NCBI RefSeq assembly: GCF_001856665.1
Contig: NZ_CP017781.1
Coordinates: 2,141,501 to 2,205,500 of the forward strand
Reading direction: 5' to 3'
From: Rhodobacter xanthinilyticus
Lineage (GTDB): Bacteria; Pseudomonadota; Alphaproteobacteria; Rhodobacterales; Rhodobacteraceae
DNA length: 64,000 bases
Position numbers and translations under genes: made by a program. Shown in pieces: positions 1-64,000 of this stretch; position 1 is the stretch's first letter; the number at the start of each line of letters is the position of its first letter. The notes under the pieces were generated by a model. It saw only the letters and a list, made by a program, of their open reading frames with translations. It did no database searches and was not told the origin of the DNA.

Positions 1-1148
1 ATGTCGAATTCGATGTCGCGCGGATCGACGAGATCGAGGCCGTCACCAAACATGACGTGATCGCCTTCCTGACCCATTTGGCCGAGCATATCGGCTCGAC
101 CGAGGCGCGCTTCGTGCACCAGGGCATGACCTCCTCGGACGTGCTCGACACCACGCTCAACGTGCAGCTCGTGCGCGCCGCCGATATCTTGCTCAAGGAC
201 ATGGACCGGCTGCTCGCGGCGCTGAAAAAGCGCGCCTTCGAGCACAAGGACACGGTGCGCATCGGCCGCTCGCACGGCATCCACGCCGAGCCCACCACCA
301 TGGGCCTGACATTCGCGCGCTTCTACGCCGAGATGGACCGCAACAAGAACCGCCTCGAGAAGGCGCGCTGGGAGGTCGCCACCGGCGCGATCTCGGGCGC
401 GGTCGGCACCTTCGCCAATATCGACCCGGCGGTCGAGGAACATGTCTGCGAGAAGCTCGGCCTGCGCCCCGAGCCGATCTCGACCCAGGTGATCCCGCGC
501 GACCGTCACGCGATGTTCTTCGCGACGCTCGGCGTGATCGCGAGCTCGATCGAGAATGTCGCGATCGAGATCCGCCACATGCAGCGCACCGAGGTGCTGG
601 AAGCGGAAGAGTTCTTCTCGAAGGGCCAGAAGGGCTCCTCGGCGATGCCGCACAAGCGCAACCCGGTGCTGACCGAGAACCTCACCGGGCTTGCGCGGCT
701 GGTTCGGATGGCGGTCGTGCCGGCGATGGAGAACGTGGCGCTCTGGCATGAGCGCGACATCTCGCACAGCTCGGTCGAGCGCGGCATCGGCCCGGATGCG
801 ACGATCACCCTCGATTTCGCGCTCAACCGGCTCGCCGGCGTGATCGAGAACCTCGTGATCTACCCCGACAACATGCTCAAGAACATGAACAAGTTCAAAG
901 GCCTGGTGATGTCGCAGCGGGTTTTGCTGGCGCTGACGCAGGCGGGGGTGTCGCGCGAGGATGCCTATCGGCTGGTGCAGCGCAACGCGATGAAAGTCTG
1001 GGAACAGGGCGCGGATTTCAAGACCGAGCTCCTGGCCGACCCCGAGGTCACCGCCGCGCTCTCGCCCGCCGAGATCGAGGAGAAATTCGACCTCGGCTAT
1101 CACACCAAACATGTCGACACGATCTTCCGCCGCGTGTTTGGCGCGTGA
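1..1148 (+). CDS. purB: Adenylosuccinate lyase (5'-truncated by window edge)
   Basis: This enzyme cleaves SAICAR and adenylosuccinate with release of fumarate in purine synthesis. The reading frame is open from base 3, so roughly the first 50 codons lie outside the window; 381 residues remain of a protein usually about 435 long. The fumarase/aspartase superfamily signature, read as GSSAMPHKRNP, lies at nt 633-665 and carries the flexible-loop catalytic serine. An earlier SSDVLDT stretch and a later HERDISHSSVERG segment (around nt 745-783) are typical substrate-site elements. The stop at 1146-1148 is followed within 20 bp by a strong hairpin terminator. Identification is firm; only the start is unseen. 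Confidence 0.97.
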   Translation, partial: VEFDVARIDEIEAVTKHDVIAFLTHLAEHIGSTEARFVHQGMTSSDVLDTTLNVQLVRAADILLKDMDRLLAALKKRAFEHKDTVRIGRSHGIHAEPTTMGLTFARFYAEMDRNKNRLEKARWEVATGAISGAVGTFANIDPAVEEHVCEKLGLRPEPISTQVIPRDRHAMFFATLGVIASSIENVAIEIRHMQRTEVLEAEEFFSKGQKGSSAMPHKRNPVLTENLTGLARLVRMAVVPAMENVALWHERDISHSSVERGIGPDATITLDFALNRLAGVIENLVIYPDNMLKNMNKFKGLVMSQRVLLALTQAGVSREDAYRLVQRNAMKVWEQGADFKTELLADPEVTAALSPAEIEEKFDLGYHTKHVDTIFRRVFGA

Positions 1149-1168
1149 TCGGCGCGACGCGCGATCCG

Positions 1169-1190
1169 GGGGCCCTTCGGGGCCCCTTTT
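1169..1190 (+). terminator. Rho-independent terminator of purB
   Basis: A perfect GGGGCCC/GGGCCCC stem with a TTCG loop is followed by TTTT, 20 bp after the purB stop. Confidence 0.85.
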
Positions 1191-1273
1191 GCATGGGCGA
1201 CGGGGCGATGGTAACCGCGCCTTAACCGCCTTCGTGCCACCCTGCCGGAAAGCCGCAGGAATCGGAGGAACGG

Positions 1274-2332
1274 GTGAACGCGATCGCTCAGATGCAGCCC
1301 TTGGGTCAGTTGACGGGCTTTGGCGGCTCGGCGCGGCCGGTGCTGTCGAAAAAGCAAAAGGCCGCGATCATCGTGCGGCTTCTGTCGGCCGAGGGGCTGA
1401 AGGTGCCGCTGACCGATCTGAGCGAGGATCAGCAGACGCAGCTGACCGAGCATATCGCGGCGATGAAACTCGTCGACAAGGAGACGCTGCAGGAGGTTGT
1501 CGAGGAATTCTGCCATGAGCTCGAGGCGGTGGGGCTCGCCTTCCCCGGCGGGCTCGATGGCGCGCTCTCGCTGCTCGATGGGCAGCTCTCGGCCTCCGCC
1601 GCGACCCGGCTGCGCCGGCTCGCTTCGGGCAGCTCGCGCGCCGACCCCTGGGAGCGGCTCGCCGGGCTCAACGCGCAGGTGCTTCTGCCGGTGATCGAGG
1701 CGGAAAGCACCGAGGTGGGGGCGGTCGTGCTCTCCAAGCTCTCGGTCGCCAAGGCCGCGGAAATCCTGGGGAAATTGCCGGGCGAGAAGGCGCGGCGGAT
1801 CGCCTATGCGGTGTCGCTGACCGGCAATGTCGCGCCCGAGACGGTGCATCGGATCGGCCTCGCCCTCGCCCAGCAGCTCGATGCGGCGCCGCCCAAGGCC
1901 TTTGACACCGGCCCGGTGGAGCGCGTCGGCGCGATCCTCAACTACTCCCCCGCCGCGACCCGCGATGCGGTGCTCAAAGGGCTCGAGGAGGAGGATCAGG
2001 TGTTCGCCGAACAGGTCCGCAAGGCGATTTTCACCTTTACCAATATCCCCTCCCGGATCGATCCGCGCGATATCCCGAAGATCTTGCGCAATGTCGATCA
2101 GGCGCGGCTCATCACCGCGCTGGCGGGCGCCAAGGGCGAGGCGGAGAAGGCTGCGGAATTCATCCTCACCAACATGTCGCAGCGGATGGCGGCAAGTCTG
2201 CGCGACGAGATGGCGAACCTTGGCAAGGTCAAGGAAAAGGATGCCGAGGAAGCCGCGAACGAAGTCGTCAATGCGATCCGCGAGATGGAAGCCTCGGGCG
2301 AGATCTTCCTCGTCGCGGAGGACGAGGAGTAA
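1274..2332 (+). CDS. fliG: Flagellar motor switch protein FliG
   Basis: FliG forms the rotor ring that transmits torque from the stator and links it to FliM and FliN. The product is 352 aa, the usual length. The middle/C-terminal region contains FTNIPSRIDPRDIPKILRNV (about 250-270), and the C-terminal helix bundle has the MSQRMAASLRDEMANLG pattern with alternating acidic and basic residues. The start is GTG at 1274, chosen because a GGAGGA Shine-Dalgarno sequence precedes it by 6 nt; no better start is seen. Oddly, no other flagellar gene lies nearby: purB is upstream and a non-coding repeat array then gap genes are downstream. The family call is good; whether it serves a polar flagellum in this strain cannot be judged here. 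Confidence 0.88.
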   Translation: MNAIAQMQPLGQLTGFGGSARPVLSKKQKAAIIVRLLSAEGLKVPLTDLSEDQQTQLTEHIAAMKLVDKETLQEVVEEFCHELEAVGLAFPGGLDGALSLLDGQLSASAATRLRRLASGSSRADPWERLAGLNAQVLLPVIEAESTEVGAVVLSKLSVAKAAEILGKLPGEKARRIAYAVSLTGNVAPETVHRIGLALAQQLDAAPPKAFDTGPVERVGAILNYSPAATRDAVLKGLEEEDQVFAEQVRKAIFTFTNIPSRIDPRDIPKILRNVDQARLITALAGAKGEAEKAAEFILTNMSQRMAASLRDEMANLGKVKEKDAEEAANEVVNAIREMEASGEIFLVAEDEE

Positions 2333-2388
2333 GGGGGCTCTGCCCCCGGCCTGCGGCCTCCCCCGGGATATTTCGGCATCGTTGAAAG
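2333..2388. repeat. Compound intergenic repeat R1 (GC hairpin + arm A1)
   Basis: A GGGGGCTCTGCCCCC hairpin (2333-2347) starts at the base after the fliG stop. It is followed by one A1 arm: CCCGGGATATTT, 3 nt, CATCGTTGAAAG. No mirror arm follows. It probably acts as the fliG 3' end signal. Confidence 0.8.
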
Positions 2389-2520
2389 CCGGGGCCGGGC
2401 GCGGGCGATACCGGGCGCGGCGGCTCGGAGGCTCGGCGGGGCTTTGGGCGGCGGGGACGTGGGATTCGCGGGCCGGTGCAACAGGGCTTCCGTTGGCAGC
2501 CCTGCATGGCGTCGGCGGCG

Positions 2521-2940
2521 GATCCGGGTCAGGCCGGGCGCGACCCGGGCCTTGGGCGCGGGCGGCAAGGCCGCGGCGCCTCGAGCGGCCGCGCTATCAG
2601 GCGTCGGTGGCAGATCCGGCACAGGCAAGCCAACCGCGACCCTCGGATGCGGCCGGCGGGGCCGCGGGGGCTTGCGGTCACGGTCCTGCGGGGCGCGGGC
2701 GGCGGATCCGGCGCAGGGCGGGCGCGACCCGGGCCTTGGGCGCGGGCGACGGGGCCGCGGGCGGGCGGGCTGTCGGGCCCGGCGGCGGATCCGGCTCAGG
2801 GCGGGCGCGCCCCGGGCCTTGGGCGCGGGCGGCAAGGCCGCGGGGCTTGCGGCCCCGGTCCTGCGGGGCTCGGGCCGCAGGACCGGGGCGGGGCTGGCGC
2901 GACTCAGACCGGGGGCTGCGGGCGGCGGCGGGGCTTTGCG
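2521..2940. repeat. Degenerate ~92-bp tandem repeat (five units)
   Basis: Units begin with GATCCGG-type sequence at 2521, 2613, 2705 and 2788, with a more diverged unit (GACCGGGGC) at 2881. Spacings are 92, 92, 83 and 93 bp. The shared core reads GATCCGG(C/G)NCAGG, then GCGCGACCCGGGCC, then TTGGGCGCGGGCG and a GGGCCGCGGGG end. Because 92 and 83 are not multiples of three, units are not in one frame, so this is a DNA-level repeat rather than a repetitive protein. Confidence 0.8.
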
Positions 2941-3006
2941 CGCCCAATTCCGGCGGCGGGCCGGACCGCGGATCGGCGGCTTTGTGCACAATGGCACACC
3001 GTGGCC

Positions 3007-3018
3007 GCTAACGTTACC
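3007..3018. promoter_or_regulatory. LacI-type palindrome upstream of gap (first copy)
   Basis: GCTAAC|GTTACC is a 12-bp imperfect palindrome with a central CG, about 130 bp before the gap start. The geometry is that of LacI-family operators. Similar sites lie at 4364-4375 and 7292-7303. A regulator of the CceR/PckR kind (central carbon) would fit; that is inference. Confidence 0.4.
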
Positions 3019-3145
3019 GCCACCAGAAGATGTTTCCGCTACCACCCTGAAACTGCGGGTTTTCCGCTCGGCAAAGCCATGGTATCGGCCTTGCAACGCA
3101 ATCGCTCCGATTGCCTTGGCCCCTTTACCTAGTCAGGAGAGCGCT

Positions 3146-4147
3146 ATGACCGTCACCATCGGGATCAACGGTTTCGGCCGCATCGGCCGCTGCACCCTCG
3201 CCCATATCGCGGAAGCCGCGCGCAACGACGTGCAGGTTGTCAAGATCAACGCCACCGGCCCGATCGAGACCAACGCGCATCTGCTGAAATACGACTCGGT
3301 CCACGGCCGGTTCGGCGGCCCGGTGAAGGTCGAGGGCAAGACGCTCGACCTCGGCCAGGGCCCGATCGAGGTGATGTCGACCTACAACCCCGATGAGCTG
3401 AACTGGGACGGCATCGATGTCGTTCTGGAATGCACCGGCAAGTTCAACTCGCGCGACAAGGCCGCCGTCCACCTCGGCCGCGGCGCGAAACGCGTGCTGG
3501 TGTCGGCGCCGGCGACCAACGCCGACAAGACCATCGTCTATGGCGTGAACCACCGCGATCTGCGCGCCGAGCATCTCGTCGTCTCGAACGGCTCGTGCAC
3601 CACCAACTGCCTCGCGCCGCTGGCCAAGGTGCTCAACGACACCGTCGGCATCGAATCGGGGATCATGACCACGGTGCACAGCTACACCGGCGACCAGCCG
3701 ACGCTTGACCGCCGCCACAAGGATCTCTACCGCGCCCGCGCCGCGGCGATGGCGATGATCCCGACCTCGACCGGCGCTGCGAAGGCGATCGGCGAGGTGC
3801 TGCCCGAACTCGCCGGCAAGCTCGACGGCACCGCGCTGCGCGTGCCGACCCCGAATGTCTCGGCGGTCGACCTGACCTTCATCGCCGGCAAATCGGTCAC
3901 CCGCGACGAGATCAACGAGATCGTGCGCGAGGCCGCCGCGGGCCATATGGGCGCCGTGCTCGGCTATGACCCGGAACCGAAAGTCTCGATCGACTTCAAT
4001 CACACCACGCAATCGTCTATCTTCGCCCCCGACCAGACCAAGGTCACCGGCGGCAAGCTGGTGCGCGTGCTGGCGTGGTATGACAACGAATGGGGCTTCT
4101 CCTGCCGCATGGCCGATGTGGCCGGCGCGATCGGGCGGCTCATCTAA
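3146..4147 (+). CDS. gap: Glyceraldehyde-3-phosphate dehydrogenase, Ala36 (NADP-favouring) paralogue
   Basis: This enzyme interconverts glyceraldehyde-3-phosphate and 1,3-bisphosphoglycerate. The product is 333 aa. The Rossmann start INGFGRIGR is at 7-15, the SCTTNC catalytic motif has Cys151, and the C-terminal WYDNEWGFS segment is present. The ATG is preceded by AGGAGA. At the end of the second beta strand the sequence is KINATG, with Ala36 where the downstream paralogue has Asp36. In GAPDHs this aspartate binds the adenosine ribose and excludes NADP, and its loss (as in Bacillus GapB) goes with NADP use, so I infer a biosynthetic, Calvin-cycle or gluconeogenic role. It precedes a 47-codon ORF and the second GAPDH gene. 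Family certain; cofactor inferred. Confidence 0.95.
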   Translation: MTVTIGINGFGRIGRCTLAHIAEAARNDVQVVKINATGPIETNAHLLKYDSVHGRFGGPVKVEGKTLDLGQGPIEVMSTYNPDELNWDGIDVVLECTGKFNSRDKAAVHLGRGAKRVLVSAPATNADKTIVYGVNHRDLRAEHLVVSNGSCTTNCLAPLAKVLNDTVGIESGIMTTVHSYTGDQPTLDRRHKDLYRARAAAMAMIPTSTGAAKAIGEVLPELAGKLDGTALRVPTPNVSAVDLTFIAGKSVTRDEINEIVREAAAGHMGAVLGYDPEPKVSIDFNHTTQSSIFAPDQTKVTGGKLVRVLAWYDNEWGFSCRMADVAGAIGRLI

Positions 4148-4178
4148 CACCCGGGCGGGCCCGGGGGACGAGGGACGG

Positions 4179-4322
4179 ATGAACACCCCTATCGCCATCG
4201 GGCTTGCATCGCTGATCATTCTTTGCGCTCTGATCGACGGCTTTGCCAACGATTGGGGCGCAATGCTTTTTCTCGCCCGAAAAATGCTCCTGCTGATCGA
4301 CTGGGTCGAATTCTGGCGCTGA
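4179..4322 (+). CDS. Small hydrophobic membrane protein between the two gap genes
   Basis: A 47-codon ORF starts at ATG 4179 behind GAGGGACG and ends at TGA 4320-4322. Residues 4-20 are hydrophobic (IAIGLASLIILCALIDG) and a second hydrophobic patch lies near 29-40, ending DWVEFWR, so a short membrane protein is likely. It lies 31 bp after the first gap stop, in the same direction and before the promoter of the second gap. I know no function for it. Position and composition argue that it is real rather than chance; conservation in relatives would settle this. Confidence 0.55.
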   Translation: MNTPIAIGLASLIILCALIDGFANDWGAMLFLARKMLLLIDWVEFWR

Positions 4323-4338
4323 GCCGCGCTATCTTCTG

Positions 4339-4367
4339 TTGACCTTTCGTGCTTTCGTGCGATGTTA
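4339..4367 (+). promoter_or_regulatory. Candidate promoter of the second gap gene
   Basis: TTGACC (4339-4344) is followed after about 17 nt by ATGTTA (4362-4367), some 48 bp before the GAPDH start. The -10 hexamer is poor. The palindrome at 4364-4375 overlaps it, which would suit repression. Confidence 0.35.
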
Positions 4368-4375
4368 GCGCCAAC
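4364..4375. promoter_or_regulatory. LacI-type palindrome upstream of gap (second copy)
   Basis: GTTAGC|GCCAAC is a 12-bp palindrome with one mismatch and central CG, centred 45 bp before the second gap start and overlapping the candidate -10. It resembles the sites at 3007-3018 and 7292-7303. Confidence 0.42.
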
Positions 4376-4414
4376 GCTGCGCCGCAGTGTGGCGCGTGGC
4401 CAGAGGAGGCAGAG

Positions 4415-5416
4415 ATGGCGGTTAAAGTGGCAATCAACGGCTTCGGGCGGATCGGGCGCAATGTCTTGCGCGCGATCATCGAATCGGGGCGCACCGACAT
4501 TGAGGTGGTGGCGATCAACGACCTCGGCTCGGTGGAGACCAACGCCCATCTGCTGCAATTCGATTCCGTTCACGGCCGCTTCCCCGTCGAGGTGAAAACC
4601 GCCGGCAACACGATCGACGTCGGCCGCGGGCCGATCGAGGTCTCGGCGGTGCGCAACCCCGCCGAGCTGCCCTGGGCGCATGTCGATATCGTCATGGAAT
4701 GCACCGGCATCTTCACCGACCGCGAGAAGGCCGCGATCCATCTCGAGAATGGCGCGAGCCGGGTTCTCGTCTCGGCGCCCTCGAAAGGCGCGGACAATAC
4801 CGTGGTTTACGGCGTCAACCATGACAGCCTGACCGCCGATCAGCTCGTCGTGTCGAATGCGAGCTGCACGACGAACTGCCTCGCGCCGGTGGCGAAAGTG
4901 TTGAGCGAGACGGTGGGGATCACCAAGGGTTTCATGACCACGATCCACTCCTATACCGGCGATCAGCCGACGCTCGACACGTTCCACAAGGATCTCTACC
5001 GCGCCCGCGCGGCGGCGATGAGCATGATCCCGACGACGACGGGGGCGGCGCGCGCGGTGGGGCTCGTTCTGCCGCAGCTCAAGGGCAAGCTCGACGGCGT
5101 GGCCGTGCGGGTGCCGACCCCCAATGTCTCGGTCGTCGATCTGGTCTTCGAGGCCGAGCGCGACACCACCGTCGAGGAGATCAACGCCGCGATCATCGCC
5201 GCCGCCGAGGGGCCGCTCAAGGGCATCCTCGCCTATACCGCGCGGCCCAATGTCTCGATCGATTTCAACCACGACCCGCACAGCTCGACCTTCGCGCTCG
5301 ACCAGACCCATGTCATGGAAGGCAACATGATCCGGGTGCTGAGCTGGTATGACAACGAATGGGGCTTCTCCAACCGCATGGCCGATACCGCCGTCGCGAT
5401 GGGCAAGCTGATCTGA
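4415..5416 (+). CDS. gap: Glyceraldehyde-3-phosphate dehydrogenase, Asp36 (NAD-type) paralogue
   Basis: A 333-aa GAPDH of the same length as the upstream copy. INGFGRIGR is at 7-15, AINDLG places Asp36 at the NAD-specificity position, and SCTTNC has catalytic Cys151. The [20 protein letters not shown] segment and the WYDNEWGFS end are intact. The ATG at 4415 follows GAGGAGG by 5 nt; an in-frame upstream ATG at 4349 has no such signal. The acidic residue indicates NAD dependence, so this is the likely glycolytic partner of the Ala36 enzyme. It has its own candidate promoter and operator upstream and a hairpin terminator downstream, so the two gap genes need not be co-regulated. Confidence 0.96.
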
Positions 5417-5440
5417 GACGCGGATTTTTTGCGCAAAATG

Positions 5441-5475
5441 AAGGGGCTGGCGGGAATGTGACCGCCCGCCCCTTT
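5441..5475 (+). terminator. Terminator of the second gap gene
   Basis: A GGGGCTGGCGGG stem and its CCGCCCGCCCC partner with an AATGTGA loop end in CTTTG, 27 bp after the gap stop. The T-run is short. Confidence 0.6.
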
Positions 5476-5527
5476 GTCGTTTCCCGGATGCGCCGCTAGA
5501 GTGCTCGGGCTCACGAAAGGATCCGAT

Positions 5528-6160
5528 TTGCTCTCCCCCGCCCAGATCTTGCAGGAATTCATCACGCTTTGGGTCGTCATCGACCCGATCGGCACGCTGC
5601 CGGTGTTTCTCGCCGTCACCGCGGGGATGAGCGCGGCGCAGCGCCGCTCGGTGGCGCTGCGGGCGGTGACGGTGTCCTTCGTGGTGCTGACCGTGTTCAT
5701 CGTGCTCGGCCAGGTCGTGCTCGATGCGCTCGGCCTCGCTCTGCCGGCCTTCCAGATCGCGGGCGGGATCGTGCTGTTTCTCTTCGCGCTGACGATGATC
5801 TTCGGCCATTCCAAGCCCGAGGAGGAGATCGCCGAGGCCGAACGCGTGCGCCAGACCTCGGTGTTTCCGGTCGCGATCCCCTCGATCGCCTCGCCCGGCG
5901 CGATGCTCACCGTGGTGATCCTGACCGACAACGACCGCTTCTCGCTCGCCCATCAGGCGATTACGACGGGGCTGATGGCGCTCGTGCTGGGCGCGACGCT
6001 CGGGATCTTGCTCGCGGCGGGGCCCTTGGTGCGGGTGATCGGCACGACGGGCGCGGCGGTGATCAGCCGGGTGATGGGCATGATCCTCGCCGCGGTGGCG
6101 GTCGATGCGGTGCTGAAGGCGCTGGTCACGATCGGCGTGCTGCCCGCTTACGCGGGCTGA
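5528..6160 (+). CDS. MarC/UPF0056 family membrane protein
   Basis: A 210-aa integral membrane protein with about six hydrophobic segments. The family signature is seen as VVIDPIGTLPVFLAVTAGM near the N-terminus and SIASPGAMLTVVILTDN in the middle; the paired DP-P and SPG motifs characterise the MarC fold. I start it at TTG 5528 because GAAAGGA precedes it by 6 nt and the product then begins LSPAQILQEF like its relatives. An in-frame ATG 54 bp upstream lacks a ribosome site. The name implies multiple antibiotic resistance, but that role was not upheld for E. coli MarC, and the transported substrate is unknown. Confidence 0.85.
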   Translation: MLSPAQILQEFITLWVVIDPIGTLPVFLAVTAGMSAAQRRSVALRAVTVSFVVLTVFIVLGQVVLDALGLALPAFQIAGGIVLFLFALTMIFGHSKPEEEIAEAERVRQTSVFPVAIPSIASPGAMLTVVILTDNDRFSLAHQAITTGLMALVLGATLGILLAAGPLVRVIGTTGAAVISRVMGMILAAVAVDAVLKALVTIGVLPAYAG

Positions 6161-6166
6161 GCCGGC

Positions 6167-6664
6167 TCAGGCCTTGCCGAGGCGCTCGAGCAGCCGGTCC
6201 TTGACCGCGGGCGTCACAAAGCGCGAGACATCGCCATCGAGCCGCGCGATCTCCTTGACCAGTTTCGAGGCGATCGCCTGACGGCGCGCATCGGCCATCA
6301 GGAACACCGTCTCGACCGAGGAATCGAGCGCGCGGTTCATGCCAACCATCTGGAATTCATACTCGAAATCCGCCACGGCCCGCAGCCCGCGGATGATCAC
6401 ATTCGCCCCCACATCGCGCGCGCAATGGATCAGCAGGTTCTCGAACGGATGCACGACAATCTCGCCGCCGCAGCGCGCGGTGATCTCGGAACATTCCGCC
6501 TCGATCATCTCGACCCGCTCCTCGAGCGAGAACAGCGGCCCCTTGTCGCGGTTGATCGCGACCCCGATCACCAGCCGGTCGACGAGCGCGAGCGCGCGCT
6601 GGATGATGTCGATATGCCCCAGGGTCACCGGATCGAAGGTTCCGGGGTAAAGACCGACGCGCAT
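6167..6664 (-). CDS. coaD: Pantetheine-phosphate adenylyltransferase
   Basis: This enzyme joins ATP and 4'-phosphopantetheine to dephospho-CoA, the penultimate step of CoA synthesis. The product is 165 aa, the usual size. The nucleotidyltransferase motif is near the start (YPGTFDPVTLGH, T/HxGH with His18). IIRGLRAVADFEYEFQM is the family's central block, followed by ASKLVKEIA, a variant of the ISS-type motif. It is convergent with marC, with 6 bp between the stops. The next gene on this strand is the CBS-pair gene upstream. Confidence 0.96.
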   Translation of the reverse strand: MRVGLYPGTFDPVTLGHIDIIQRALALVDRLVIGVAINRDKGPLFSLEERVEMIEAECSEITARCGGEIVVHPFENLLIHCARDVGANVIIRGLRAVADFEYEFQMVGMNRALDSSVETVFLMADARRQAIASKLVKEIARLDGDVSRFVTPAVKDRLLERLGKA

Positions 6665-6790
6665 GGGCTCCTCCTCGAGACCGTTTCAGCAAGGGTTCAG
6701 GGCACGCAACGATATTGCGCGCCCTTTTGCAAGCCCCGAAGCGCCGCGGCGCAGCGTCACGGGCCCGTGACCGCCGCGTCGGCCCGCCGC

Positions 6791-7225
6791 TCAGCTCCCC
6801 ATGATCATCCCGGTGAGCGCCTCTTTCTCCATGTTGAGCTCAGCGAGCCGCGCCGCGATAACGTCGCGGATCGAGATCAGCCCGACCATCACCTCGCCCT
6901 CCATCACCGGCATGTGGCGAAAGCCGCCCTTGCTCATCCGCTCCATCACCTCGGCGGTGGTATCGGTGCGGGTGCAGCCGATGGCGTTTTTCGTCATGAT
7001 CTCATCGACCGGCAGCGCCAGCACCGCCGCGCCGCGCCGGCCGAGCTCGCGCACCACGTCGCGCTCCGAGACGATCCCGTCGACATGGCGCCCATCGCGC
7101 GAGATGATCAGCGCGCCGATCCGCCGCGCCGAGAGGATCTCGGCCACTTCGGCGACGCTCGTGCCCGGCGCGACGGTGGTCACGCTGTCGTCCTTCTTGG
7201 TCTTCAGAATTTGCAGAACCTGCAT
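6791..7225 (-). CDS. CBS-domain pair protein
   Basis: A 144-aa cytosolic protein made of two CBS domains and little else. The first covers about 8-65 (ILKTKKDDSVTTV to GIVSERDVVREL) and the second about 75-135 (VDEIMTKNAIGC to GLISIRDVIAARL). CBS pairs bind adenine nucleotides or SAM and usually sense energy state, but no effector domain is attached here. The start at 7225 (MQVLQILK) is preferred over one eight codons upstream because GGGGAGG lies 5 nt before it. A LacI-type palindrome (7292-7303) lies upstream. The partner protein is unknown. Confidence 0.85.
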   Translation of the reverse strand: MQVLQILKTKKDDSVTTVAPGTSVAEVAEILSARRIGALIISRDGRHVDGIVSERDVVRELGRRGAAVLALPVDEIMTKNAIGCTRTDTTAEVMERMSKGGFRHMPVMEGEVMVGLISIRDVIAARLAELNMEKEALTGMIMGS

Positions 7226-7291
7226 CGCATCCTCCCCTTGCGCAGCCATGCCTTAGCGTCACCGCCACGCAAGAATCTGTCAAGCCGGAAT

Positions 7292-7303
7292 GTTAGCGTT
7301 AAC
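7292..7303. promoter_or_regulatory. LacI-type palindrome upstream of the CBS gene
   Basis: GTTAGC|GTTAAC is a 12-bp near-perfect palindrome about 67 bp before the CBS gene start, touching the stop codon of the LysR gene. It matches the pattern of the two sites near the gap genes. Confidence 0.4.
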
Positions 7304-8202
7304 TATTCTTGCGCCGCCAGCGCCTCGAGCCGGGCGACCTCGGCGCGCACCCCCTGCCCCAGCGCCTCGGCCAGCCGCGTGAGGCGCTCGGAGCGGCGGT
7401 CGTCGGCATGACGGATCAGCCAGAAGGTCCGCGCGATCGCGACCGAGCCGGGCAAGACCCGCCGCACGCCCGGGCAAAACGGGATCGCGAAATCATGCAC
7501 GATGCCGACGCCCGCGCCCGCGCGCACCATCTGCATCTGCACCGAGACCGAATTCGAGGCGAGCCCGACCGTCCCCGCCCCGGTCTCGGCGAAATAATCG
7601 AGCTCCTTGTCGAAGATCATGTCGGGGATGTAGCCGATCATCCGATGCCCCGCGAGATCGGCTTTCGCGCGGATCGGCGGGGTGCGCGCGAGGTAATCCT
7701 CATGCGCGGCCAGATGCAGGTGATAATCGGCGAGCTTTTGCACCGTGAGCCGCCCCGCCGAGGGCCGCGACACCGCGATCGCCATATCGGCCTCGCGCTT
7801 GGAGAGGTTGAAGACCCGCGGCAGCGCGACGATCTGGATCTCGAGCCCCGGGTTCGCGTCGCAGATCGCCGCGCAGACCTGCGGCAGCAGGTAATTGGCG
7901 CAGCCATCGGGCGCGCCGATCCTGAGCTGGCCGGTGAGCCGCCCGGCCGCGCCCGACAGCTCCTCCGCCGCGCCGCTCATCGCGGCCTCGGCCGCCTCGG
8001 CATGGGGCAAAAGCCGCCCGCCCGCCTCGCTCAGCTGATAGCCCTGCGGCGATTTGACGAAGAGCTTGGCGCCCAGATCCTCCTCGAGCCGCCCGATCCG
8101 CCGCCCCACCGTCGCCGCATCGCATTTCAGCGCCCGCCCCGCCGCCGACAGGCTCTCGCCCCGCGCCACCGCCAGAAACACCCGCAGATCATCCCAATCC
8201 AT
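7303..8202 (-). CDS. LysR-family transcriptional regulator, divergent from mmsA
   Basis: A 299-aa regulator. The winged helix-turn-helix is at about 1-62 (MDWDDLRVFLAVARGESLSA through RRIGRLEEDLGAKLF), followed by a substrate-binding domain starting near TGQLRIGAP. A MDWDDLR start with DAATVGRRI in the recognition region is typical of the subgroup that often sits beside dehydrogenase genes. The start codon at 8202 faces mmsA across 105 bp, with a perfect palindrome in the gap, so control of mmsA by valine or isobutyrate catabolites is likely, though inferred. The stop lies 77 bp before the CBS gene on the same strand. Confidence 0.9.
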   Translation of the reverse strand: MDWDDLRVFLAVARGESLSAAGRALKCDAATVGRRIGRLEEDLGAKLFVKSPQGYQLSEAGGRLLPHAEAAEAAMSGAAEELSGAAGRLTGQLRIGAPDGCANYLLPQVCAAICDANPGLEIQIVALPRVFNLSKREADMAIAVSRPSAGRLTVQKLADYHLHLAAHEDYLARTPPIRAKADLAGHRMIGYIPDMIFDKELDYFAETGAGTVGLASNSVSVQMQMVRAGAGVGIVHDFAIPFCPGVRRVLPGSVAIARTFWLIRHADDRRSERLTRLAEALGQGVRAEVARLEALAAQE

Positions 8203-8222
8203 CGCCGCTCCCTTTGCAAAAA

Positions 8223-8237
8223 TGCAAAACGCTTTTG
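8223..8237. promoter_or_regulatory. Palindrome in the lysR/mmsA divergent region
   Basis: GCAAAA-CGC-TTTTGC is a perfect 6-bp inverted repeat with a 3-nt centre, 20 bp from the lysR start and 70 bp before mmsA. A second GCAAAA lies just to its left (8215-8220). It is a candidate operator for the LysR regulator. Confidence 0.5.
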
Positions 8238-8307
8238 CCACACTTCCGCTTTTCTCGGCATTTTCGCAATCATAATCTCGCCCCGAACCAATCCTTGGGA
8301 GGATGCG

Positions 8308-9807
8308 ATGAAAGAGATCGGTCACTGGATCAACGGCAAGCTCGTGGCGGGCACCTCGGGCCGCTTCACGGATGTCTACAACCCCGCGACGGGCGAAGTG
8401 CAGGCGAAGGTCTCGCTCGCGACCAAGGCCGAGCTCGACGCCGCCGTCGCCGCCGCCGAAGCCGCGCAACCGGGCTGGGCCGCCACCAACCCGCAGCGCC
8501 GCGCCCGCGTGATGATGAAATTCGGCGATCTGATCAACCAGCACATGGAAGAACTCGCCACCCTCGTCTCGGCCGAACACGGCAAGACGCTGCCCGATGC
8601 GCGCGGCGATGTGCAGCGCGGCCTCGAGGTGATCGAGGTCTGCATGGGCGCGCCGGCGATGCTCAAGGGCGAATATACCGACAGCGCCGGCCCCGGCATC
8701 GACCTCTACGCGATGCGCCAGCCGCTCGGCGTGGTCGCGGGCATCGCGCCGTTCAACTTCCCGGCGATGATCCCGCTGTGGAAGATGGGCCCGGCCCTCT
8801 CGGCGGGCAATGCGATGATCCTCAAACCCTCCGAGCGCTGCCCCTCGACCTCGCTGCGTCTGGCCGAGCTCGCGAAGGAAGCGGGCCTGCCCGATGGCGT
8901 GCTCCAGGTCGTCAACGGCGACAAGGAGGTCGTCGACGCGATCCTCGACAACGAGACCGTGCAGGCGGTGGGCTTCGTCGGCTCGACCCCGATCGCGCAA
9001 TATATCTACGGCCGCGCCGCCAATAACGGCAAACGCGCGCAATGCTTCGGCGGCGCGAAGAACCACATGATCATCATGCCCGACGCCGATCTCGACAAGG
9101 CGGCCGACGCGCTGGTGGGCGCCTCGATGGGGGCTGCGGGCGAGCGCTGCATGGCGATCTCGGTCGCGGTGCCGGTGGGCAAGGAAACCGCCGACAAGCT
9201 GATCGAAAAGCTGATCCCGAAGATCGAGAAGCTGAAGGTCGGCCCCTATACCGCCGGCGAGGACGTGGATTTCGGCCCCGTCATCACCAAACAGGCGCTC
9301 GACCGGATCACCGGGCTGATCGGCTCGGGCGTGGATCAGGGCGCCACCCTCGTCGTCGACGGCCGCGGGCTGAAGATCCAGGGCTATGAAAACGGCTTCT
9401 TCGTCGGCCCGACCCTCTTTGACGACGTGACCCCGGAGATGGACATCTACAAACAGGAGATCTTCGGGCCGGTGCTCTCGACCGTGCGGATGGAGACCTA
9501 CGCAGAGGCGCTCAAGCTCGTGATCGACAACGAATACGGCAACGGCACCTCGATCTTCACCGCCGACGGCGACACCGCCCGCGATTTCGCCTCGCGCGTC
9601 AATGTCGGTATGGTCGGCATCAACTTCCCGATCCCGGTGCCGCTCAGCTACTACAGCTTCGGCGGCTGGAAGAAATCGGCCTTTGGTGATCTCAACCAAT
9701 ACGGCCCCGACGCCTTCCGCTTCTACACCAAGACCAAGACCGTCACCGCGCGCTGGTTCTCGGGCATCAAGGAAGGCGCGAGCCTGAACTTCAAGGCGCT
9801 CGACTGA
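8308..9807 (+). CDS. mmsA: Methylmalonate-semialdehyde dehydrogenase (CoA-acylating)
   Basis: The enzyme converts methylmalonate semialdehyde to propionyl-CoA, the last step of valine breakdown after 3-hydroxyisobutyrate. The product is 499 aa, matching the family. It has the aldehyde dehydrogenase fold with PFNFPAMIP at about 148-156, the FVGSTPIA nucleotide-site glycines, and catalytic Cys281 in GERCMA. The KNHMIIMPDADLD stretch and the absence of the general glutamate in the usual place are features of the CoA-acylating subgroup. The ATG follows GGAGG closely. The rest of the pathway (11195-14289) is on the same strand beyond an inserted opposite-strand gene. Confidence 0.96.
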   Translation: MKEIGHWINGKLVAGTSGRFTDVYNPATGEVQAKVSLATKAELDAAVAAAEAAQPGWAATNPQRRARVMMKFGDLINQHMEELATLVSAEHGKTLPDARGDVQRGLEVIEVCMGAPAMLKGEYTDSAGPGIDLYAMRQPLGVVAGIAPFNFPAMIPLWKMGPALSAGNAMILKPSERCPSTSLRLAELAKEAGLPDGVLQVVNGDKEVVDAILDNETVQAVGFVGSTPIAQYIYGRAANNGKRAQCFGGAKNHMIIMPDADLDKAADALVGASMGAAGERCMAISVAVPVGKETADKLIEKLIPKIEKLKVGPYTAGEDVDFGPVITKQALDRITGLIGSGVDQGATLVVDGRGLKIQGYENGFFVGPTLFDDVTPEMDIYKQEIFGPVLSTVRMETYAEALKLVIDNEYGNGTSIFTADGDTARDFASRVNVGMVGINFPIPVPLSYYSFGGWKKSAFGDLNQYGPDAFRFYTKTKTVTARWFSGIKEGASLNFKALD

Positions 9808-10078
9808 GCCCTCGCGCCCGGGTGCCCTCCTCGCAAGGGCGGCGCCCGGCCCCGACCCCGGATTTGCGTATTTGGACCAAGAAGAAACGCATCCGCTTTC
9901 ATCTTGCCCCAAATATCCCGGGGGGAGGGCCGCAAGGCCCGGGGGGCAGCGCCCCCACCCCGCTCTCAAGAGGCGCCGCGCTGGCGCCTCTTGCTTTCGC
10001 CGAAAAAATTAAACGATAGTTCATTTCCAGAGTTTCGGGGAGGAAACCATGGAAATCACCGCGCCCCCGCGGCCCGCC
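9808..10078. other. Gap between mmsA and the methyltransferase gene
   Basis: This 271-bp gap holds repeat R2 (9866-9957). Next to the methyltransferase 3' end there is a well-formed GGGGAGGAAACC then ATG (10038-10051) on the + strand, opening only into antisense of the methyltransferase. It looks like a stranded translation start; no gene is supported. Confidence 0.6.
9866..9957. repeat. Compound intergenic repeat R2 (hybrid arms B and A2)
   Basis: A forward B arm (GCGTATTTGG, then ACCAAGAAGAAAC) at 9866-9888 pairs imperfectly with a reverse A2 arm (TTTCATCTTGCC, then CCAAATATCCC) at 9897-9919. GC-rich inverted sequence follows to 9957 (GGGGGGCAGCGCCCCC). The two arms are of different subtype. 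Confidence 0.8.
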
Positions 10079-11068
10079 TCAGCGCTTGAACGCCGACAGC
10101 CGCATGTAGCTGAGCGGCCCGGTCTCGCGCCCCGCGGGCAGCTCGAACTGCGCATAGACATAGGGGCCGAGGATCCCCGCGACGGCGTTGCGCGCCAGAT
10201 AGGGCACCGCCTTGACCGCGAGCCGCGCCTTCCAGTCGCCGACGAAGGGCGCCGTGCGCCGGTGCAGATCACACAGCCCCGGCAGAACCTCGAGGCTGCG
10301 ATCGACGCAGCTCTCGATCGCCATCCCCGCCCCCGTCAGCGCCGCCTCCCAGGCCGGGGCGTTGGAAAAGCCGTTGTTCACCGCCATCGAGATTTCATAG
10401 AGCTTCACCGCGCGCTGCATCTCGGGGGCGAAGTCCTCGAAGGGCAGGTTGCGGAACACGTCGAACATGACAAACCAGCCGCCCGGCGCGAGAACCCGCG
10501 CGATCGCGCCCGCAACCGCGTCGAGATCGACCGCATAGCACAGCGTCTCGACGCTGAAGACCACATCGAAGGTGCCCAGCTCCGCCGGGATCGGCTCGTA
10601 GCTCGCCTCGACCGCGGTGACATTCGTCAGCCCGAGCTCGGCCGCGCGCGCCCGGATCGCCGCGACATGGGCGGGCATCAGATCGAGCGCGACAAACTCC
10701 ACCTCGGGCAGCTGCTCGGCCAGATGCAGCACGTTGAACCCCATCCCCGCGCCCAGCTCGAGCACCCGTTTCGCGCCGCGGTTGACGATCTTGCGCTTGA
10801 CCATGACCGCCTGCGCGCGGAACCCCGAGGGGTGGTAGACACGGTCCATGTTGATCGCAAGATGCATGCAGCCGCGCTGGCTGTAGAACTTCTCCTAGCC
10901 GATCCGCGACTGCTCGTAATAGATCTTGGTGCGGTCCTCGCCCTCGTCGCGCAGCATCTTTTCGATGCCGAAGAGGCCGTCGACGGTCTTCAGCGCGTCT
11001 TTCAACCCCGCGGCCATGTCGAGCGCTTCGGGCGTCGGGGCGGGCTCGGGCGTCGGGGTCTGAGACAT
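10079..11068 (-). pseudogene. SAM-dependent methyltransferase interrupted by an in-frame amber codon
   Basis: A class I methyltransferase with motif I seen as VLELGAGMGFN and the later FDVVFSVETLCY and GGWFVMFDV strands. The likely full gene begins at ATG 11068, with AAGGAGA upstream, and encodes an N-terminal region ending YYEQSRIG. TAG at 10895-10897 is codon 58, and the same frame continues EKFYSQRGCMHLAINMD to the stop at 10079. There is no shift, only one stop in an otherwise normal 329-codon frame; TAC in place of TAG would restore it. A shorter product from ATG 10867 (262 aa) keeps motif I but has no good ribosome site. The substrate is unknown. It lies antisense within the valine-degradation cluster. 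Confidence 0.75.
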
Positions 11069-11194
11069 TCTGGGGCGCTCTCCTTCTGGGCTCGGCGGCC
11101 CCCCTATCAACGCCCCCCGCGCCCGACAAGCGCACCCTTGCCTTCGCGCCGCGCGGCGCAGACACTTTGACCCAGACGACTTCGGGAGGAGCTC

Positions 11195-12343
11195 ATGGAT
11201 TTTGCACTCAGCGAGGAACAACAGGCGATTTTCGACATGGCCCATGCCTTTGGCCAAGCCGAGATCGCGCCCCATGCCCGCGCCTGGGAGGCCGAGGGCA
11301 CGATCCCCAAAAGCCTCTGGCCAAAGCTCGCCGAGCTTGGCCTCGGCGGGATCTATGTCGCCGAGGACTGGGGCGGCTCGGGCCTCTCGCGGCTCGATGC
11401 GACGCTGATTTTCGAAGCGCTGGCAATGGCTTGCCCGGCGGTCGGGTCGTTTCTGTCGATCCATAACATGTGCGGCGGCATGATCGACAAATTCGGCACG
11501 CCCGAGAACAAGGCGCGCTGGCTGCCCAAACTCTGCACGATGGAGACGGTGTTTTCCTACTGCCTGACGGAACCCGGCTCGGGCTCGGATGCGGCCGCGC
11601 TGCGCACCCGCGCCGAAGCCGCGCCGGGCGGCTGGGCGGTGACCGGCACCAAGGCCTTCATCTCGGGCGGCGGCTACTCCGACGCCTATCTGACCATGGT
11701 CCGCACCGGCGGCCCCGGCCCGAAAGGGATCTCGACCCTCGTCGTCGAGGCCGGCACCGAGGGGCTGAGCTTCGGCGCGGCCGAGGACAAGATGGGCTGG
11801 CGCGCCCAACCCACCGCGCAGGTGCAATTCGACGCCTGCCCGGTGCCGGCCGAGAACCTGATCGGCGAGGAGGGGCGCGGCTTTGCCTATGCGATGGCCG
11901 GGCTCGACGGCGGGCGGCTCAACATCGCGGCCTCGGCGCTCGGCGGCGCGCAGGCCGCGCTCGACGCGACGCAGCGCTACATGTCCGAGCGCCAGGCCTT
12001 CGGCCAGAGCCTCGATCAGTTCCAGGCGCTGCAATTCCGCCTCGCCGAGATGGAGGTCAAGCTGCAATCGGCCCGGATCTTCCTGCGCCAGGCGGCCTGG
12101 AAGCTCGACAACCGCGCCCCGGACGCGACGAAATTCTGCGCCATGGCAAAGCTTTACGTCACCGACGCGGCCTTCGAGGTGGCCAACCAATGCCTGCAGC
12201 TGCACGGTGGCTACGGCTATCTCGCCGATTACGGCATCGAGAAGATCGTGCGCGATCTGCGCGTCCACCAGATCCTCGAAGGCACCAATGAAATCATGCG
12301 GTTGATCATCAGCCGCGCCATGAAAGCGGAGCGGGGCGAATGA
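11195..12343 (+). CDS. Acyl-CoA dehydrogenase, probably isobutyryl-CoA dehydrogenase
   Basis: An FAD enzyme that introduces the alpha-beta double bond into an acyl-CoA. The product is 382 aa. The N-terminal helical domain starts FALSEEQQAIFDMA; the FAD/substrate sheet domain holds YCLTEPGSGSDAA (about 125-135) and KAFISGG. The C-terminal domain ends with HGGYGYLADYGIEK and ILEGTNEIMR, whose glutamate is the catalytic base. The ATG is preceded by GGGAGGAG. It overlaps the next gene by 4 bp (ATGA) and is followed by a hydrolase and a dehydrogenase of the valine route, so isobutyryl-CoA is the likely substrate. That assignment rests on context. Confidence 0.9.
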   Translation: MDFALSEEQQAIFDMAHAFGQAEIAPHARAWEAEGTIPKSLWPKLAELGLGGIYVAEDWGGSGLSRLDATLIFEALAMACPAVGSFLSIHNMCGGMIDKFGTPENKARWLPKLCTMETVFSYCLTEPGSGSDAAALRTRAEAAPGGWAVTGTKAFISGGGYSDAYLTMVRTGGPGPKGISTLVVEAGTEGLSFGAAEDKMGWRAQPTAQVQFDACPVPAENLIGEEGRGFAYAMAGLDGGRLNIAASALGGAQAALDATQRYMSERQAFGQSLDQFQALQFRLAEMEVKLQSARIFLRQAAWKLDNRAPDATKFCAMAKLYVTDAAFEVANQCLQLHGGYGYLADYGIEKIVRDLRVHQILEGTNEIMRLIISRAMKAERGE

Positions 12344-13383
12344 GCGAAGAGACGATGATCGTGCGCAAGGAAGGCCGCGCGGGGCGGCTGACCTTCAACC
12401 GGGAGAAGGCGCTCAACGCGCTCGATTTCGATATGGCGATGGCGATCGAGCGCGCGCTCGTCGCCTGGCGCGACGACCCCGAGGTCGAGATCGTGGTGAT
12501 CGACGCAGTCGGGCCGCGCGCCTTTTGCGCGGGCGGCGATATCGCCAAGATCTACCATCAGGGCCGCGCGGGCGATTTCACCACCGGGCCGAAATTCTGG
12601 CGCGACGAATATCGGATGAACGCCGATCTGGCCGAATATCCGAAGCCGATTGTTTCCTTCATGCAGGGGTTCGTGATGGGCGGCGGCGTCGGCGTCGGCG
12701 GCCATGTGACCTGCCGCGTGGTCGGCGACACCACGCAGATCGCCATGCCGGAATGCGGGATCGGGCTGATCCCCGATGTCGGCGGCACGCTGCTTTTGGC
12801 GCGCGCGCCCGGGCGGGTGGGCGAATATCTCGGCCTGACCGGCGCGCGGATCGGCGCGGCGGATGCGATTTATGCAGGTTTTGCCGATGTTTACGCTCCG
12901 GAGGCGGAATGGGAGGCGCTGAAGGCGCGGCTTGTCGAGACCGCCGATCTCGGCGTGATCGCGCGCGGGCGGATGCCGGAGGCGAAGGGCTTTCTCGCCG
13001 ATCGTCGGCCGCAGATCGAGGCGGCCTTCGGCGGCGCCAACCTGCGCGAGATTGTTGCGTCTTTGGAAACGGCGGGCACGGTTTTCGCCGCCGAGACGCT
13101 CGCCACGATCCGGCGCAACTCGGCGCTTTCGATGGAGGCGGCGCTGCGGCTGGTGCGGATGACGCGCGCCACGCCCGACATCCGCTCGGCGCTGGAAAAC
13201 GAGTTCCGCTTCACGCTGCGCGCGGTCGAACACGCCGATTTCCTCGAGGGCGTGCGCGCCCAGATCATCGACAAGGACCGCAAGCCGGTCTGGAAATACA
13301 GCCTCGAAACGCTGCCCGAAGCGGCGGTCGCGGCGCTTCTGGAGCCCCTGCCGAAAGGCTGGGAAATCCCTTTCGCCGCCTGA
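12340..13383 (+). CDS. 3-hydroxyisobutyryl-CoA hydrolase (enoyl-CoA hydratase superfamily)
   Basis: A 347-aa crotonase-fold protein. GPRAFCAGGDIAKIY (about 63-77) forms the first oxyanion-hole segment and GFVMGGGVGVGGH (about 108-120) the second. The ECGIGLIPDVGG motif (about 133-144) with its Glu and Asp is characteristic of the HIBCH subgroup rather than hydratases. The long C-terminal part, ending near PLPKGWEIPF, also fits HIBCH. Hydrolysis of 3-hydroxyisobutyryl-CoA frees 3-hydroxyisobutyrate for the next enzyme (mmsB). It is translationally coupled to the upstream dehydrogenase by ATGA overlap. An enoyl-CoA hydratase proper for the intermediate step is not in this cluster. Confidence 0.9.
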   Translation: MSEETMIVRKEGRAGRLTFNREKALNALDFDMAMAIERALVAWRDDPEVEIVVIDAVGPRAFCAGGDIAKIYHQGRAGDFTTGPKFWRDEYRMNADLAEYPKPIVSFMQGFVMGGGVGVGGHVTCRVVGDTTQIAMPECGIGLIPDVGGTLLLARAPGRVGEYLGLTGARIGAADAIYAGFADVYAPEAEWEALKARLVETADLGVIARGRMPEAKGFLADRRPQIEAAFGGANLREIVASLETAGTVFAAETLATIRRNSALSMEAALRLVRMTRATPDIRSALENEFRFTLRAVEHADFLEGVRAQIIDKDRKPVWKYSLETLPEAAVAALLEPLPKGWEIPFAA

Positions 13384-13413
13384 AGAACGGCTCGTAATGT
13401 CTTGGGAGGACAC

Positions 13414-14289
13414 ATGAAAATCGGTTTTATCGGACTTGGGAACATGGGCGGGCCGATGGCGGCCAATCTCGCGAAAGCGGGCCATGAGGTGATGGGCTTC
13501 GACCTCGCGGCCGCGCCGCCCGAGGGGGTGCAGCGCGCCGCCTCCGCGGCCGAGGCGGCCACCGGCGCCGCGGTGGTGATCACCATGCTGCCCAATGGCG
13601 CGATCTTGCGCGCGGTGGCGGGCGAGCTGATCCCGGCGATGGCGCCGGGCGCGGTGCTGTGCGATTGCTCGACGGTCGATGTCGAGAGTGCGCGCGCGGT
13701 GGCCGAGATGGCGGCGGCGGCCGGGCTCGGCGCGCTCGATGCCCCGGTCTCGGGCGGCGTCGGCGGCGCCAGCGCGGGCACGCTGACCTTCATGGTCGGC
13801 GGCACGGACGCGGCCTTTGCCACCGTCTTGCCGCTCTTCGAGGTGATGGGCCAGAAGGCGGTGCATTGCGGCGCGGCGGGCGCGGGCCAGGCGGCGAAGA
13901 TCTGCAACAACATGATCCTCGGCGTCACCATGATCGCCACCTGCGAGGCCTTCGCGCTGGCCGAAAAGCTCGGGCTCGAGGCGCAAAAGCTCTTCGACGT
14001 GGTCTCGACCTCGTCTGGGTCGAGCTGGTCGGTCAACGCCTATTGCCCGGCGCCGGGGGTGGGCCCCAGCTCGCCCGCCGACAACGGCTACAAGCCTGGC
14101 TTCGCGGCGGAATTGATGCTCAAGGACCTGCGCCTGAGCCAGCAAGCCGCGGCGGGCGCCGATGCCGATACGCCGATGGGCGCGCTCGCGGCCGAGCTCT
14201 ACGGCCGTTTCGTCGAGGAGGAGGACGGCCGCGGCCGCGATTTCTCCGCGATGCTGCCGCGGCTCGCGGCGCGGCCTCACGGCGCCTGA
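13414..14289 (+). CDS. mmsB: 3-hydroxyisobutyrate dehydrogenase
   Basis: This enzyme oxidises 3-hydroxyisobutyrate to methylmalonate semialdehyde, the substrate of MmsA. The product is 291 aa. The N-terminal nucleotide fold is GFIGLGNMGGPMAANLAKAG. DAPVSGGVGGASAGTLTFMVGG is the substrate-site signature, and the catalytic lysine is in GQAAKICNNMILG (near 172). The C-terminal helical domain has NGYKPGFAAELMLKDLRL. The start at 13414 is chosen because GGGAGGA lies directly before it, 30 bp after the hydrolase stop, so it shares the operon. Confidence 0.95.
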   Translation: MKIGFIGLGNMGGPMAANLAKAGHEVMGFDLAAAPPEGVQRAASAAEAATGAAVVITMLPNGAILRAVAGELIPAMAPGAVLCDCSTVDVESARAVAEMAAAAGLGALDAPVSGGVGGASAGTLTFMVGGTDAAFATVLPLFEVMGQKAVHCGAAGAGQAAKICNNMILGVTMIATCEAFALAEKLGLEAQKLFDVVSTSSGSSWSVNAYCPAPGVGPSSPADNGYKPGFAAELMLKDLRLSQQAAAGADADTPMGALAAELYGRFVEEEDGRGRDFSAMLPRLAARPHGA

Positions 14290-14383
14290 CGCGCGGTCAC
14301 ATCCGCGCGACAAACGGGCCGGGAGGCTGGAACCTTCTCGCCCCGAGGGTGTTTATAGCCAAAGCACTCGAGGGGAGAGATCC

Positions 14384-14818
14384 ATGTTTCGCCATATGTC
14401 CCGGCCCGCTTTCGTCGCGCTGATCGGCGCGCTCGGCGTGACGCTCGCCGCGCCGCCCGCGCTGGCCGGGTCCAAATCGCAAGCCGGCTGCATCGCGCTC
14501 GGCAATGGCCAGATGCTGTGCGAGAGCGCGCCGCAAAAGCACCCGGGCAAAGGCCATGACAAGGCCCACAAAGCCACGCCCCCGCAGCTCGGCGTGACGC
14601 CCTCGGGCGTGCGCGCGCCGGGCCTGCAACGCGGCCCGCATCTGGGCGATGACGCCCGCGATTGGGTGATCATCGACCGCAGCCGCTATGACGGACGGCT
14701 GCCGCGCCTGCCCGATCATCAGCACTACCGGGTGATCGACGGCACCATCGTGCGCGTCGACGACACCACGATGAAGGTGCTCGCCGTCGTCGGGCTGATG
14801 ACCGATCTGCTGAACTGA
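14384..14818 (+). CDS. Secreted protein with RcnB-like C-terminus
   Basis: A 144-aa protein with a signal peptide (hydrophobic 8-24, cleavage after PALAG near residue 29). The mature part is basic, with a KHPGKGHDKAHK stretch that could bind metal, and ends YRVIDGTIVRVDDTTMKVLAVVG. That closing pattern resembles the RcnB/periplasmic Ni-Co homeostasis family, where a glycine-turn followed by hydrophobic strands forms the domain. The ATG at 14384 follows AGGGGAGAGA. It is convergent with nothing and probably monocistronic. Metal binding is a guess from histidines; the function is not known. Confidence 0.65.
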   Translation: MFRHMSRPAFVALIGALGVTLAAPPALAGSKSQAGCIALGNGQMLCESAPQKHPGKGHDKAHKATPPQLGVTPSGVRAPGLQRGPHLGDDARDWVIIDRSRYDGRLPRLPDHQHYRVIDGTIVRVDDTTMKVLAVVGLMTDLLN

Positions 14819-14878
14819 TCGGCCGCCGGACGGGCGGCGCCCCTTTCGCCGCCCGCCCCCAGCCGCTAGAACAGCGCC

Positions 14879-15538
14879 ATGAGCGACTGGACCCAGCTTT
14901 CCCCCGCCCTCACCGGCCTTGACGACGCCGCGCGCGCCGCACTTGGCGCGCTTGTGCCGATGGATCTGCCGCGCGGCGCGGTGCTCTTTCGCCCGGGCGA
15001 GCCGGTGGCGGGCTTCGCGATCGTGCTCGAGGGGCGGATCGAGGTCTTCCTGACCGGCGCGAACGGGCGCGAGCTTCTGCTCTACGCGGTCGAGCCGGGG
15101 CAAAGCTGCGTGCAGACGACGCTCGGGCTGCTCGGCGGGGGCGATTACGCGGGCGAGGCGGTCACCACGCGCCCGACCCGCATCGTGCTCGTGCCGCGCG
15201 GGCTCTTTCTCGAGCTGATCGACCGCGCGCCGAGCTTTCGACAGATGGTCTTCGCCGCTTTCGCCGAGCGGATGAACGGCATGATCGCGCTGATGGAACG
15301 GGTCTCGTTCCAATCGGTCGAGGCGCGGCTTGCGGGCTGGCTCTGCGCGCGCGCCGAAGCGGGCCGCGTCGCCGCCACCCATGCCGAGATCGCCGCCCAG
15401 ATCGGCTCGGCGCGCGAGGTCGTCTCCCGCCGGCTCGACGCCTTCGCCCGGCGCGGCTGGGTCGCGACGGAGCGCGGCGCGGTGCAGATCCTCGATCCGC
15501 GCGCGCTCGAGCGGCTGGCGCTTTGCGAGGCCGGCTGA
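14879..15538 (+). CDS. Crp/Fnr-family transcriptional regulator
   Basis: A 219-aa regulator. A cyclic-nucleotide-binding-like beta barrel spans about 25-115 (LPRGAVLFRPGEPVAGFAIV through TRIVLVPRG), then a dimer helix, then the winged helix (ATHAEIAAQIGSAREVVSRRL, about 163-183). There is no N-terminal cysteine cluster of FNR type; cysteines occur singly in GQSCVQTT, GWLCARAE and near the C-terminus, so redox or sulfide sensing is possible but unproven. The DUF2892 gene and a perfect palindrome (15560-15574) lie directly downstream, suggesting its target. Confidence 0.88.
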   Translation: MSDWTQLSPALTGLDDAARAALGALVPMDLPRGAVLFRPGEPVAGFAIVLEGRIEVFLTGANGRELLLYAVEPGQSCVQTTLGLLGGGDYAGEAVTTRPTRIVLVPRGLFLELIDRAPSFRQMVFAAFAERMNGMIALMERVSFQSVEARLAGWLCARAEAGRVAATHAEIAAQIGSAREVVSRRLDAFARRGWVATERGAVQILDPRALERLALCEAG

Positions 15539-15559
15539 GCCCCGCCGGCCCTTGGTGAT

Positions 15560-15574
15560 CATGTCACAGACATG
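15560..15574. promoter_or_regulatory. Perfect palindrome before the DUF2892 gene
   Basis: CATGTC-ACA-GACATG lies between the Crp/Fnr-type regulator and the small membrane gene, 82 bp before the latter's start. A two-fold symmetric site of this size suits a Crp/Fnr dimer. Confidence 0.5.
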
Positions 15575-15655
15575 GACGCCGACTCAGGTTAAGAAGGCCT
15601 TATCCAGGGCGCGCCCGCGCCCGACGACCATCCGAATGATCAGGGAGCTTAGATC

Positions 15656-15859
15656 ATGTTCAAATATAACGTCGGCGGTATCGACCGCGTGCTGCGCATC
15701 GTCCTCGGCCTCGCGCTGATCGCGGGCTTCTTCCTCAACACCGAAGCGACCTACCGCTGGGCCTATCTGATCGGGATCATCCCGCTCTTCACCGGCATCC
15801 TGGGCAGCTGCCCGGCCTATTCGATCTTCGGGATGAACACCTGCCCGATGAAGAAATAA
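15656..15859 (+). CDS. DUF2892 (YgaP-type) small membrane protein
   Basis: A 67-aa protein. MFKYNVGGIDRVLRIVLG opens the domain, followed by two membrane segments (about 14-28 and 33-50) and the conserved cysteine-containing end LGSCPAYSIFGMNTCPMKK. The same domain forms the membrane part of the rhodanese YgaP and is common beside sulfur and thiol genes. The ATG at 15656 follows GGGAGCT. It is transcribed with or just after the Crp/Fnr-type gene and ends 22 bp before a terminator. Two cysteines in the tail suggest thiol chemistry; the role is unknown. Confidence 0.85.
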   Translation: MFKYNVGGIDRVLRIVLGLALIAGFFLNTEATYRWAYLIGIIPLFTGILGSCPAYSIFGMNTCPMKK

Positions 15860-15881
15860 GCGGAGGTTTTCAACCGCTTGG

Positions 15882-15912
15882 ACCGCCCGGGGGAAGCTTC
15901 GGGCGGTTTTTT
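15882..15912 (+). terminator. Terminator after the DUF2892 gene
   Basis: ACCGCCCG and CGGGCGGT flank a 10-nt loop and are followed by a run of T. This is a strong intrinsic terminator. Confidence 0.9.
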
Positions 15913-15947
15913 CTTGGCCCGTGCGGCGGCTGGGGTAAACTGACCCC

Positions 15948-16277
15948 ATGAGCTCCGCCGCACCGCTCCTCCTCGCCCTCCTGACCCTCGCGCCGAGCCT
16001 CGCGCGGGCCGAGGAATGTCGCATCATGCAAAGCACGGGCGACCGGTTTTGCAAACAGGGCAACCGCTGGGTGCTGCAAAACGCCCGCGCCCCCGATTAT
16101 GCGGTGGGCGACCCCTTCCCGGTCTATGATCATTCGATGCTGATGGAACTCGACCGCTACGGGCTCGCGCCCGTCGATGGCCCGTGGCGCTACTACCTCG
16201 TCAATCGCATGATCTATAAGGTTGCGGCCGACAGCCATCTCGTGATCGAGGTGGTGGGCCCCGCGCGCAGCCGTTAG
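15948..16277 (+). CDS. Small secreted protein, function unknown
   Basis: A 109-aa protein with a signal peptide (hydrophobic 5-20, cleavage near ARA/EE, residue 22). The mature part has cysteines at about 24 and 35, and ends with a NRMIYKVAADSHLVIEVVG pattern reminiscent of RcnB-like and other small periplasmic folds. There is a short gap from the preceding terminator, so it has its own promoter. Convergent with uvrA, with repeat R3 filling the gap. No function can be assigned. Confidence 0.7.
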   Translation: MSSAAPLLLALLTLAPSLARAEECRIMQSTGDRFCKQGNRWVLQNARAPDYAVGDPFPVYDHSMLMELDRYGLAPVDGPWRYYLVNRMIYKVAADSHLVIEVVGPARSR

Positions 16278-16283
16278 CCCGGA

Positions 16284-16409
16284 GGGGGCGCTGCCCCCGC
16301 TGCCTTGCGGGCAGCCCCCCGGGATATTTGCACATCATTGAAACGGGGTGTTTTCAACGATGTCGAAATATCCCGGGGGTGAGGGCGAAGCCCGAGGGGG
16401 CAGCGCCCC

Positions 16410-16410
<1 letters not shown>
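16284..16410. repeat. Compound intergenic repeat R3 (complete A1/A1 element)
   Basis: Order: GC hairpin GGGGGCGCTGCCCCC (16284-16298), forward A1 arm GGGATATTT/CATCATTGAAA (16321-16343), 7-nt centre, reverse A1 arm TTTCAACGATG/AAATATCCC (16352-16374), GC hairpin GGGGGCAGCGCCCCC (16396-16410). The whole is a large inverted repeat between convergent genes. Its last base is the first base of the uvrA stop triplet. Confidence 0.88.
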
Positions 16411-19280
<2,870 letters not shown>

Positions 19281-19548
19281 GTCGCACCCCTGAACCCGGT
19301 CACCCGCCCTAGATAGGGGGCGGCGCGCGAGTCTCCAACCGAAATATGCGAACGAAGGCCGAACATCGCGCCGCCCGGCACGGAAAATGCACAAACCGCA
19401 GGCAGGCGCCGCGGCCCGCCCGGCTGATATTCGCCTTTGTGAATATTATTTTCGCGGCGGCGCGGTGCCGGGGCTTGATTTAACCGCCCGATCTGCCAAA
19501 TCAGGCGCAGCAGGGCCGCCTCCGGCCCGCACGGAAAGGGTTTTCGCA

Positions 19549-19914
19549 ATGTTCAACTTCCTTCGGCCTTCGGGCGGCGCGGCGCGGATCAGCGGCAAGG
19601 ATGCGGTGGCGCAGGCGGCGGCGGGCGAGCTCGTCGTGATCGATGTGCGCGACGGCATGGAGCTCAAGGCGAGCGGCAAGGCCAAGGGCGCGCTGCATGT
19701 GCCGCTGGCGGCGATCCGGATGAAATGCGATCCCTCGAGCCCGGAATGCCTCAAGCAGCTCTCGGTCGACAAGCCGGTCGCGCTCTACTGCGCCTCGGGC
19801 GCGCGCAGCGCCGGCGCCGCGCAGATGCTGGCGCAGATGGGCTACAAGACGGTCTACAACCTCGGCGGGCTCTACGACTGGCACGCCGCCGGGGGCGCAA
19901 TCGAGCGGGTCTGA
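19549..19914 (+). CDS. Single-domain rhodanese
   Basis: A 121-aa sulfurtransferase-like protein. The fold begins ISGKDAVAQAAAGELVVIDVRD, and the active loop is CASGARSAGAA with Cys81. The GYKTVYNLGGLYDWHAAGG ending is typical of single-domain rhodaneses. No signal peptide is evident, so it is probably cytosolic. The ATG at 19549 follows GGAAAGGG. It diverges from uvrA across 268 bp and is convergent with an MFS gene via repeat R4. The sulfur donor and acceptor are unknown. Confidence 0.88.
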   Translation: MFNFLRPSGGAARISGKDAVAQAAAGELVVIDVRDGMELKASGKAKGALHVPLAAIRMKCDPSSPECLKQLSVDKPVALYCASGARSAGAAQMLAQMGYKTVYNLGGLYDWHAAGGAIERV

Positions 19915-19918
19915 TCCG

Positions 19919-20050
19919 TTTCAATGATGTAAAAATATCCCGGGGGACTGCCGGAGGCAGGGGGGCAGCGCCTCCGCGCGCTTTCCACAAGCCCCGCGCC
20001 GGGGGCTTCGCGCCCCCGAACCCCCGCGGGATATTTGTGGCAAGATGAAG
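19919..20050. repeat. Compound intergenic repeat R4 (reverse A1, forward A2)
   Basis: A reverse A1 arm (TTTCAATGATG, 3 nt, AAATATCCCGGGGG) at 19919-19946 and a forward A2 arm (CCCCCGCGGGATATTT, 4 nt, GCAAGATGAAG) at 20021-20050 flank two internal GC palindromes. It begins 4 bp after the rhodanese stop and ends 18 bp before the convergent MFS stop. The arms are of different subtype and their orientation is outward. Confidence 0.8.
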
Positions 20051-20068
20051 GGGCTGCGGCCTCTTTTT

Positions 20069-21244
20069 TCATCTCGGGGCGCGCGCGCGGCGGTTGGCTT
20101 GCCACAGATGCATCGCGATGCCGCCAAGGCAGACCGGCAGCACGAAGGCGGTGAGCGCGCCGCGCCCCTGCGCCTCGATCAGCGTCACGAGGATCGGCGT
20201 GCCGAGCGTATTGCCGAGGCTGCCCATCTGCGCGAGCGCCCCGGAGGCGCGGGCGCGGTCCTCGGCGGAGCGGTTGAGTTCGGGCACCGCGGCGAAGCTC
20301 GCGCCTTGCGAGAGGCCGAGGCTGGCCGCCATCGCGCAGGCGGCGAGCACGGCCAGCGGCCCGGTGGCGAAGGCCCACAAAAGCGCCGCCGCCGCCCCCC
20401 CGGCAAAGCCCAGTTGCGCGCAGAGCACCGCGCTCAGCCGGCGGCTGATCTGCACGCCAAGGCTCATCGAGACGAGGATCGACAGGAGCGGCATCAGCGC
20501 GGCGGTCGTGCCTCGGCTCTCGGGGGGCACGAGGCCGGGCGTCACCGTCACGATCGCCACGAAGATCAGCGTGTAGAAGATGAAGCCGAAGGCCGGCGCG
20601 CCGAGCCAGGGGCTGCGGTAGATCTCGAGATGATCGGCCAGTAGCCGCCCGAGCCGCAGGGGCGGCGCCGGCAGCACCACCTCGCGCGGCAAGACCACCG
20701 CGAGCACCGCCGCCGAGACGAGCGTCAGCGCGCCATGCACCGCCCAGAGCGCCTCGGGGCCATGGGCGCGCACCAGCGGCAGGCCGAAGATCGCGACGAT
20801 CGTGAAGGCGAGGCCGAAATAGGTCGACCAGAGCGTCGCCGCCGCCGCCTGATGGCGCGGCCCCGCCGCCCCCGCGATCAAGACCGGCCCCGCGACCACC
20901 ACCGTCAGATGCGCTACCCCCTCGACCACCCGGCTCGCCAGCATCGCCCAGAACGGCAGCCCGAGCGCCTGCACCCCCGAGATCAGCCCGCCCGCGATCA
21001 GCGCCCCGATCATCAGCCGCCGCGCGCCCGCCCGCGCCACCACCAGCCCCGCCGTGGTGCCAAACACGATCCCCATGCCGCCCACGACCGAGACGGTGAG
21101 CCCCAAGAGCGCCCCCTGCCCCGGCCAGCGCGCGCCGAGCTCGGGCAAGATCACCCCGACCTTGGCAAACTGCCCCGCCGCGCAGAGCGCCGCGAACCAC
21201 AGCGCAAAGATCGCGCCCCACCGCGCCTCGGTCTCGTCGCGCAT
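20069..21244 (-). CDS. Major facilitator superfamily transporter
   Basis: A 391-aa polytopic protein with about twelve hydrophobic segments. The loop after TM2 carries the MFS-type pattern near GTTAGLVVARAGARRLMIG, and further small-residue-rich helices (GLISGVQALGLPFW, AAAALLWAFATGPLAVLAACAMAAS) follow. The start at 21244 (MRDETEARWGAIFALWF) is preferred because AGGGGGCG lies upstream; longer forms add non-hydrophobic sequence unlike a transporter N-terminus. Its substrate cannot be told. It shares no operon: the upstream lpdA gene is followed by a terminator. Confidence 0.85.
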   Translation of the reverse strand: MRDETEARWGAIFALWFAALCAAGQFAKVGVILPELGARWPGQGALLGLTVSVVGGMGIVFGTTAGLVVARAGARRLMIGALIAGGLISGVQALGLPFWAMLASRVVEGVAHLTVVVAGPVLIAGAAGPRHQAAAATLWSTYFGLAFTIVAIFGLPLVRAHGPEALWAVHGALTLVSAAVLAVVLPREVVLPAPPLRLGRLLADHLEIYRSPWLGAPAFGFIFYTLIFVAIVTVTPGLVPPESRGTTAALMPLLSILVSMSLGVQISRRLSAVLCAQLGFAGGAAAALLWAFATGPLAVLAACAMAASLGLSQGASFAAVPELNRSAEDRARASGALAQMGSLGNTLGTPILVTLIEAQGRGALTAFVLPVCLGGIAMHLWQANRRARAPR

Positions 21245-21254
21245 CGCGCCCCCT

Positions 21255-21285
21255 GAAACGAAAGGCCCGAGCGCATGCCCGGGCC
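21255..21285 (-). terminator. Candidate terminator of lpdA
   Basis: GGCCCG and CGGGCC with a 10-nt loop, followed on the minus strand by TTTCGTTTC, lie between lpdA and the MFS gene. It is weak but well placed. Confidence 0.5.
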
Positions 21286-21335
21286 CTGATATCTTTGCCT
21301 GCCGCGCCGCGGCGTCAAGCGATTTGACCGAAAGG

Positions 21336-22730
21336 TCAGAAGTGGATCGCCCGCCCATAGGCCGAAAGCACCGATTCATGCATCATCTCGCTCAGCGTCG
21401 GATGCGGGAAGACGGTCTCCATCAGCTCGGCCTCGGTCGTCTCGAGCGTGCGCCCGATCACATAGCCCTGGATCATCTCGGTGACCTCCGCGCCGACCAT
21501 ATGCGCGCCCAGAAGCTCGCCCGTCTTCGCGTCGAACACGGTCTTCACGAGGCCCTCGGGCTCGCCCAGCGCGATCGCCTTGCCGTTGCCGATGAAGGGG
21601 AAGCGGCCGACCTTGACCTCATGGCCCGCGGCCCTCGCCTTCTCCTCGGTCAGCCCGACCGAAGCGACCTGCGGGTGGCAATAGGTGCAGCCCGGGATCG
21701 AGCCCGGCTTGATCGGATGCGGATGCCCGCCCGCGATCAGCTCGGCCACCATCACCCCCTCGTGGCTGGCCTTGTGCGCAAGCCAGGGCGCCCCCGCGAT
21801 ATCGCCGATCGCATAGAGGCCCGGCACGCCGGTGCGGCAGAATTCATCGGTGACGACATGGGTGCGGTCGATCTTCACGCCGAGCCCCTCGAGGCCCAGC
21901 CCCTCGACATTGCCGACGATGCCGACCGCCGAGATCACCGTGTCGAACGCCTCGGTGACGGTCTTGCCGCCCGCCTCGAGATGCGCGGTGACCTTGCCCG
22001 GCGCGCGGTCGAGTTTGACCACCGTGGTCTTCTCGCGGATCTTCATCCCCTGTTTCTCGAACTGCTTTTTCGCAATCGCCGAGATCTCGGCATCCTCCAC
22101 CGGCAGCACCCGGTCCATCACCTCGACCACCGTGGTATCGGCGCCCAAAGTGTTGAAGAAGCTCGCAAATTCAATGCCGATCGCGCCCGAGCCGATGACG
22201 AGGAGCTTCTTCGGCATCCGTTTGGGCGCAAGCGCGTGCTTGTAGGTCCAGACCAGATCGCCATCGGCCTCGAGCCCGGGCAGCGTGCGCGCCCGCGCGC
22301 CGGTGGCGAGCACGATCGCCTTCGCGCTGAGCTCCTCGGTGCCCTTCTCGGTCTTGACCGACACCATCCCCGCCTTCGGCAGCGTGGCCTCGCCCATCAC
22401 CACGGTGACCTTGTTCTTCTTGAGAAGATGGCCGATGCCGCCGGAAAGCTGCTTGGCCACCCCGCGCGAGCGCGCCACCACCGCGTCGAGATCATAGCCG
22501 ATCTGACCCGCCGAGAGGCCGAATTCCTTGGCGCGGTGCATCAGGTGGAACACCTCGGCCGAGCGCAACAGCGCCTTGGTCGGGATACAGCCCCAGTTGA
22601 GGCAGATACCGCCCAGATGTTCGCGCTCCACCACGGCCACCTTGAGCCCGAGTTGTGCGCCCCGGATGGCGGCCACATAGCCACCGGGCCCGGCGCCGAT
22701 CACGATCATGTCGAAGCTGCTGGCGGCCAT
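21336..22730 (-). CDS. lpdA: Dihydrolipoamide dehydrogenase (E3)
   Basis: The FAD disulfide oxidoreductase of 2-oxo acid dehydrogenase and glycine cleavage complexes. The product is 464 aa. The FAD motif is VIGAGPGGYVAA (about 10-21), redox cysteines 43 and 48 are in GGICLNWGCIPTK, and the second nucleotide site GSGAIGIEFA is central. The dimer-interface His-Glu pair is in AHPHPTLSE-like sequence (HPTLSEMMHE) near the C-terminus. No E1 or E2 gene is adjacent, so this may be a shared or extra E3 copy. The ATG follows GGAGAG. Upstream 22750-22775 holds an AAACTAGTTT palindrome and AT-rich sequence suited to a promoter. Confidence 0.97.
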   Translation of the reverse strand: MAASSFDMIVIGAGPGGYVAAIRGAQLGLKVAVVEREHLGGICLNWGCIPTKALLRSAEVFHLMHRAKEFGLSAGQIGYDLDAVVARSRGVAKQLSGGIGHLLKKNKVTVVMGEATLPKAGMVSVKTEKGTEELSAKAIVLATGARARTLPGLEADGDLVWTYKHALAPKRMPKKLLVIGSGAIGIEFASFFNTLGADTTVVEVMDRVLPVEDAEISAIAKKQFEKQGMKIREKTTVVKLDRAPGKVTAHLEAGGKTVTEAFDTVISAVGIVGNVEGLGLEGLGVKIDRTHVVTDEFCRTGVPGLYAIGDIAGAPWLAHKASHEGVMVAELIAGGHPHPIKPGSIPGCTYCHPQVASVGLTEEKARAAGHEVKVGRFPFIGNGKAIALGEPEGLVKTVFDAKTGELLGAHMVGAEVTEMIQGYVIGRTLETTEAELMETVFPHPTLSEMMHESVLSAYGRAIHF

Positions 22731-22800
22731 GGTCTCTCCTCCGTCTGAAAACTAGTTTGGCATTAAACTATTTTTGCCAGCGCAGCAACAGGCCAATGAG

Positions 22801-22832
22801 AAAAGCCCGGGGGTGCCGTCACACCTCCGGGC
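22801..22832 (-). terminator. Terminator of the DUF924 gene
   Basis: On the minus strand GCCCGGAGGTG and CACCCCCGGGC form a stem with one mismatch around TGACGG, followed by TTTTC. Confidence 0.8.
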
Positions 22833-22857
22833 CCGGAGCCTTCCGATCGCAGCGGTC

Positions 22858-23463
22858 TCAGGCGGCGCGCCCGCGCGGGCGTTGCGCCCGCAGCGCCCAG
22901 TCATAGCCGCCCGCCCAGAGAAACGCCGCCTCCTCGTCGGAGCTGTGCCGCCCGACCGCGGCATTGCGCCAGGGGAACCGGCCAAACCGGCGGATCACCA
23001 TGTGGCGCGCGCGCGCATCCTCCTCGGCCGCGCCGCGGATATGTTCGGCGATGAGCGCAAGCCCGCGCTCCTGCGCGCGCAGATCCTCGGCATGGAGGAA
23101 GGGCATGTAGAAGAACAGCCGCACCGCCCCCTCGAGCGGATCCGCCCCGCAGCCCGCGCCGTGGCAGGCATCATCGCCGCGCGCGAGCGCCCGGTCGGCC
23201 ACCCCGCGTGCCACAGGATCGCCGAGAAACGCCTCGCGGGTGCCGCGAAACATCCGCCGCGGGAAAGTGTCGAGGAGCAAGATGAGCGCGAGCCGCCCCG
23301 CGGGGCTCTCCTCCCAGCCCTCGAGCGCCCCCACCCGCGCCTTGCGCCAAAGGCGCTCGAACCGGAGTCGCAGCTCCTGATCAAGGAGGGGATCGGCATC
23401 AAACCAGCGTTCCGGCCCGACCACGTCACGCCAGAACGCGATCACGGAAGTGACCTGTTCCAT
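22858..23463 (-). CDS. DUF924 family protein
   Basis: A 201-aa protein of the DUF924 family (a TPR-like all-helical fold seen in many proteobacteria; biochemical function not established). Family landmarks are FWRDVVGPERWFDADPLLD near the N-terminus, then the LILLLDTFPRRMFRGT segment (the D-x-F/(Q)-R core), FFYMPFLHAEDL, and IRRFGRFPWRNAAVGR at about 165-180. The start at 23463 gives the usual length; longer in-frame starts exist upstream but none has a clear ribosome site. It stands alone between an MFS gene upstream and lpdA downstream. Confidence 0.82.
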   Translation of the reverse strand: MEQVTSVIAFWRDVVGPERWFDADPLLDQELRLRFERLWRKARVGALEGWEESPAGRLALILLLDTFPRRMFRGTREAFLGDPVARGVADRALARGDDACHGAGCGADPLEGAVRLFFYMPFLHAEDLRAQERGLALIAEHIRGAAEEDARARHMVIRRFGRFPWRNAAVGRHSSDEEAAFLWAGGYDWALRAQRPRGRAA

Positions 23464-23625
23464 CAGAGACTTGCCTTCGATTTGTGGACGTGTCGAGACC
23501 ATGACACAAAGCCGCGAGCGGGCAAGAAAAACCGCGACCTGCCCGCCGCGCAACCAATGAAAAAAGGGGTTTGCCCGGTAAATGGGCGGTTATGCGGCGC
23601 ACAAAGCGGCAGCGCGGCGGCAAAT

Positions 23626-23642
23626 ATGCCGCAAAGCGGCAT
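23626..23642. promoter_or_regulatory. Perfect palindrome upstream of the DUF924 gene
   Basis: ATGCCGC-AAA-GCGGCAT lies between the MFS stop (23677) and the DUF924 start (23463), in a region rich in GCGGC repeats. It could be an operator or the MFS 3' hairpin (no T-run). Confidence 0.4.
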
Positions 23643-23676
23643 CCGCGCGCCGCAGCGCGCTCAGCGCGCCCCCGAC

Positions 23677-24927
23677 TCACCCCCCCGCGGGCGGGCCCTC
23701 TTCCTGCGCCGAGCCGAGCGCCGCATCGACCGCCAGCGCGGTCGCCGTGGGCGAGAGCACCGCATAGGCGCCCGTCACCTCCGGCGAGAGCGACGGCCGG
23801 CGCGTCATCCGCCAGGCCGCATAGCCCGCGATCCCGCTCATCAGGAGCGCGAGGAACAGGAAGAAGCCGCCATTGCCCACCGTCTCCATCAGCCAGCCGG
23901 TGATCGGCGGCCCGGCCATCGCGCCGATGCCGTTGACGAACAGAAGCCCCCCCGAGGCCGCCGCCATATCCTCCTTGGAGAGGTAATCGTTGGTATAGGC
24001 CACGAGCAGCGCATAGAGCGGGTTCGCCACCCCCCCGATCACCGCGCCCAAGCCCGCCAGCACCCAGAACCCCGGCGAGAAGACAAAGGCCACCAGCATC
24101 GCCAGCGCCCCCGCGACCGAGACCCCGAGGATCAGCTTGCGCCGGTCCATCCGGTCCGAGGCCCAGCCGATCGGATATTGCGCGACGAGCCCGCCCACAT
24201 AGATCATCGCGACGAAGGTCGAGATCTGCGGCACGGTGAGCCCCGCCCGCGTGCCCCAGACCGAAACCATCCCGAAGAGCGCCGAGAAGGTGCCGCCCAT
24301 CAGGAACATCCCCACCACGCCGAGCGGCGAGGCCCGGAACAGCTTGCCAAAGTTCAACCGTTGAACTTCTGCGAAGGCCGGCGCCGGCGCCACCGAGAGC
24401 AGGATCGGCGTGAAGGCCACCGAGACCAGCACCGAGGGGATCACGAAGAGCAGCCAGCCCGCCGGGTCGGCGGTGTTCATCAGCATCTGCGCCGCGATGA
24501 TGCCGATCATCTGCACGATCATATAGGCCGAGAGCGCCTGACCGCGGGTCTCGTTGGTCGACGAGGCGTTCAGCCAGCTCTCGGCGGTGATATAGACGCC
24601 GGAGAAGGAAAACCCGATCACCACCCGCATCAGCGCCCAGGCGACCCAATGCGGCACCGCGGCGTAAAGGATCAGCACCGCCGAGATCATCGAGCCCAGC
24701 GCCGCGAAAACCCGCACATGGCCCACCCGGCGGATCATCACCGGCGTCATCTGCGAGCCGAACAGGAAGCCGAGGAAATAGCCCGACATCACGATCGACA
24801 TCTCATAGGTGCCGAACTCTTCGATACCGCCGCGGATGCCGAGCAGCGTGCCCTGCATGCCGTTGCCGACCATGAACAACATCACCCCCAGAAGCAGGGG
24901 CCAGGATTGGCGCAGCACGGTCAGCAT
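23677..24927 (-). CDS. MFS transporter (YcaD-like)
   Basis: A 416-aa polytopic protein with about twelve membrane segments. MLTVLRQSWPLLLGVMLFMVGNGMQGTLLGIR forms TM1 and its loop, and GYFLGFLFGSQMTPVMIRRVGHVRVFA gives the TM2-3 loop with the expected basic residues. FSGVYITAESWLNASSTNETRG is the hallmark of the YcaD/sugar-transporter-like subgroup. The start at 24927 follows GAGGAG; it is preferred to one 54 bp upstream. The C-terminal tail of about 40 residues is cytosolic and proline/alanine-rich. It lies 69 bp downstream of queA on the same strand and may be co-transcribed. Substrate unknown. Confidence 0.85.
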   Translation of the reverse strand: MLTVLRQSWPLLLGVMLFMVGNGMQGTLLGIRGGIEEFGTYEMSIVMSGYFLGFLFGSQMTPVMIRRVGHVRVFAALGSMISAVLILYAAVPHWVAWALMRVVIGFSFSGVYITAESWLNASSTNETRGQALSAYMIVQMIGIIAAQMLMNTADPAGWLLFVIPSVLVSVAFTPILLSVAPAPAFAEVQRLNFGKLFRASPLGVVGMFLMGGTFSALFGMVSVWGTRAGLTVPQISTFVAMIYVGGLVAQYPIGWASDRMDRRKLILGVSVAGALAMLVAFVFSPGFWVLAGLGAVIGGVANPLYALLVAYTNDYLSKEDMAAASGGLLFVNGIGAMAGPPITGWLMETVGNGGFFLFLALLMSGIAGYAAWRMTRRPSLSPEVTGAYAVLSPTATALAVDAALGSAQEEGPPAGG

Positions 24928-24996
24928 CGAAAACTCCTCAAGTCGGAGCGCCGCAGATAGCGCGGCGCCTCGGAAAGCCAAGTGTCGCGGGCGACG

Positions 24997-26046
24997 TCAG
25001 GGAATCAAAAGCGACGCATCGCCATAAGAAAAGAAACGATAGCCGTTCCTGACCGCATGGTCATAAATTTTTCGGATCCGCTCCGGCCCCATCAGCGCCG
25101 AGACGAGCATCATCAGCGTCGATTTCGGCAGGTGGAAATTGGTCATCAGCGCATCGGCCACCTTGAAGCGGTAGCCGGGGTAGATGAAGATCTCGGTGGT
25201 GCCGCGGAAGGGCGCGACCCGGCCCGGCTCGGGCGCCGCGCTCTCGATCAGCCGCAAGGCCGTGGTGCCGACCGGGATCACCCGCCCGCCCTCGGCGCGC
25301 GTCGCGTTGATCTCGGCCGCCGCGGCCTCCGAGACCTCGCCCCATTCGGCATGCATCTTGTGGGTCGTCACATCCTCGACCTTGACCGGCAGGAAGGTGC
25401 CCGCGCCCACATGCAGCGTCACCTCAGTGAAGGTGACCCCCTTGGCGGCCAGCGCCTCGAGCAGCTCACGGGTGAAATGCAGCGAGGCCGTCGGCGCCGC
25501 CACCGCGCCCGAATGGCGGGCAAAGACCGTCTGGTAATCGGTCTTGTCGGCCTCATCGGGCGCGCGCAGCGCCGCGATATAGGGCGGCAGCGGCATCGCC
25601 CCCGCCTCTGCCAGCGCCGCGTCGAAATCGCCCCCCGTCAGGTTGAAGGCGATGCGCATCTGGCCCCCGGCGATCGCCTCGACCCGCGCCGAGAGCGCGT
25701 CCGAGAAGCGGATCTCCTCGCCCTCGGCGAGTTTGCGGAGGGGTTTCGCGAGCGCCATCCACGCGCCGCCCGGCGCGGGCTCAAGAAGCGTCACCTCGAT
25801 CCGCGCGACCGCGGTGCCCTGCCCGGTGACCCGCGCCCGCGTGCCCGACAGCCGCGCCGGGATCACCTTGGTATTGTTCAGCACCAGCCGGTCGCCCGGG
25901 CGGAAGAGATCGACCAGATCCGCCACATGCAGATCGCGGATCGTGTCGCCCTCGGCCACCAGCAGTTTCGCCGCCGTGCGCGGGCGCGCGGGCCGGGTCG
26001 CGATCAGCCCCTCCGGCAGATCGAAATCAAAATCGTCGAGTTTCAT
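24997..26046 (-). CDS. queA: S-adenosylmethionine:tRNA ribosyltransferase-isomerase
   Basis: QueA transfers the ribosyl group of SAM to 7-aminomethyl-deazaguanine in tRNA, giving epoxyqueuosine. The product is 349 aa. Family blocks are [19 protein letters not shown] at the start, [19 protein letters not shown] (about 48-66), APTASLHFT, the [11 protein letters not shown] stretch (about 214-224) and the C-terminal [14 protein letters not shown] block. The stop is 69 bp before the MFS gene. The AsmA-like gene ends 11 bp upstream of its start, so queA is probably the second gene of that operon. No other queuosine genes are near. Confidence 0.97.
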
Positions 26047-26057
26047 GGCCTTACCCG

Positions 26058-29000
26058 TTATTCCGTCACCAGCTTGGGCGGCGCCCGGCGGAAGATCTCG
26101 CGGAACATCCCCGGCGTGAAGATCGAGAGCGGGTTGATCACCACCTTCGGCGCCTTGGCCGCGCCGGTCAGGCTATAGGTGAAGCCGAAGAGCCCCTCGC
26201 CCTTGCGGGCGAAGATCTGGCCGATCGCATTGACGATATAGAATGGCGAGATCACGCCCTGCATGTCGATCTGCCCGCTGCCCGGATAGTAATTGCCCGT
26301 CATCGTGACGCCCATCGAGGCGCCCAGAGCCTCGCCCCTTGTGAGGCTGAGCCCCTCCGGCGTCAAGCGGAAGCGCGCCTCGGCGGTGGAGAACAAGATC
26401 CCCTCGCCGTTCAATTGCTCGAGAAGCCCGATGATCGAGGCGGCCGAGAGCATCGAGGCGAGCACCGGCGCATCCTTGACCCGCAGGTTGGTGGCGGTGG
26501 CCGAGCCGTCATAGCTGTGCTTACCGGTGGGGGTGAGCGTGAGGCCGAGCGCGCCGCCCCGCGCCTTGCCGAAGATATTGGCCGAGGCGAGCGCCGCCCC
26601 CGCATCGCGCGCCGAGACCTTGACCGCCGGGCGCCCGCCGGGCCCGGGCTCGACCAGCCCCGCCACCGCCGCGCCGCCGTTGATCTGGCCGGTGAAGCTC
26701 CCCGAAAAGCCGCCGCGGGTGGTGAAGGCGCCCTTCAGCCCGGTCAGCGCGAGCCCCTCTGCGACGGTGAGCCGATCAAGCCGGCCCGAGATTCGCGTGC
26801 CCCCGCCCGCCGCTTTGCCGCCCGCGCCGAGGTTCATCTTGCGCAGATCGAGCGCGCCGCCCTTGACCTCGACATCGGGCGCGCGCCCCGCGCCGCGCCC
26901 CACCAGATCGACCGCGCCATCGAACCAGCCGCCCAGCCGCAGCTTCGACAGGCTCAGCCGCTCGAGCCCGCCCCCCGCCGCCACCGCCAGCCGCCCCTCG
27001 CCCGAAAGCCCCGGCGCGGTGAGCGCGATCCGGTCGATCTCGGGCGGCGCGCCGAGCGCGCCCGCGATCTGCAAATTCCCCTTCGGGCCCGCGGCCTTGG
27101 CAAAACCCACCTCGGGGATCTTCAGCGCGAGCCCCTTGAGATCGGTCTCGAGCCGGAAGCCCGAGCGCCCCCCCTGCACCAGATCGACCGCGAGCGAGCC
27201 CCAGCCCGCCCCCGAGACCATCCCCGCCGGCAAGCCCACCTTGAAGGTCTCGAGCCCCGCCGGCGTGATCTCGACATAGCCGCGCACCGCGGAGAGGCCC
27301 TTGTATTCGGGCCCGAAATTCTGCGCCCAGCGCCCGTCGAACCGCACCCCGTCGAGCGCGCCGCGCCCCGAGATCACGAGCCCCTTGCGATCGGCCGTGA
27401 GGCGCAAGAGATCCGCCGTGAAGGCCCGCCCCGGCACGATCTTCTCCGAGCGCACATCCATGAGTTTCGCGCGCACGTCGAAATCGACCTCATTGGGCGG
27501 CAGCTTCTTCTTCATCACGAAGCGCAGATTGGTCTCGGCCTCGGCCCAGCCCTCGGCGATATCGGTGCCGCGCCCGGCCTTGGTCATGAATTCGAAGGGC
27601 TTTTGATCGAGGAGCGACAGCGCCGCCGGGATCGGCGAGCGGGTGACGAGATGGACCTCGGCGGGCGCGGGTTTCACCCGGATATCGCGCACCACCATGG
27701 TCGAATCGGCCACCTCGATCTGCCCGCCCGCGGGCGCGATCACATGCCCCTCCTCGACCATCAGCGCATGCGAGAAGGCATGGATCGTGGCAAAGCCGCG
27801 CCCCTCTCGGATCAGCGGCAGCTCGCGCAGGACCCGCACATCGGCGCCGCGGAACTCATATCCGAGCGCCAGCTGCGGCTCGGCGCCGGGCGCAAGCCGC
27901 AGCGCCGCGCGCACGTTTTGCAGCTCGCCCGTGGCGACATTGAGATCGACCCAATTACGGGTATGGGGCACGAGCGCGGGCGGCCAGAGCGCGAGCAGAT
28001 CGCCATGGCTGATCCGGTCGATGCCGGTATCGACCGCCACCCGCCAGCCCGCCGCATCGGCCGAAACCGCGCCGCGCGCGCTCAGCCGGTGGTCGCCCTC
28101 GACGAGCTGGAGCTGGCCGAGTTCCGCGCGGAAGGGCTTGAGCCGCAGCCGCAGATCGACCGCGCCTTCCGAGAACCGCGCCGGGCGCTCGAACACGCCC
28201 TCGGGGTCGAGCTGCAGATCCGAGAGCGAGACCTGCGTCAGCACGCTTTGCGGCAGGCCCTTGCGGAACTCGCGCAAGAGCGCCTGCCCCGCCGCCTTGA
28301 AACGCAGCGCGCGGCTGGTGAAGCTCAGCTCCGAGACGCTGACGCGCTGCGCGCCGCGGTCATAGGCGAGCGCGAGATGGGCGCCCTCGAAGGGGATCGG
28401 GCGCGCGCCCTCGGCGGGGCTGAGCGCGCCCTGGCCGAGCTCGAGCGTGGCATCCATCCGCTCGAGCGTGCCCGCCGCATCGAGCCCCGAGCGCAGGCTG
28501 CCCGAGATCGGCGCATCGATCAGCCCAAGGACCGCGAGCGCGGGCGATTGCAGCGCCAGATCGCGGGCGGGCACATCGGTAACCGCCGCGCCGAAACTCG
28601 CCTCGGGGCTGCCCTTGCGCGTCGAGGCGGTGAGCGCCACCTGCGCGGGCAGCCGCCCCGCCTCGCCGACATCGAAGGCGAGCGTCAGCCCGATCGCCTG
28701 CGGATCCTGGCTGAGCCGCAGCCGCCCCTGCGAGACCTCCCAGTTGCGCCCGAGCCGCTCATCGCGCAGCCGCAGCGTCAGCTCCTCGGCGGTGATCTGC
28801 TCGAGCCCCTTGAGCGCGGGCGTGGCGAAGGCCGCCTCGAACGCGTCGAGCGCGGCGGTGATCGTGGTGAAAGGCATCGGCGCCTGGCCGAGATCGAGGT
28901 CGATCCGGCCATCCTCGAGCCGGCGCAGCGCCACCGTCGCGCCGCGCACCCGCAGGCTCTTCAGCCCCGGCCGCCCGGCCAAAAGGCCCTCGGTGTCGAG

Positions 29001-29531
29001 CGTCGCGCGCAGCTCGCCCAGCACCGCGATCGGCAACCCCGAGGCGCGGGTGAGCTCGACATAGCGAAACCGCACCCGCGGCAAGAACCCCTCATCGACG
29101 AAGATCTCCGCCCCGCCGCCGAGCGTGACCTTGAGCCGCCCGCCGAGCGCCGCATTGGCGCGCGTCTCGATCCGGTCGACGAGCGCGCGCGGCACCGGCA
29201 CCGGCTGATGGGTGACCACCATCGCCGCAAAGAGCGCCGCGATCAGCAAAAGCGGCACCGCGAGCACCACGACGAGCCCGAAGCGCGGCCGGCGCAGCGC
29301 CCGCCAGGGCGGCGGCTCCGCCCGCGCGCCCGCGCGCGCGCCCCGCGCCGCAGCGACCGCCATCACCAGATCGGCCCGCGCCCCCCCGGAAAGCGGCGCC
29401 GCCCCCGCATCAGGCGCCGCATCGGGCGCCGCATCGGGCGCAACCGCGCAGCCGTCAGCCTCCCCCAGAGGGGCGCTCTCCGGCCGCGCGCGCCACGCGC
29501 GAGGATCACCGTCTGGACGCTCTTCGCTCAT
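26058..29531 (-). CDS. Large AsmA-like (DUF3971) inner-membrane-anchored protein
   Basis: A 1157-aa protein with a long disordered N-terminus including three APDA units (about 31-43), one membrane segment at about 85-106, and a very large periplasmic beta-rich region. The last 150 residues carry the AsmA-type C-terminal domain ([23 protein letters not shown], then [16 protein letters not shown] and a [10 protein letters not shown] end). AsmA/YhdP/TamB relatives form bridge-like lipid-transfer proteins between the membranes; that role is known for the family and inferred here. The start at ATG 29531 is preferred to a TTG one codon earlier. It diverges from the peroxiredoxin gene and precedes queA. 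Confidence 0.85.
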
Positions 29532-29647
29532 CAACCCTCATGTGCCGCCCCGCCCCCGGCGCTCTCGCGGCCTCCGGTTTACATTTCGGCGAGACGACCT
29601 AACTTCGTGAGGAGTTTAGCAGCCTTGCGCAGGAAAAGGAGAGACAA

Positions 29648-30124
29648 ATGATTGCCATCGGCGAAACCGCGCCGGAGTTCACCCTGCCCCGCACCGAAGC
29701 GGGCACCGAGAGCGCCGAGCTGACGCTCTCGACGCTGCGCCCGGGCAAGGTCGTGCTCTATTTCTACCCCAAGGACGATACCCCCGGCTGCACCACCGAG
29801 GCGCTCGATTTCACCCGCCTCGGGGCCGAATTCGCCGCCGCCGGCGCGACGGTGATCGGGATCTCGAAGGATACCACTGCCAAACACGAGAAATTCTGCG
29901 CCAAACACGGGCTCGGCGTGGTGCTCGTCTCGGATGCCGAGAGCGACACCTGTGAGCGCTACGGCACCTGGGTCGAGAAAAGCATGTATGGGCGCACCTC
30001 CATGGGCATCCAGCGCGCGACCTTCCTGATCGACGGCGCGGGCAAGGTCGCGCAGGTCTGGCCGAAGGTGAAGGTCGCGGGCCATGCCGAGGAGGTGCTC
30101 GAAGCGGTGCGCGCGCTCGGCTGA
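29648..30124 (+). CDS. bcp: Bcp-type peroxiredoxin
   Basis: A thiol peroxidase of 158 aa. The thioredoxin-fold start is IGETAPEFTLP, and the peroxidatic site YPKDDTPGCTTEA has Cys48. In many Bcp proteins the resolving cysteine follows five residues later; here that position is Leu53. Further cysteines occur near 84 (KFCAKHG) and 101 (DTCERYG) and could serve instead, or the enzyme may be of 1-Cys type. The RATFLIDGAGKVAQVWPKVKVAGHAEEV end is typical. The ATG follows AAGGAGA. It is divergent from the AsmA-like gene and followed by repeat R5. Confidence 0.93.
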   Translation: MIAIGETAPEFTLPRTEAGTESAELTLSTLRPGKVVLYFYPKDDTPGCTTEALDFTRLGAEFAAAGATVIGISKDTTAKHEKFCAKHGLGVVLVSDAESDTCERYGTWVEKSMYGRTSMGIQRATFLIDGAGKVAQVWPKVKVAGHAEEVLEAVRALG

Positions 30125-30172
30125 GCCGCCCCCGCCCCTGCCCGGCGCCGCGCCCGGTTGCGGGCAAAGCGT

Positions 30173-30234
30173 GCGTATTTGGACCAAGAAGAAACAGCTG
30201 CGCGCGCCCTGGTTTCTTCTTGGCAAAAATACGC
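30173..30234. repeat. Compound intergenic repeat R5 (B/B inverted pair)
   Basis: A forward B arm GCGTATTTGG, ACCAAGAAGAAAC (30173-30195) and a reverse B arm GTTTCTTCTTGG, CAAAAATACGC (30212-30234) face each other across 16 nt. They form a near-perfect 22-bp stem, 49 bp after the peroxiredoxin stop. Confidence 0.85.
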
Positions 30235-30459
30235 AAGCCCCGCCGGGGTCGGCGCAGCGCCCGCCTTTCGCGCCCCCGGCCTTCGGCAGAATCTCGCCCA
30301 AACCCGCCCGCCCCGCGCCCTGCGACGCCGCGTCCGGGCGAAAGCGGTTGCGCCGCGCCGCCCGCGCTTGCTAAGTCCGTCGCGGCCCCTTCGGGTGGCG
30401 CGGCCCGCCGCCGCCCCGCCCCGAGGGCCTCCCGATGGCTGCGACACAGGACTTCCGGT
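30235..30459. other. GC-rich leader before the M23 peptidase gene
   Basis: These 225 bp after R5 contain no supported gene. A GGCCCC-TTCG-GGTGGC hairpin lies near 30387-30402. ACAGGA near 30445 is the likely ribosome site for the following TTG start. Confidence 0.5.
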
Positions 30460-31779
30460 TTGCCCAAACGCCTTCTTCTCCGCGTGAACGCGAGCCTCGA
30501 GCGCTGGCTGCCCGAGCAACGTCTGTTCATGAAATCCGACGACACCACCCGCTTCGTGCGGCTGCGCCCGCTGACGCAGCTCGCCGGGCTGGCGGGGGCG
30601 GCGCTCCTGTTCACCTGGGCGGTCATCGCCTCGGCGCTGCTGTTCATCGACGGGATCTCCTCGGGCTCGGCGCGCGACCAGGCCGCGATCGCGCGTGCGG
30701 CGTTCGAGAACCGCCTCGACAGCCTCGCCCGCGAGCGCGACAGCCGCGCCGCCGAGGCGCTGGCCGCGCAAAACCGTTTCCAGACCGCGCTCGAGCAGGT
30801 CTCGCAGATGCAATCGGCGCTGTTGGCTTCGGAAGAGCGCAACCGCGAGCTGCAGACCGGGATCAACGTCATCCAATCGACGCTGCGCCGCACGATGACC
30901 GAACGCGACGCCGCGCGCATCAAGCTCGCCGCCGCCGAGACCGGCACCGGCGCCGCCGGCCGCACGCCGAGCCTGCGCGCCGAGGAAATGGAGAGCACCG
31001 TCGACATGCTCTCGGCCGCGCTCGGCCAGGTCGCGACCGAGCGCGATCAGGCCAGCCAGGACGCCGCCGCGGCGCGCTCCGAAGCCGATGAGATCGCGCT
31101 GGAAAAACGCCTGCTCGAAGAGCGCAACGACGAGATCTTCACCACCCTCGAAGGCGCGGTGCAGATCTCGATGGCGCCGCTCGACAAGATGTTCAAGGCC
31201 GCCGGCATGAACCCCGACACCATCCTCAGCCAGGTGCGGCGCGGCTATTCGGGCACCGGCGGGCCGCTGATGCCGGTCTCGATCTCGTCGAAAAGCGTCG
31301 CCGATCTCTCCGCCGATGCCGCGCGCGCCAATGACATCCTCAAGCATCTCGACGCGATGAACATGTATCGCATCGCGCTCGACAAGCTGCCCTTCGCGCT
31401 GCCGGTGCGGCCGGGCAACTTCCGCTTCACCTCGCCCTTCGGCTATCGCTGGGGGCGGCTGCATGCGGGCGTCGATCTCGCGGGCTCGGTGGGCACGCCG
31501 ATCACCGCACCCGCCGACGGCACCGTCACCGCCGCCGAATGGGAAAGCGGCTACGGCAACGTCGTCAAGATCCGCCATGATTTCGGGATCTCGACCGTCT
31601 ACGGCCATCTGTCCAAAATCCGCGTGAGCGTCGGGCAAAAAGTCTCGCGCGGGGATCGCATCGGTGATATGGGCAATACCGGACGGTCCACGGGGCCGCA
31701 TCTGCACTATGAAATCCGGGTGGACGGTTCACCCACCAACCCGATGACCTTCATCAAGGCTGCCAGAGATGTTTTCTAA
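30460..31779 (+). CDS. M23-family peptidoglycan endopeptidase with coiled coil
   Basis: A 439-aa membrane-anchored LytM-type protein. The N-terminus (LNASLERW-like VNASLERWLPEQRLF) precedes a membrane segment at about 41-62. A long alanine/glutamate-rich coiled coil (about 70-225) and then the M23 domain follow: FRFTSPFGYRWGRLHAGVDLA with the first His and Asp ligands, YGHLSKI, and GRSTGPHLHYEIR with the HxH pair. All zinc ligands are present, so it should be active. I start it at TTG 30460, because the conserved N-terminal segment lies upstream of the first ATG (30529) and ACAGGA precedes the TTG. Its 3' end overlaps the bactofilin gene by 11 bp. Confidence 0.88.
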   Translation: MPKRLLLRVNASLERWLPEQRLFMKSDDTTRFVRLRPLTQLAGLAGAALLFTWAVIASALLFIDGISSGSARDQAAIARAAFENRLDSLARERDSRAAEALAAQNRFQTALEQVSQMQSALLASEERNRELQTGINVIQSTLRRTMTERDAARIKLAAAETGTGAAGRTPSLRAEEMESTVDMLSAALGQVATERDQASQDAAAARSEADEIALEKRLLEERNDEIFTTLEGAVQISMAPLDKMFKAAGMNPDTILSQVRRGYSGTGGPLMPVSISSKSVADLSADAARANDILKHLDAMNMYRIALDKLPFALPVRPGNFRFTSPFGYRWGRLHAGVDLAGSVGTPITAPADGTVTAAEWESGYGNVVKIRHDFGISTVYGHLSKIRVSVGQKVSRGDRIGDMGNTGRSTGPHLHYEIRVDGSPTNPMTFIKAARDVF

Positions 31780-32281
31780 GAGCAAAATCCACGAGCCGGG
31801 CCCCAAGGCCGCCGCCGAAACCGAGAAGCCGAAGGCCGAGACCTCGGTGCCCTCGCGTCCGATGGGCGATTTCGTGCCCACCGCGCGCGGCAAACCCGCG
31901 GCTTCGGTGCTCTCCTCCGACCTGACCGTGGTCGGCAATATCAAGACCACCGGCGACGTTCAGGTCGAGGGCGTGGTCGAGGGCGATATCCGCGCCCATC
32001 TGCTCACCGTCGGCGAAACCGCCACCATCAAGGGCGAGATCATCGCCGATGACGTGGTGATCAACGGCCGCGTCGTGGGCCGGGTGCGGGGCCTCAAGGT
32101 CCGCCTGACCTCGACCGCCCGCGTCGAGGGCGACATCATTCACAAGACCATCGCGATCGAGTCGGGCGCGCATTTCGAAGGCTCGGTGCAGCGTCAGGAA
32201 GACCCGCTGCAAGGCGCCGGCGCGCCGAAGCTCGCGCCGCCCGCGCCCGCCGCGCCGCAAGACCCCGCGCAGGGCCTCTGA
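31769..32281 (+). CDS. Bactofilin
   Basis: A 170-aa protein with a polar, disordered N-terminus (about 1-45), a bactofilin beta-helix core (about 46-150: SSDLTVVGNIKTTGDVQVEGVVEGDIRAH and repeated V/I-x-G-x-V turns such as VVINGRVVGRVRG) and a Pro/Ala tail. Bactofilins polymerise without nucleotides into scaffolds that localise cell-wall enzymes. The gene overlaps the M23 peptidase gene by 11 bp, so the two are translationally coupled, as in other bacteria where bactofilin and M23 peptidase together shape the cell. A strong terminator follows. Confidence 0.92.
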   Translation: MFSKSKIHEPGPKAAAETEKPKAETSVPSRPMGDFVPTARGKPAASVLSSDLTVVGNIKTTGDVQVEGVVEGDIRAHLLTVGETATIKGEIIADDVVINGRVVGRVRGLKVRLTSTARVEGDIIHKTIAIESGAHFEGSVQRQEDPLQGAGAPKLAPPAPAAPQDPAQGL

Positions 32282-32303
32282 GCCCGCCGCACAGCGCTTT
32301 GAG

Positions 32304-32328
32304 GAGCAGCCCCCGGGCTGCTCTTTTT
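32304..32328 (+). terminator. Terminator of the M23-bactofilin operon
   Basis: GAGCAGCC and GGCTGCTC flank CCCG and are followed by TTTTT, 22 bp after the bactofilin stop. Confidence 0.92.
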
Positions 32329-32526
32329 CATTCAGCAGGCTGCCGCCAAGTCACGGGCGCCCCGAATGAATTTACCGAATTTTCACCATAATTTCGGCCC
32401 AATCCGGCTCGAAGGTGCGGCGATCTTGAATCCAAAGCGTTTTGAGACCTGCCCTGAACGGATTTTCGCAAATGCCTGCCGCTGTCGCCCCGCTCGCCCT
32501 CCCCGCCGCCGCCCGGGGGCGCTGAG

Positions 32527-33693
32527 ATGGCGCTCTATTCGCTCCAGATCTTCTCCTTCTCGGCGGCCAGTTTCTCGCCCGCCTGGTTCACCCCGAATTG
32601 GAACCTCTCCGACGGCGGCTGGCCGAACGTCGCGGGCGCGGGGCTGACGATGACCGCCGCCCCTGCCGTCACCGCGCTGATCGAAGACACCGATCTCGAC
32701 GGCAGCACGCCGAGCTGGAACCCGGCGATGACCCTCTCCGCGCAAAGCCTCGATGACGACAGCAGCCACCAGATCCTGATGAACGACATCACCGTGAACG
32801 GCGTGACCTATCTCGCCGCCGACGGCAATGTCATCCAGGACGAATACGAGGTGACGCTGACCGATGGCACCAATACCTATCGCTTCGTCGGCATCTCGCT
32901 CTCGCCCGATGGCGGGGTCTCGAGCTCGCTGATCGGCTTCGCCTGGGACGGGCCGGCGCCGCCGGTCGGCGTGCCGCTCACCTATGTCTCGGGCAGCGCG
33001 AATGATTATCAAAGCGTGGTGCCCTGTTTCACCCCCGGCACCGAGATCCTCACCCCCACCGGCCCGCGCCCGATCGAGCGGCTGCGGGTCGGCGATCTCG
33101 TCACCACCCAGGGCCACGGCGCGCAGGTGCTGCGCTGGATCGGCAAGCGCCGGCTCTCGGCTCAGGTGCTGCGCGCCGCCCCCGAGCTGCGCCCGATCGT
33201 GATCGCGCCGGGCGCGCTCGGCCCGGGCCTGCCCGCGCGCGCGCTGCGCGTCTCGCCCCAGCACCGGATGCTGGTGCGCTCCGCCATCGCCGAGCGGATG
33301 AGCGGCACGCGCGAAGTGCTGGTCGCGGCCAAACAGCTCGTCGGCCTGCCGGGGATCACCGTCGATACCGATTGCACAGGCGTGGTCTATCTGCACCTGC
33401 TCTTCGACCGCCATGAGATCGTGACCGCGAACGGCGCGGCGAGCGAGTCGCTCTACACCGGCCAACAGGCGCTGCGCGCCTTCTCCCGCGCGCAGCGGCG
33501 CGAGCTCCTGACGCTGTTCCCCGAGCTTCTCGCCGCCCCGACCCCGCCCGAGCCCGCGCGGCTGATCCTCTCGGGCCGGCTCGGCCGCCGCCTCGCCCAG
33601 CGCCATCTGCAAAACGCCCGCGCCCTCGTCGAACCGGGCGCGAACGGCCTGCGCGCGCCGCCGCCGCGGGTGATCGGCGCGCCCCAAGGCTGA
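32527..33693 (+). CDS. Hint-domain protein (first of a tandem pair)
   Basis: A 388-aa protein. Residues 1-165 are rich in Ser, Asp, Thr and aromatic residues, without recognisable domain and without a classical signal peptide. A Hedgehog/Intein (Hint_2) domain begins at Cys167 (CFTPGTEILTPTGPRPIERLRVGD). Further Hint blocks follow: QGHGAQVLRWIGKRR, RVSPQHRMLVRS and VYLHLLFDRHEIVTANG. Hint domains catalyse an N-S acyl shift at the first cysteine; whether self-cleavage occurs here is unknown. The domain closely resembles that of the next gene while the N-terminal parts are unlike. Ribosome site weak. A terminator follows. Confidence 0.82.
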   Translation: MALYSLQIFSFSAASFSPAWFTPNWNLSDGGWPNVAGAGLTMTAAPAVTALIEDTDLDGSTPSWNPAMTLSAQSLDDDSSHQILMNDITVNGVTYLAADGNVIQDEYEVTLTDGTNTYRFVGISLSPDGGVSSSLIGFAWDGPAPPVGVPLTYVSGSANDYQSVVPCFTPGTEILTPTGPRPIERLRVGDLVTTQGHGAQVLRWIGKRRLSAQVLRAAPELRPIVIAPGALGPGLPARALRVSPQHRMLVRSAIAERMSGTREVLVAAKQLVGLPGITVDTDCTGVVYLHLLFDRHEIVTANGAASESLYTGQQALRAFSRAQRRELLTLFPELLAAPTPPEPARLILSGRLGRRLAQRHLQNARALVEPGANGLRAPPPRVIGAPQG

Positions 33694-33768
33694 GCGCGAC
33701 CGGCACCGCCCCCCCCCGGGGCGGCCAAAATCGTGGCCGATCCCCCTCACCTTCGCGCAAACCCCGCC

Positions 33769-33795
33769 AAAACCCGCCGCTTTCGGCGGGTTTTG
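33769..33795 (+). terminator. Terminator of the first Hint gene
   Basis: AAAACCCGCCG-CTTT-CGGCGGGTTTT is a perfect stem flanked by A and T runs, so it can work in both directions. Confidence 0.93.
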
Positions 33796-33940
33796 CTTGC
33801 TTTGCGGCCATTCTGTGGCAGCTTGGTTAACAGAAATTTACCACGATCCGCCGCCAAGACGGACGACCGAGCAGACCCACCCGATCCCGCCGCCCCCGCC
33901 CCCCCCCGGGCGCGGTCGCGCGCGATCCCCAAGGCAGGCC

Positions 33941-35086
33941 ATGGCGACCTATACCGACCCGATCTATCTCACCGGCGACATGCTGGCGAAGCTCTCCGGG
34001 CAGCCCACGAATCTGGGCAACCCGGGCGACGCGAATTTCGGGATCGTGCTGCCCAATGCCCAGGCGCTCTCGGGCTCCGACACGCTCTATCGCCTCGTCT
34101 GGACCGGCAACAAGAACGCCTCCGCGACCGAATTCTCGAACGGCCAGTTCTGGAAACTCGAGGTCTATACCCCCGGCATCGACAAGGACGGCGACCCGAC
34201 GACCGGCAACAGCGGCTGGAGCGCCTCGCCCGGTTTTGGCAACCTCACCCCGAAGAACGACCTCGTCGCGGGCCTCGGCGCGGGCGATGATTACATCGTC
34301 TTCGAAGGGCACGGCCAGTTTCTGCTGCTCGATCTCTCCGGCAATCTGCCGACCCAGCCGACCACGCTGACCTATTACGCCACCGACGAGCAGGGCGATA
34401 CGACGGTCGGCGACAATGACGGCCAGCTCGATTTCTCCGACGCCTATACCGCGCTCGACCCGATCTGCTTTTGCGCGGGCACCTTGATCGAAACCGCAAC
34501 CGGCCCGCGCGCGATCGAGACGCTGCGCCCGGGCGACCGGGTGCGCACACTCGATCACGGGCTGCAACCGCTGCGCTGGATCGGCCGGCGCGATCTCGAC
34601 GCGACCGCGCTCGCCGCCGCGCCCCATCTCGCGCCGGTCAGGATCCGCGCCGAGGCACTCGGCCGCGGCCTGCCACGCCACGATCTCCTCGTCTCGCCCC
34701 AACATCGGATCTTGCTGCGCTCCGCCATCGCCGAGCGGATGAGCGGCGCGCGCGAGGTGCTGATCGGCGCCAAACATCTCGTCGGCTATCCGGGCATCAC
34801 CCAGATGCCGCCCGGCGCGGGGCCGGTGAGCTACCTGCACCTGCTCTTCGACCGCCATGAGGTGGTCTTCGCCAATGGCGCCGAGGCGGAATCGCTCTAC
34901 ACTGGCGCGCAGGCGCTGCGCAGCCTGACCCGCGCCGCGCGCGCCGAGATCTTCGAGCTCTTCCCCGAACTGCGCCGCCCCGAGGCCGCCCCCGAAACCG
35001 CCCGCCCGCTGGCCAATGGCCGGATTGGCCGGAAGCTCAGCCTGCGCCACGCCAAGAACCACAAACCCCTGGTGATGGCAGGCTGA
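33941..35086 (+). CDS. Hint-domain protein (second of a tandem pair)
   Basis: A 381-aa protein. The N-terminal part (1-172) is again polar and Asp/Gly/Thr-rich, with acidic turns (DKDGDPTTGN near 81-90, and GDNDGQ near 157-162) that could bind calcium. The Hint_2 domain starts at Cys176 (CFCAGTLIETATGPRAIETLRPGD), then LDHGLQPLRWIGRRD, LVSPQHRILLRSAIAERMSGAREVL, and YLHLLFDRHEVVFANGAEAESLYTG. The start at ATG 33941 (MATYTDPIYLTGDM) follows AAGGCAGG. It has its own promoter region after a terminator and ends in repeat R6. Such proteins are often multicopy in Rhodobacterales; biochemical role unknown. Confidence 0.83.
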   Translation: MATYTDPIYLTGDMLAKLSGQPTNLGNPGDANFGIVLPNAQALSGSDTLYRLVWTGNKNASATEFSNGQFWKLEVYTPGIDKDGDPTTGNSGWSASPGFGNLTPKNDLVAGLGAGDDYIVFEGHGQFLLLDLSGNLPTQPTTLTYYATDEQGDTTVGDNDGQLDFSDAYTALDPICFCAGTLIETATGPRAIETLRPGDRVRTLDHGLQPLRWIGRRDLDATALAAAPHLAPVRIRAEALGRGLPRHDLLVSPQHRILLRSAIAERMSGAREVLIGAKHLVGYPGITQMPPGAGPVSYLHLLFDRHEVVFANGAEAESLYTGAQALRSLTRAARAEIFELFPELRRPEAAPETARPLANGRIGRKLSLRHAKNHKPLVMAG

Positions 35087-35129
35087 CCGCCGCCCCCGCC
35101 CGGCCGCGCGCCCCGGCCCGAGCGCGCTT

Positions 35130-35192
35130 GCGTATTTGGACCAAGAAGAAACCAGGGGCGGCACTCCCCCCTTCTTCTTGGAAAAAATACGC
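35130..35192. repeat. Compound intergenic repeat R6 (B/B inverted pair)
   Basis: A forward B arm (35130-35152) and a reverse B arm (35172-35192) with a 19-nt loop. It sits between the convergent Hint and P-loop genes and contains no GC hairpin. Confidence 0.85.
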
Positions 35193-35228
35193 AAATTCCG
35201 ACCCTTCAGCGGGCGCGCCGCCAGACCC

Positions 35229-35813
35229 TCAGAGCACGCCCAGCGCCGCGAGCCGCGCCAGCGCCGCCTCGGTGATCTCCTCGACCGGGCGCGCGCCGGA
35301 AAGTTCGAGGATCGGCTCATCGCGCCCCGCAAGCCAGGCCCGGTGGCGGGTGAGCGAGCGGCCGCCGAAATAGGGCTCGTCATAAGAAGCCGCCCATTTC
35401 AGGAATTCCGCGTGATTGTGATAGAGATCGCCGCCGGGCTTCACCCGCGCGCCGAACTTTCCCGCCTCGCGCTTGCGGATCCGCGCAAGGCGCACCGGCG
35501 TCGGCGTGAGCACGAGGATGATCAGAGCGGCCCCCGCGATCGCGGGCTCGCCCCAGCCATCGGCCGCCCCCGAGAGCACCCAGCCGCCGGTTTCGCCCGC
35601 CGCCGCGCCCGCCGCCTCCTGCCCCGCCTGCGCGGCCGCGATCAGCGCCAGCCGCTCGGCCACCGGGCGCTTGGCGGTATAGGGCACCTCGCTCGGCGCC
35701 CAGAAGAAATCATCGGTATCGAGATGGGGCACGCTCAACCTTTCGGCGAGTGCGCGCCCGAGAGAGGAAGTTCCAGATCCTGCGGCGCCGGTGATATAGA
35801 CCCGCGCCGCCAT
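35229..35813 (-). CDS. P-loop adenylate-kinase-like protein
   Basis: A 194-aa NTP-binding protein. The P-loop is YITGAAGSGTSSLGRAL at about 6-22. PHLDTDDFFWAPSEVPY is the kinase-like substrate segment, LIILVLTPTPVRLARIRKREAGKFG the core strand plus lid-like basic region, and HAEFLKWAASYDEP a conserved block in relatives. It resembles adenylate kinase and AAA_17/AAA_18 proteins, but the substrate is unknown. The start lies 3 bp after the prfB stop, so it is the promoter-distal gene of the mrcA-prfB group. The end is convergent with the second Hint gene. Confidence 0.78.
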   Translation of the reverse strand: MAARVYITGAAGSGTSSLGRALAERLSVPHLDTDDFFWAPSEVPYTAKRPVAERLALIAAAQAGQEAAGAAAGETGGWVLSGAADGWGEPAIAGAALIILVLTPTPVRLARIRKREAGKFGARVKPGGDLYHNHAEFLKWAASYDEPYFGGRSLTRHRAWLAGRDEPILELSGARPVEEITEAALARLAALGVL

Positions 35814-35816
35814 GGA

Positions 35817-36944
35817 TCAATCCTCCGCCTGCGCATCGGCGCGGGATTTGCCCTCGACGCCCATCGCCAATGTCGCCGCCATGAACCCGTCGAGATCGCC
35901 GTCGAGCACGCCTTGCGTATCGGAGGTCTCGTAGCCGGTGCGCAGATCCTTCACCATCTGATAGGGCTGGAGCACATAGGAGCGGATCTGGTTGCCCCAG
36001 CCGGCATCGCCCTTGGCCTCATGGGCCGCGTTGATCGCCGCGTTGCGCTTCTCGAGCTCGAGCTGATAGAGCCGCGAGCGCAGCGCATTCATCGCGATCT
36101 CGCGGTTCTGGTGCTGCGATTTCATCGAGCTCGTCACCACGATATTGGTCGGCAAGTGGGTGATCCGCACCGCCGAGTCGGTGGTGTTGACGTGCTGGCC
36201 GCCCGCGCCCGAGGAGCGATAGGTATCGATGCGGATATCGCTGGCGGGGATGTCGATCTCGATATTGTCGTCGACGACCGGATAGACCCAGACCGAGCTG
36301 AACGAGGTATGCCGCCGCGCCGCCGAGTCATAGGGCGAGATCCGCACGAGCCGGTGCACGCCCGATTCCGATTTCAGCCAGCCATAGGCATTGGGCCCCG
36401 AGATCTTGTAGGCGGCGGATTTGATCCCCGCCTCGTCGCCCGCCGATTCCGACTGCAGCTCGACCTTGTAGCCCTTTTTCTCCGCCCAGCGCACATACAT
36501 CCGCGCCAGAATCGAGGCCCAATCGCAGCTCTCCGTGCCGCCCGCGCCGGCGTTGATCTCGAGGAAGGTGTCGTTGCCATCGGCCTCGCCATCGAGCAGC
36601 GCCTCAAGCTCCTTCGCGGCGGCGAATTCGCGGGTCTCCTTGAGCGATTTCTCGGCCTCGGCGACGATCTCCGGGTCGCCCTCGGCCTCGCCGAGCTCGA
36701 TCAGCTCGACATTGTCGGTCAGCTCGCGCTCGATCTTGCGATAGGTCTCGACCTTGTCCATCAGCATCTGCCGCTCGCGCATCAGCTTTTGCGCGCGCGC
36801 CGGGTCGGACCACAGATCGCCGTCCTCGATCATGGCGTTGAATTCCTCCAGCCGGTGCGGGGCGGTTTCCCAATCCATCCGCTGGGCCAGAAGTTTCAGC
36901 GATTTCTTGATCGCTTCCACGGTATTGAGCGTCTCGGCGCGCAT
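35817..36944 (-). CDS. prfB: Peptide chain release factor 2
   Basis: RF2 terminates translation at UGA and UAA. The product is 375 aa in one uninterrupted frame, so the programmed +1 frameshift of many prfB genes is absent. The catalytic GGQ motif is in [16 protein letters not shown]. The tripeptide that reads the stop codon, SPF in E. coli, appears as SPY in [16 protein letters not shown]. The N-terminal helical domain (about 1-100) is intact. The ATG follows GAGGAC. It lies between mrcA upstream (84 bp) and a P-loop gene downstream (3 bp). Confidence 0.96.
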
Positions 36945-37028
36945 CTCGCTGCAGTCCTCTTTTTATCTTGGTCGCGGTGATACAGCCTCCCCCGCGCGCG
37001 GGCAAGCCTTGCCCGCGCCCGCGCGCCC

Positions 37029-39587
37029 TCAGTAAAGCCCGCCCGAGCTCACCGTGCCGAAATCGGCCTTCTTCGGGATCACCTTGGTCTTGCCCGTCGA
37101 GGTGGTGACCGTCGCATCGCCCTCGTCGGTCTCGCCCTGCGCAAAGAGCGGCAGATCGGCGCCCATCGCAAAGCCGCCATCGACCACGAGGCCGAGCCCC
37201 GCCATCTGCTCCTGACCGTCGCGCAGATATTCCGCCTGCACGAAATCGCCCGTCGCATCGTCGGAGAGCCGCTCGCCGGTGAAGCGGTTGAACTTCACCC
37301 AATGCCCCCCCGGCGGCACCTTGAACTTCGAGCCGCCATATTCCTTCACCGCCTCTTTCATGAAAGCGTTGAAAACCGGCACACAGAGCGTGCCGCCATA
37401 GGCGCCGGGCCCGAGCGAGCGCGGCTGGTCAAAGCCCATGTAACAGCTCGCCACGATATTCGAGGTAAAGCCCGTGAACCACACGTCTTTCGCGTCATTC
37501 GTGGTGCCGGTCTTGCCCGCGACGGGCACCGGCAGGTTGACCCCGGAACCCGAGCCGCGTTTCACCACACCCTCCATCAGCGAGATCATCTGATAGGCGG
37601 TGATCGGGTCGATCACCCGCTCGCGGTCGGTGCGCACCCGCGGCCCGAGGCCGGCCGGCAGAACCTCGTCGGCGCAATCCTCGCACACGCTCTGGTCATG
37701 GCGGTAGATGGTGCGGCCCCAGCGGTCCTGCACCCGGTCCACAAGCGTCGGCTCCACCCGCTCGCCGCCATTGGCGAACATCGCATAGGCGCTCACGATC
37801 TGATACATCGTGGTCTCCTGCGAGCCCAAGGCATTGGCGAGAAACGGTTTCATCGGGTTGTAGACGCCGAACTTCTCGGCATATTGCGCCACCGTCTCCA
37901 TGCCGATCTCTTGCGCGATCCGCACCGTCATCAGGTTGCGCGATTGTTCGAGCCCGGTGCGCATCGGCGTCGGGCCGTAATATTTGTTCGAGGCGTTCTT
38001 CGGGCGCCACAGGCCCTGCGGCGTGTTCACCTCGATCGGCGCGTCGACGACGACGGTCTCGGGCGCGAAGCCCGAATCGAGCGCGGCGGCGTAAACGAAG
38101 GGCTTGAAGTTCGAGCCCGGCTGGCGCTGCGCCTGAGTGGTGCGGTTGAAGACCGAGGCCTGATAGGAGAAGCCGCCCTGCATCGCGATCACGCGACCGG
38201 TGTTGACATCCATCGCCATGAAGGCGCCCTCGACGACCGGCACCTGACGCAGCGACCAGCGCTTGAAATCGGCCCCGTCGCCGCCGAGCGCGCGCACCAG
38301 AACCACATCGCCCACCGAAACGAGATCGCCCGCCTTGCGCGCCCTCGGCCCGAGCTTGCCACCCTCGAGCCGCTTGCGCGCCCAGGTGACATCCTCGGCC
38401 GGGATCCAATGCCCGTCCTCATCCTCGGCGATACCCTCGATGCCGATCCGCGCGGCGCTGTCGCCCAGCTCGAGCACCACCGCCGGGTGCCAGCCCTCGA
38501 TATCGCGCGGCGCCTTGTCGGTGGGCACCTCGGCCAGCGCGGCGCGCCAGTCGGCCTCGGTGCCGAGCCTGTCGGCCCCGATCACCGCGCCGGTGCCGCG
38601 CCAGACGCCCTGCCCGCGGTCATATTTCTCGAGCGCCTCCTGCAGCGCCTTGGCGGCGGCCGATTGCATGTCGGGGTTGACGGTCGCCCTGATCGTCAGA
38701 CCGCCGCCGAAGAACTCATCATGGCCGAAGGTCTTGGAAAGCTGGCGGCGGATCTCGTCGGTGAAATAATCGCGCGGCGGCAGCTGGTCGCGGAACGGCG
38801 CATAATCGCCGCGCTGCACGGTCTTGAGCTCGCTCGCCTGCGCGGCCTCCATCGTCGGCTGGTCGATATAGCCGTCCTCATACATCCGCCGCAGCACATA
38901 ATTGCGCCGCAGCCGCGCCTCTTCATAATTGCGCACCGGGTGCAGCTGCGCGGGCTTTTTCGGCAGCGCGGCGAGATAGGCGGCCTCGGCCACATCGAGC
39001 TGCGCCAGCGTCTTGTTGAAATAGGTCTGCGCAGCCGCGGCCACGCCGTAGGAGTTCTGCCCGAGGAAGATCTCGTTGAGATAGAGCTCGAGAATGCGGT
39101 CCTTCGAGAGCGCCTCCTCGACCCGGCTCGCCAGGATCAACTCCTTGATCTTGCGCTCGACCGAACGGTCGGAGGAGAGCAGGAAGTTCTTCATCACCTG
39201 CTGGGTGATCGTCGAGGCGCCGCGCATCTCCTTGCCGCCCGAACGCACCGCATCGACCATCGCCGCGATCATGCCGCGCGCGTCATAGCCCTTGTGCACC
39301 CAGAAATTCTTGTCCTCGGCCGAGACGAAGGCGTTCTTCACGAGGTCGGGCATGTCGTTGATCGGCACGAAGATCCGCCGCTCCTCGGCGAATTCGTCGA
39401 TCAAACGGCCCTCGCCGCTGTAGATCCGCGAGATCGTCTTGGGGGTATATTGCGCGAGCTGCTCATGGCTCGGCAAATTGCGCGAATACATCCAGAAAAT
39501 CGCACCAATCGTCAGCGCCGCGAAGAACAACGCGGTGACGATCCACGAGAACAGACCACCGATCGAGGACAGAAGAAAACGGATCAA
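37029..39587 (-). CDS. mrcA: Penicillin-binding protein 1A (bifunctional transglycosylase/transpeptidase)
   Basis: A class A PBP of about 852 aa that polymerises and crosslinks peptidoglycan. One membrane segment lies at about 8-30. The GT51 domain has VSAEDKNFWVHKGYDARGM and GASTITQQVMKNFLLS with the catalytic glutamate. The transpeptidase has the active serine in PGSNFKPFVY (SxxK), SRN in GLEQSRNLMT, and KTGTTND. The start is TTG 39587 behind GGGGG; it gives a short cytosolic tail then the membrane segment, as in relatives, and no nearby ATG does so. It is followed by prfB. Confidence 0.95.
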   Translation of the reverse strand: MIRFLLSSIGGLFSWIVTALFFAALTIGAIFWMYSRNLPSHEQLAQYTPKTISRIYSGEGRLIDEFAEERRIFVPINDMPDLVKNAFVSAEDKNFWVHKGYDARGMIAAMVDAVRSGGKEMRGASTITQQVMKNFLLSSDRSVERKIKELILASRVEEALSKDRILELYLNEIFLGQNSYGVAAAAQTYFNKTLAQLDVAEAAYLAALPKKPAQLHPVRNYEEARLRRNYVLRRMYEDGYIDQPTMEAAQASELKTVQRGDYAPFRDQLPPRDYFTDEIRRQLSKTFGHDEFFGGGLTIRATVNPDMQSAAAKALQEALEKYDRGQGVWRGTGAVIGADRLGTEADWRAALAEVPTDKAPRDIEGWHPAVVLELGDSAARIGIEGIAEDEDGHWIPAEDVTWARKRLEGGKLGPRARKAGDLVSVGDVVLVRALGGDGADFKRWSLRQVPVVEGAFMAMDVNTGRVIAMQGGFSYQASVFNRTTQAQRQPGSNFKPFVYAAALDSGFAPETVVVDAPIEVNTPQGLWRPKNASNKYYGPTPMRTGLEQSRNLMTVRIAQEIGMETVAQYAEKFGVYNPMKPFLANALGSQETTMYQIVSAYAMFANGGERVEPTLVDRVQDRWGRTIYRHDQSVCEDCADEVLPAGLGPRVRTDRERVIDPITAYQMISLMEGVVKRGSGSGVNLPVPVAGKTGTTNDAKDVWFTGFTSNIVASCYMGFDQPRSLGPGAYGGTLCVPVFNAFMKEAVKEYGGSKFKVPPGGHWVKFNRFTGERLSDDATGDFVQAEYLRDGQEQMAGLGLVVDGGFAMGADLPLFAQGETDEGDATVTTSTGKTKVIPKKADFGTVSSGGLY

Positions 39588-39706
39588 AGACTTACCCCCG
39601 GAGGGCACCCGCCCCCATGTCGCGCCCCCTATATCGCGCGCGCGGGCCCGGGTCAAAACAACTTGGTGTCAAAACGGCGCCCCTTCGCTCATCTGAAGCG
39701 GCGCAG

Positions 39707-39832
39707 GGGGCGCTGCCCCCTCTGGCCTGCGGCCATTCACCCCCGGGATATTTGAAGCAAGATGAAAGGGGGGATTTCATCTTGCCATAAATATCCCGGG
39801 GGGAGGCGGAGCCGGGGGGCAGCGCCCCCCTC
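39707..39832. repeat. Compound intergenic repeat R7 (complete A2/A2 element)
   Basis: GC hairpin GGGGGCGCTGCCCCC (39707-39721), forward A2 arm GGGATATTT, 4 nt, CAAGATGAAA (39746-39768), reverse A2 arm TTTCATCTTG, 5 nt, AATATCCC (39777-39799), then GGGGGGCAGCGCCCCCC (39815-39831). It lies between the dsbA-like stop and the mrcA start, i.e. at the dsbA 3' end. Confidence 0.88.
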
Positions 39833-39842
39833 CCCGCCGGGC

Positions 39843-40589
39843 TCAGCCGCGCTGGCCGTCGACGATCTCCTGCATCGTCGCAAGCGGCGCATAGCCGCGC
39901 ATCAGCTCCTCGCCGATGATAAAGGCCGGCGTGCCCGAGATCCGCATCCGCTCGGCGAGCTGGTGGTTGGCGCGCAAGACCGCGGTGACCTCTTCCTCGT
40001 TCATCCGCTGCATGATCGCCTTGGCGTCGAGCTTGTTCTCCTCGGCGAGCCGGGTGAGGCTTTCGAGCGTGATCGCGCCGCGGAAACCGATCAGCGCGTC
40101 GTGGATGGTCTTGTAGGCCGCATCCCCCGCGATCTGCTTCACCGCCACCGCAAAGCGCGCCGAGAGCTCGCTTTCCTGGCCGAGGATCGGGAATTCCTTG
40201 ACCACGAAGCGGATGTTGCCGTCCTGTTTGAGGAGCTCCTCCACCTCCGAATAGGCCTTGCGGCAATAGGTGCAGCGGTAATCCATGAACTCGACCACGG
40301 TGACATCGCCCTCGGGGTTGCCGCCGACCCAATCGGCCGGCGCCTCGAAGATGTCCTTGGCATTGGTCGCCACCAGAACCTTGTCGTTTTGCGCCTCGGC
40401 GGCCTGCTGGCGCTCTTCGAGGACATTGATCGCCTCGACCAGAACCTGCGGATTTTCCATCAGATAGGCCTTCACCGCCTCGCCAAAGGCCGCCTTTTCG
40501 GCATCGGTCATGGCGGAGAGGTCGAGCGCGCCGGCGGGGGCGGCGAGCGCGGTCGAGAGGGCGAGAGCGGCGAAAGTCGTGCGGATCAT
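39843..40589 (-). CDS. DsbA-family thiol:disulfide interchange protein
   Basis: A 248-aa exported thioredoxin-fold protein. The signal peptide is 1-21 (hydrophobic core LALSTALAAPAGA). DAEKAAFGEAVKAYLMENPQVLVEA precedes the fold, and the active site EFMDYRCTYCRKAY has Cys106 and Cys109, a CxxC of the Com1/ScsC-like DsbA subgroup. The cis-proline region is RISGTPAFIIGEELMRGY. It probably forms or shuffles disulfides in periplasmic proteins. The start at 40589 is the only one giving a proper signal peptide. It is divergent from the aminotransferase, and the mrcA promoter lies beyond its stop. Confidence 0.9.
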   Translation of the reverse strand: MIRTTFAALALSTALAAPAGALDLSAMTDAEKAAFGEAVKAYLMENPQVLVEAINVLEERQQAAEAQNDKVLVATNAKDIFEAPADWVGGNPEGDVTVVEFMDYRCTYCRKAYSEVEELLKQDGNIRFVVKEFPILGQESELSARFAVAVKQIAGDAAYKTIHDALIGFRGAITLESLTRLAEENKLDAKAIMQRMNEEEVTAVLRANHQLAERMRISGTPAFIIGEELMRGYAPLATMQEIVDGQRG

Positions 40590-40745
40590 GGCGGTTCCTG
40601 GATCGGTGGGGCCCCGGGGGGCGGTTGGGCGGCACAGTGGCGGCTCGGGGCGGGCGGCGCAAGGGGGGCGCGGCACCGGGTCGCGCGTCTTGACCGCGCC
40701 CGGCCGCCGGCCTATCGCGAAGCCTCCCAAGCATGGAGCCGAAAG

Positions 40746-41885
40746 ATGCGTTTCTCAAGCCGTGGTCAGGTCGATCCCTTTATCGTGATGGATGTGATGG
40801 AGGCCGCGCGCGCCGCCGAAGCTGCGGGGCGACACATCATCCATATGGAGGTGGGCCAGCCCTCGACGCCCGCCCCCGCGGTCGCGCGCGCGGCGCTGGC
40901 CGCGGCGCTCGAGCGCGAGGCGCTTGGCTATACGGTGGCGCTCGGCCTGCCTGAGCTGCGCGCGGGCATCGCGGCGCTTTACAAGCGCTGGTATGGCGTC
41001 GAGCTCGACCCCGCGCGGGTGGTGGTCACGGCGGGCTCCTCGGGGGCGTTCCTGCTCGCTTTCTCGGCGCTTTTCGATGCCGGTGATCGCGTCGCGCTCG
41101 GCGAGCCGGGCTATCCGAGCTATCGCCAGATCCTGCGCGCGATGTCGGTCGAGCCGGTCGGCATCCCCACCCGCGCCGAAAACCGTTACCAGCCGGTGCC
41201 CGCCGAGATCCCCGAAGGCGTCGCGGGGCTGATCGTGGCCTCGCCCGGCAACCCCTCGGGCACGATGCTCGGCGCGCCCGAGCTCGGCGCGCTGATCGAG
41301 GCCGCGCGCGCGCGCGACATCGCCTTCATTTCCGACGAGATCTATCACGGGCTCCATTACGAGGCCCGCGCGGTCACCGCGCTCGAGCTCTCCGACGAGG
41401 TCTTCGTGATCAACTCCTTCTCGAAATATTTCTCGATGACCGGCTGGCGGGTGGGCTGGATGGTGGTGCCCGAAAGCCATATCCGCACCGTCGAGCGGCT
41501 GGCGCAGAACATGTTCATCTGCCCGCCCCACGCCAGCCAGATCGCCGCACTTGCGGCACTCGAGGGGATCGACGAGCTCGAGGCCAACCGCGCCGTCTAT
41601 GCCGAAAACCGCCGCCTCATGCTCGAGGGCCTGCCGCGCGCGGGCTTCACGAAAATCGCCCCCCCCGATGGCGCCTTCTACATCTACGCCGATGTCTCGG
41701 ACCTGACCGAGGACAGCCGCGCGCTCGCCGCCGAGATCCTCGAGAAAGCCGGCGTCGCGGTCACCCCGGGGCTCGATTTCGACCCCCATCGCGGCGGCCG
41801 GACGCTGCGCTTTTCATACGCGCGCGCGAGCGCCGATATCGCCGAGGGGCTGGCGCGGCTGACCGCCTTCATGGCCTCTCGCTGA
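40746..41885 (+). CDS. Class I/II pyridoxal-phosphate aminotransferase
   Basis: A 379-aa fold-type I aminotransferase. The N-terminus has SSRGQVDPFIVMDVMEAA, GLPELRAGIAALY is the cofactor-side strand, SPGNPSGTM (about 166-174) is the AspAT-class arm, and Lys227 in NSFSKYFSMTGWRVGW binds PLP. The RFSYARASADI end contains the carboxylate-binding arginine. The substrate is not determined by sequence; aspartate, alanine or aromatic amino acids are possible. It is monocistronic, diverging from the dsbA-like gene with 51 bp before amiC, which may share its transcript. Confidence 0.9.
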   Translation: MRFSSRGQVDPFIVMDVMEAARAAEAAGRHIIHMEVGQPSTPAPAVARAALAAALEREALGYTVALGLPELRAGIAALYKRWYGVELDPARVVVTAGSSGAFLLAFSALFDAGDRVALGEPGYPSYRQILRAMSVEPVGIPTRAENRYQPVPAEIPEGVAGLIVASPGNPSGTMLGAPELGALIEAARARDIAFISDEIYHGLHYEARAVTALELSDEVFVINSFSKYFSMTGWRVGWMVVPESHIRTVERLAQNMFICPPHASQIAALAALEGIDELEANRAVYAENRRLMLEGLPRAGFTKIAPPDGAFYIYADVSDLTEDSRALAAEILEKAGVAVTPGLDFDPHRGGRTLRFSYARASADIAEGLARLTAFMASR

Positions 41886-41936
41886 GACGCGCGCCCCGCG
41901 CTATAGTGGCGCAAACGGGGTCAACCGGACAGGCAG

Positions 41937-43160
41937 ATGAAACGGATTTTCGCGGCACTCGCGCTGGGGTTCCTGGCGTTTTTCGGGGCTCTGACGGGCG
42001 CGCGCGCCGAAGAGCTCGCAGCGCTGGCGCGGCTCGAGCCCGCGCGCTCGGCGATCGTGGCGCAAGGCGCCGCGACCGAGATCACGCTCGGGCTGAGCCA
42101 GCCGGTGCCGTTTCGCGCCTATCTGCTCGACAGCCCGCGCCGCCTCGTGGTGGATTTCCGCGAGGTCGATTTCTCCGCGACCCGCGCGGAGGCGCTCGCC
42201 CCCGCCGGCGCGGTCGCGACCCTGCGCTGGGGCCGGTTCCGGCCCGGCTGGTCGCGGCTCGTGGCCGAGCTCAACACCCCCGTCGAGATCGCCGAAGCGG
42301 TGGAGCTGACTGAGCCCGGCGCCGCGCAGGTGCGCCTGCGGCTCCTGCCGGTGGCCGAGGAGGAGTTCGCCACCCGTGTCGGCGCGCCCTCCTCCGCGCT
42401 CTGGGATCTGCCGCAACCCGCCGCGACCGAGCCCCCCCACCGCCGCCAGGACGGCACCCGCCCGCTGCGCGTGGTGCTCGACCCGGGCCACGGCGGCATC
42501 GACCCGGGCGCCGAATCCGGCGCGCAATCGGAGGCGGTTCTGGTGCTGACCTTCGCGCGCGCGCTCAAAGAGGCGCTGACGCGGGCGGGCGTCGAGGTGG
42601 TGATGACGCGCGAGGAGGATGTCTTCGTGCCGCTCGAAACCCGGATCACGGTGGCGCGCGCAACCGGGGCGGATCTGCTGCTGTCGCTGCATGCCGATGC
42701 GCTGCCCGAGGGCGAGGCGACCGGCGCCACCGTCTATCACCTCGCCGAAACCGCCGAGACCGCCGCGACGCAAAAACTCACCGAGCGCCATGACCGCGAC
42801 GATCTGCTCTCCGGGGTGGATCTCGCCGGCCATGACGATGCGGTGGCGATGGTGCTGATGGATCTGGCGCGCACCGAGACCCAGCCGCGCAGCCTGCGCC
42901 TTGCGCAAACCCTTGCCGGCGCGATCAAATCCGAAGGGCTCAAGATGCACAAACATGCCGTGCAGGGGGCGAATTTCTCGGTGCTGAAATCGCCCGACAT
43001 CCCCTCGGCGCTGCTCGAACTGGGCTTTCTCTCCTCCGAGGCCGACCGCCAGCGCCTGCTCGATGACGCATGGCGGGCCCGCATGGCGCAGGCCGCGGCG
43101 CAAGGCGTGATGACCTGGGCGCAAGCCGATGCCGCCGAGGCGCGCCTCTTGCGCCAGTAA
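41937..43160 (+). CDS. amiC: N-acetylmuramoyl-L-alanine amidase (AMIN + Amidase_3)
   Basis: A periplasmic cell-separation amidase of 407 aa. The signal peptide is 1-24 (MKRIFAALALGFLAFFGALTGARA). An AMIN localisation domain follows (about 40-125: ALARLEPARSAI, FRAYLLDSPRRLVVDF), then the zinc amidase (about 175-400) with VVLDPGHGGIDPGA (His ligand), EDVFVPLETRITVA, LLLSLHADALPE (second His) and a catalytic Glu in SALLELGFLSS. Homologues usually stand directly upstream of mrcA on the same strand; here it faces away from mrcA, separated by two genes. It ends at repeat R8, convergent with the M20 gene. Confidence 0.95.
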   Translation: MKRIFAALALGFLAFFGALTGARAEELAALARLEPARSAIVAQGAATEITLGLSQPVPFRAYLLDSPRRLVVDFREVDFSATRAEALAPAGAVATLRWGRFRPGWSRLVAELNTPVEIAEAVELTEPGAAQVRLRLLPVAEEEFATRVGAPSSALWDLPQPAATEPPHRRQDGTRPLRVVLDPGHGGIDPGAESGAQSEAVLVLTFARALKEALTRAGVEVVMTREEDVFVPLETRITVARATGADLLLSLHADALPEGEATGATVYHLAETAETAATQKLTERHDRDDLLSGVDLAGHDDAVAMVLMDLARTETQPRSLRLAQTLAGAIKSEGLKMHKHAVQGANFSVLKSPDIPSALLELGFLSSEADRQRLLDDAWRARMAQAAAQGVMTWAQADAAEARLLRQ

Positions 43161-43179
43161 CCCCGGGCCGAGCGGCGAA

Positions 43180-43304
43180 GGGGGCTCTGCCCCCTCTGCC
43201 TGCGGCATTCACCCCCGGGATATTTTCACATCGTTGAAGGGGAAAAGCCCCTCCTTCAATGATGTCCAAATATCCTCGGGGGTCCGGGGGCAGACAGCCC
43301 CCGG
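43180..43304. repeat. Compound intergenic repeat R8 (A1/A1 element)
   Basis: GC hairpin GGGGGCTCTGCCCCC (43180-43194), forward A1 arm GGGATATTTT, CACATCGTTGAAG (43217-43239), reverse A1 arm CTTCAATGATG, then AAATATCC (43253-43274), then a CCGGGGGCAGACAGCCCCCGG hairpin split by 3 nt. Convergent genes flank it. Confidence 0.85.
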
Positions 43305-43310
43305 CGCAAG

Positions 43311-44687
43311 TCACTTGGCGATCCGGTCGAGGATCCGCGCCCAGGAGCGGATGCCCTTGTGGAAGCTCTTCACGTCGTATTTCTCGTTCGGGCTGTGGAT
43401 CGCGTCATCGTCATTGGCGTAGCCGATCAGCATCGCATCCATCCCGAGGATCGACTTGAAGTAATAGGCGATCGGGATCGAGCCGCCCATGCCGACGATC
43501 ACCGCCTCGCGGTTCCATTCCTCCGAGAGCGCCTGCCGCGCGGCCTCGAATTCGGGGCGCGAGGTATCCATCACCGCCGCGGGGGCGCCGTCGAGATCGC
43601 TGTCCCAGGTGATGCGCGCATCGGTGGGCAGCCGCGCCTCGACATGGGCGCGCAGCTTGCGCCGCACATCGCCCGGCTCCATCGCGCCGACGAGCCGACA
43701 GGTGATCTTGCAATGCGCCTCGGCCGGGATCACGGTTTTCGACCCCGCGCCCTGATAGCCGCCCCAGAGCCCGTTGATCTCGAGCGTGGGCCGCGCCCAT
43801 TGCTGCTCGAGCGCGGAATAGCCCGCCTCGCCATGCGCGACCGTCATCCCGGCATGGCCGAGATAGGCCGCCTCGTCGAAGCCGCAGGCCTCCCACTGGC
43901 GCTTGAGCTCGGCCGGCACCTCGGCGACGCCCTCGTAAAAGCCCTCGACCGCGACCCGGCCCGCCTCATCATGGAAGCTCGCGATCAGCTTCGAGATTTC
44001 GCGCAAGGGGTTCAGCGCCGGGCCGCCGTAATGGCCCGAATGCAGGTCGATCCGCGGCCCGTGGAGGGTGAATTCCTCCTTCAGCATGCCGCGCAGCTGC
44101 CCCGCGATCGAGGGCACGCCGGGCGAGACCATCGAGGTATCGCAGATCAGCGCGAGGTCACAGGCGAGCTCGTCGCGGTTGGCCTCGAGGAACGGAATGA
44201 GCGAGGGCGAACCCGATTCCTCCTCCCCCTCGAAGAAGATCGTCAGGTTGCCGGGCAGCGTGCCGGTCACATCCTTGTAAGCGCGGCAGGCCTCGAGGAA
44301 GGTCATCAGCTGGCCCTTGTCATCGGAGGAGCCGCGCCCGCGGATCACCGGGCCGTTCGGGCCCTCCTCGATCGCGGGCTCAAACGGCGGCCGATCCCAC
44401 AGCGTGAGCGGATCGACCGGCTGCACATCATAATGGCCGTAAAAGAGCAGATGCGGCCCCGGCCCTTCATGGCGCGCCACCACCATCGGGTGCCCCGGCA
44501 CCCTCCGTTTCTCGGCCTTGAAACCGAGCGAATTCAACTCGGTAACGAGCCAGTCGGCGGCGCTCTCGCACTCTGCCTTATAGGCCGGATCGGTGGAGAT
44601 CGACGGGATGCGCAGGAGCGTCATCAGCCGCTCCATCGCTTCGGGCAAGCTCTCGTCGATCCGGGTCAAAACGCTTTCGAGGGTCAT
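43311..44687 (-). CDS. M20-family metallopeptidase (dipeptidase-like)
   Basis: A 458-aa zinc hydrolase. Ligands appear in order as FYGHYDVQPVD (His, with the Asp two residues on), RGSSDDKGQLM (bridging Asp), FFEGEEESGS (general-base Glu and ligand Glu), and a later Asp and His near the C-terminus. The insert for dimerisation, with NGLWGGYQGAGSKTVIPAEAH, is as in peptidase family M20. It probably trims dipeptides or acylated amino acids; the substrate is unproven. The start at 44687 follows AAGGAGAAG, better than one 45 bp upstream. Divergent from hemA across 207 bp. Confidence 0.9.
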   Translation of the reverse strand: MTLESVLTRIDESLPEAMERLMTLLRIPSISTDPAYKAECESAADWLVTELNSLGFKAEKRRVPGHPMVVARHEGPGPHLLFYGHYDVQPVDPLTLWDRPPFEPAIEEGPNGPVIRGRGSSDDKGQLMTFLEACRAYKDVTGTLPGNLTIFFEGEEESGSPSLIPFLEANRDELACDLALICDTSMVSPGVPSIAGQLRGMLKEEFTLHGPRIDLHSGHYGGPALNPLREISKLIASFHDEAGRVAVEGFYEGVAEVPAELKRQWEACGFDEAAYLGHAGMTVAHGEAGYSALEQQWARPTLEINGLWGGYQGAGSKTVIPAEAHCKITCRLVGAMEPGDVRRKLRAHVEARLPTDARITWDSDLDGAPAAVMDTSRPEFEAARQALSEEWNREAVIVGMGGSIPIAYYFKSILGMDAMLIGYANDDDAIHSPNEKYDVKSFHKGIRSWARILDRIAK

Positions 44688-44820
44688 GGTCTTCTCCTTG
44701 TCTTGGCCAGACCCTAGCACCCCGCGCGCCACTGTCCAGCGCAGCCCTGCCCTGCATTTCGAGACAGATCCGCCGCCCCGATTTCAATCCGCGACATTTT
44801 TGCGCTCCCTTTTTATGAGT

Positions 44821-44834
44821 TTGACCTTTATCAA
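44821..44834. promoter_or_regulatory. FNR-type site upstream of hemA
   Basis: TTGAC-CTTT-ATCAA matches the TTGAT-N4-ATCAA consensus with a single mismatch, 61 bp before the hemA start and 134 bp from the M20 start. FnrL-dependent induction of hemA at low oxygen is known in Rhodobacter. Confidence 0.7.
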
Positions 44835-44894
44835 TGCCCGACGCGAACCGGGCCGGTATGGCTCACCCCAGCGAACTTTGGCGAGGGAAACGAC

Positions 44895-46124
44895 ATGGAC
44901 TACAATCACGCACTCGATACCGCGATCCAACGGCTGCACGACGAAGGCCGCTATCGCGTTTTCATCGATATCGAGCGTGAGAAGGGCGCCTATCCGAAAG
45001 CGGAATGGACCCGTCCCGACGGCAGCCGCAAGGAGATCACCATCTGGTGCGGCAACGATTACCTCGGCATGGGCCAGCACCCCGCCGTCCTCGCCGCCAT
45101 GCATGAGGCGCTCGACGCCACCGGCGCGGGCTCGGGCGGCACGCGCAACATCTCGGGCACCACGGTTTATCACAAGCGCCTCGAGGCGGAGCTGGCCGAT
45201 CTGCATGGCAAGGAAGCCGCGCTCGTCTTCTCCTCGGCCTATATCGCCAATGACGCGACGCTCTCGACGCTGCACAAGCTGTTCCCCGGGCTGATCATCT
45301 ATTCCGACGAGCTCAACCACGCCTCGATGATCGAGGGCATCAAGCGCAACGGCGGCGCCAAGCGCATCTTCCGCCACAATGACACCGCCCATCTGCGCGA
45401 ACTCTTGGCCGCCGATGACCCGCAGGCGCCGAAGCTGATCGCCTTTGAATCGGTCTATTCGATGGATGGCGATTTCGGCCCGATCTCGGCGATCTGCGAT
45501 CTGGCGCAGGAATTCAACGCGCTGACCTATCTCGACGAGGTCCATGCGGTGGGCATGTATGGCCCGCGCGGCGCCGGGCTTGCCGAGAAGCTCGGCGAAA
45601 TGGGCCGCATCGACATCTTCAACGGCACGCTCGGCAAGGCGTTTGGCGTTTTCGGCGGCTATATCGCGGCCTCGGAAAAGATGGTCGACGCGATCCGCTC
45701 CTATGCGCCGGGCTTCATCTTCACCACCTCGCTGCCGCCGGTGGTGGCCGCCGGTGCCGCCGCCTCGATCGCGTTTCTCAAGACCGCCGAGGGGCAGAAG
45801 CTGCGCGATGCGCAACAGCTCCACGCCAAGGTGCTGAAAATGCGCCTCAAGGCGCTCGGCATGCCGATCATCGACCACGGCTCGCATATCGTGCCGGTGG
45901 TGATCGGCGACCCGGTGCATACCAAGGCGCTCTCCGACATGCTGCTCGAGGAATTCGGCGTCTACGTCCAGCCGATCAACTTCCCGACCGTGCCGCGCGG
46001 CACCGAGCGGCTGCGCTTCACGCCCTCGCCGGTGCACGATCTGGGGCAGATCGACCACCTCGTGCATGCGATGGATGCGCTCTGGTCGCGCTGTGCGCTG
46101 AATCGCGCCGAAGCCTCGGCCTGA
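44895..46124 (+). CDS. hemA: 5-aminolevulinate synthase
   Basis: This PLP enzyme condenses glycine and succinyl-CoA to 5-aminolevulinate, the first step of alphaproteobacterial tetrapyrrole synthesis. The product is 409 aa. It has MDYN at the start, a glycine-site segment ending [12 protein letters not shown] (about 79-90), [13 protein letters not shown] (184-196), [10 protein letters not shown] (214-223) and Lys248 in [14 protein letters not shown], the Schiff-base lysine. From memory it is nearly colinear with R. capsulatus HemA, including the C-terminal [10 protein letters not shown]. The ATG follows GGCGAGGGAAA. An FNR-type box lies upstream, so oxygen control is likely. Confidence 0.98.
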
Positions 46125-46235
46125 GCCGCGTTCTGCGGGTGCACGGCTCTCTGGCTTGTGATAAACAGCGGCTAAGGATCACGGGCTTGGGGGCCCGAAT
46201 CGTCCACCATTAGCGTTTGAGGCAGGGACAGGCAC

Positions 46236-47465
46236 ATGATCGGGCGGAGGAGCAAACCTTCGACGCAGGTTGAGGACAAGCCGAAAGGCTTCGACGATTT
46301 CGAGCTCAAGCTCGGCGACCTGATGCGCGGCGAGCGTGCAACGCTCGCGAAATCCCTTCTGGATGTGCAGCGCGAGCTGCGCATCAAGGCCGCCTATATC
46401 GCCGCGATCGAAAGCGGCGATGTCGCGGCCTTCGAGACCCCCTCCTTCATCGCGGGCTATGTGCGCTCCTACGCGCGCTATCTCGGCATGGACCCGGATT
46501 GGGCCTTCGCGCGGTTCTGCGCCGAATCGGGCTTCCAGCCGACCCATGGCATGGCGCCCGCCGCCTCGGGCCCGAAACCGCAGCGCCGCCCCGCCGAAGT
46601 GGCCGAGGCGCTGGCCAATCCGAACGCCTCCTTCATCCCGCGCGGCCAGGCCTTCTGGACGAAGATCGAACCGCGCGCGGTAGGCTCGGTGCTGGTGCTG
46701 GCGCTGCTCGCGGGCGGCATCGGCTACGGCGGCTGGTCGGTCCTGCAAGAGGTCCAGCGCGTGCAGCTCGCCCCCGTCGATCAGGCGCCGGGCGTGGTGG
46801 CCGAGCTCGACCCGCTCGCCGCGGCGCAGCCCGCCGAGACCGAGACCGAGACCGCCTCGGCCGAGGACAGCCTGCCCGAGCTCCCCTCCGCCGAAGCGCT
46901 CGACCGGATCTATCGCCCGGCCGCGCTCGACACCCCGGTTCTGATCGCCCGCGATGGCCCGATCGCCGCGATCGACCCGGCGCAGGCGGGGCTCCTCGTC
47001 GGCACCGGCGCCGCGGCCCCCGCCGCGCCCGCCGGCAACTCGATCGAGATGGCGCTCGCCGAAGCCGGCGAAAGCGCCCTGCCCTCCGGCCCCGCGGTCG
47101 TGCGCACGCTCGGCGCCGAGGCGCCCGAGGTCGAAGTGCTCGCCGTCCGGCCCTCCTGGGTGCGGATCTCGGCAGCCGACGGCACGGTGATCTTCGAGAA
47201 GGTCATGGATGCGGGCGAACGCTTCGCGCTGCCCAAACTCGCCGAAGCGCCGCAGATGCGCACCGGCGAATCCGGCGCGATCTATTTCGCGGTGAATGGC
47301 GTCGCGCATGGCCCGGTCGGCGCGCGCGGCGAGGTCACCAAGGGCATCGTGCTCTCCGCCGAGGCGCTCAGCGCGAAATATGCCGCCGCCGACATGGCCT
47401 CGGACAGCGATCTGGCCAAGATGGTCGCGGTTGCCGACAGCGGCGCCCCGGTGCCGGTCGAATAA
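46236..47465 (+). CDS. rodZ: RodZ-like helix-turn-helix/DUF4115 protein
   Basis: A 409-aa bitopic protein that in relatives anchors MreB. The cytosolic HTH covers about 25-95 ([36 protein letters not shown], then [19 protein letters not shown]). The membrane segment is near 148-168 ([19 protein letters not shown]). A Pro/Ala/Glu linker follows, with an acidic ETETET run, and a DUF4115 beta domain (about 315-380: [25 protein letters not shown]). rodZ-ispG adjacency is found far outside this family, which strengthens the call. The ATG follows GAGGCAGGG; ispG starts 85 bp after its stop. Confidence 0.9.
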
Positions 47466-47550
47466 CCTTCCGCGCGCCGCGCTCTGCCAGCCGTTGCCCT
47501 CGGGCGACGGCTGTCCTATGTCTGGGGCGGCTCAGTGTCGGAGGCTCCAT

Positions 47551-48672
47551 ATGTCGCTCAACCCCGTTCGCCCGTGGCGCAATATCTACCGCCGCACCTC
47601 GCGTCAGATCATGGTCGGGCGCGTGCCCGTGGGCGGCGATGCGCCGATCTCGGTGCAGACGATGACCAACACCGACACCTCCGACGTCAAGGCGACGCTC
47701 GATCAGGTGCTGCGCGCGGCCGATGTCGGCGCCGATATCGTGCGCGTGTCGACCCCCGATGAGGCCTCGACCCGCGCGCTGAAGGAGATCTGCCGCGAGA
47801 GCCCGGTGCCGATCGTGGCCGATATCCATTTCCACTACAAACGCGCGATCGAGGCGGCCGAGGCGGGCGCGGCCTGCCTGCGCATCAACCCCGGCAATAT
47901 CGGCGATGCGACCCGCGTGCGCGAGGTGATCCGCGCCGCCAAGGACCACGGCTGCTCGATCCGCATCGGCGTGAACGCGGGCTCGCTCGAGAAACATCTG
48001 CTCGAGAAATATGGCGAGCCCTGCCCCGAGGCGATGGTCGAAAGCGGGCTCGACCATATCAAGATCCTGCAAGACAACGATTTTCATGAGTTCAAGATCT
48101 CGGTGAAGGCCTCCGACGTGTTCCTCGCCGCGGCCGCCTATCAGGCGCTGGCCGAGGCCACCGACGCGCCGATCCACCTCGGCATCACCGAGGCTGGCGG
48201 GCTGATGTCGGGCACGGTGAAATCCGCGATCGGGCTGGGCAACCTGTTGTGGATGGGGATCGGCGACACGATCCGCGTGAGCCTCTCGGCCGATCCGGTC
48301 GAGGAGGTCAAGGTCGGCTACGAGATCCTGAAATCGCTCGGCCTGCGCACGCGCGGCGTGCAGATCATCTCCTGCCCCTCCTGCGCGCGGCAGGGCTTTG
48401 ACGTGATCAAGACCGTCGAGGCGCTGGAAAAACGCCTCGAGCATATCAAGACGCCGATGAGCCTGTCGATCATCGGCTGCGTGGTGAACGGCCCGGGCGA
48501 GGCGCTGATGACCGATATCGGCTTCACCGGCGGCGGTGCGGGGTCGGGCATGGTCTATCTGGCCGGCAAACAGGACCACAAACTCTCCAATGACAAGATG
48601 ATCGACCATATCGTCGAGCTCGTCGAGAAACGCGCCGCCGCCATCGAGGCCGAGGAAAGCGCCAAGGGCTGA
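47551..48672 (+). CDS. ispG: 4-hydroxy-3-methylbut-2-en-1-yl diphosphate synthase
   Basis: IspG (GcpE) reduces MEcPP to HMBPP in the MEP isoprenoid route with a [4Fe-4S] cluster. The product is 373 aa, lacking the extra insert of plant-type forms. The barrel starts at [28 protein letters not shown]. The iron-sulfur ligands are Cys275 and Cys278 in [10 protein letters not shown] and Cys310 in GCVVNGPGE, with Glu317 as the fourth ligand. The ATG follows GGAGGC by 4 nt. It follows rodZ on the same strand and precedes a strong terminator. Confidence 0.97.
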
Positions 48673-48709
48673 GCGCGCGGGTTCCCGCCGAGACCCTGAA
48701 AACATCGTG

Positions 48710-48750
48710 ACCGCCCGGGCCGGAACCTCTCCGCCCGGGCGGTGTTCTTT
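48710..48750 (+). terminator. Terminator of the rodZ-ispG unit
   Basis: ACCGCCCGGG and CCCGGGCGGT flank a 14-nt loop and are followed by GTTCTTT, 37 bp after the ispG stop. Confidence 0.88.
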
Positions 48751-48802
48751 CCCCATAGGGCGCGGCGCCCGAACGGCCCGCGCGAAAGTGAGGAGAAAGA
48801 CC

Positions 48803-49477
48803 ATGACCCTTCGGAACACCCTGCTGCCGCTGACCTTGGCCGGCGTGATGATCGCGGGCTCGGCCTCGGCCTTCGAGGCGGTGACCACCGAGCCCTCGAA
48901 CCTGCGCGCGGGCCCGAGCGCCGAGACCGCCGTGCTGACCGGGCTGAACGCCCAGACCGCGCTCGAGGTGAACGGCTGTCTCGATACCCGCGACTGGTGC
49001 GAGGTGAAGACCGGCGGCCAGATGGGCTGGCTGCGCGGCACCGAGATCGCGGTGAAATCGGGCGATGCGATCATCCCCCTCTCCGATGGGCCGAAGGATC
49101 TGACCGTGAAAACCGTGACTTACGTCGACAAGGCCGAGCATGAAGAGCATGAGGGCGCAACCGCCGCCGGCATGACCGCCGGCGCCGCCGTGGCCGCCAC
49201 CGCGGTCGGCGGCCCGGCGGCGATGATCGCCGGCGCGATCATCGGCGGCTCGCTCGGCGCGGCGGCGAGCGTGCCCGACGAACAGGTCGTGACCTATGTC
49301 GAGGCGCATCCGGTCGACCCGATCTATCTCGAGGGCGAAGTGACCGCCGGCGCGATCCTGCCCGAGACCGTGACCCTCGTCCCGGTGCCCGACACCACCT
49401 ACGCCTATCTCAACGTCAACGACCGGCCGGTGCTCGTCGAGCCGGAGACGCGCCAGATCCTCTATGTGGTGAACTGA
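48803..49477 (+). CDS. Exported SH3-domain protein with glycine zipper
   Basis: A 224-aa protein with a signal peptide (1-22, LPLTLAGVMIAGSASA). A bacterial SH3 domain is at about 23-85 (VTTEPSNLRAGPSAETAVLTGL, GCLDTRDWCEVKTGGQMGWLRG). Then come a charged linker and a glycine-zipper helix (about 135-165: AGAAVAATAVGGPAAMIAGAI, IGGSLGAAAS). The C-terminal part, ending RPVLVEPETRQILYVVN, matches DUF1236-type tails. It may bind peptidoglycan or insert in a membrane. The ATG follows GAGGAGAAA. Convergent with proB through a terminator and repeat R9. Function not established. Confidence 0.8.
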   Translation: MTLRNTLLPLTLAGVMIAGSASAFEAVTTEPSNLRAGPSAETAVLTGLNAQTALEVNGCLDTRDWCEVKTGGQMGWLRGTEIAVKSGDAIIPLSDGPKDLTVKTVTYVDKAEHEEHEGATAAGMTAGAAVAATAVGGPAAMIAGAIIGGSLGAAASVPDEQVVTYVEAHPVDPIYLEGEVTAGAILPETVTLVPVPDTTYAYLNVNDRPVLVEPETRQILYVVN

Positions 49478-49481
49478 GCCT

Positions 49482-49518
49482 TGGGGAGGCCGGACCTCGC
49501 GCCCGGCCTTCCTCCCCT
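49482..49518 (+). terminator. Terminator of the SH3 protein gene
   Basis: GGGGAGGCCGG with CCGGCCTTCCTCCCC forms a stem with a small bulge and a TT end, 4 bp after the stop. Confidence 0.65.
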
Positions 49519-49531
49519 TCGGCGGGCTGAT

Positions 49532-49669
49532 CGGGGGCTCTGCCCCCGGAGGCGTTGCCTCTCCCCCCGGGATATTTCGACATCGTTGAAAGCAGTCTCT
49601 CCTGCGTTTCAATGATGTGCAAATATCCCGGGGGTGAATGGCCGCAGGCCAGAGGGGGCAGCGCCCCCT
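49532..49669. repeat. Compound intergenic repeat R9 (complete A1/A1 element)
   Basis: GC hairpin with GGGGGCTCTGCCCCC core (49532-49548), forward A1 arm GGGATATTT, CATCGTTGAAAG (49569-49592), reverse A1 arm GTTTCAATGATG, AAATATCCC (49606-49629), GC hairpin GGGGGCAGCGCCCCC (49654-49668). Flanked by convergent genes. Confidence 0.88.
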
Positions 49670-49687
49670 TCGCCCCCGGCGTCAGCT

Positions 49688-51870
<2,183 letters not shown>

Positions 51871-51899
51871 TCAAGGCCCGGCTTGGGGAGCGCAGGATG

Positions 51900-51946
51900 C
51901 GGGGGCGCTGCCCCCGCGCCCCCGGGATATTTTGGGCAAGATGAAG
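51900..51946. repeat. Compound intergenic repeat R10 (single A2 arm fused to GNAT end)
   Basis: GC hairpin CGGGGGCGCTGCCCCCG (51900-51916) and a forward A2 arm CCCGGGATATTTT, GGGCAAGATGAAG (51921-51945). The mirror arm is partly present as CATCTTGC (51954-51961), which is inside the last codons of the GNAT gene. Confidence 0.75.
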
Positions 51947-51950
51947 GGGG

Positions 51951-52487
51951 TTACATCTTGCGCAGATAGGTCCAGGTCGGGACGCGGGCGCCACGGGCGA
52001 CGGACCAGCTCTCGGCATCGCCCAGATAGTCGAAGCCGCAATTGCTCAGCACTCGCGCGGAGCCCGGGTTATCCTGAAAGACCTCGGCAAAGAGGGTGCG
52101 GCTGTCATGGGGATTGGCGGCGACCAGTGCCGCGACCGCCTCGGAGGCGAAGCCCGTGTTCCAGAACCCCGGCGCGACCCAGAAGCCGACCTCGGATTGA
52201 TCGGGTTCGATGCGGGTGAGCGAGACGACGCCGAGCACTTCGGCGAGCCCCTGGCCCGAGCCGTCGAGCGCCCAGACATCCTCGCGCCGATCCGCCCCTT
52301 GGGCGCGGGCGATATAGGCCTCGGTCGCGCCCGGCGGCAGCGGATGGGGGATCGCGCGGGTGCCTTCGGCGACCCGTTTATCCGCGGTATACAGGGAAAT
52401 CAGCCCGGCATCCGAGCGGCGCAGCGGGCGCAGAACGAAGCGGCCGGCCTCGATCACGGGTTGCGCGGTAATGGTTTCCTGAAACAT
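51951..52487 (-). CDS. GNAT N-acetyltransferase (RimJ/RimL type)
   Basis: A 178-aa acetyltransferase. VIEAGRFVLRPLRRSDAGLISLY starts the fold. VSLTRIEPDQSEVGFWVAPGFWNTGFASEAVAALVA (about 90-125) is the acetyl-CoA-binding region, and DNPGSARVLSNCGFDYLG (about 138-156) the conserved C-terminal block. RimJ/RimL proteins acetylate ribosomal protein N-termini; an unrelated amine substrate is also possible. It lies between rpmA and obgE, consistent with a ribosomal link. Its last codons (R-K-M-stop) coincide with the mirror arm of repeat R10. Confidence 0.86.
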   Translation of the reverse strand: MFQETITAQPVIEAGRFVLRPLRRSDAGLISLYTADKRVAEGTRAIPHPLPPGATEAYIARAQGADRREDVWALDGSGQGLAEVLGVVSLTRIEPDQSEVGFWVAPGFWNTGFASEAVAALVAANPHDSRTLFAEVFQDNPGSARVLSNCGFDYLGDAESWSVARGARVPTWTYLRKM

Positions 52488-52656
52488 GGGCGCTCCTCCT
52501 CGAACGCGGTCATTCTGACCTTGGCCCTTAAATGGGGCGGGTTGATGACAATTTAACCCAACCCCGTTGAAATTTTATTGATGAACGGGCGCTTGCCCCC
52601 TGCCCGCTCCGATCCGGCCTCCCAACCGGACCCAAGCGGGGGCCCGGAAACGCGAA

Positions 52657-52685
52657 GGGGGACCGGCGTTTCGCCGATCCCCCCC
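52657..52685 (-). terminator. Terminator of the rplU-rpmA operon
   Basis: A GGGGGATCGGC stem and its GCCGGTCCCCC partner (one mismatch) with a GAAAC loop, read on the minus strand, lies 27 bp after the rpmA stop. The T-run is poor (TTCGCGTTT). Confidence 0.7.
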
Positions 52686-52711
52686 AAATGCGTATCCGGG
52701 TAGCGCTCGGC

Positions 52712-52981
52712 TTACTCGGCCGCCTCCGCAACGGGGAGCACCGAGATGAAGGTGCGGCCCTTGAGGCCCTTGCGGAAGGTAACCTTGCCTTCGGTGACGG
52801 CGAAGATGGTGTGATCGCGGCCCATCATGACGCCTTCGCCCGGCCACCAGGTGGTGCCGCGCTGACGGACGATGATGTTGCCGGCGATGGCCGCCTGGCC
52901 GCCGTAGAGTTTGACGCCGAGGCGACGACCAGCGGAGTCGCGACCGTTACGGGACGAACCGCCTGCTTTCTTGTGTGCCAT
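52712..52981 (-). CDS. rpmA: 50S ribosomal protein L27
   Basis: An 89-aa ribosomal protein at the peptidyl-transferase centre. It begins [21 protein letters not shown], whose N-terminus reaches the P-site tRNA; the following [18 protein letters not shown] and [12 protein letters not shown] blocks are diagnostic. There is no Firmicutes-type N-terminal extension to be processed. Its ATG lies 14 bp after the rplU stop, so it is co-transcribed, and a hairpin terminator follows. Confidence 0.98.
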
Positions 52982-52995
52982 CTGTCAGTCTCCTC

Positions 52996-53382
52996 TTACT
53001 TCGCTTCATGCGCGGCGACGCGCGCAGCAGCGGTGCCGACGGCTTCCTTCACGCCCGAGGCAGCGGCGCCCGAGGCGAGAACCTCGGTCACGCGCACCAG
53101 CGTCAGTTTCTGACGGTGGCCACGGGTGCGCTGCGACGAATGTTTCCGGCGGCGCTTGTGATAGGTGATGACCTTGTCGGCCTTGATGTTGTCGATGACT
53201 TCCGCAACGACCGCGGCACCTTCGACGAGCGGGGCGCCAACGGTCAGGGTGTCACCGCCGACCATCAGAATTTCATTGAACTGGACTTTGTCGCCAGCTT
53301 CAGCGGCAATCAGCTCCACGCGGAGCACATCGCCCGCCTGAACCTTGTATTGCTTGCCGCCAGTCTTGAGGACCGCAAACAT
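52996..53382 (-). CDS. rplU: 50S ribosomal protein L21
   Basis: A 128-aa ribosomal protein. MFAVLKTGGKQYKVQAGDVLRVEL is the standard L21 start, and FNEILMVGGDTLTVGAPLV and ITYHKRRRKHSSQRTRGHRQKLTLVRV follow. The C-terminal extension (about 103-128, Ala-rich) exceeds the E. coli form and is common in alphaproteobacteria. The start at 53382 is conserved; a longer in-frame reading upstream is the leader. The upstream 184 bp probably hold the operon promoter. Confidence 0.97.
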   Translation of the reverse strand: MFAVLKTGGKQYKVQAGDVLRVELIAAEAGDKVQFNEILMVGGDTLTVGAPLVEGAAVVAEVIDNIKADKVITYHKRRRKHSSQRTRGHRQKLTLVRVTEVLASGAAASGVKEAVGTAAARVAAHEAK

Positions 53383-53566
53383 GGGCCATTCCTTCGTGTC
53401 AGCCGCGCCCTGTGGCACCTTGCGGTTTACCGGGTTGCCCCGCCTCGGACAGCGCGCCCCTGAGGGGCGGTGTGAAAACAAAACCCCCGCGAGAAGAGAC
53501 TCCTCCCGCCGGGTCTGCGGCTTATCGGTGAACTGGCGCCCCCTGTCAAGCCCCGATCGCCCGCTG

Positions 53567-54685
53567 TTACAGGGCCGCCCCCCAGCGCGCCAGCGCCTCG
53601 GCCGCGGTGATCCGCGCGCGCGTCGAGCCCGGGCCGATCGCGCCCGGGGTGGCGGAAAACTTCGGCGCCGGCGCGGGCTGGGTCATGCCCTCATGCTCGA
53701 GATAGGCCCCGCGCGCGATGTTATGCGGATGCGCCGCGGCCTCGGAGAGGCTGAGCACCGGCGTCGCACAGGCATCCGAGCCCTCGAAGATCGCGGCCCA
53801 GTCGTCGCGGCTGCGCTCCAAAAACCGCGCCCCGATCGCGGCGCGCAGCGCGGGCCAGGCGGCGCGGTCGCCCCGGTCGGGCAGATCGCCCGGGGCAAAG
53901 CCCATCAACTCCTGAAAGAGGCGCCAGAATTTCTCCTCGATCGGGCCGATCGCCATATGGCCACCGCAGGCGCAGGGGTATATCCCGTAATAGGGCACGC
54001 CGCCGTCGAGCAGGTTGACCCCGCGCCGCTCGGCCCAGAGCCCGTTGCCCTTGAGCCCCCAGATCATCCCCAACAGCCCCGCCACCCCGTCGGTGATCGC
54101 GGCATCGACGACCTGCCCCTGCCCCGTCGCCCGCGCGCGCCAGAGCGCCGCCATCATCCCGAAGGCAAGCCACAGCGTGCCGCCGCCGAAATCGCCCACC
54201 AGATTGAGCGGGATCGTGGGCGTCTCGGGCGTGCCGATCGCATGGAGCGCGCCCGAGAGCGCGATGAAATTGATGTCATGGCCCGCGGTCTGCGCGAGCG
54301 GCCCGGTCTGGCCCCAGCCGGTCATCCGCCCGTAGACAAGCGCGGGGTGATCGGGGAAATCGGCGGGGCCGAGGCCGAGCCGCTCCATCACGCCCGGCCG
54401 CATCCCCTCGATCAGCCCGTCGGCGCGCGCAATCAGCGCCCGCGCCACCGCGAGATCAGCCGGCGCCTTCAGATCGAGCTCGAGCACATCGCGGCCGCGC
54501 TCGAGCGGGTCGTTCTCCATGCCGAGCACATTATGGGCCGCGCCCGCGGAATCGGGCCGCGCGATGCGGATCACCTCGGCGCCGAGGTCGGCAAAGAGCT
54601 GGGCGGTGAAGGGCGTGGGGCCGAGGCCCGAGATCTCGACGAGGCGCAGGCCGGCAAGCGGGCCGCGGGCGGGCTGGTCAGTCAT
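53567..54685 (-). CDS. CoA-transferase family III, probable alpha-methylacyl-CoA racemase
   Basis: A 372-aa enzyme of the CaiB/BaiF fold. LRLVEISGLGPTPFTAQLFADLGAEVIRI is the family start. GRMTGWGQTGPLAQTAGHDINFIALSG carries the histidine base, and GDFGGGTLWLAFGMMAAL the aspartate characteristic of alpha-methylacyl-CoA racemases, as opposed to the CoA transferases proper, where the aspartate acylates. It would interconvert (R)- and (S)-2-methylacyl-CoA for branched-chain oxidation. The start at 54685 follows GGGAGC upstream. It is alone on its strand, with the ABC-F gene further upstream across repeat R11. Confidence 0.87.
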   Translation of the reverse strand: MTDQPARGPLAGLRLVEISGLGPTPFTAQLFADLGAEVIRIARPDSAGAAHNVLGMENDPLERGRDVLELDLKAPADLAVARALIARADGLIEGMRPGVMERLGLGPADFPDHPALVYGRMTGWGQTGPLAQTAGHDINFIALSGALHAIGTPETPTIPLNLVGDFGGGTLWLAFGMMAALWRARATGQGQVVDAAITDGVAGLLGMIWGLKGNGLWAERRGVNLLDGGVPYYGIYPCACGGHMAIGPIEEKFWRLFQELMGFAPGDLPDRGDRAAWPALRAAIGARFLERSRDDWAAIFEGSDACATPVLSLSEAAAHPHNIARGAYLEHEGMTQPAPAPKFSATPGAIGPGSTRARITAAEALARWGAAL

Positions 54686-54703
54686 GAAGGCTCCCGTTGC
54701 AAG

Positions 54704-54812
54704 CCGGGGGTTTTGCACCCCCGGACCCCCGCAGGATATTTCAGGCAAGATGAAGGGGAAGCCGGGGATTTCGTGACGCGACGTCATCCGTTTCTTCTTG
54801 GCCCAAATACGC
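54704..54812. repeat. Compound intergenic repeat R11 (hybrid A2/B)
   Basis: GC palindrome CCGGGGG-N7-CCCCCGG (54704-54724), forward A2 arm GCAGGATATTTC, AGGCAAGATGAAG (54731-54755) and a reverse B arm GTTTCTTCTTGG, CCCAAATACGC (54790-54812). It is at the 3' end of the ABC-F gene and the 5' side of the racemase gene. Confidence 0.8.
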
Positions 54813-54843
54813 CCGCCGGAGGCGTCCGCGGCCAGCCTCAGGC

Positions 54844-56676
54844 TCAGCCGCCCGCCTTTTCCTCGAGCGCGAGCCATTCCTCCTCGGCCGCCTCGAGCGA
54901 GGCCTGACGCTCGGCGAGCATCTCGGTGGCTTTCTTGAACTTCACCGGCTCGCGCGAGAAGAGCTCCGGGTCGGCGAGCAGATCGACGAGTTTGCGGATC
55001 TCGAATTCGAGCTTTTCCATCACCCCGGGCAGCGCCTCGAGGCGGTGTTTCTCGGTGAAGGAGAGGCCCGATTTCTTCGGCGCCTCTTTCGCGGCGGGGG
55101 CGGCCTCTTTCGGGGCGTCTTTCTTCGGCGCGGGCTTCGTCGCGGCGCCTGCGGGCGCTTCGGCGCTCAGGAGTTTTTGCGCCTGATAATCGGACCAGCC
55201 GCCGGCATAGACGGTTGCCCGCCCGTCGCCCTCCATCGCGATCGTGGTGGTGGCCACGCGGTCGATGAAATCGCGGTCGTGGCTGACGAGGAGCACGGTG
55301 CCGTCATACTCGCCCAGAATGTCCTGGAGCAGATCGAGCGTCTCGACATCGAGATCGTTCGTCGGCTCGTCGAGCACCAGAACATTCGAGGGCCGCGCCA
55401 TGATCCGCGCAAGCAGCAGCCGCGCGCGCTCGCCCCCCGAGAGCGAGCCGATCGGCGCGCGGGCCTGTTGCTCGTCGAAGAGGAAATCCTTGAGATAGGC
55501 CACGACATGTTTGGGCGTGCCGCGCACCATCACCTGATCAGAGCGCCCCGAGACCCGCATATCGGGGTCGTTGACCATGCCATCCCAGAGCGTCATCGAG
55601 AAGTCGAGCGTGGCGCGGGCCTGGTCGAAGACCGCGATCTCGAGGTTGGTCCCTTGGGTGACCGCGCCCGCATCGGGGGCCACCTCGCCGGTGAGCATCT
55701 TCAGAAGCGTGGTCTTGCCCACACCATTCGGGCCGACAAAAGCCACCCGGTCGCCGCGCAGCACGCGCAGATCGAACCCCTTGACGATGGCCTTCTCGCC
55801 AAAGACCTTCTCGAGCCCCTTGGCCTCGATCACCCGTTTGCCCGAGGGGCCGGAGGTTTCGAGCTCCATTGCGGCGGTGCCCTGGCGGCGGATCTGGCCC
55901 GCGCGCTCGGCCCGCAAGGCCTCGAGCGCGCGCACCCGGCCCATATTGCGTTTGCGCCGCGCCGAGATCCCCTCGACGGCCCATTTCGCCTCGGCCTTGA
56001 TCTTGCGATCGAGCTTGTGGCGCGCCTCGTCCTCCTCGGCCCAGATCCGCTCGCGCCATTCCTCGAAGCCCTCAAACCCCTGCTCGGTGCGGCGCACCGT
56101 GCCGCGGTCGATCCAGAGGGTCGCGCGGGTCAGATGGCGCAAGAACGCCCGGTCGTGCGAGATCAGCACAAAGGCGGTGCGGGTCTGGCGCAGCTCGGCC
56201 TCGAGCCAGCCGATCGCCTCGATATCAAGGTGGTTGGTGGGCTCGTCAAGCAGCATGAGCTCGGGCGCCTCGGCCAGAAGCTTGGCCAAAGCCGCGCGCC
56301 GCCGCTCGCCCCCCGATGCGGTCTCGACCGGCGTCTCGGGGCGGAATTTCAGCCCCTGGGCGACCATCTCGACCTTGTAACGCTCCGCATCCCCCAAGGC
56401 CGAGGCCGCGAAATCGCCCAAGGTGGCAAAGCCCGAAAGATCCGGCTCCTGCTCCATATAGCCCACCCGCACGCCCGCCGGCACCACCCGCTCGCCCTGA
56501 TCGGGCTCGACCAGGCCGGCCATCACCTTCATCAAGGTCGATTTGCCCGAGCCGTTGCGCCCGACCAGCGCCACCCGGTCGCCCGGTTGAACGGTGAGAT
56601 CGAGCCCGTCGAAGACAGGGTTACCGCCGAAAGTCAGCGTGATGCCGGAAAGCTGGAGAAGAGGTGCGCGTGCCAT
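54844..56676 (-). CDS. uup: ABC-F family ATPase (Uup-like)
   Basis: A 610-aa soluble ABC-F protein. The first ABC module has Walker A LVGRNGSGKSTLMKVMAG and signature SGGERRRAALA; the second has FVGPNGVGKTTLLKML and LSGGERARLLLARIM. A linker of about 70 residues lies between them, and the C-terminal 100 residues form a Lys/Glu/Ala coiled coil (about 520-605) typical of Uup, which binds branched DNA and helps ribosome function. There is no transmembrane region. The start (MARAPLLQLSGITLTFGG) is as in relatives. Repeat R12 is upstream and R11 downstream. Confidence 0.9.
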   Translation of the reverse strand: MARAPLLQLSGITLTFGGNPVFDGLDLTVQPGDRVALVGRNGSGKSTLMKVMAGLVEPDQGERVVPAGVRVGYMEQEPDLSGFATLGDFAASALGDAERYKVEMVAQGLKFRPETPVETASGGERRRAALAKLLAEAPELMLLDEPTNHLDIEAIGWLEAELRQTRTAFVLISHDRAFLRHLTRATLWIDRGTVRRTEQGFEGFEEWRERIWAEEDEARHKLDRKIKAEAKWAVEGISARRKRNMGRVRALEALRAERAGQIRRQGTAAMELETSGPSGKRVIEAKGLEKVFGEKAIVKGFDLRVLRGDRVAFVGPNGVGKTTLLKMLTGEVAPDAGAVTQGTNLEIAVFDQARATLDFSMTLWDGMVNDPDMRVSGRSDQVMVRGTPKHVVAYLKDFLFDEQQARAPIGSLSGGERARLLLARIMARPSNVLVLDEPTNDLDVETLDLLQDILGEYDGTVLLVSHDRDFIDRVATTTIAMEGDGRATVYAGGWSDYQAQKLLSAEAPAGAATKPAPKKDAPKEAAPAAKEAPKKSGLSFTEKHRLEALPGVMEKLEFEIRKLVDLLADPELFSREPVKFKKATEMLAERQASLEAAEEEWLALEEKAGG

Positions 56677-56735
56677 GCGCCCGGGCTACAGGCGCGCGGG
56701 CAAAACGTCAACGGGGGCGCAGCGGCGAGCGCGGA

Positions 56736-56862
56736 GGGGGCGCTGCCCCCACTGCCCTGCGGGCAGCCCCCCGGGATATTTATGGCAAGATGAAACCCAC
56801 TCCGCTTTTCATCTTGCCCCAAATATCCCGGGGGGAGGCGAAGCCGGGGGGCAGCGCCCCCC
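56736..56862. repeat. Compound intergenic repeat R12 (complete A2/A2 element)
   Basis: GC hairpin GGGGGCGCTGCCCCC (56736-56750), forward A2 arm GGGATATTT, GGCAAGATGAAAC (56773-56796), 8-nt centre, reverse A2 arm TTTTCATCTTGCC, AAATATCCC (56806-56829), GC hairpin GGGGGGCAGCGCCCCCC (56846-56862). It lies 3 bp after the olsB stop and before the Uup start. This is the cleanest copy. Confidence 0.9.
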
Positions 56863-56865
56863 TCC

Positions 56866-57651
56866 TCAGCCTGCCACGAGGCGCAGCGCGCGCGCCCGCG
56901 CCGGCGGGATCGCCCGGATCTCGAGCCCGGTGAAGACATGGAGCGTATTGAGATCGGTATCCACCACCGCATGATCGCTGACCCAGCCGCCCATCATCAG
57001 ATAGGTGCGCAAAAGCGGCGGCATTTTCAGCATCGCCTGTTTCGGATCGCCCCGCCGCCCGATCAGCGCGCGCGCATAGCGCACCACTTTCGGCGCCTTC
57101 ACCCTTGGCCACCAGCGTTTCGGCGCCAGATGCCGCTCGGCCAGCACCGCGAACGCATCCGCATAGCCCTCCCAATCGGTGCCCATGAAGGAGGAGCAGC
57201 CAAACAGCATCTCCACCCCCGCCTCGTCGACGAAGCGCGTCATCGCCCCCCAGGCGAGGCGCAGGATATCGGGGTCGGTCACCTCCGGGTCGATGCAGAA
57301 TCGCCCCATCTCGACCATCGGCCCGTTGAAATCGCGCAGCGCGTCGAGCTCGTAATATTGCGCCGAATAGCTGCGCCCGATCTCCGAGCCGTCCTTGAGC
57401 GGCAAGAGCCGGAAACAGCACACCAGACGCCCGCCCGCGATCTCCTCGACGAGCACATGCCGACAGATCGCATCGAAATCATCGGCATCGAGCGCGCTCT
57501 CCGCCGGCGCCTCAGCCCCGCCCCGAGCCTCACCCCGGGCCCCACCCCGGGCCCCCACGAACGCCCGCCAGCGCAGCGCCTGCGCCGCCGCCAGATCCTC
57601 GGGGCTCGTCGCCAGACGCACCCGGTAGCGGCCCTTCTCGAACACCTGCAT
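56866..57651 (-). CDS. olsB: Ornithine lipid synthase subunit OlsB (ornithine-acyl-ACP N-acyltransferase)
   Basis: OlsB transfers a 3-hydroxyacyl group from ACP to the amino group of ornithine, the first step of ornithine-lipid formation. The product is 261 aa of the hemolysin-like GNAT fold. Landmarks are YRVRLATSPEDLAAAQALRWRAF, CRHVLVEEIAGGRLVCCFRLLP, AQYYELDALRDFNGPMVEMGRFCIDPE (about 114-140), and LFGCSSFMGTDWEGYADAFAVLAERHLAP. A Gly/Ala-rich insert lies near 40-55. The start is at 57651 (GAGG five nt upstream); an upstream ATG (57666) lacks this signal. The partner olsA is not adjacent here. Confidence 0.88.
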   Translation of the reverse strand: MQVFEKGRYRVRLATSPEDLAAAQALRWRAFVGARGGARGEARGGAEAPAESALDADDFDAICRHVLVEEIAGGRLVCCFRLLPLKDGSEIGRSYSAQYYELDALRDFNGPMVEMGRFCIDPEVTDPDILRLAWGAMTRFVDEAGVEMLFGCSSFMGTDWEGYADAFAVLAERHLAPKRWWPRVKAPKVVRYARALIGRRGDPKQAMLKMPPLLRTYLMMGGWVSDHAVVDTDLNTLHVFTGLEIRAIPPARARALRLVAG

Positions 57652-57717
57652 CTTCGCCTCACCCATGCATGGCCCGACCCGGGCCGAGCATAGCCCAACC
57701 CCCGCCCGCGGCAAAGC

Positions 57718-57750
57718 AAAACCGCCGCAGCGCAGCGCGCCCGGCGGTTT
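57718..57750 (-). terminator. Terminator of the bamE gene
   Basis: ACCGCCG and CGGCGGT flank a 14-nt loop, with A and T runs on both sides. On the minus strand it ends TTTTGCTTT, 29 bp after the bamE stop. Confidence 0.75.
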
Positions 57751-57779
57751 CTCTGATCCCGACCCCCGCGCGGGGGCGA

Positions 57780-58241
57780 TCAGTCGACGATCTGCCCCGC
57801 CGAGACGCGGCCGAGCGAGCCGAGGAGCTGGCGGATCACGCCCATGCCCTTGACCGAGCTCGCCGTGACGCGCCGCGACAACACCACGACCTCGCCGCGC
57901 TCCATCCCGAACCGCTCGACATTGGCGACCTTGTCGGCGCCGTCGAAGCTCACCGCAACGACCTGCCGGTCGATTTCCTTGGGCGGCAGCGCGCCGTAAT
58001 ATTTCCAGCGCGAGCCGACATAATACCAGCTCGCCCCCTCCATCAGCCCCGTCGAGGCCGGCCGCCCGATCGCCGCGGCAACCTCCTCGCGGGTCGATTT
58101 GCCGACCACGATCTGCGCCAGATCCGCATCTTCGGGCACGTAGCCATGGTTGCGATAGATCGCGGCGCACCCGCCCACGGCCATCATCGCGCCAAGGCAC
58201 AGCGCCAGCGTCACCCGCCGGGTCATGCCCGATCCGCTCAT
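57780..58241 (-). CDS. bamE: Outer-membrane assembly lipoprotein BamE (SmpA/OmlA)
   Basis: A small lipoprotein of the BAM complex, about 153 aa. The signal peptide ends in a lipobox read as AVGGC. The BamE fold follows: IVVGKSTREEVAAAIGRPASTGLMEGASWYYVG with the usual strand-helix-turn and aromatic residues. C-terminal to the fold is a longer tail (KGMGVIRQLLGSLGRV) found in alphaproteobacterial OmlA proteins. The start is uncertain: ATG 58241 (MSGSGMTRR), ATG 58226 or GTG 58256 all precede the signal sequence; I use 58241. It is divergent from the yceD gene. Confidence 0.85.
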   Translation of the reverse strand: MSGSGMTRRVTLALCLGAMMAVGGCAAIYRNHGYVPEDADLAQIVVGKSTREEVAAAIGRPASTGLMEGASWYYVGSRWKYYGALPPKEIDRQVVAVSFDGADKVANVERFGMERGEVVVLSRRVTASSVKGMGVIRQLLGSLGRVSAGQIVD

Positions 58242-58402
58242 CGCGTCGTGTCCCACCTCGATCCCCCTCTTGCCTCGGAGCCTGCGGCCTTTTATCCCGC
58301 TTACAACAACCCGGCCCGGCCCTCAAGCGCGATGCGCCCGCGGCCGGCGGCCCCCGCCGCCCCCGCCCCGCCGCCTTGACCGCCCATTCGAAGGAGCCCG
58401 CG

Positions 58403-58954
58403 ATGACCGAAGACGCCCTGCCTTGGAGCGCGCCGCTGCGCGTGGCCGATCTCAACGGCCGCAAACCGACCCGCTTTGCGCTCAGCCTGCCCGAGGATCT
58501 GCGCGCCGCGGTGGCCCAATGGACCGATATTTCCGCGCTCGACAGCCTGACCTTCAAGGGCCAGCTCACGCCGCGCGGGCGCAACGACTGGCAGCTCGAG
58601 GCCGAATTCGCGGCCCGCGTCGTGCAGCCCTGCGCCGTCACCCTCAAGCCGGTGAAGACCGCGCTCGCCGAGACCGTCACCCGCCATTATGTCGCCGATC
58701 TGCCCGAACCCGAGGGCGAGGAGGTCGAGATGCCCGAGGATGACAGCCTCGAGCGGCTCGGCACCGAGATCGACCTCGCGGCGGTGGCGCTCGAGGCGCT
58801 CGAGCTCGCGCTGCCGCTCTACCCGCGCGCGCCCGATGCCGACGAGGCGAAACTCTCCGCCGCCCCCGAGGGCGCCGCGCCGCTCACCGAGGAAGCGACG
58901 CGCCCCTTCGCGAACCTGCGTGATTTGCTGGCCAAACGCGACGAAAGCGAGTAA
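58403..58954 (+). CDS. yceD: YceD family (DUF177) protein
   Basis: A 183-aa cytosolic protein. The conserved core has LRVADLNGRKPTRFALSLPEDLRAAVA and LQLEAEFAARVVQPCAVTLKPVKTALAE, the cysteine-containing motif of the family. It has an acidic stretch EPEGEEVEMPEDD and ends RPFANLRDLLAKRDE. YceD genes are almost always next to rpmF; the protein is linked to 23S rRNA accumulation in plants and bacteria. The ATG follows AAGGAG. It heads the rpmF-plsX-fabH group, with 234 bp before rpmF. Confidence 0.87.
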   Translation: MTEDALPWSAPLRVADLNGRKPTRFALSLPEDLRAAVAQWTDISALDSLTFKGQLTPRGRNDWQLEAEFAARVVQPCAVTLKPVKTALAETVTRHYVADLPEPEGEEVEMPEDDSLERLGTEIDLAAVALEALELALPLYPRAPDADEAKLSAAPEGAAPLTEEATRPFANLRDLLAKRDESE

Positions 58955-59051
58955 AGCACCCCCGCGGCGGCCCCTCGGGGCCCCTCGCAAGCGCCTTTTT
59001 CGCCCCGTTCCGGCCCGCCCGGAACCCGACAAAAAAAGCGAAATTTAGGAC

Positions 59052-59079
59052 TTGCGCCGGGACAGAATCGCAGTATGTT
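59052..59079 (+). promoter_or_regulatory. Candidate promoter of rpmF
   Basis: TTGCGC (59052-59057) is followed after 16 nt by TATGTT (59074-59079), about 110 bp before rpmF, in a lower-GC stretch with an A-run just upstream. It is a fair match only. Confidence 0.3.
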
Positions 59080-59188
59080 CCCGGCCTCATTCAAAGTTTG
59101 GGTTCGCACCCGGTTCGCCAGCGCGCTCCAGTGACGAAACTCTAGGAAAATCAGGGCCTTCGCGCCCAATCAGACCCGAGGTTGAGAC

Positions 59189-59395
59189 ATGGCTGTCCCC
59201 CAGAACCGAGTCACGCGCTCCCGCCGCAACATGCGCCGCGCGCATGATGCTCTTGTCGCCGGCAACCCGGCGGAATGCCCGAACTGCGGCGAACTCAAGC
59301 GCCCGCACCACGTCTGTGGCGCCTGCGGTCACTATGATGACCGTGAAGTGGTCGCGCAGACCGCCGAAACCGATCTGGACGACGACGCGGCGTAA
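59189..59395 (+). CDS. rpmF: 50S ribosomal protein L32
   Basis: A 68-aa ribosomal protein. It begins [21 protein letters not shown], then a [18 protein letters not shown] block whose four cysteines bind zinc (the zinc-bearing, C+ type). The acidic C-terminal tail is DLDDDAA. The ATG follows GGTTGAG; the ribosome site is weak. plsX starts 77 bp after the stop. Together with yceD upstream this is the standard neighbourhood. Confidence 0.97.
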
Positions 59396-59472
59396 GCCGC
59401 GCCGCTCGCGCACGGCTTTGCCGACGCCCGGGCCCCGGCCCGCCGCGCCTTGCAAATCTGTCTCCGATCGAT

Positions 59473-60579
59473 ATGGCTGACGCAGTTCACGCTCTTGGCA
59501 CGACGGCGCCGGGAACCTCCGGCGCCCTTGTCATCTCTGTCGATGCGATGGGCGGCGATCGCGGCCCGGAAGCGGTGCTCGACGGGGTGGCGATCGTTGC
59601 GAAATCCTCTCCTGCCCTGCGCTTCATCGTGCACGGGCCCGAAGCCACGCTCGCGCCGCTGCTCGCGGCCCGCGGGCTGTCCGGCGTTTGCACGCTGCGC
59701 CACGCCGAGGGCGTCGTCACCATGCACGACAAACCCTCCGCGGTGATGCGCAACGGCAAGGGCACCTCGATGTGGTCCACGATCGAATCGGTGCGCGCCG
59801 GCGAGGCCGAGGTCGCCGTCTCCTGCGGCAACACCGGCGCGCTGATGGCGGTCTCGATGCTGCGGCTGCGCAAGATGCCGGGCGTGAACCGCCCCGCGAT
59901 CGCCTCGTTCTGGCCCTCGCGCAACCCGTCGGGCTGGAACGTGATGCTCGACATGGGCGCCGATGTGAAGGCCGATGCGCCCGATCTGCTGACCTATGGG
60001 CTGATGGGCACCTCTTACGCGCGCAACGCGCTCGGGCTCACCCGCCCGCGGGTCGGCCTGCTCAACGTCGGCACCGAAGAGCACAAGGGCCATGCCGAGC
60101 TGAAAGCCGCCTATGAGCTGATGCGCGCGGCCCAGGACGCCGGCCAGTTCGAATTCATCGGCTTCGTCGAAGGCAATGACCTGCCCTCGGCCCGCGTTGA
60201 CGTGATCGTGACCGACGGTTTCACCGGCAATATCGCGCTGAAAACCGGCGAGGGCACCGCGAAACTCGCGGGCGATCTCTTGAAGGACGCGCTCACCGCC
60301 TCGTGGCTGTCGAAACTCGGCGCGCTGCTCGCGATGGGCCCGCTCAAACGCATGAAGGCCCGCATCGACCCGCGCCGCGCCAATGGCGGCGTGTTCCTCG
60401 GGCTGAATGGCACGGTGGTGAAATCCCACGGCGGCGCCGATGCCACGGGCTTTGCCGCCGCGCTCGAACTCGCCGCGCGCCTCGCACGCTCGGGCTTCCG
60501 GGCAAAACTCGCGGCACGGGTTGCCTCTGCGTCAGTCTCGGGGCAGGATGCGCCCGATATCGAGGCAGTCAGCGAGTAA
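59473..60579 (+). CDS. plsX: Phosphate acyltransferase PlsX
   Basis: PlsX forms acyl-phosphate from acyl-ACP for phospholipid synthesis. The product is 368 aa. Landmarks: VISVDAMGGDRGPEAVLDG near the start, VSCGNTGALMAVSMLRLRKMPGVNRPAIASFWP in the middle, and LLNVGTEEHKGHAELKAAYEL. The last third has VIVTDGFTGNIALKTGEGTAKL. The start (MADAVHALG) is near the rpmF stop; two in-frame starts are possible. fabH begins 3 bp after its stop, so the two are one unit. Confidence 0.97.
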   Translation: MADAVHALGTTAPGTSGALVISVDAMGGDRGPEAVLDGVAIVAKSSPALRFIVHGPEATLAPLLAARGLSGVCTLRHAEGVVTMHDKPSAVMRNGKGTSMWSTIESVRAGEAEVAVSCGNTGALMAVSMLRLRKMPGVNRPAIASFWPSRNPSGWNVMLDMGADVKADAPDLLTYGLMGTSYARNALGLTRPRVGLLNVGTEEHKGHAELKAAYELMRAAQDAGQFEFIGFVEGNDLPSARVDVIVTDGFTGNIALKTGEGTAKLAGDLLKDALTASWLSKLGALLAMGPLKRMKARIDPRRANGGVFLGLNGTVVKSHGGADATGFAAALELAARLARSGFRAKLAARVASASVSGQDAPDIEAVSE

Positions 60580-60582
60580 AAG

Positions 60583-61557
60583 ATGAAAATCAGAGCCGTG
60601 GTTCGGGGCGTCGGCCATTACCTGCCCGAGCGTATCGTCGAGAATACCGAATTCGAAGCCTCGCTCGAGACCACCGATGACTGGATTCGCGCCCGCACCG
60701 GCATCGAGCGGCGCCATTTCGCCGCCGAGGGCGAGACCACCTCGCAGCTCGCGATCAAGGCCGCCCAGGCCGCCCTCCTCGACGCCGAGATGAGCGCCGA
60801 CCAGATCGACGCGATCGTGGTCGCCACCTCGACGCCGGACCTCACCTTCCCCTCGGTCGCGACCATGGTCCAGGCCGGCCTCGGCTCGACCCGCGGCTTC
60901 GCCTATGATGTGCAGGCGGTCTGCGCGGGCTTCATCTATGCGCTCGCCAATGCCAACGGCCTGATCGTCTCGGGCCAGGCCGAACGGGTGCTGGTGATCG
61001 GCGCGGAGACCTTCTCGCGGATCATGGACTGGACCGACCGCGGCACCTGCGTGCTCTTCGGCGATGGCGCGGGCGCGCTCGTGCTCGAGGCCGCCACCGG
61101 CTCGGGCCAGAACGGCGACCGCGGCGTGCTGGCGACCGATCTGCATTCCGACGGCCGCTACCGCGAACTCCTCTATGTCGACGGCGGCGTCTCCTCGACC
61201 GGCCAGGCGGGCCATCTGCGCATGCAGGGCAACCAGGTCTTCAAACACGCCGTCCACAAGCTCGCCGAAACCGCCCATGCCGCGCTCGACAAGCTTGGCC
61301 TCTCGGGCGAGGATGTCGACTGGATCGTCCCCCATCAGGCCAATCTGCGGATCATCTCAGCCACCGCCGAGCGCATGCAGGTGCCGATGGAGCGCGTCGT
61401 CGTGACCGTGCAGGACCACGGCAATACCTCCGCCGCCTCGATCCCGCTCGCGCTCTCGGTCGGGCGCGCGCGCGGCCAGATCAAGACCGGCGATCTGATC
61501 GTCACCGAGGCGATCGGCGGCGGGCTGGCCTGGGGCGCGGTCGTCCTGCGCTGGTGA
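60583..61557 (+). CDS. fabH: 3-oxoacyl-ACP synthase III
   Basis: FabH condenses acetyl-CoA with malonyl-ACP to start fatty acid synthesis. The product is 324 aa. The thiolase fold has catalytic Cys114 in DVQAVCAGFIYAL, His in WIVPHQANLRI and Asn in QDHGNTSAASIPLALS, so the full Cys-His-Asn triad is there. The ending EAIGGGLAWGAVVLRW is standard. ATG follows AAAAG; it is 3 bp from plsX. Repeat R13 follows. Confidence 0.98.
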   Translation: MKIRAVVRGVGHYLPERIVENTEFEASLETTDDWIRARTGIERRHFAAEGETTSQLAIKAAQAALLDAEMSADQIDAIVVATSTPDLTFPSVATMVQAGLGSTRGFAYDVQAVCAGFIYALANANGLIVSGQAERVLVIGAETFSRIMDWTDRGTCVLFGDGAGALVLEAATGSGQNGDRGVLATDLHSDGRYRELLYVDGGVSSTGQAGHLRMQGNQVFKHAVHKLAETAHAALDKLGLSGEDVDWIVPHQANLRIISATAERMQVPMERVVVTVQDHGNTSAASIPLALSVGRARGQIKTGDLIVTEAIGGGLAWGAVVLRW

Positions 61558-61562
61558 GTGCC

Positions 61563-61645
61563 GTTTCTTCTTGGCCCTAAATACGCATACCCCGGCCTGA
61601 GCCCGCGTGGCGGCCGCGATTTTGCGTATTTGGTCCAAGAAGAAG
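61563..61645. repeat. Compound intergenic repeat R13 (B/B pair, reverse then forward)
   Basis: A reverse B arm GTTTCTTCTTGG, CCCTAAATACGC (61563-61586) and a forward B arm GCGTATTTGG, TCCAAGAAGAAG (61624-61645) with a 37-nt spacer. Arms point outward, opposite to R5 and R6. It follows the fabH stop by 5 bp and precedes ihfA on the same strand. Confidence 0.82.
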
Positions 61646-61762
61646 GCGGAACCACAGAGTTTTCGGCCCGCAATCCTGCCTCAACTGCGCCGCGCAAGTC
61701 ATTGATATTGACTCGGGATTTCTTTGCGCCCATCGTGGCCAAAATCACTCCGGGGGGATGAT

Positions 61763-62065
61763 ATGTCCGAGAAGACCCTTACGCGTATGGATCTGAGCGA
61801 GGCGGTGTTCCGCGAGGTCGGCCTGTCGCGCAACGAATCTGCGCAGCTCCTTGAGAGCGTGCTGCAACACATGTCCGACGCGCTGGCCGCGGGCGAGACG
61901 GTGAAGATCTCCTCCTTCGGCACCTTCTCGGTGCGCGAAAAGAGCTCGCGCATGGGCCGCAACCCGAAGACCGGCGAGGAGGTTCCGATCTCGCCGCGCC
62001 GGGTGTTGTCGTTCCGCCCCTCGCATCTGATGAAAGAACGCGTCGCCGCGGGCAATTCCAAATAA
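61763..62065 (+). CDS. ihfA: Integration host factor subunit alpha
   Basis: A 100-aa DNA-bending protein. [34 protein letters not shown] begins the HU/IHF fold, and [30 protein letters not shown] is the beta arm region with the intercalating proline nearby ([13 protein letters not shown]). The C-terminal helix [12 protein letters not shown] follows. The start at 61763 follows GGGGGGATG; an in-frame ATG 39 bp upstream is not conserved sequence. Placed between fabH and merR, which is the common arrangement in this family. Confidence 0.97.
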
Positions 62066-62117
62066 TCGGCCCGGATCGGGCCCCGGGCGGGCCTGAGCCC
62101 CCGAGCGAGGCGGTGTG

Positions 62118-63115
62118 ATGTCCAAATCAGCCGAAGCATTCCGCACGATTTCCGAGGTCGCCGACCTGCTGGAAACGCCCACCCATGTGCTGCGATTCTG
62201 GGAAAGCCGCTTTCCCCAGATCAAGCCGGTGAAGCGCGCGGGCGGGCGGCGCTATTACCGCCCCGATGATGTCATGCTCCTCGGCGGCATCAAGAAATTG
62301 CTGCATGAACAAGGGCTTGCGATCCGCGGCGTGCAGAAGATCCTGAAGGATGAGGGCGCCCGGGCGGTGATGGCGCTCTCCGGGCTCGAGCTTGGCTCCG
62401 AGAAGGAGGGCGCCGATGTCGCGCAGACTGTCGCCTCGCTGATCGAGGCGCCGGAGCCCGCGCCGGTGGTGACGCTCCACGCCGCGCCTGCCGTGGAAGC
62501 CCCCCCGAGGAAGCGCCCGCCACCGCACAGGCCGAGGCGCCCGAGGCGGCGATCGCGTTGCCGCCGCTCGCGCCGGCCGTCGAACCGCCCGCCGCGGAGG
62601 CGCTGTTCCCGCTCGACCCCGACCTTCCTGAAGCCGAAGCCGAGCCCGCACCGCCCCCGGCCGCCGCGCCGCGGATCATCCGCCCCACGCCGGTGCGCAA
62701 GGGCGGCTGGCAACAGCGCTCGCTTTTCGACGACCCGCCCGACGAGCCGGACGAGCCCCTGCTCGAAAGTGATTCTCCCGCGAGCGCCCCGGAAGAGGCC
62801 CCCGAGGCGCCCTTCGCCTTCGATGTGCCCGAAGAGCCCGCAGCCGCGGCCGCGCCGGCCCAAGTGGTCAGCCTGATGATTCCCACCCGCGAAGCGCCGC
62901 CCGCGCCCGCCGCGCCCGAAACCGCGCCCGGGGCCGAGGCCGAGGCCGCGCCCCTGCCCGCGCCCGAGCCGACGCCTCTCGCCCGCCTCGCCCTGCGCTT
63001 GGCCGCGCTCGCGCCCGGCGCGCTCAGCGCCCAGGAACGCACCCGCCTCGTGATCGCGCGCGAACGGCTGCGCGGCCTTGCCGGGCGCCTCGGCCAGCCG
63101 CCGAAATCGGCGTGA
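62118..63115 (+). pseudogene. MerR-family regulator with a -1 frameshift in a C7 run
   Basis: The first 130 codons encode a clear MerR-type helix-turn-helix ([41 protein letters not shown], then [25 protein letters not shown]). At 62500-62506 there is a run of seven C. In the frame read so far the sequence turns into Arg/Pro-rich noise; restoring one C gives [20 protein letters not shown] and continues in the Ala/Pro/Glu-rich style, through [14 protein letters not shown], to a conserved-looking C-terminal helix ERTRLVIARERLRGL and the stop at 63115. So one base is missing, by sequencing error, mutation or slippage. The gene lies 52 bp after ihfA. Confidence 0.82.
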
Positions 63116-63241
63116 GCGCCGCGCCCAAAGGCGCCTGCGCCCGCCGCCCCGCCGCCGCCGCCCCGCCCCGTGCAAGTCGTTGCAAAAATCTGCGTTTTGC
63201 CGCTTGCGCCCGGGGCCCGCTTGCCTCTATATGCCCCTCGT

Positions 63242-63319
63242 CGGGCCGTGGCGCAGCCTGGTTAGCGCGTCCGTCTGGGGGGCGGAAGGTCGAGAGTTCG
63301 AATCTCTCCGGCCCGACCA
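63242..63319 (+). tRNA. tRNA-Pro (anticodon GGG)
   Basis: A 78-nt cloverleaf including encoded CCA. Acceptor CGGGCCG pairs with CGGCCCG, the D-stem is GCGC/GCGC, and the anticodon stem TCCGT/GCGGA holds loop CTGGGGG, with GGG at 63277-63279. The T-stem is GAGAG/CTCTC with loop TTCGAAT, and the discriminator A is followed by CCA. Confidence 0.96.
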
Positions 63320-63389
63320 ATCCGAACAACGCCCACTCCGTAACCCGGGGTGGGCGTTCGCATATCCGCGCCCAGGAGGGGAGCCCGAG

Positions 63390-64000
63390 ATGACCCAAGG
63401 CGTCCTGCCCGACCGTTCGATCCGCGCCATGATCGCGCGCGGCGAGATCACCGCCTCCGAGCCCGTCACCCCCGGCCAGATCCAACCCGCGAGCCTCGAT
63501 CTGCGGCTCGGGCGCATCGCCTACCGGATCCGCGCCTCTTTCCTCGCCGGGCCGGGCCAGCCGATCGCGACGAAACTCGGCGAGTTCGAGATGCATCGGA
63601 TGGATCTCGACGCGGGTGCGGTGCTCGAAAAGGGCTGCGTCTATCTCGTGCCGCTGATGGAGGGGCTGGCGCTGCCCGAGGGCATCACCGCCGTCGCCAA
63701 TGCGAAAAGCTCGACCGGCCGGCTCGACCTGCTGACCCGGGTGATCACCGATGAGGGCACGGAATTCGACCGTATCCCCGCAGGCTACGCGGGCCCGCTT
63801 TACGCCGAGATCTGCCCGCGCAGCTTCTCGGTCCTCGTCCGCCCCGGCATGCGCCTCAACCAGATCCGCTTCCGCGCAGGCCAGGCCGCGCTCTCGGATG
63901 CCGAGCTCAAGGCCCTGCACGCCGCCGAGCCGCTCGTCTCGGGCACCGCGGTGATCGACCACGGCCTCGGTTTCTCGGTCGATCTGCGCCCCGAGAGCGG
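63390..64000 (+). CDS. dcd: dCTP deaminase (3'-truncated by window edge)
   Basis: A deoxycytidine triphosphate deaminase that supplies dUTP for thymidylate synthesis. 203 codons are in the window; the frame is open at its end. Landmarks: VLPDRSIRAMIARGEI at the start, IQPASLDLRLGRIAYRIRASFL, VANAKSSTGRLDLLTRVITDEGTEFDRIPAGYAGPLYAEICPRSFSVLVRPGMRLNQIRF. The S-SGRLD and YAEI segments are the deaminase/dUTPase superfamily motifs. Sequence runs on past the usual 190-aa core, which suggests the longer fused form of alphaproteobacteria. The ATG follows GGAGGGGAG. Confidence 0.93.
   Translation, partial: MTQGVLPDRSIRAMIARGEITASEPVTPGQIQPASLDLRLGRIAYRIRASFLAGPGQPIATKLGEFEMHRMDLDAGAVLEKGCVYLVPLMEGLALPEGITAVANAKSSTGRLDLLTRVITDEGTEFDRIPAGYAGPLYAEICPRSFSVLVRPGMRLNQIRFRAGQAALSDAELKALHAAEPLVSGTAVIDHGLGFSVDLRPES

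What the first reader, a model, noticed from the sequence alone, without database searches (positions are those of the whole stretch)
32527..35086. Tandem Hint-domain proteins with matching C-termini and unlike N-termini
Two adjacent proteins share a Hint_2 domain at Cys167 and Cys176 (RVSPQHR/LVSPQHR, YLHLLFDRHE blocks) but differ in their acidic N-terminal halves, the second with possible calcium turns. This layout, constant autoprocessing domain plus variable passenger, resembles polymorphic surface or toxin systems. No secretion gene is beside them.
Basis: partly seen in the sequence, partly recalled or inferred. Interest (0 to 1): 0.55.

Follow-up and report, generated by a model that had tools for sequence, protein, structure and literature searches.

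The report
Self-cutting domain with exchangeable cargo
Two neighbouring bacterial genes encode proteins that end in the same predicted self-cutting (Hint) domain but begin with unrelated acidic cargo, and related genomes show the cargo at one chromosomal site being exchanged while the self-cutting end stays.

Summary
Window 32527-33693 and 33941-35086 each encode a passenger of about 170 residues, a Hint_2 domain starting at Cys167/Cys176, and a conserved tail. The Hints are 60% identical, the passengers unrelated. It does not look like a toxin cassette: the variable part precedes the Hint, no immunity-like neighbour was recognised, and orthologues keep their passengers. It is one site of a large family: 861 Hint_2 copies in 100 genomes, 87 with at least one. 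In eight complete repertoires (146 proteins) all 110 with Cys1 keep both catalytic histidines, a Glu where inteins have the penultimate His, and a tail; most of the 36 without Cys1 lack the three residues and a passenger, though 24 keep a tail. So Cys1 seems to work for the passenger. At two syntenic sites the passenger is replaced, with the break at the start of the Hint sequence; the window's own site carries different passengers in different genera. Most likely: a type-B BIL-like (hedgehog-like) N-terminal cleavage or acyl-transfer module with exchangeable exoprotein-like passengers. Cleavage, export and acceptor are not shown.

The parts
32527..33693 (+). Hint protein 1 (H04 in the calls), 388 aa plus stop
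   Evidence: ORF; Hint_2 E 3.6e-56; passenger matched at E <= 0.001 in 29 of 198 family genomes, its own included
32527..33024 (+). passenger 1, residues 1-166, pI 4.05, no lysine
   Evidence: AlphaFold model mostly beta, parts under pLDDT 50
33025..33027 (+). Cys1 codon (Cys167) of Hint 1; superposes on residue 1 of inteins and residue 258 of Hedgehog chains
33022..33462 (+). Hint_2 domain 1, residues 166-312; SPQH 243-246, His290 and His296, Glu307-Ser308 at the intein His-Asn position
33463..33690 (+). conserved C-terminal tail 1, not covered by the Pfam model
   Evidence: conserved columns P332, A344, R345, G350, R354, R359, H360; helix 350-362 at pLDDT about 95, the stretch before it 61-69
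33941..35086 (+). Hint protein 2 (H03 in the calls), 381 aa plus stop
   Evidence: ORF; Hint_2 E 7.9e-57; passenger matched in 5 of 198 family genomes, its own included
33941..34465 (+). passenger 2, residues 1-175, pI 4.05, unrelated to passenger 1
34466..34468 (+). Cys1 codon (Cys176) of Hint 2
34463..34906 (+). Hint_2 domain 2, residues 175-322; SPQH 252-255, His300, His306, Glu317-Ser318
34907..35083 (+). conserved C-terminal tail 2
31769..32281 (+). bactofilin, left border of the site
   Evidence: PF04519 2.4e-23
35229..35813 (-). AAA_18 kinase-like gene, right border
   Evidence: PF13238 2.7e-06, just under the cut-off
35817..36944 (-). peptide chain release factor 2, the anchor used to find the site in other genomes
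   Evidence: PF03462/PF00472

Best explanation
Each protein is a passenger joined to a C-terminal Hint module that makes an N-terminal thioester at Cys1 (N-to-S acyl shift), as inteins, BIL domains and Hedgehog do, but is not expected to splice because the intein's terminal His-Asn is replaced by Glu-Ser/Thr. The thioester is resolved by water or another nucleophile, so the passenger leaves the Hint+tail part, free or joined through its C-terminus to an acceptor. Hint+tail is the constant part; passengers are acidic, mostly lysine-poor, exoprotein-like domains that are exchanged between paralogues by recombination at the 5' end of the Hint sequence, with tandem pairs and arrays as likely donors or intermediates. 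SHOWN here: architecture, catalytic residue set, predicted fold, co-loss with Cys1, passenger diversity, passenger replacement at syntenic sites. INFERRED: actual cleavage, export (probably type I), the acceptor, the role of the tail, the route of exchange, and the biological role (most likely surface or matrix proteins).
For: Hint_2 matches. The model of protein 1 superposes on BIL domain 2lwy (Z 14.3, rmsd 2.0, 117 residues), on inteins (residue 167 on residue 1, 308 near the last residue) and on Hedgehog (6tyy Z 12.0; 1at0 Z 11.7, chain residue 258 onward) (Foldseek). In 146 proteins of 8 complete repertoires: 110 of 110 with Cys1 have the block-B His, block-F His, Glu and a tail of 30 aa or more; of 36 without Cys1, 1, 12, 12 and 24 do. 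Passenger of 80 aa or more (first-ATG estimate): 104 of 110 against 8 of 36. The 110 passengers fall in 38 sequence clusters. Array L247: 20 of 21 passenger pairs at z 2.3 or less against shuffles, at Hint identity 0.58-0.73; five orthologue pairs at Hint identity 0.73-0.76 keep passengers at 0.46-0.70. Replacement in place: Ruegeria L105/L119, 87-88% identical DNA over 12.6 kb except the passenger block; break inside the first ~32 Hint codons (54 of 90 then 428 of 510 bases identical, Fisher p 1e-6). Paracoccus site, six species, two passenger classes without direct phmmer hits and hhalign probability 7%; L141/L139 identity ends at 5289 and resumes at 5996. Strongly hydrophobic start in 0 of 106 passengers, a heuristic on estimated starts; passenger median K 0.24%, pI 4.05 (104 passengers), like six RTX frames of this genome without Hint.
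Against: No cleavage, splicing or secretion was tested. No export signal was found in the small passengers. The link to type I secretion is weak: Hint_2 in 82 of 89 genomes with a PrtD match over cut-off and in 5 of 11 without (Fisher p 5e-4), which kinship may explain; G061 has 12 Hint_2 genes and no PrtD match over cut-off. Passenger 2 itself is not lysine-poor (2.9%). In array L229 passengers are often recognisably related (z 0 to 14.6 over 10 pairs), so fast divergence may explain part of the variation. One between-class Paracoccus pair reached z 3.8. The Ruegeria passengers may be remotely related: profile F15 against the H04 family gives 81% over 45 columns. Passengers are constant among the few strains of one species compared, so exchange is slow.
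Confidence: 0.62

Rival explanations
1. Polymorphic toxin or contact-dependent system: the passenger is a toxin released by the Hint domain.
For: A variable part plus a HINT domain is typical of such systems (PMC3482391, passages); passenger diversity.
Against: Order is reversed (Hint C-terminal); Pfam finds no toxin domain in the 11 proteins scanned and no immunity-like family in six neighbours; some paralogues keep one passenger type across genera (cluster F4, 8 members; F2, 11 members); strains of one species share the passenger.
Confidence: 0.06
2. The Hint is a structural or regulatory C-terminal domain without autoprocessing; variation in the N-terminus is ordinary paralogue divergence.
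For: A quarter of the paralogues (36 of 146) lack Cys1, and one such class shares neighbours in all eight genomes, so the fold has non-catalytic uses.
Against: 110 of 110 Cys1+ proteins keep the full residue set; Cys1 loss goes with passenger loss; replacement in place breaks at the Hint boundary.
Confidence: 0.17
3. Intein-like or type-A BIL element able to splice or to cut its C-terminal side.
For: Same fold.
Against: The penultimate His is Glu in 110 of 110 Cys1+ proteins, and the next residue is Ser 81, Thr 21, Asn 1 of 103; no C-terminal extein, only a conserved tail.
Confidence: 0.04
4. Hint+tail is mainly a type I secretion signal that is cut off after export, rather than an acyl-transfer enzyme.
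For: RTX-Hint proteins put Hint+tail where the C-terminal signal should be; no hydrophobic start found; composition like RTX proteins.
Against: The tail is well conserved, which such signals usually are not (recalled); PrtD association incomplete.
Confidence: 0.15

Closest known systems
Pfam Hint_2 (PF13403)
   Same: Both proteins match over the whole model, E about 1e-56
   Different: Pfam stops before the conserved tail; no exchange mechanism is attached to the family in the calls
Type-B bacterial intein-like (BIL) domains
   Same: N-terminal Cys, block B and F residues, no intein block G, variable hosts; reviews say type B cleave without splicing (PMC4031507 and PMC7765530, passages). BIL domains 2lwy and 6y75 head the fold lists (2lwy is type A by recall)
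   Different: Here C-terminal, with an invariant Glu-Ser/Thr and a conserved tail; sequence kinship to named type-B members was not tested
Hedgehog Hog domain (Hint + sterol/adduct recognition region)
   Same: N-terminal passenger, Hint, then a C-terminal region; residue 167 superposes on Hedgehog 258; layout per PMC2362128 (passages)
   Different: Tail not shown homologous to SRR/ARR; no acceptor known; many passenger types
HINT domains of polymorphic toxins
   Same: Autoprocessing fold linked to a variable domain
   Different: There the toxin follows the HINT (PMC3482391, passages); here the variable part precedes it
[quoted passage not shown]
   Same: Analogy: autocleavage of a secreted protein with transfer to a lysine of another protein (PMC3034196, passages)
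   Different: Different chemistry (C-terminal Asp of the fragment), not a Hint fold (recalled)

Membership tests
Hint_2 (PF13403) | score over the curated cut-off (28.4 bits) | tested here: met
   190.1 and 192.2 bits
HINT superfamily | Hint fold with Cys1 at its N-terminal edge | tested here: met
   Foldseek matches for both models; residue 167 on intein residue 1 for protein 1
Type-B BIL | block A Cys, block B T/S-x-x-H, block F His | tested here: met
   Cys167/176, SPQH, His296/306; both His in 110 of 110 Cys1+ proteins
Type-B BIL | no intein-like block G (His-Asn) | tested here: met
   Glu-Ser at 307-308 and 317-318; Glu in 110 of 110
Type-B BIL | sequence kinship to published type-B members | not tested
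   no named type-B sequence was compared
Type-B BIL | autocleavage | not testable with these tools
   needs an experiment
Hedgehog Hog domain | sterol/adduct recognition region after the Hint | tested here: inconclusive
   conserved, partly helical tail present; not compared with SRR/ARR; no row reaches beyond residue 337
Hedgehog Hog domain | transfer of cholesterol or another adduct | not testable with these tools
   -
Intein | C-terminal His-Asn followed by Cys/Ser/Thr and an extein | tested here: not met
Polymorphic toxin | toxin domain C-terminal to the HINT | tested here: not met
   only a conserved tail of 76 or 59 residues follows
Polymorphic toxin | adjacent immunity gene | tested here: inconclusive
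   six neighbours belong to other families; immunity proteins can be unrecognisable
RTX type I exoprotein | GGxGxDxxx calcium repeats | tested here: not met
   no such Pfam match in the two window proteins; three of the 17 paralogues have them

The most novel reading that the evidence does not exclude
A bacterial Hedgehog-like modification system: the conserved tail after the Hint recruits an acceptor (lipid, glycan, amine or a surface protein) and the Hint transfers any passenger placed in front of it onto that acceptor through the passenger's C-terminus. Rhodobacterales then use one constant 'attach' module with a pool of exchangeable, mostly lysine-poor surface domains moved between tandem paralogues by recombination inside the Hint gene sequence: a modular display and diversification system distinct from toxins and from splicing.
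Probability: 0.2. Interest if true: 0.82.

Novelty: new variant of a known kind. Interest (0 to 1): 0.56.

Why it matters
Hint_2 genes are highly multiplied and unexplained in Rhodobacterales (median 9 per genome in 100 genomes), and one study names this family among domains over-represented in strongly responding Rhodobacteraceae (PMC12487129, passages). If the module cuts or transfers its passenger, it gives a reason for the family and a testable bacterial counterpart to Hedgehog processing. The replacement in place shows how such proteins diversify; a review passage offers protein variability and genetic rearrangement as a role of BIL domains in general, and I saw no site-level case in the passages read or in the listings.

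Tried and rejected
Idea that the Hint caps a type I secretion signal and unmasks it on cleavage: a C-terminal RTX-type module lies right before Cys1 in few of the 220 proteins (3 by motif, 2 by profile, 4 different ones), and the same module also lies 194 and 1240 residues before Cys1 in two RTX-Hint proteins (the output was cut, read its file again); dropped. Calcium-loop enrichment: weak. Phage origin: no match of protein 2 in the phage collection. E. coli genomes: no DNA match of Hint 2. Passenger folds: by sequence one row at E 0.09 (an adhesin) for passenger 2, none for passenger 1; the top fold-search rows are nearly all Hint domains, so passenger folds remain untested. Strain-level hypervariability: not seen in 4 P. 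inhibens and 2 P. yeei plasmids. Simple insertion of gene 1 into the ancestral site: not so clean, because G071, UBA6796 and Thioclava carry another stretch of about 0.75 kb (an ORF of about 280 aa in UBA6796) where the window has gene 1.

Limits of the counts: Cys1 presence is a column of a MAFFT alignment; in paralogue H10 (L023) the Cys is followed by extra residues and is counted as present. The SD-based start took an internal ATG for window passenger 1 (99 of 166 aa) and part of 91; the full passenger was used and in the last rows of 91. One search used 220 Cys1+ proteins out of 257 distinct ones; single linkage put both Paracoccus classes in one cluster (F0), though they have no direct hits. 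Searches list matches best first; searches are capped, totals come from the genome rows (typed into). One search kept the best 80 of 585.

Full report
What is there. Two adjacent genes on the + strand, 32527-33693 and 33941-35086, lie between bactofilin and an AAA_18 kinase-like gene followed by release factor 2. Each encodes a passenger (166 and 175 residues), a Hint_2 domain and a tail of 76 or 59 residues. Pfam E-values are 3.6e-56 and 7.9e-57, and no other family passes its cut-off; NCBIfam has no match. Cys167/176, SPQH, the two block-F histidines and Glu307/317 are invariant in alignments with relatives (SPQH: Ser, Gln and His invariant). AlphaFold gives the Hint parts at pLDDT mostly above 90; the best solved matches are BIL domains and inteins, and the structural alignment of protein 1 puts residue 167 on intein residue 1 and Hedgehog residue 258, and 308 near the last intein residue. 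That residue 258 is the processing cysteine of fly Hedgehog is recalled.

How common. This genome has 17 Hint_2 genes. In 100 genomes of the family (its own included) there are 861, in 87 genomes, median 9, maximum 23. Ten genomes of other families had none, but plasmid records of Sinorhizobium, Rhizobium and Acetobacter match protein 1, so the domain is wider than Rhodobacterales. Named relatives are mostly Paracoccus, with Ruegeria, Gemmobacter and others; that list is the best 80 of 585.

A catalytic set that is kept or lost together. I took the Hint_2 repertoires of eight genomes (146 proteins). Of 110 with Cys1, all 110 have the block-B His, the block-F His and the Glu, and a tail of at least 30 residues. 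Of 36 without Cys1, 1, 12, 12 and 24 do (Fisher p 6e-33, 7e-19 and 7e-19 for the three residues). These proteins are related to each other, so the p-values overstate independence. A passenger of 80 residues or more is present in 104 of 110 against 8 of 36. The simplest reading is that Cys1 chemistry serves the passenger, and that paralogues without passenger decayed or were put to another use. The tail is less tightly coupled: two thirds of the Cys1-less proteins still have one.

Passengers. The 110 Cys1+ proteins fall into 38 clusters by sequence (12 in two or more of the eight genomes). The passenger families of the two window genes show no relation (hhalign probability 0.2%), while the first is near two further clusters (F5 93% over 100 columns, F15 81% over 45). 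Passengers are acidic and mostly poor in lysine (median 0.24% of 104, against 2.6-6.5% in six window neighbours), like six RTX frames of this genome without Hint (0.2-1.5%); window passenger 1 has none, passenger 2 has 2.9%. None of 106 has a strongly hydrophobic start (a heuristic). This looks like exoproteins exported without Sec, but that is inference.

Tandem arrays. Genome G097 has seven such genes in one 20 kb stretch (L247) and G030 five plus a more distant sixth (L229). Within L247 the Hints are 58-87% identical, and 20 of 21 passenger pairs are near the shuffled level (z up to 2.3; the other pair z 14). In L229 passengers are often recognisable (10 pairs, z 0 to 14.6, Hint 0.65-0.81). 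Five orthologue pairs with Hint identity 0.73-0.76 keep passengers at 0.46-0.70; 42 cross-genome pairs chosen for related passengers have median 0.48 (passenger) and 0.59 (Hint). So in L247 passenger and Hint seem to have different ages, between orthologues similar ones.

Replacement in place. (1) Ruegeria sp. A3M17 (L105) and R. atlantica HKCCA5752 (L119): DNA 87-88% identical over 12.6 kb except 5324-5997/5347-5997, which holds the passenger and about 185 or 220 bases upstream of the gene. The first ~90 bases of the Hint are also divergent (54 of 90 identical, then 428 of 510, Fisher p 1e-6). The two passengers have no direct hit, z 0.4, but their families may be remotely related (F15). (2) A site in six Paracoccus species near an isocitrate dehydrogenase gene (recognised by eye; the own-genome locus L018 shares that neighbour): two passenger classes (L141, L146, L160 against L139, L153, L168), identity 0.40-0.52 within and 0.18-0.24 between classes, Hint after residue 40 0.55-0.71 throughout; between classes z is -0.3 to 3.8, no direct hit, hhalign probability 7%; L141/L139 identity stops at 5289 and resumes at 5996, just before Cys1. 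(3) The window's own site: G071 and UBA6796 (L095) carry only the second gene's type; Thioclava marina (L154) and Pacificibacter marinus (L093) only the first type beside release factor 2, no bactofilin being recognised in those two stretches; G029 has a third passenger there, again without recognised bactofilin. The window has both types in tandem. Gene 1 with its surroundings (32258-33945) has no DNA counterpart in G071 except Hint cross-matches; in G071, UBA6796 and Thioclava another stretch of about 0.75 kb, shared by these three and absent from the window, lies upstream of the Hint gene. Of 41 genomes read by the release-factor anchor (the window and 40 others), 21 have bactofilin beside it, 2 of them with Hint genes (G000, G071) and 19 without; of the other 20, G029 has one Hint gene on that side and G098 one beyond the penicillin-binding protein. 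Tandem copies with similar Hint sequence would be natural intermediates: recombination between two Hints swaps the passenger. That route is inference.

Against the toxin reading. The order is reversed, no toxin or immunity family was recognised in what was scanned, some paralogues keep one passenger type across genera, and 4 P. inhibens and 2 P. yeei strains share theirs.

Mechanism and likelihood. The N-to-S acyl shift at Cys1 is the shared first step of this fold (reviews); the Glu-Ser/Thr end argues against intein-style Asn cyclisation. I put cleavage at Cys1 at about 0.75, export without Sec at 0.6, and transfer to a specific acceptor through the tail at 0.2. Literature seen: passages only, in PMC12487129, PMC7664689, PMC3482391, PMC2362128, PMC7765530, PMC3034196 and PMC4031507. 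The 2003 BIL paper behind these reviews was not read.

Noticed in passing
window 35130-35192; further exact copies of its left arm at window 9866 and 30173: A palindromic repeat (GCGTATTTGGACCAAGAAGAAA and an inverted partner) occurs 127 times in the genome at up to 3 mismatches (66 forward, 61 reverse; 0 for the reversed control), REP-like, at the 3' side of the Hint pair.
   Followed up: partly
L028 (own genome 1592946-1593326) and L240, L242, L258, L281, L298, L308, L323: A Cys1-less Hint_2 protein with almost no tail has shared neighbours in all eight genomes (glutamine synthetase- and PII-like genes near most of them, by eye), so a non-catalytic Hint seems to have a conserved job.
   Followed up: no
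L020 (own genome 2880188-2881689) and L233, L256, L270, L287, L306, L320: A conserved Hint pair: a passenger with an Ig-like domain in the own-genome copy and intact Hint, next to a second Hint gene that lacks Cys1 in five of the seven genomes.
   Followed up: partly
L026 and L239, L252, L267, L271, L297, L312: A further Cys1-less Hint class lies near a gene that reads like prolipoprotein diacylglyceryl transferase in six of these seven loci (by eye).
   Followed up: no
L373, L374, L376, L377: In four Phaeobacter inhibens plasmids typed as conjugative the same Hint gene sits in differing surroundings, once near an IS3 transposase, so the gene may also move as a unit.
   Followed up: partly
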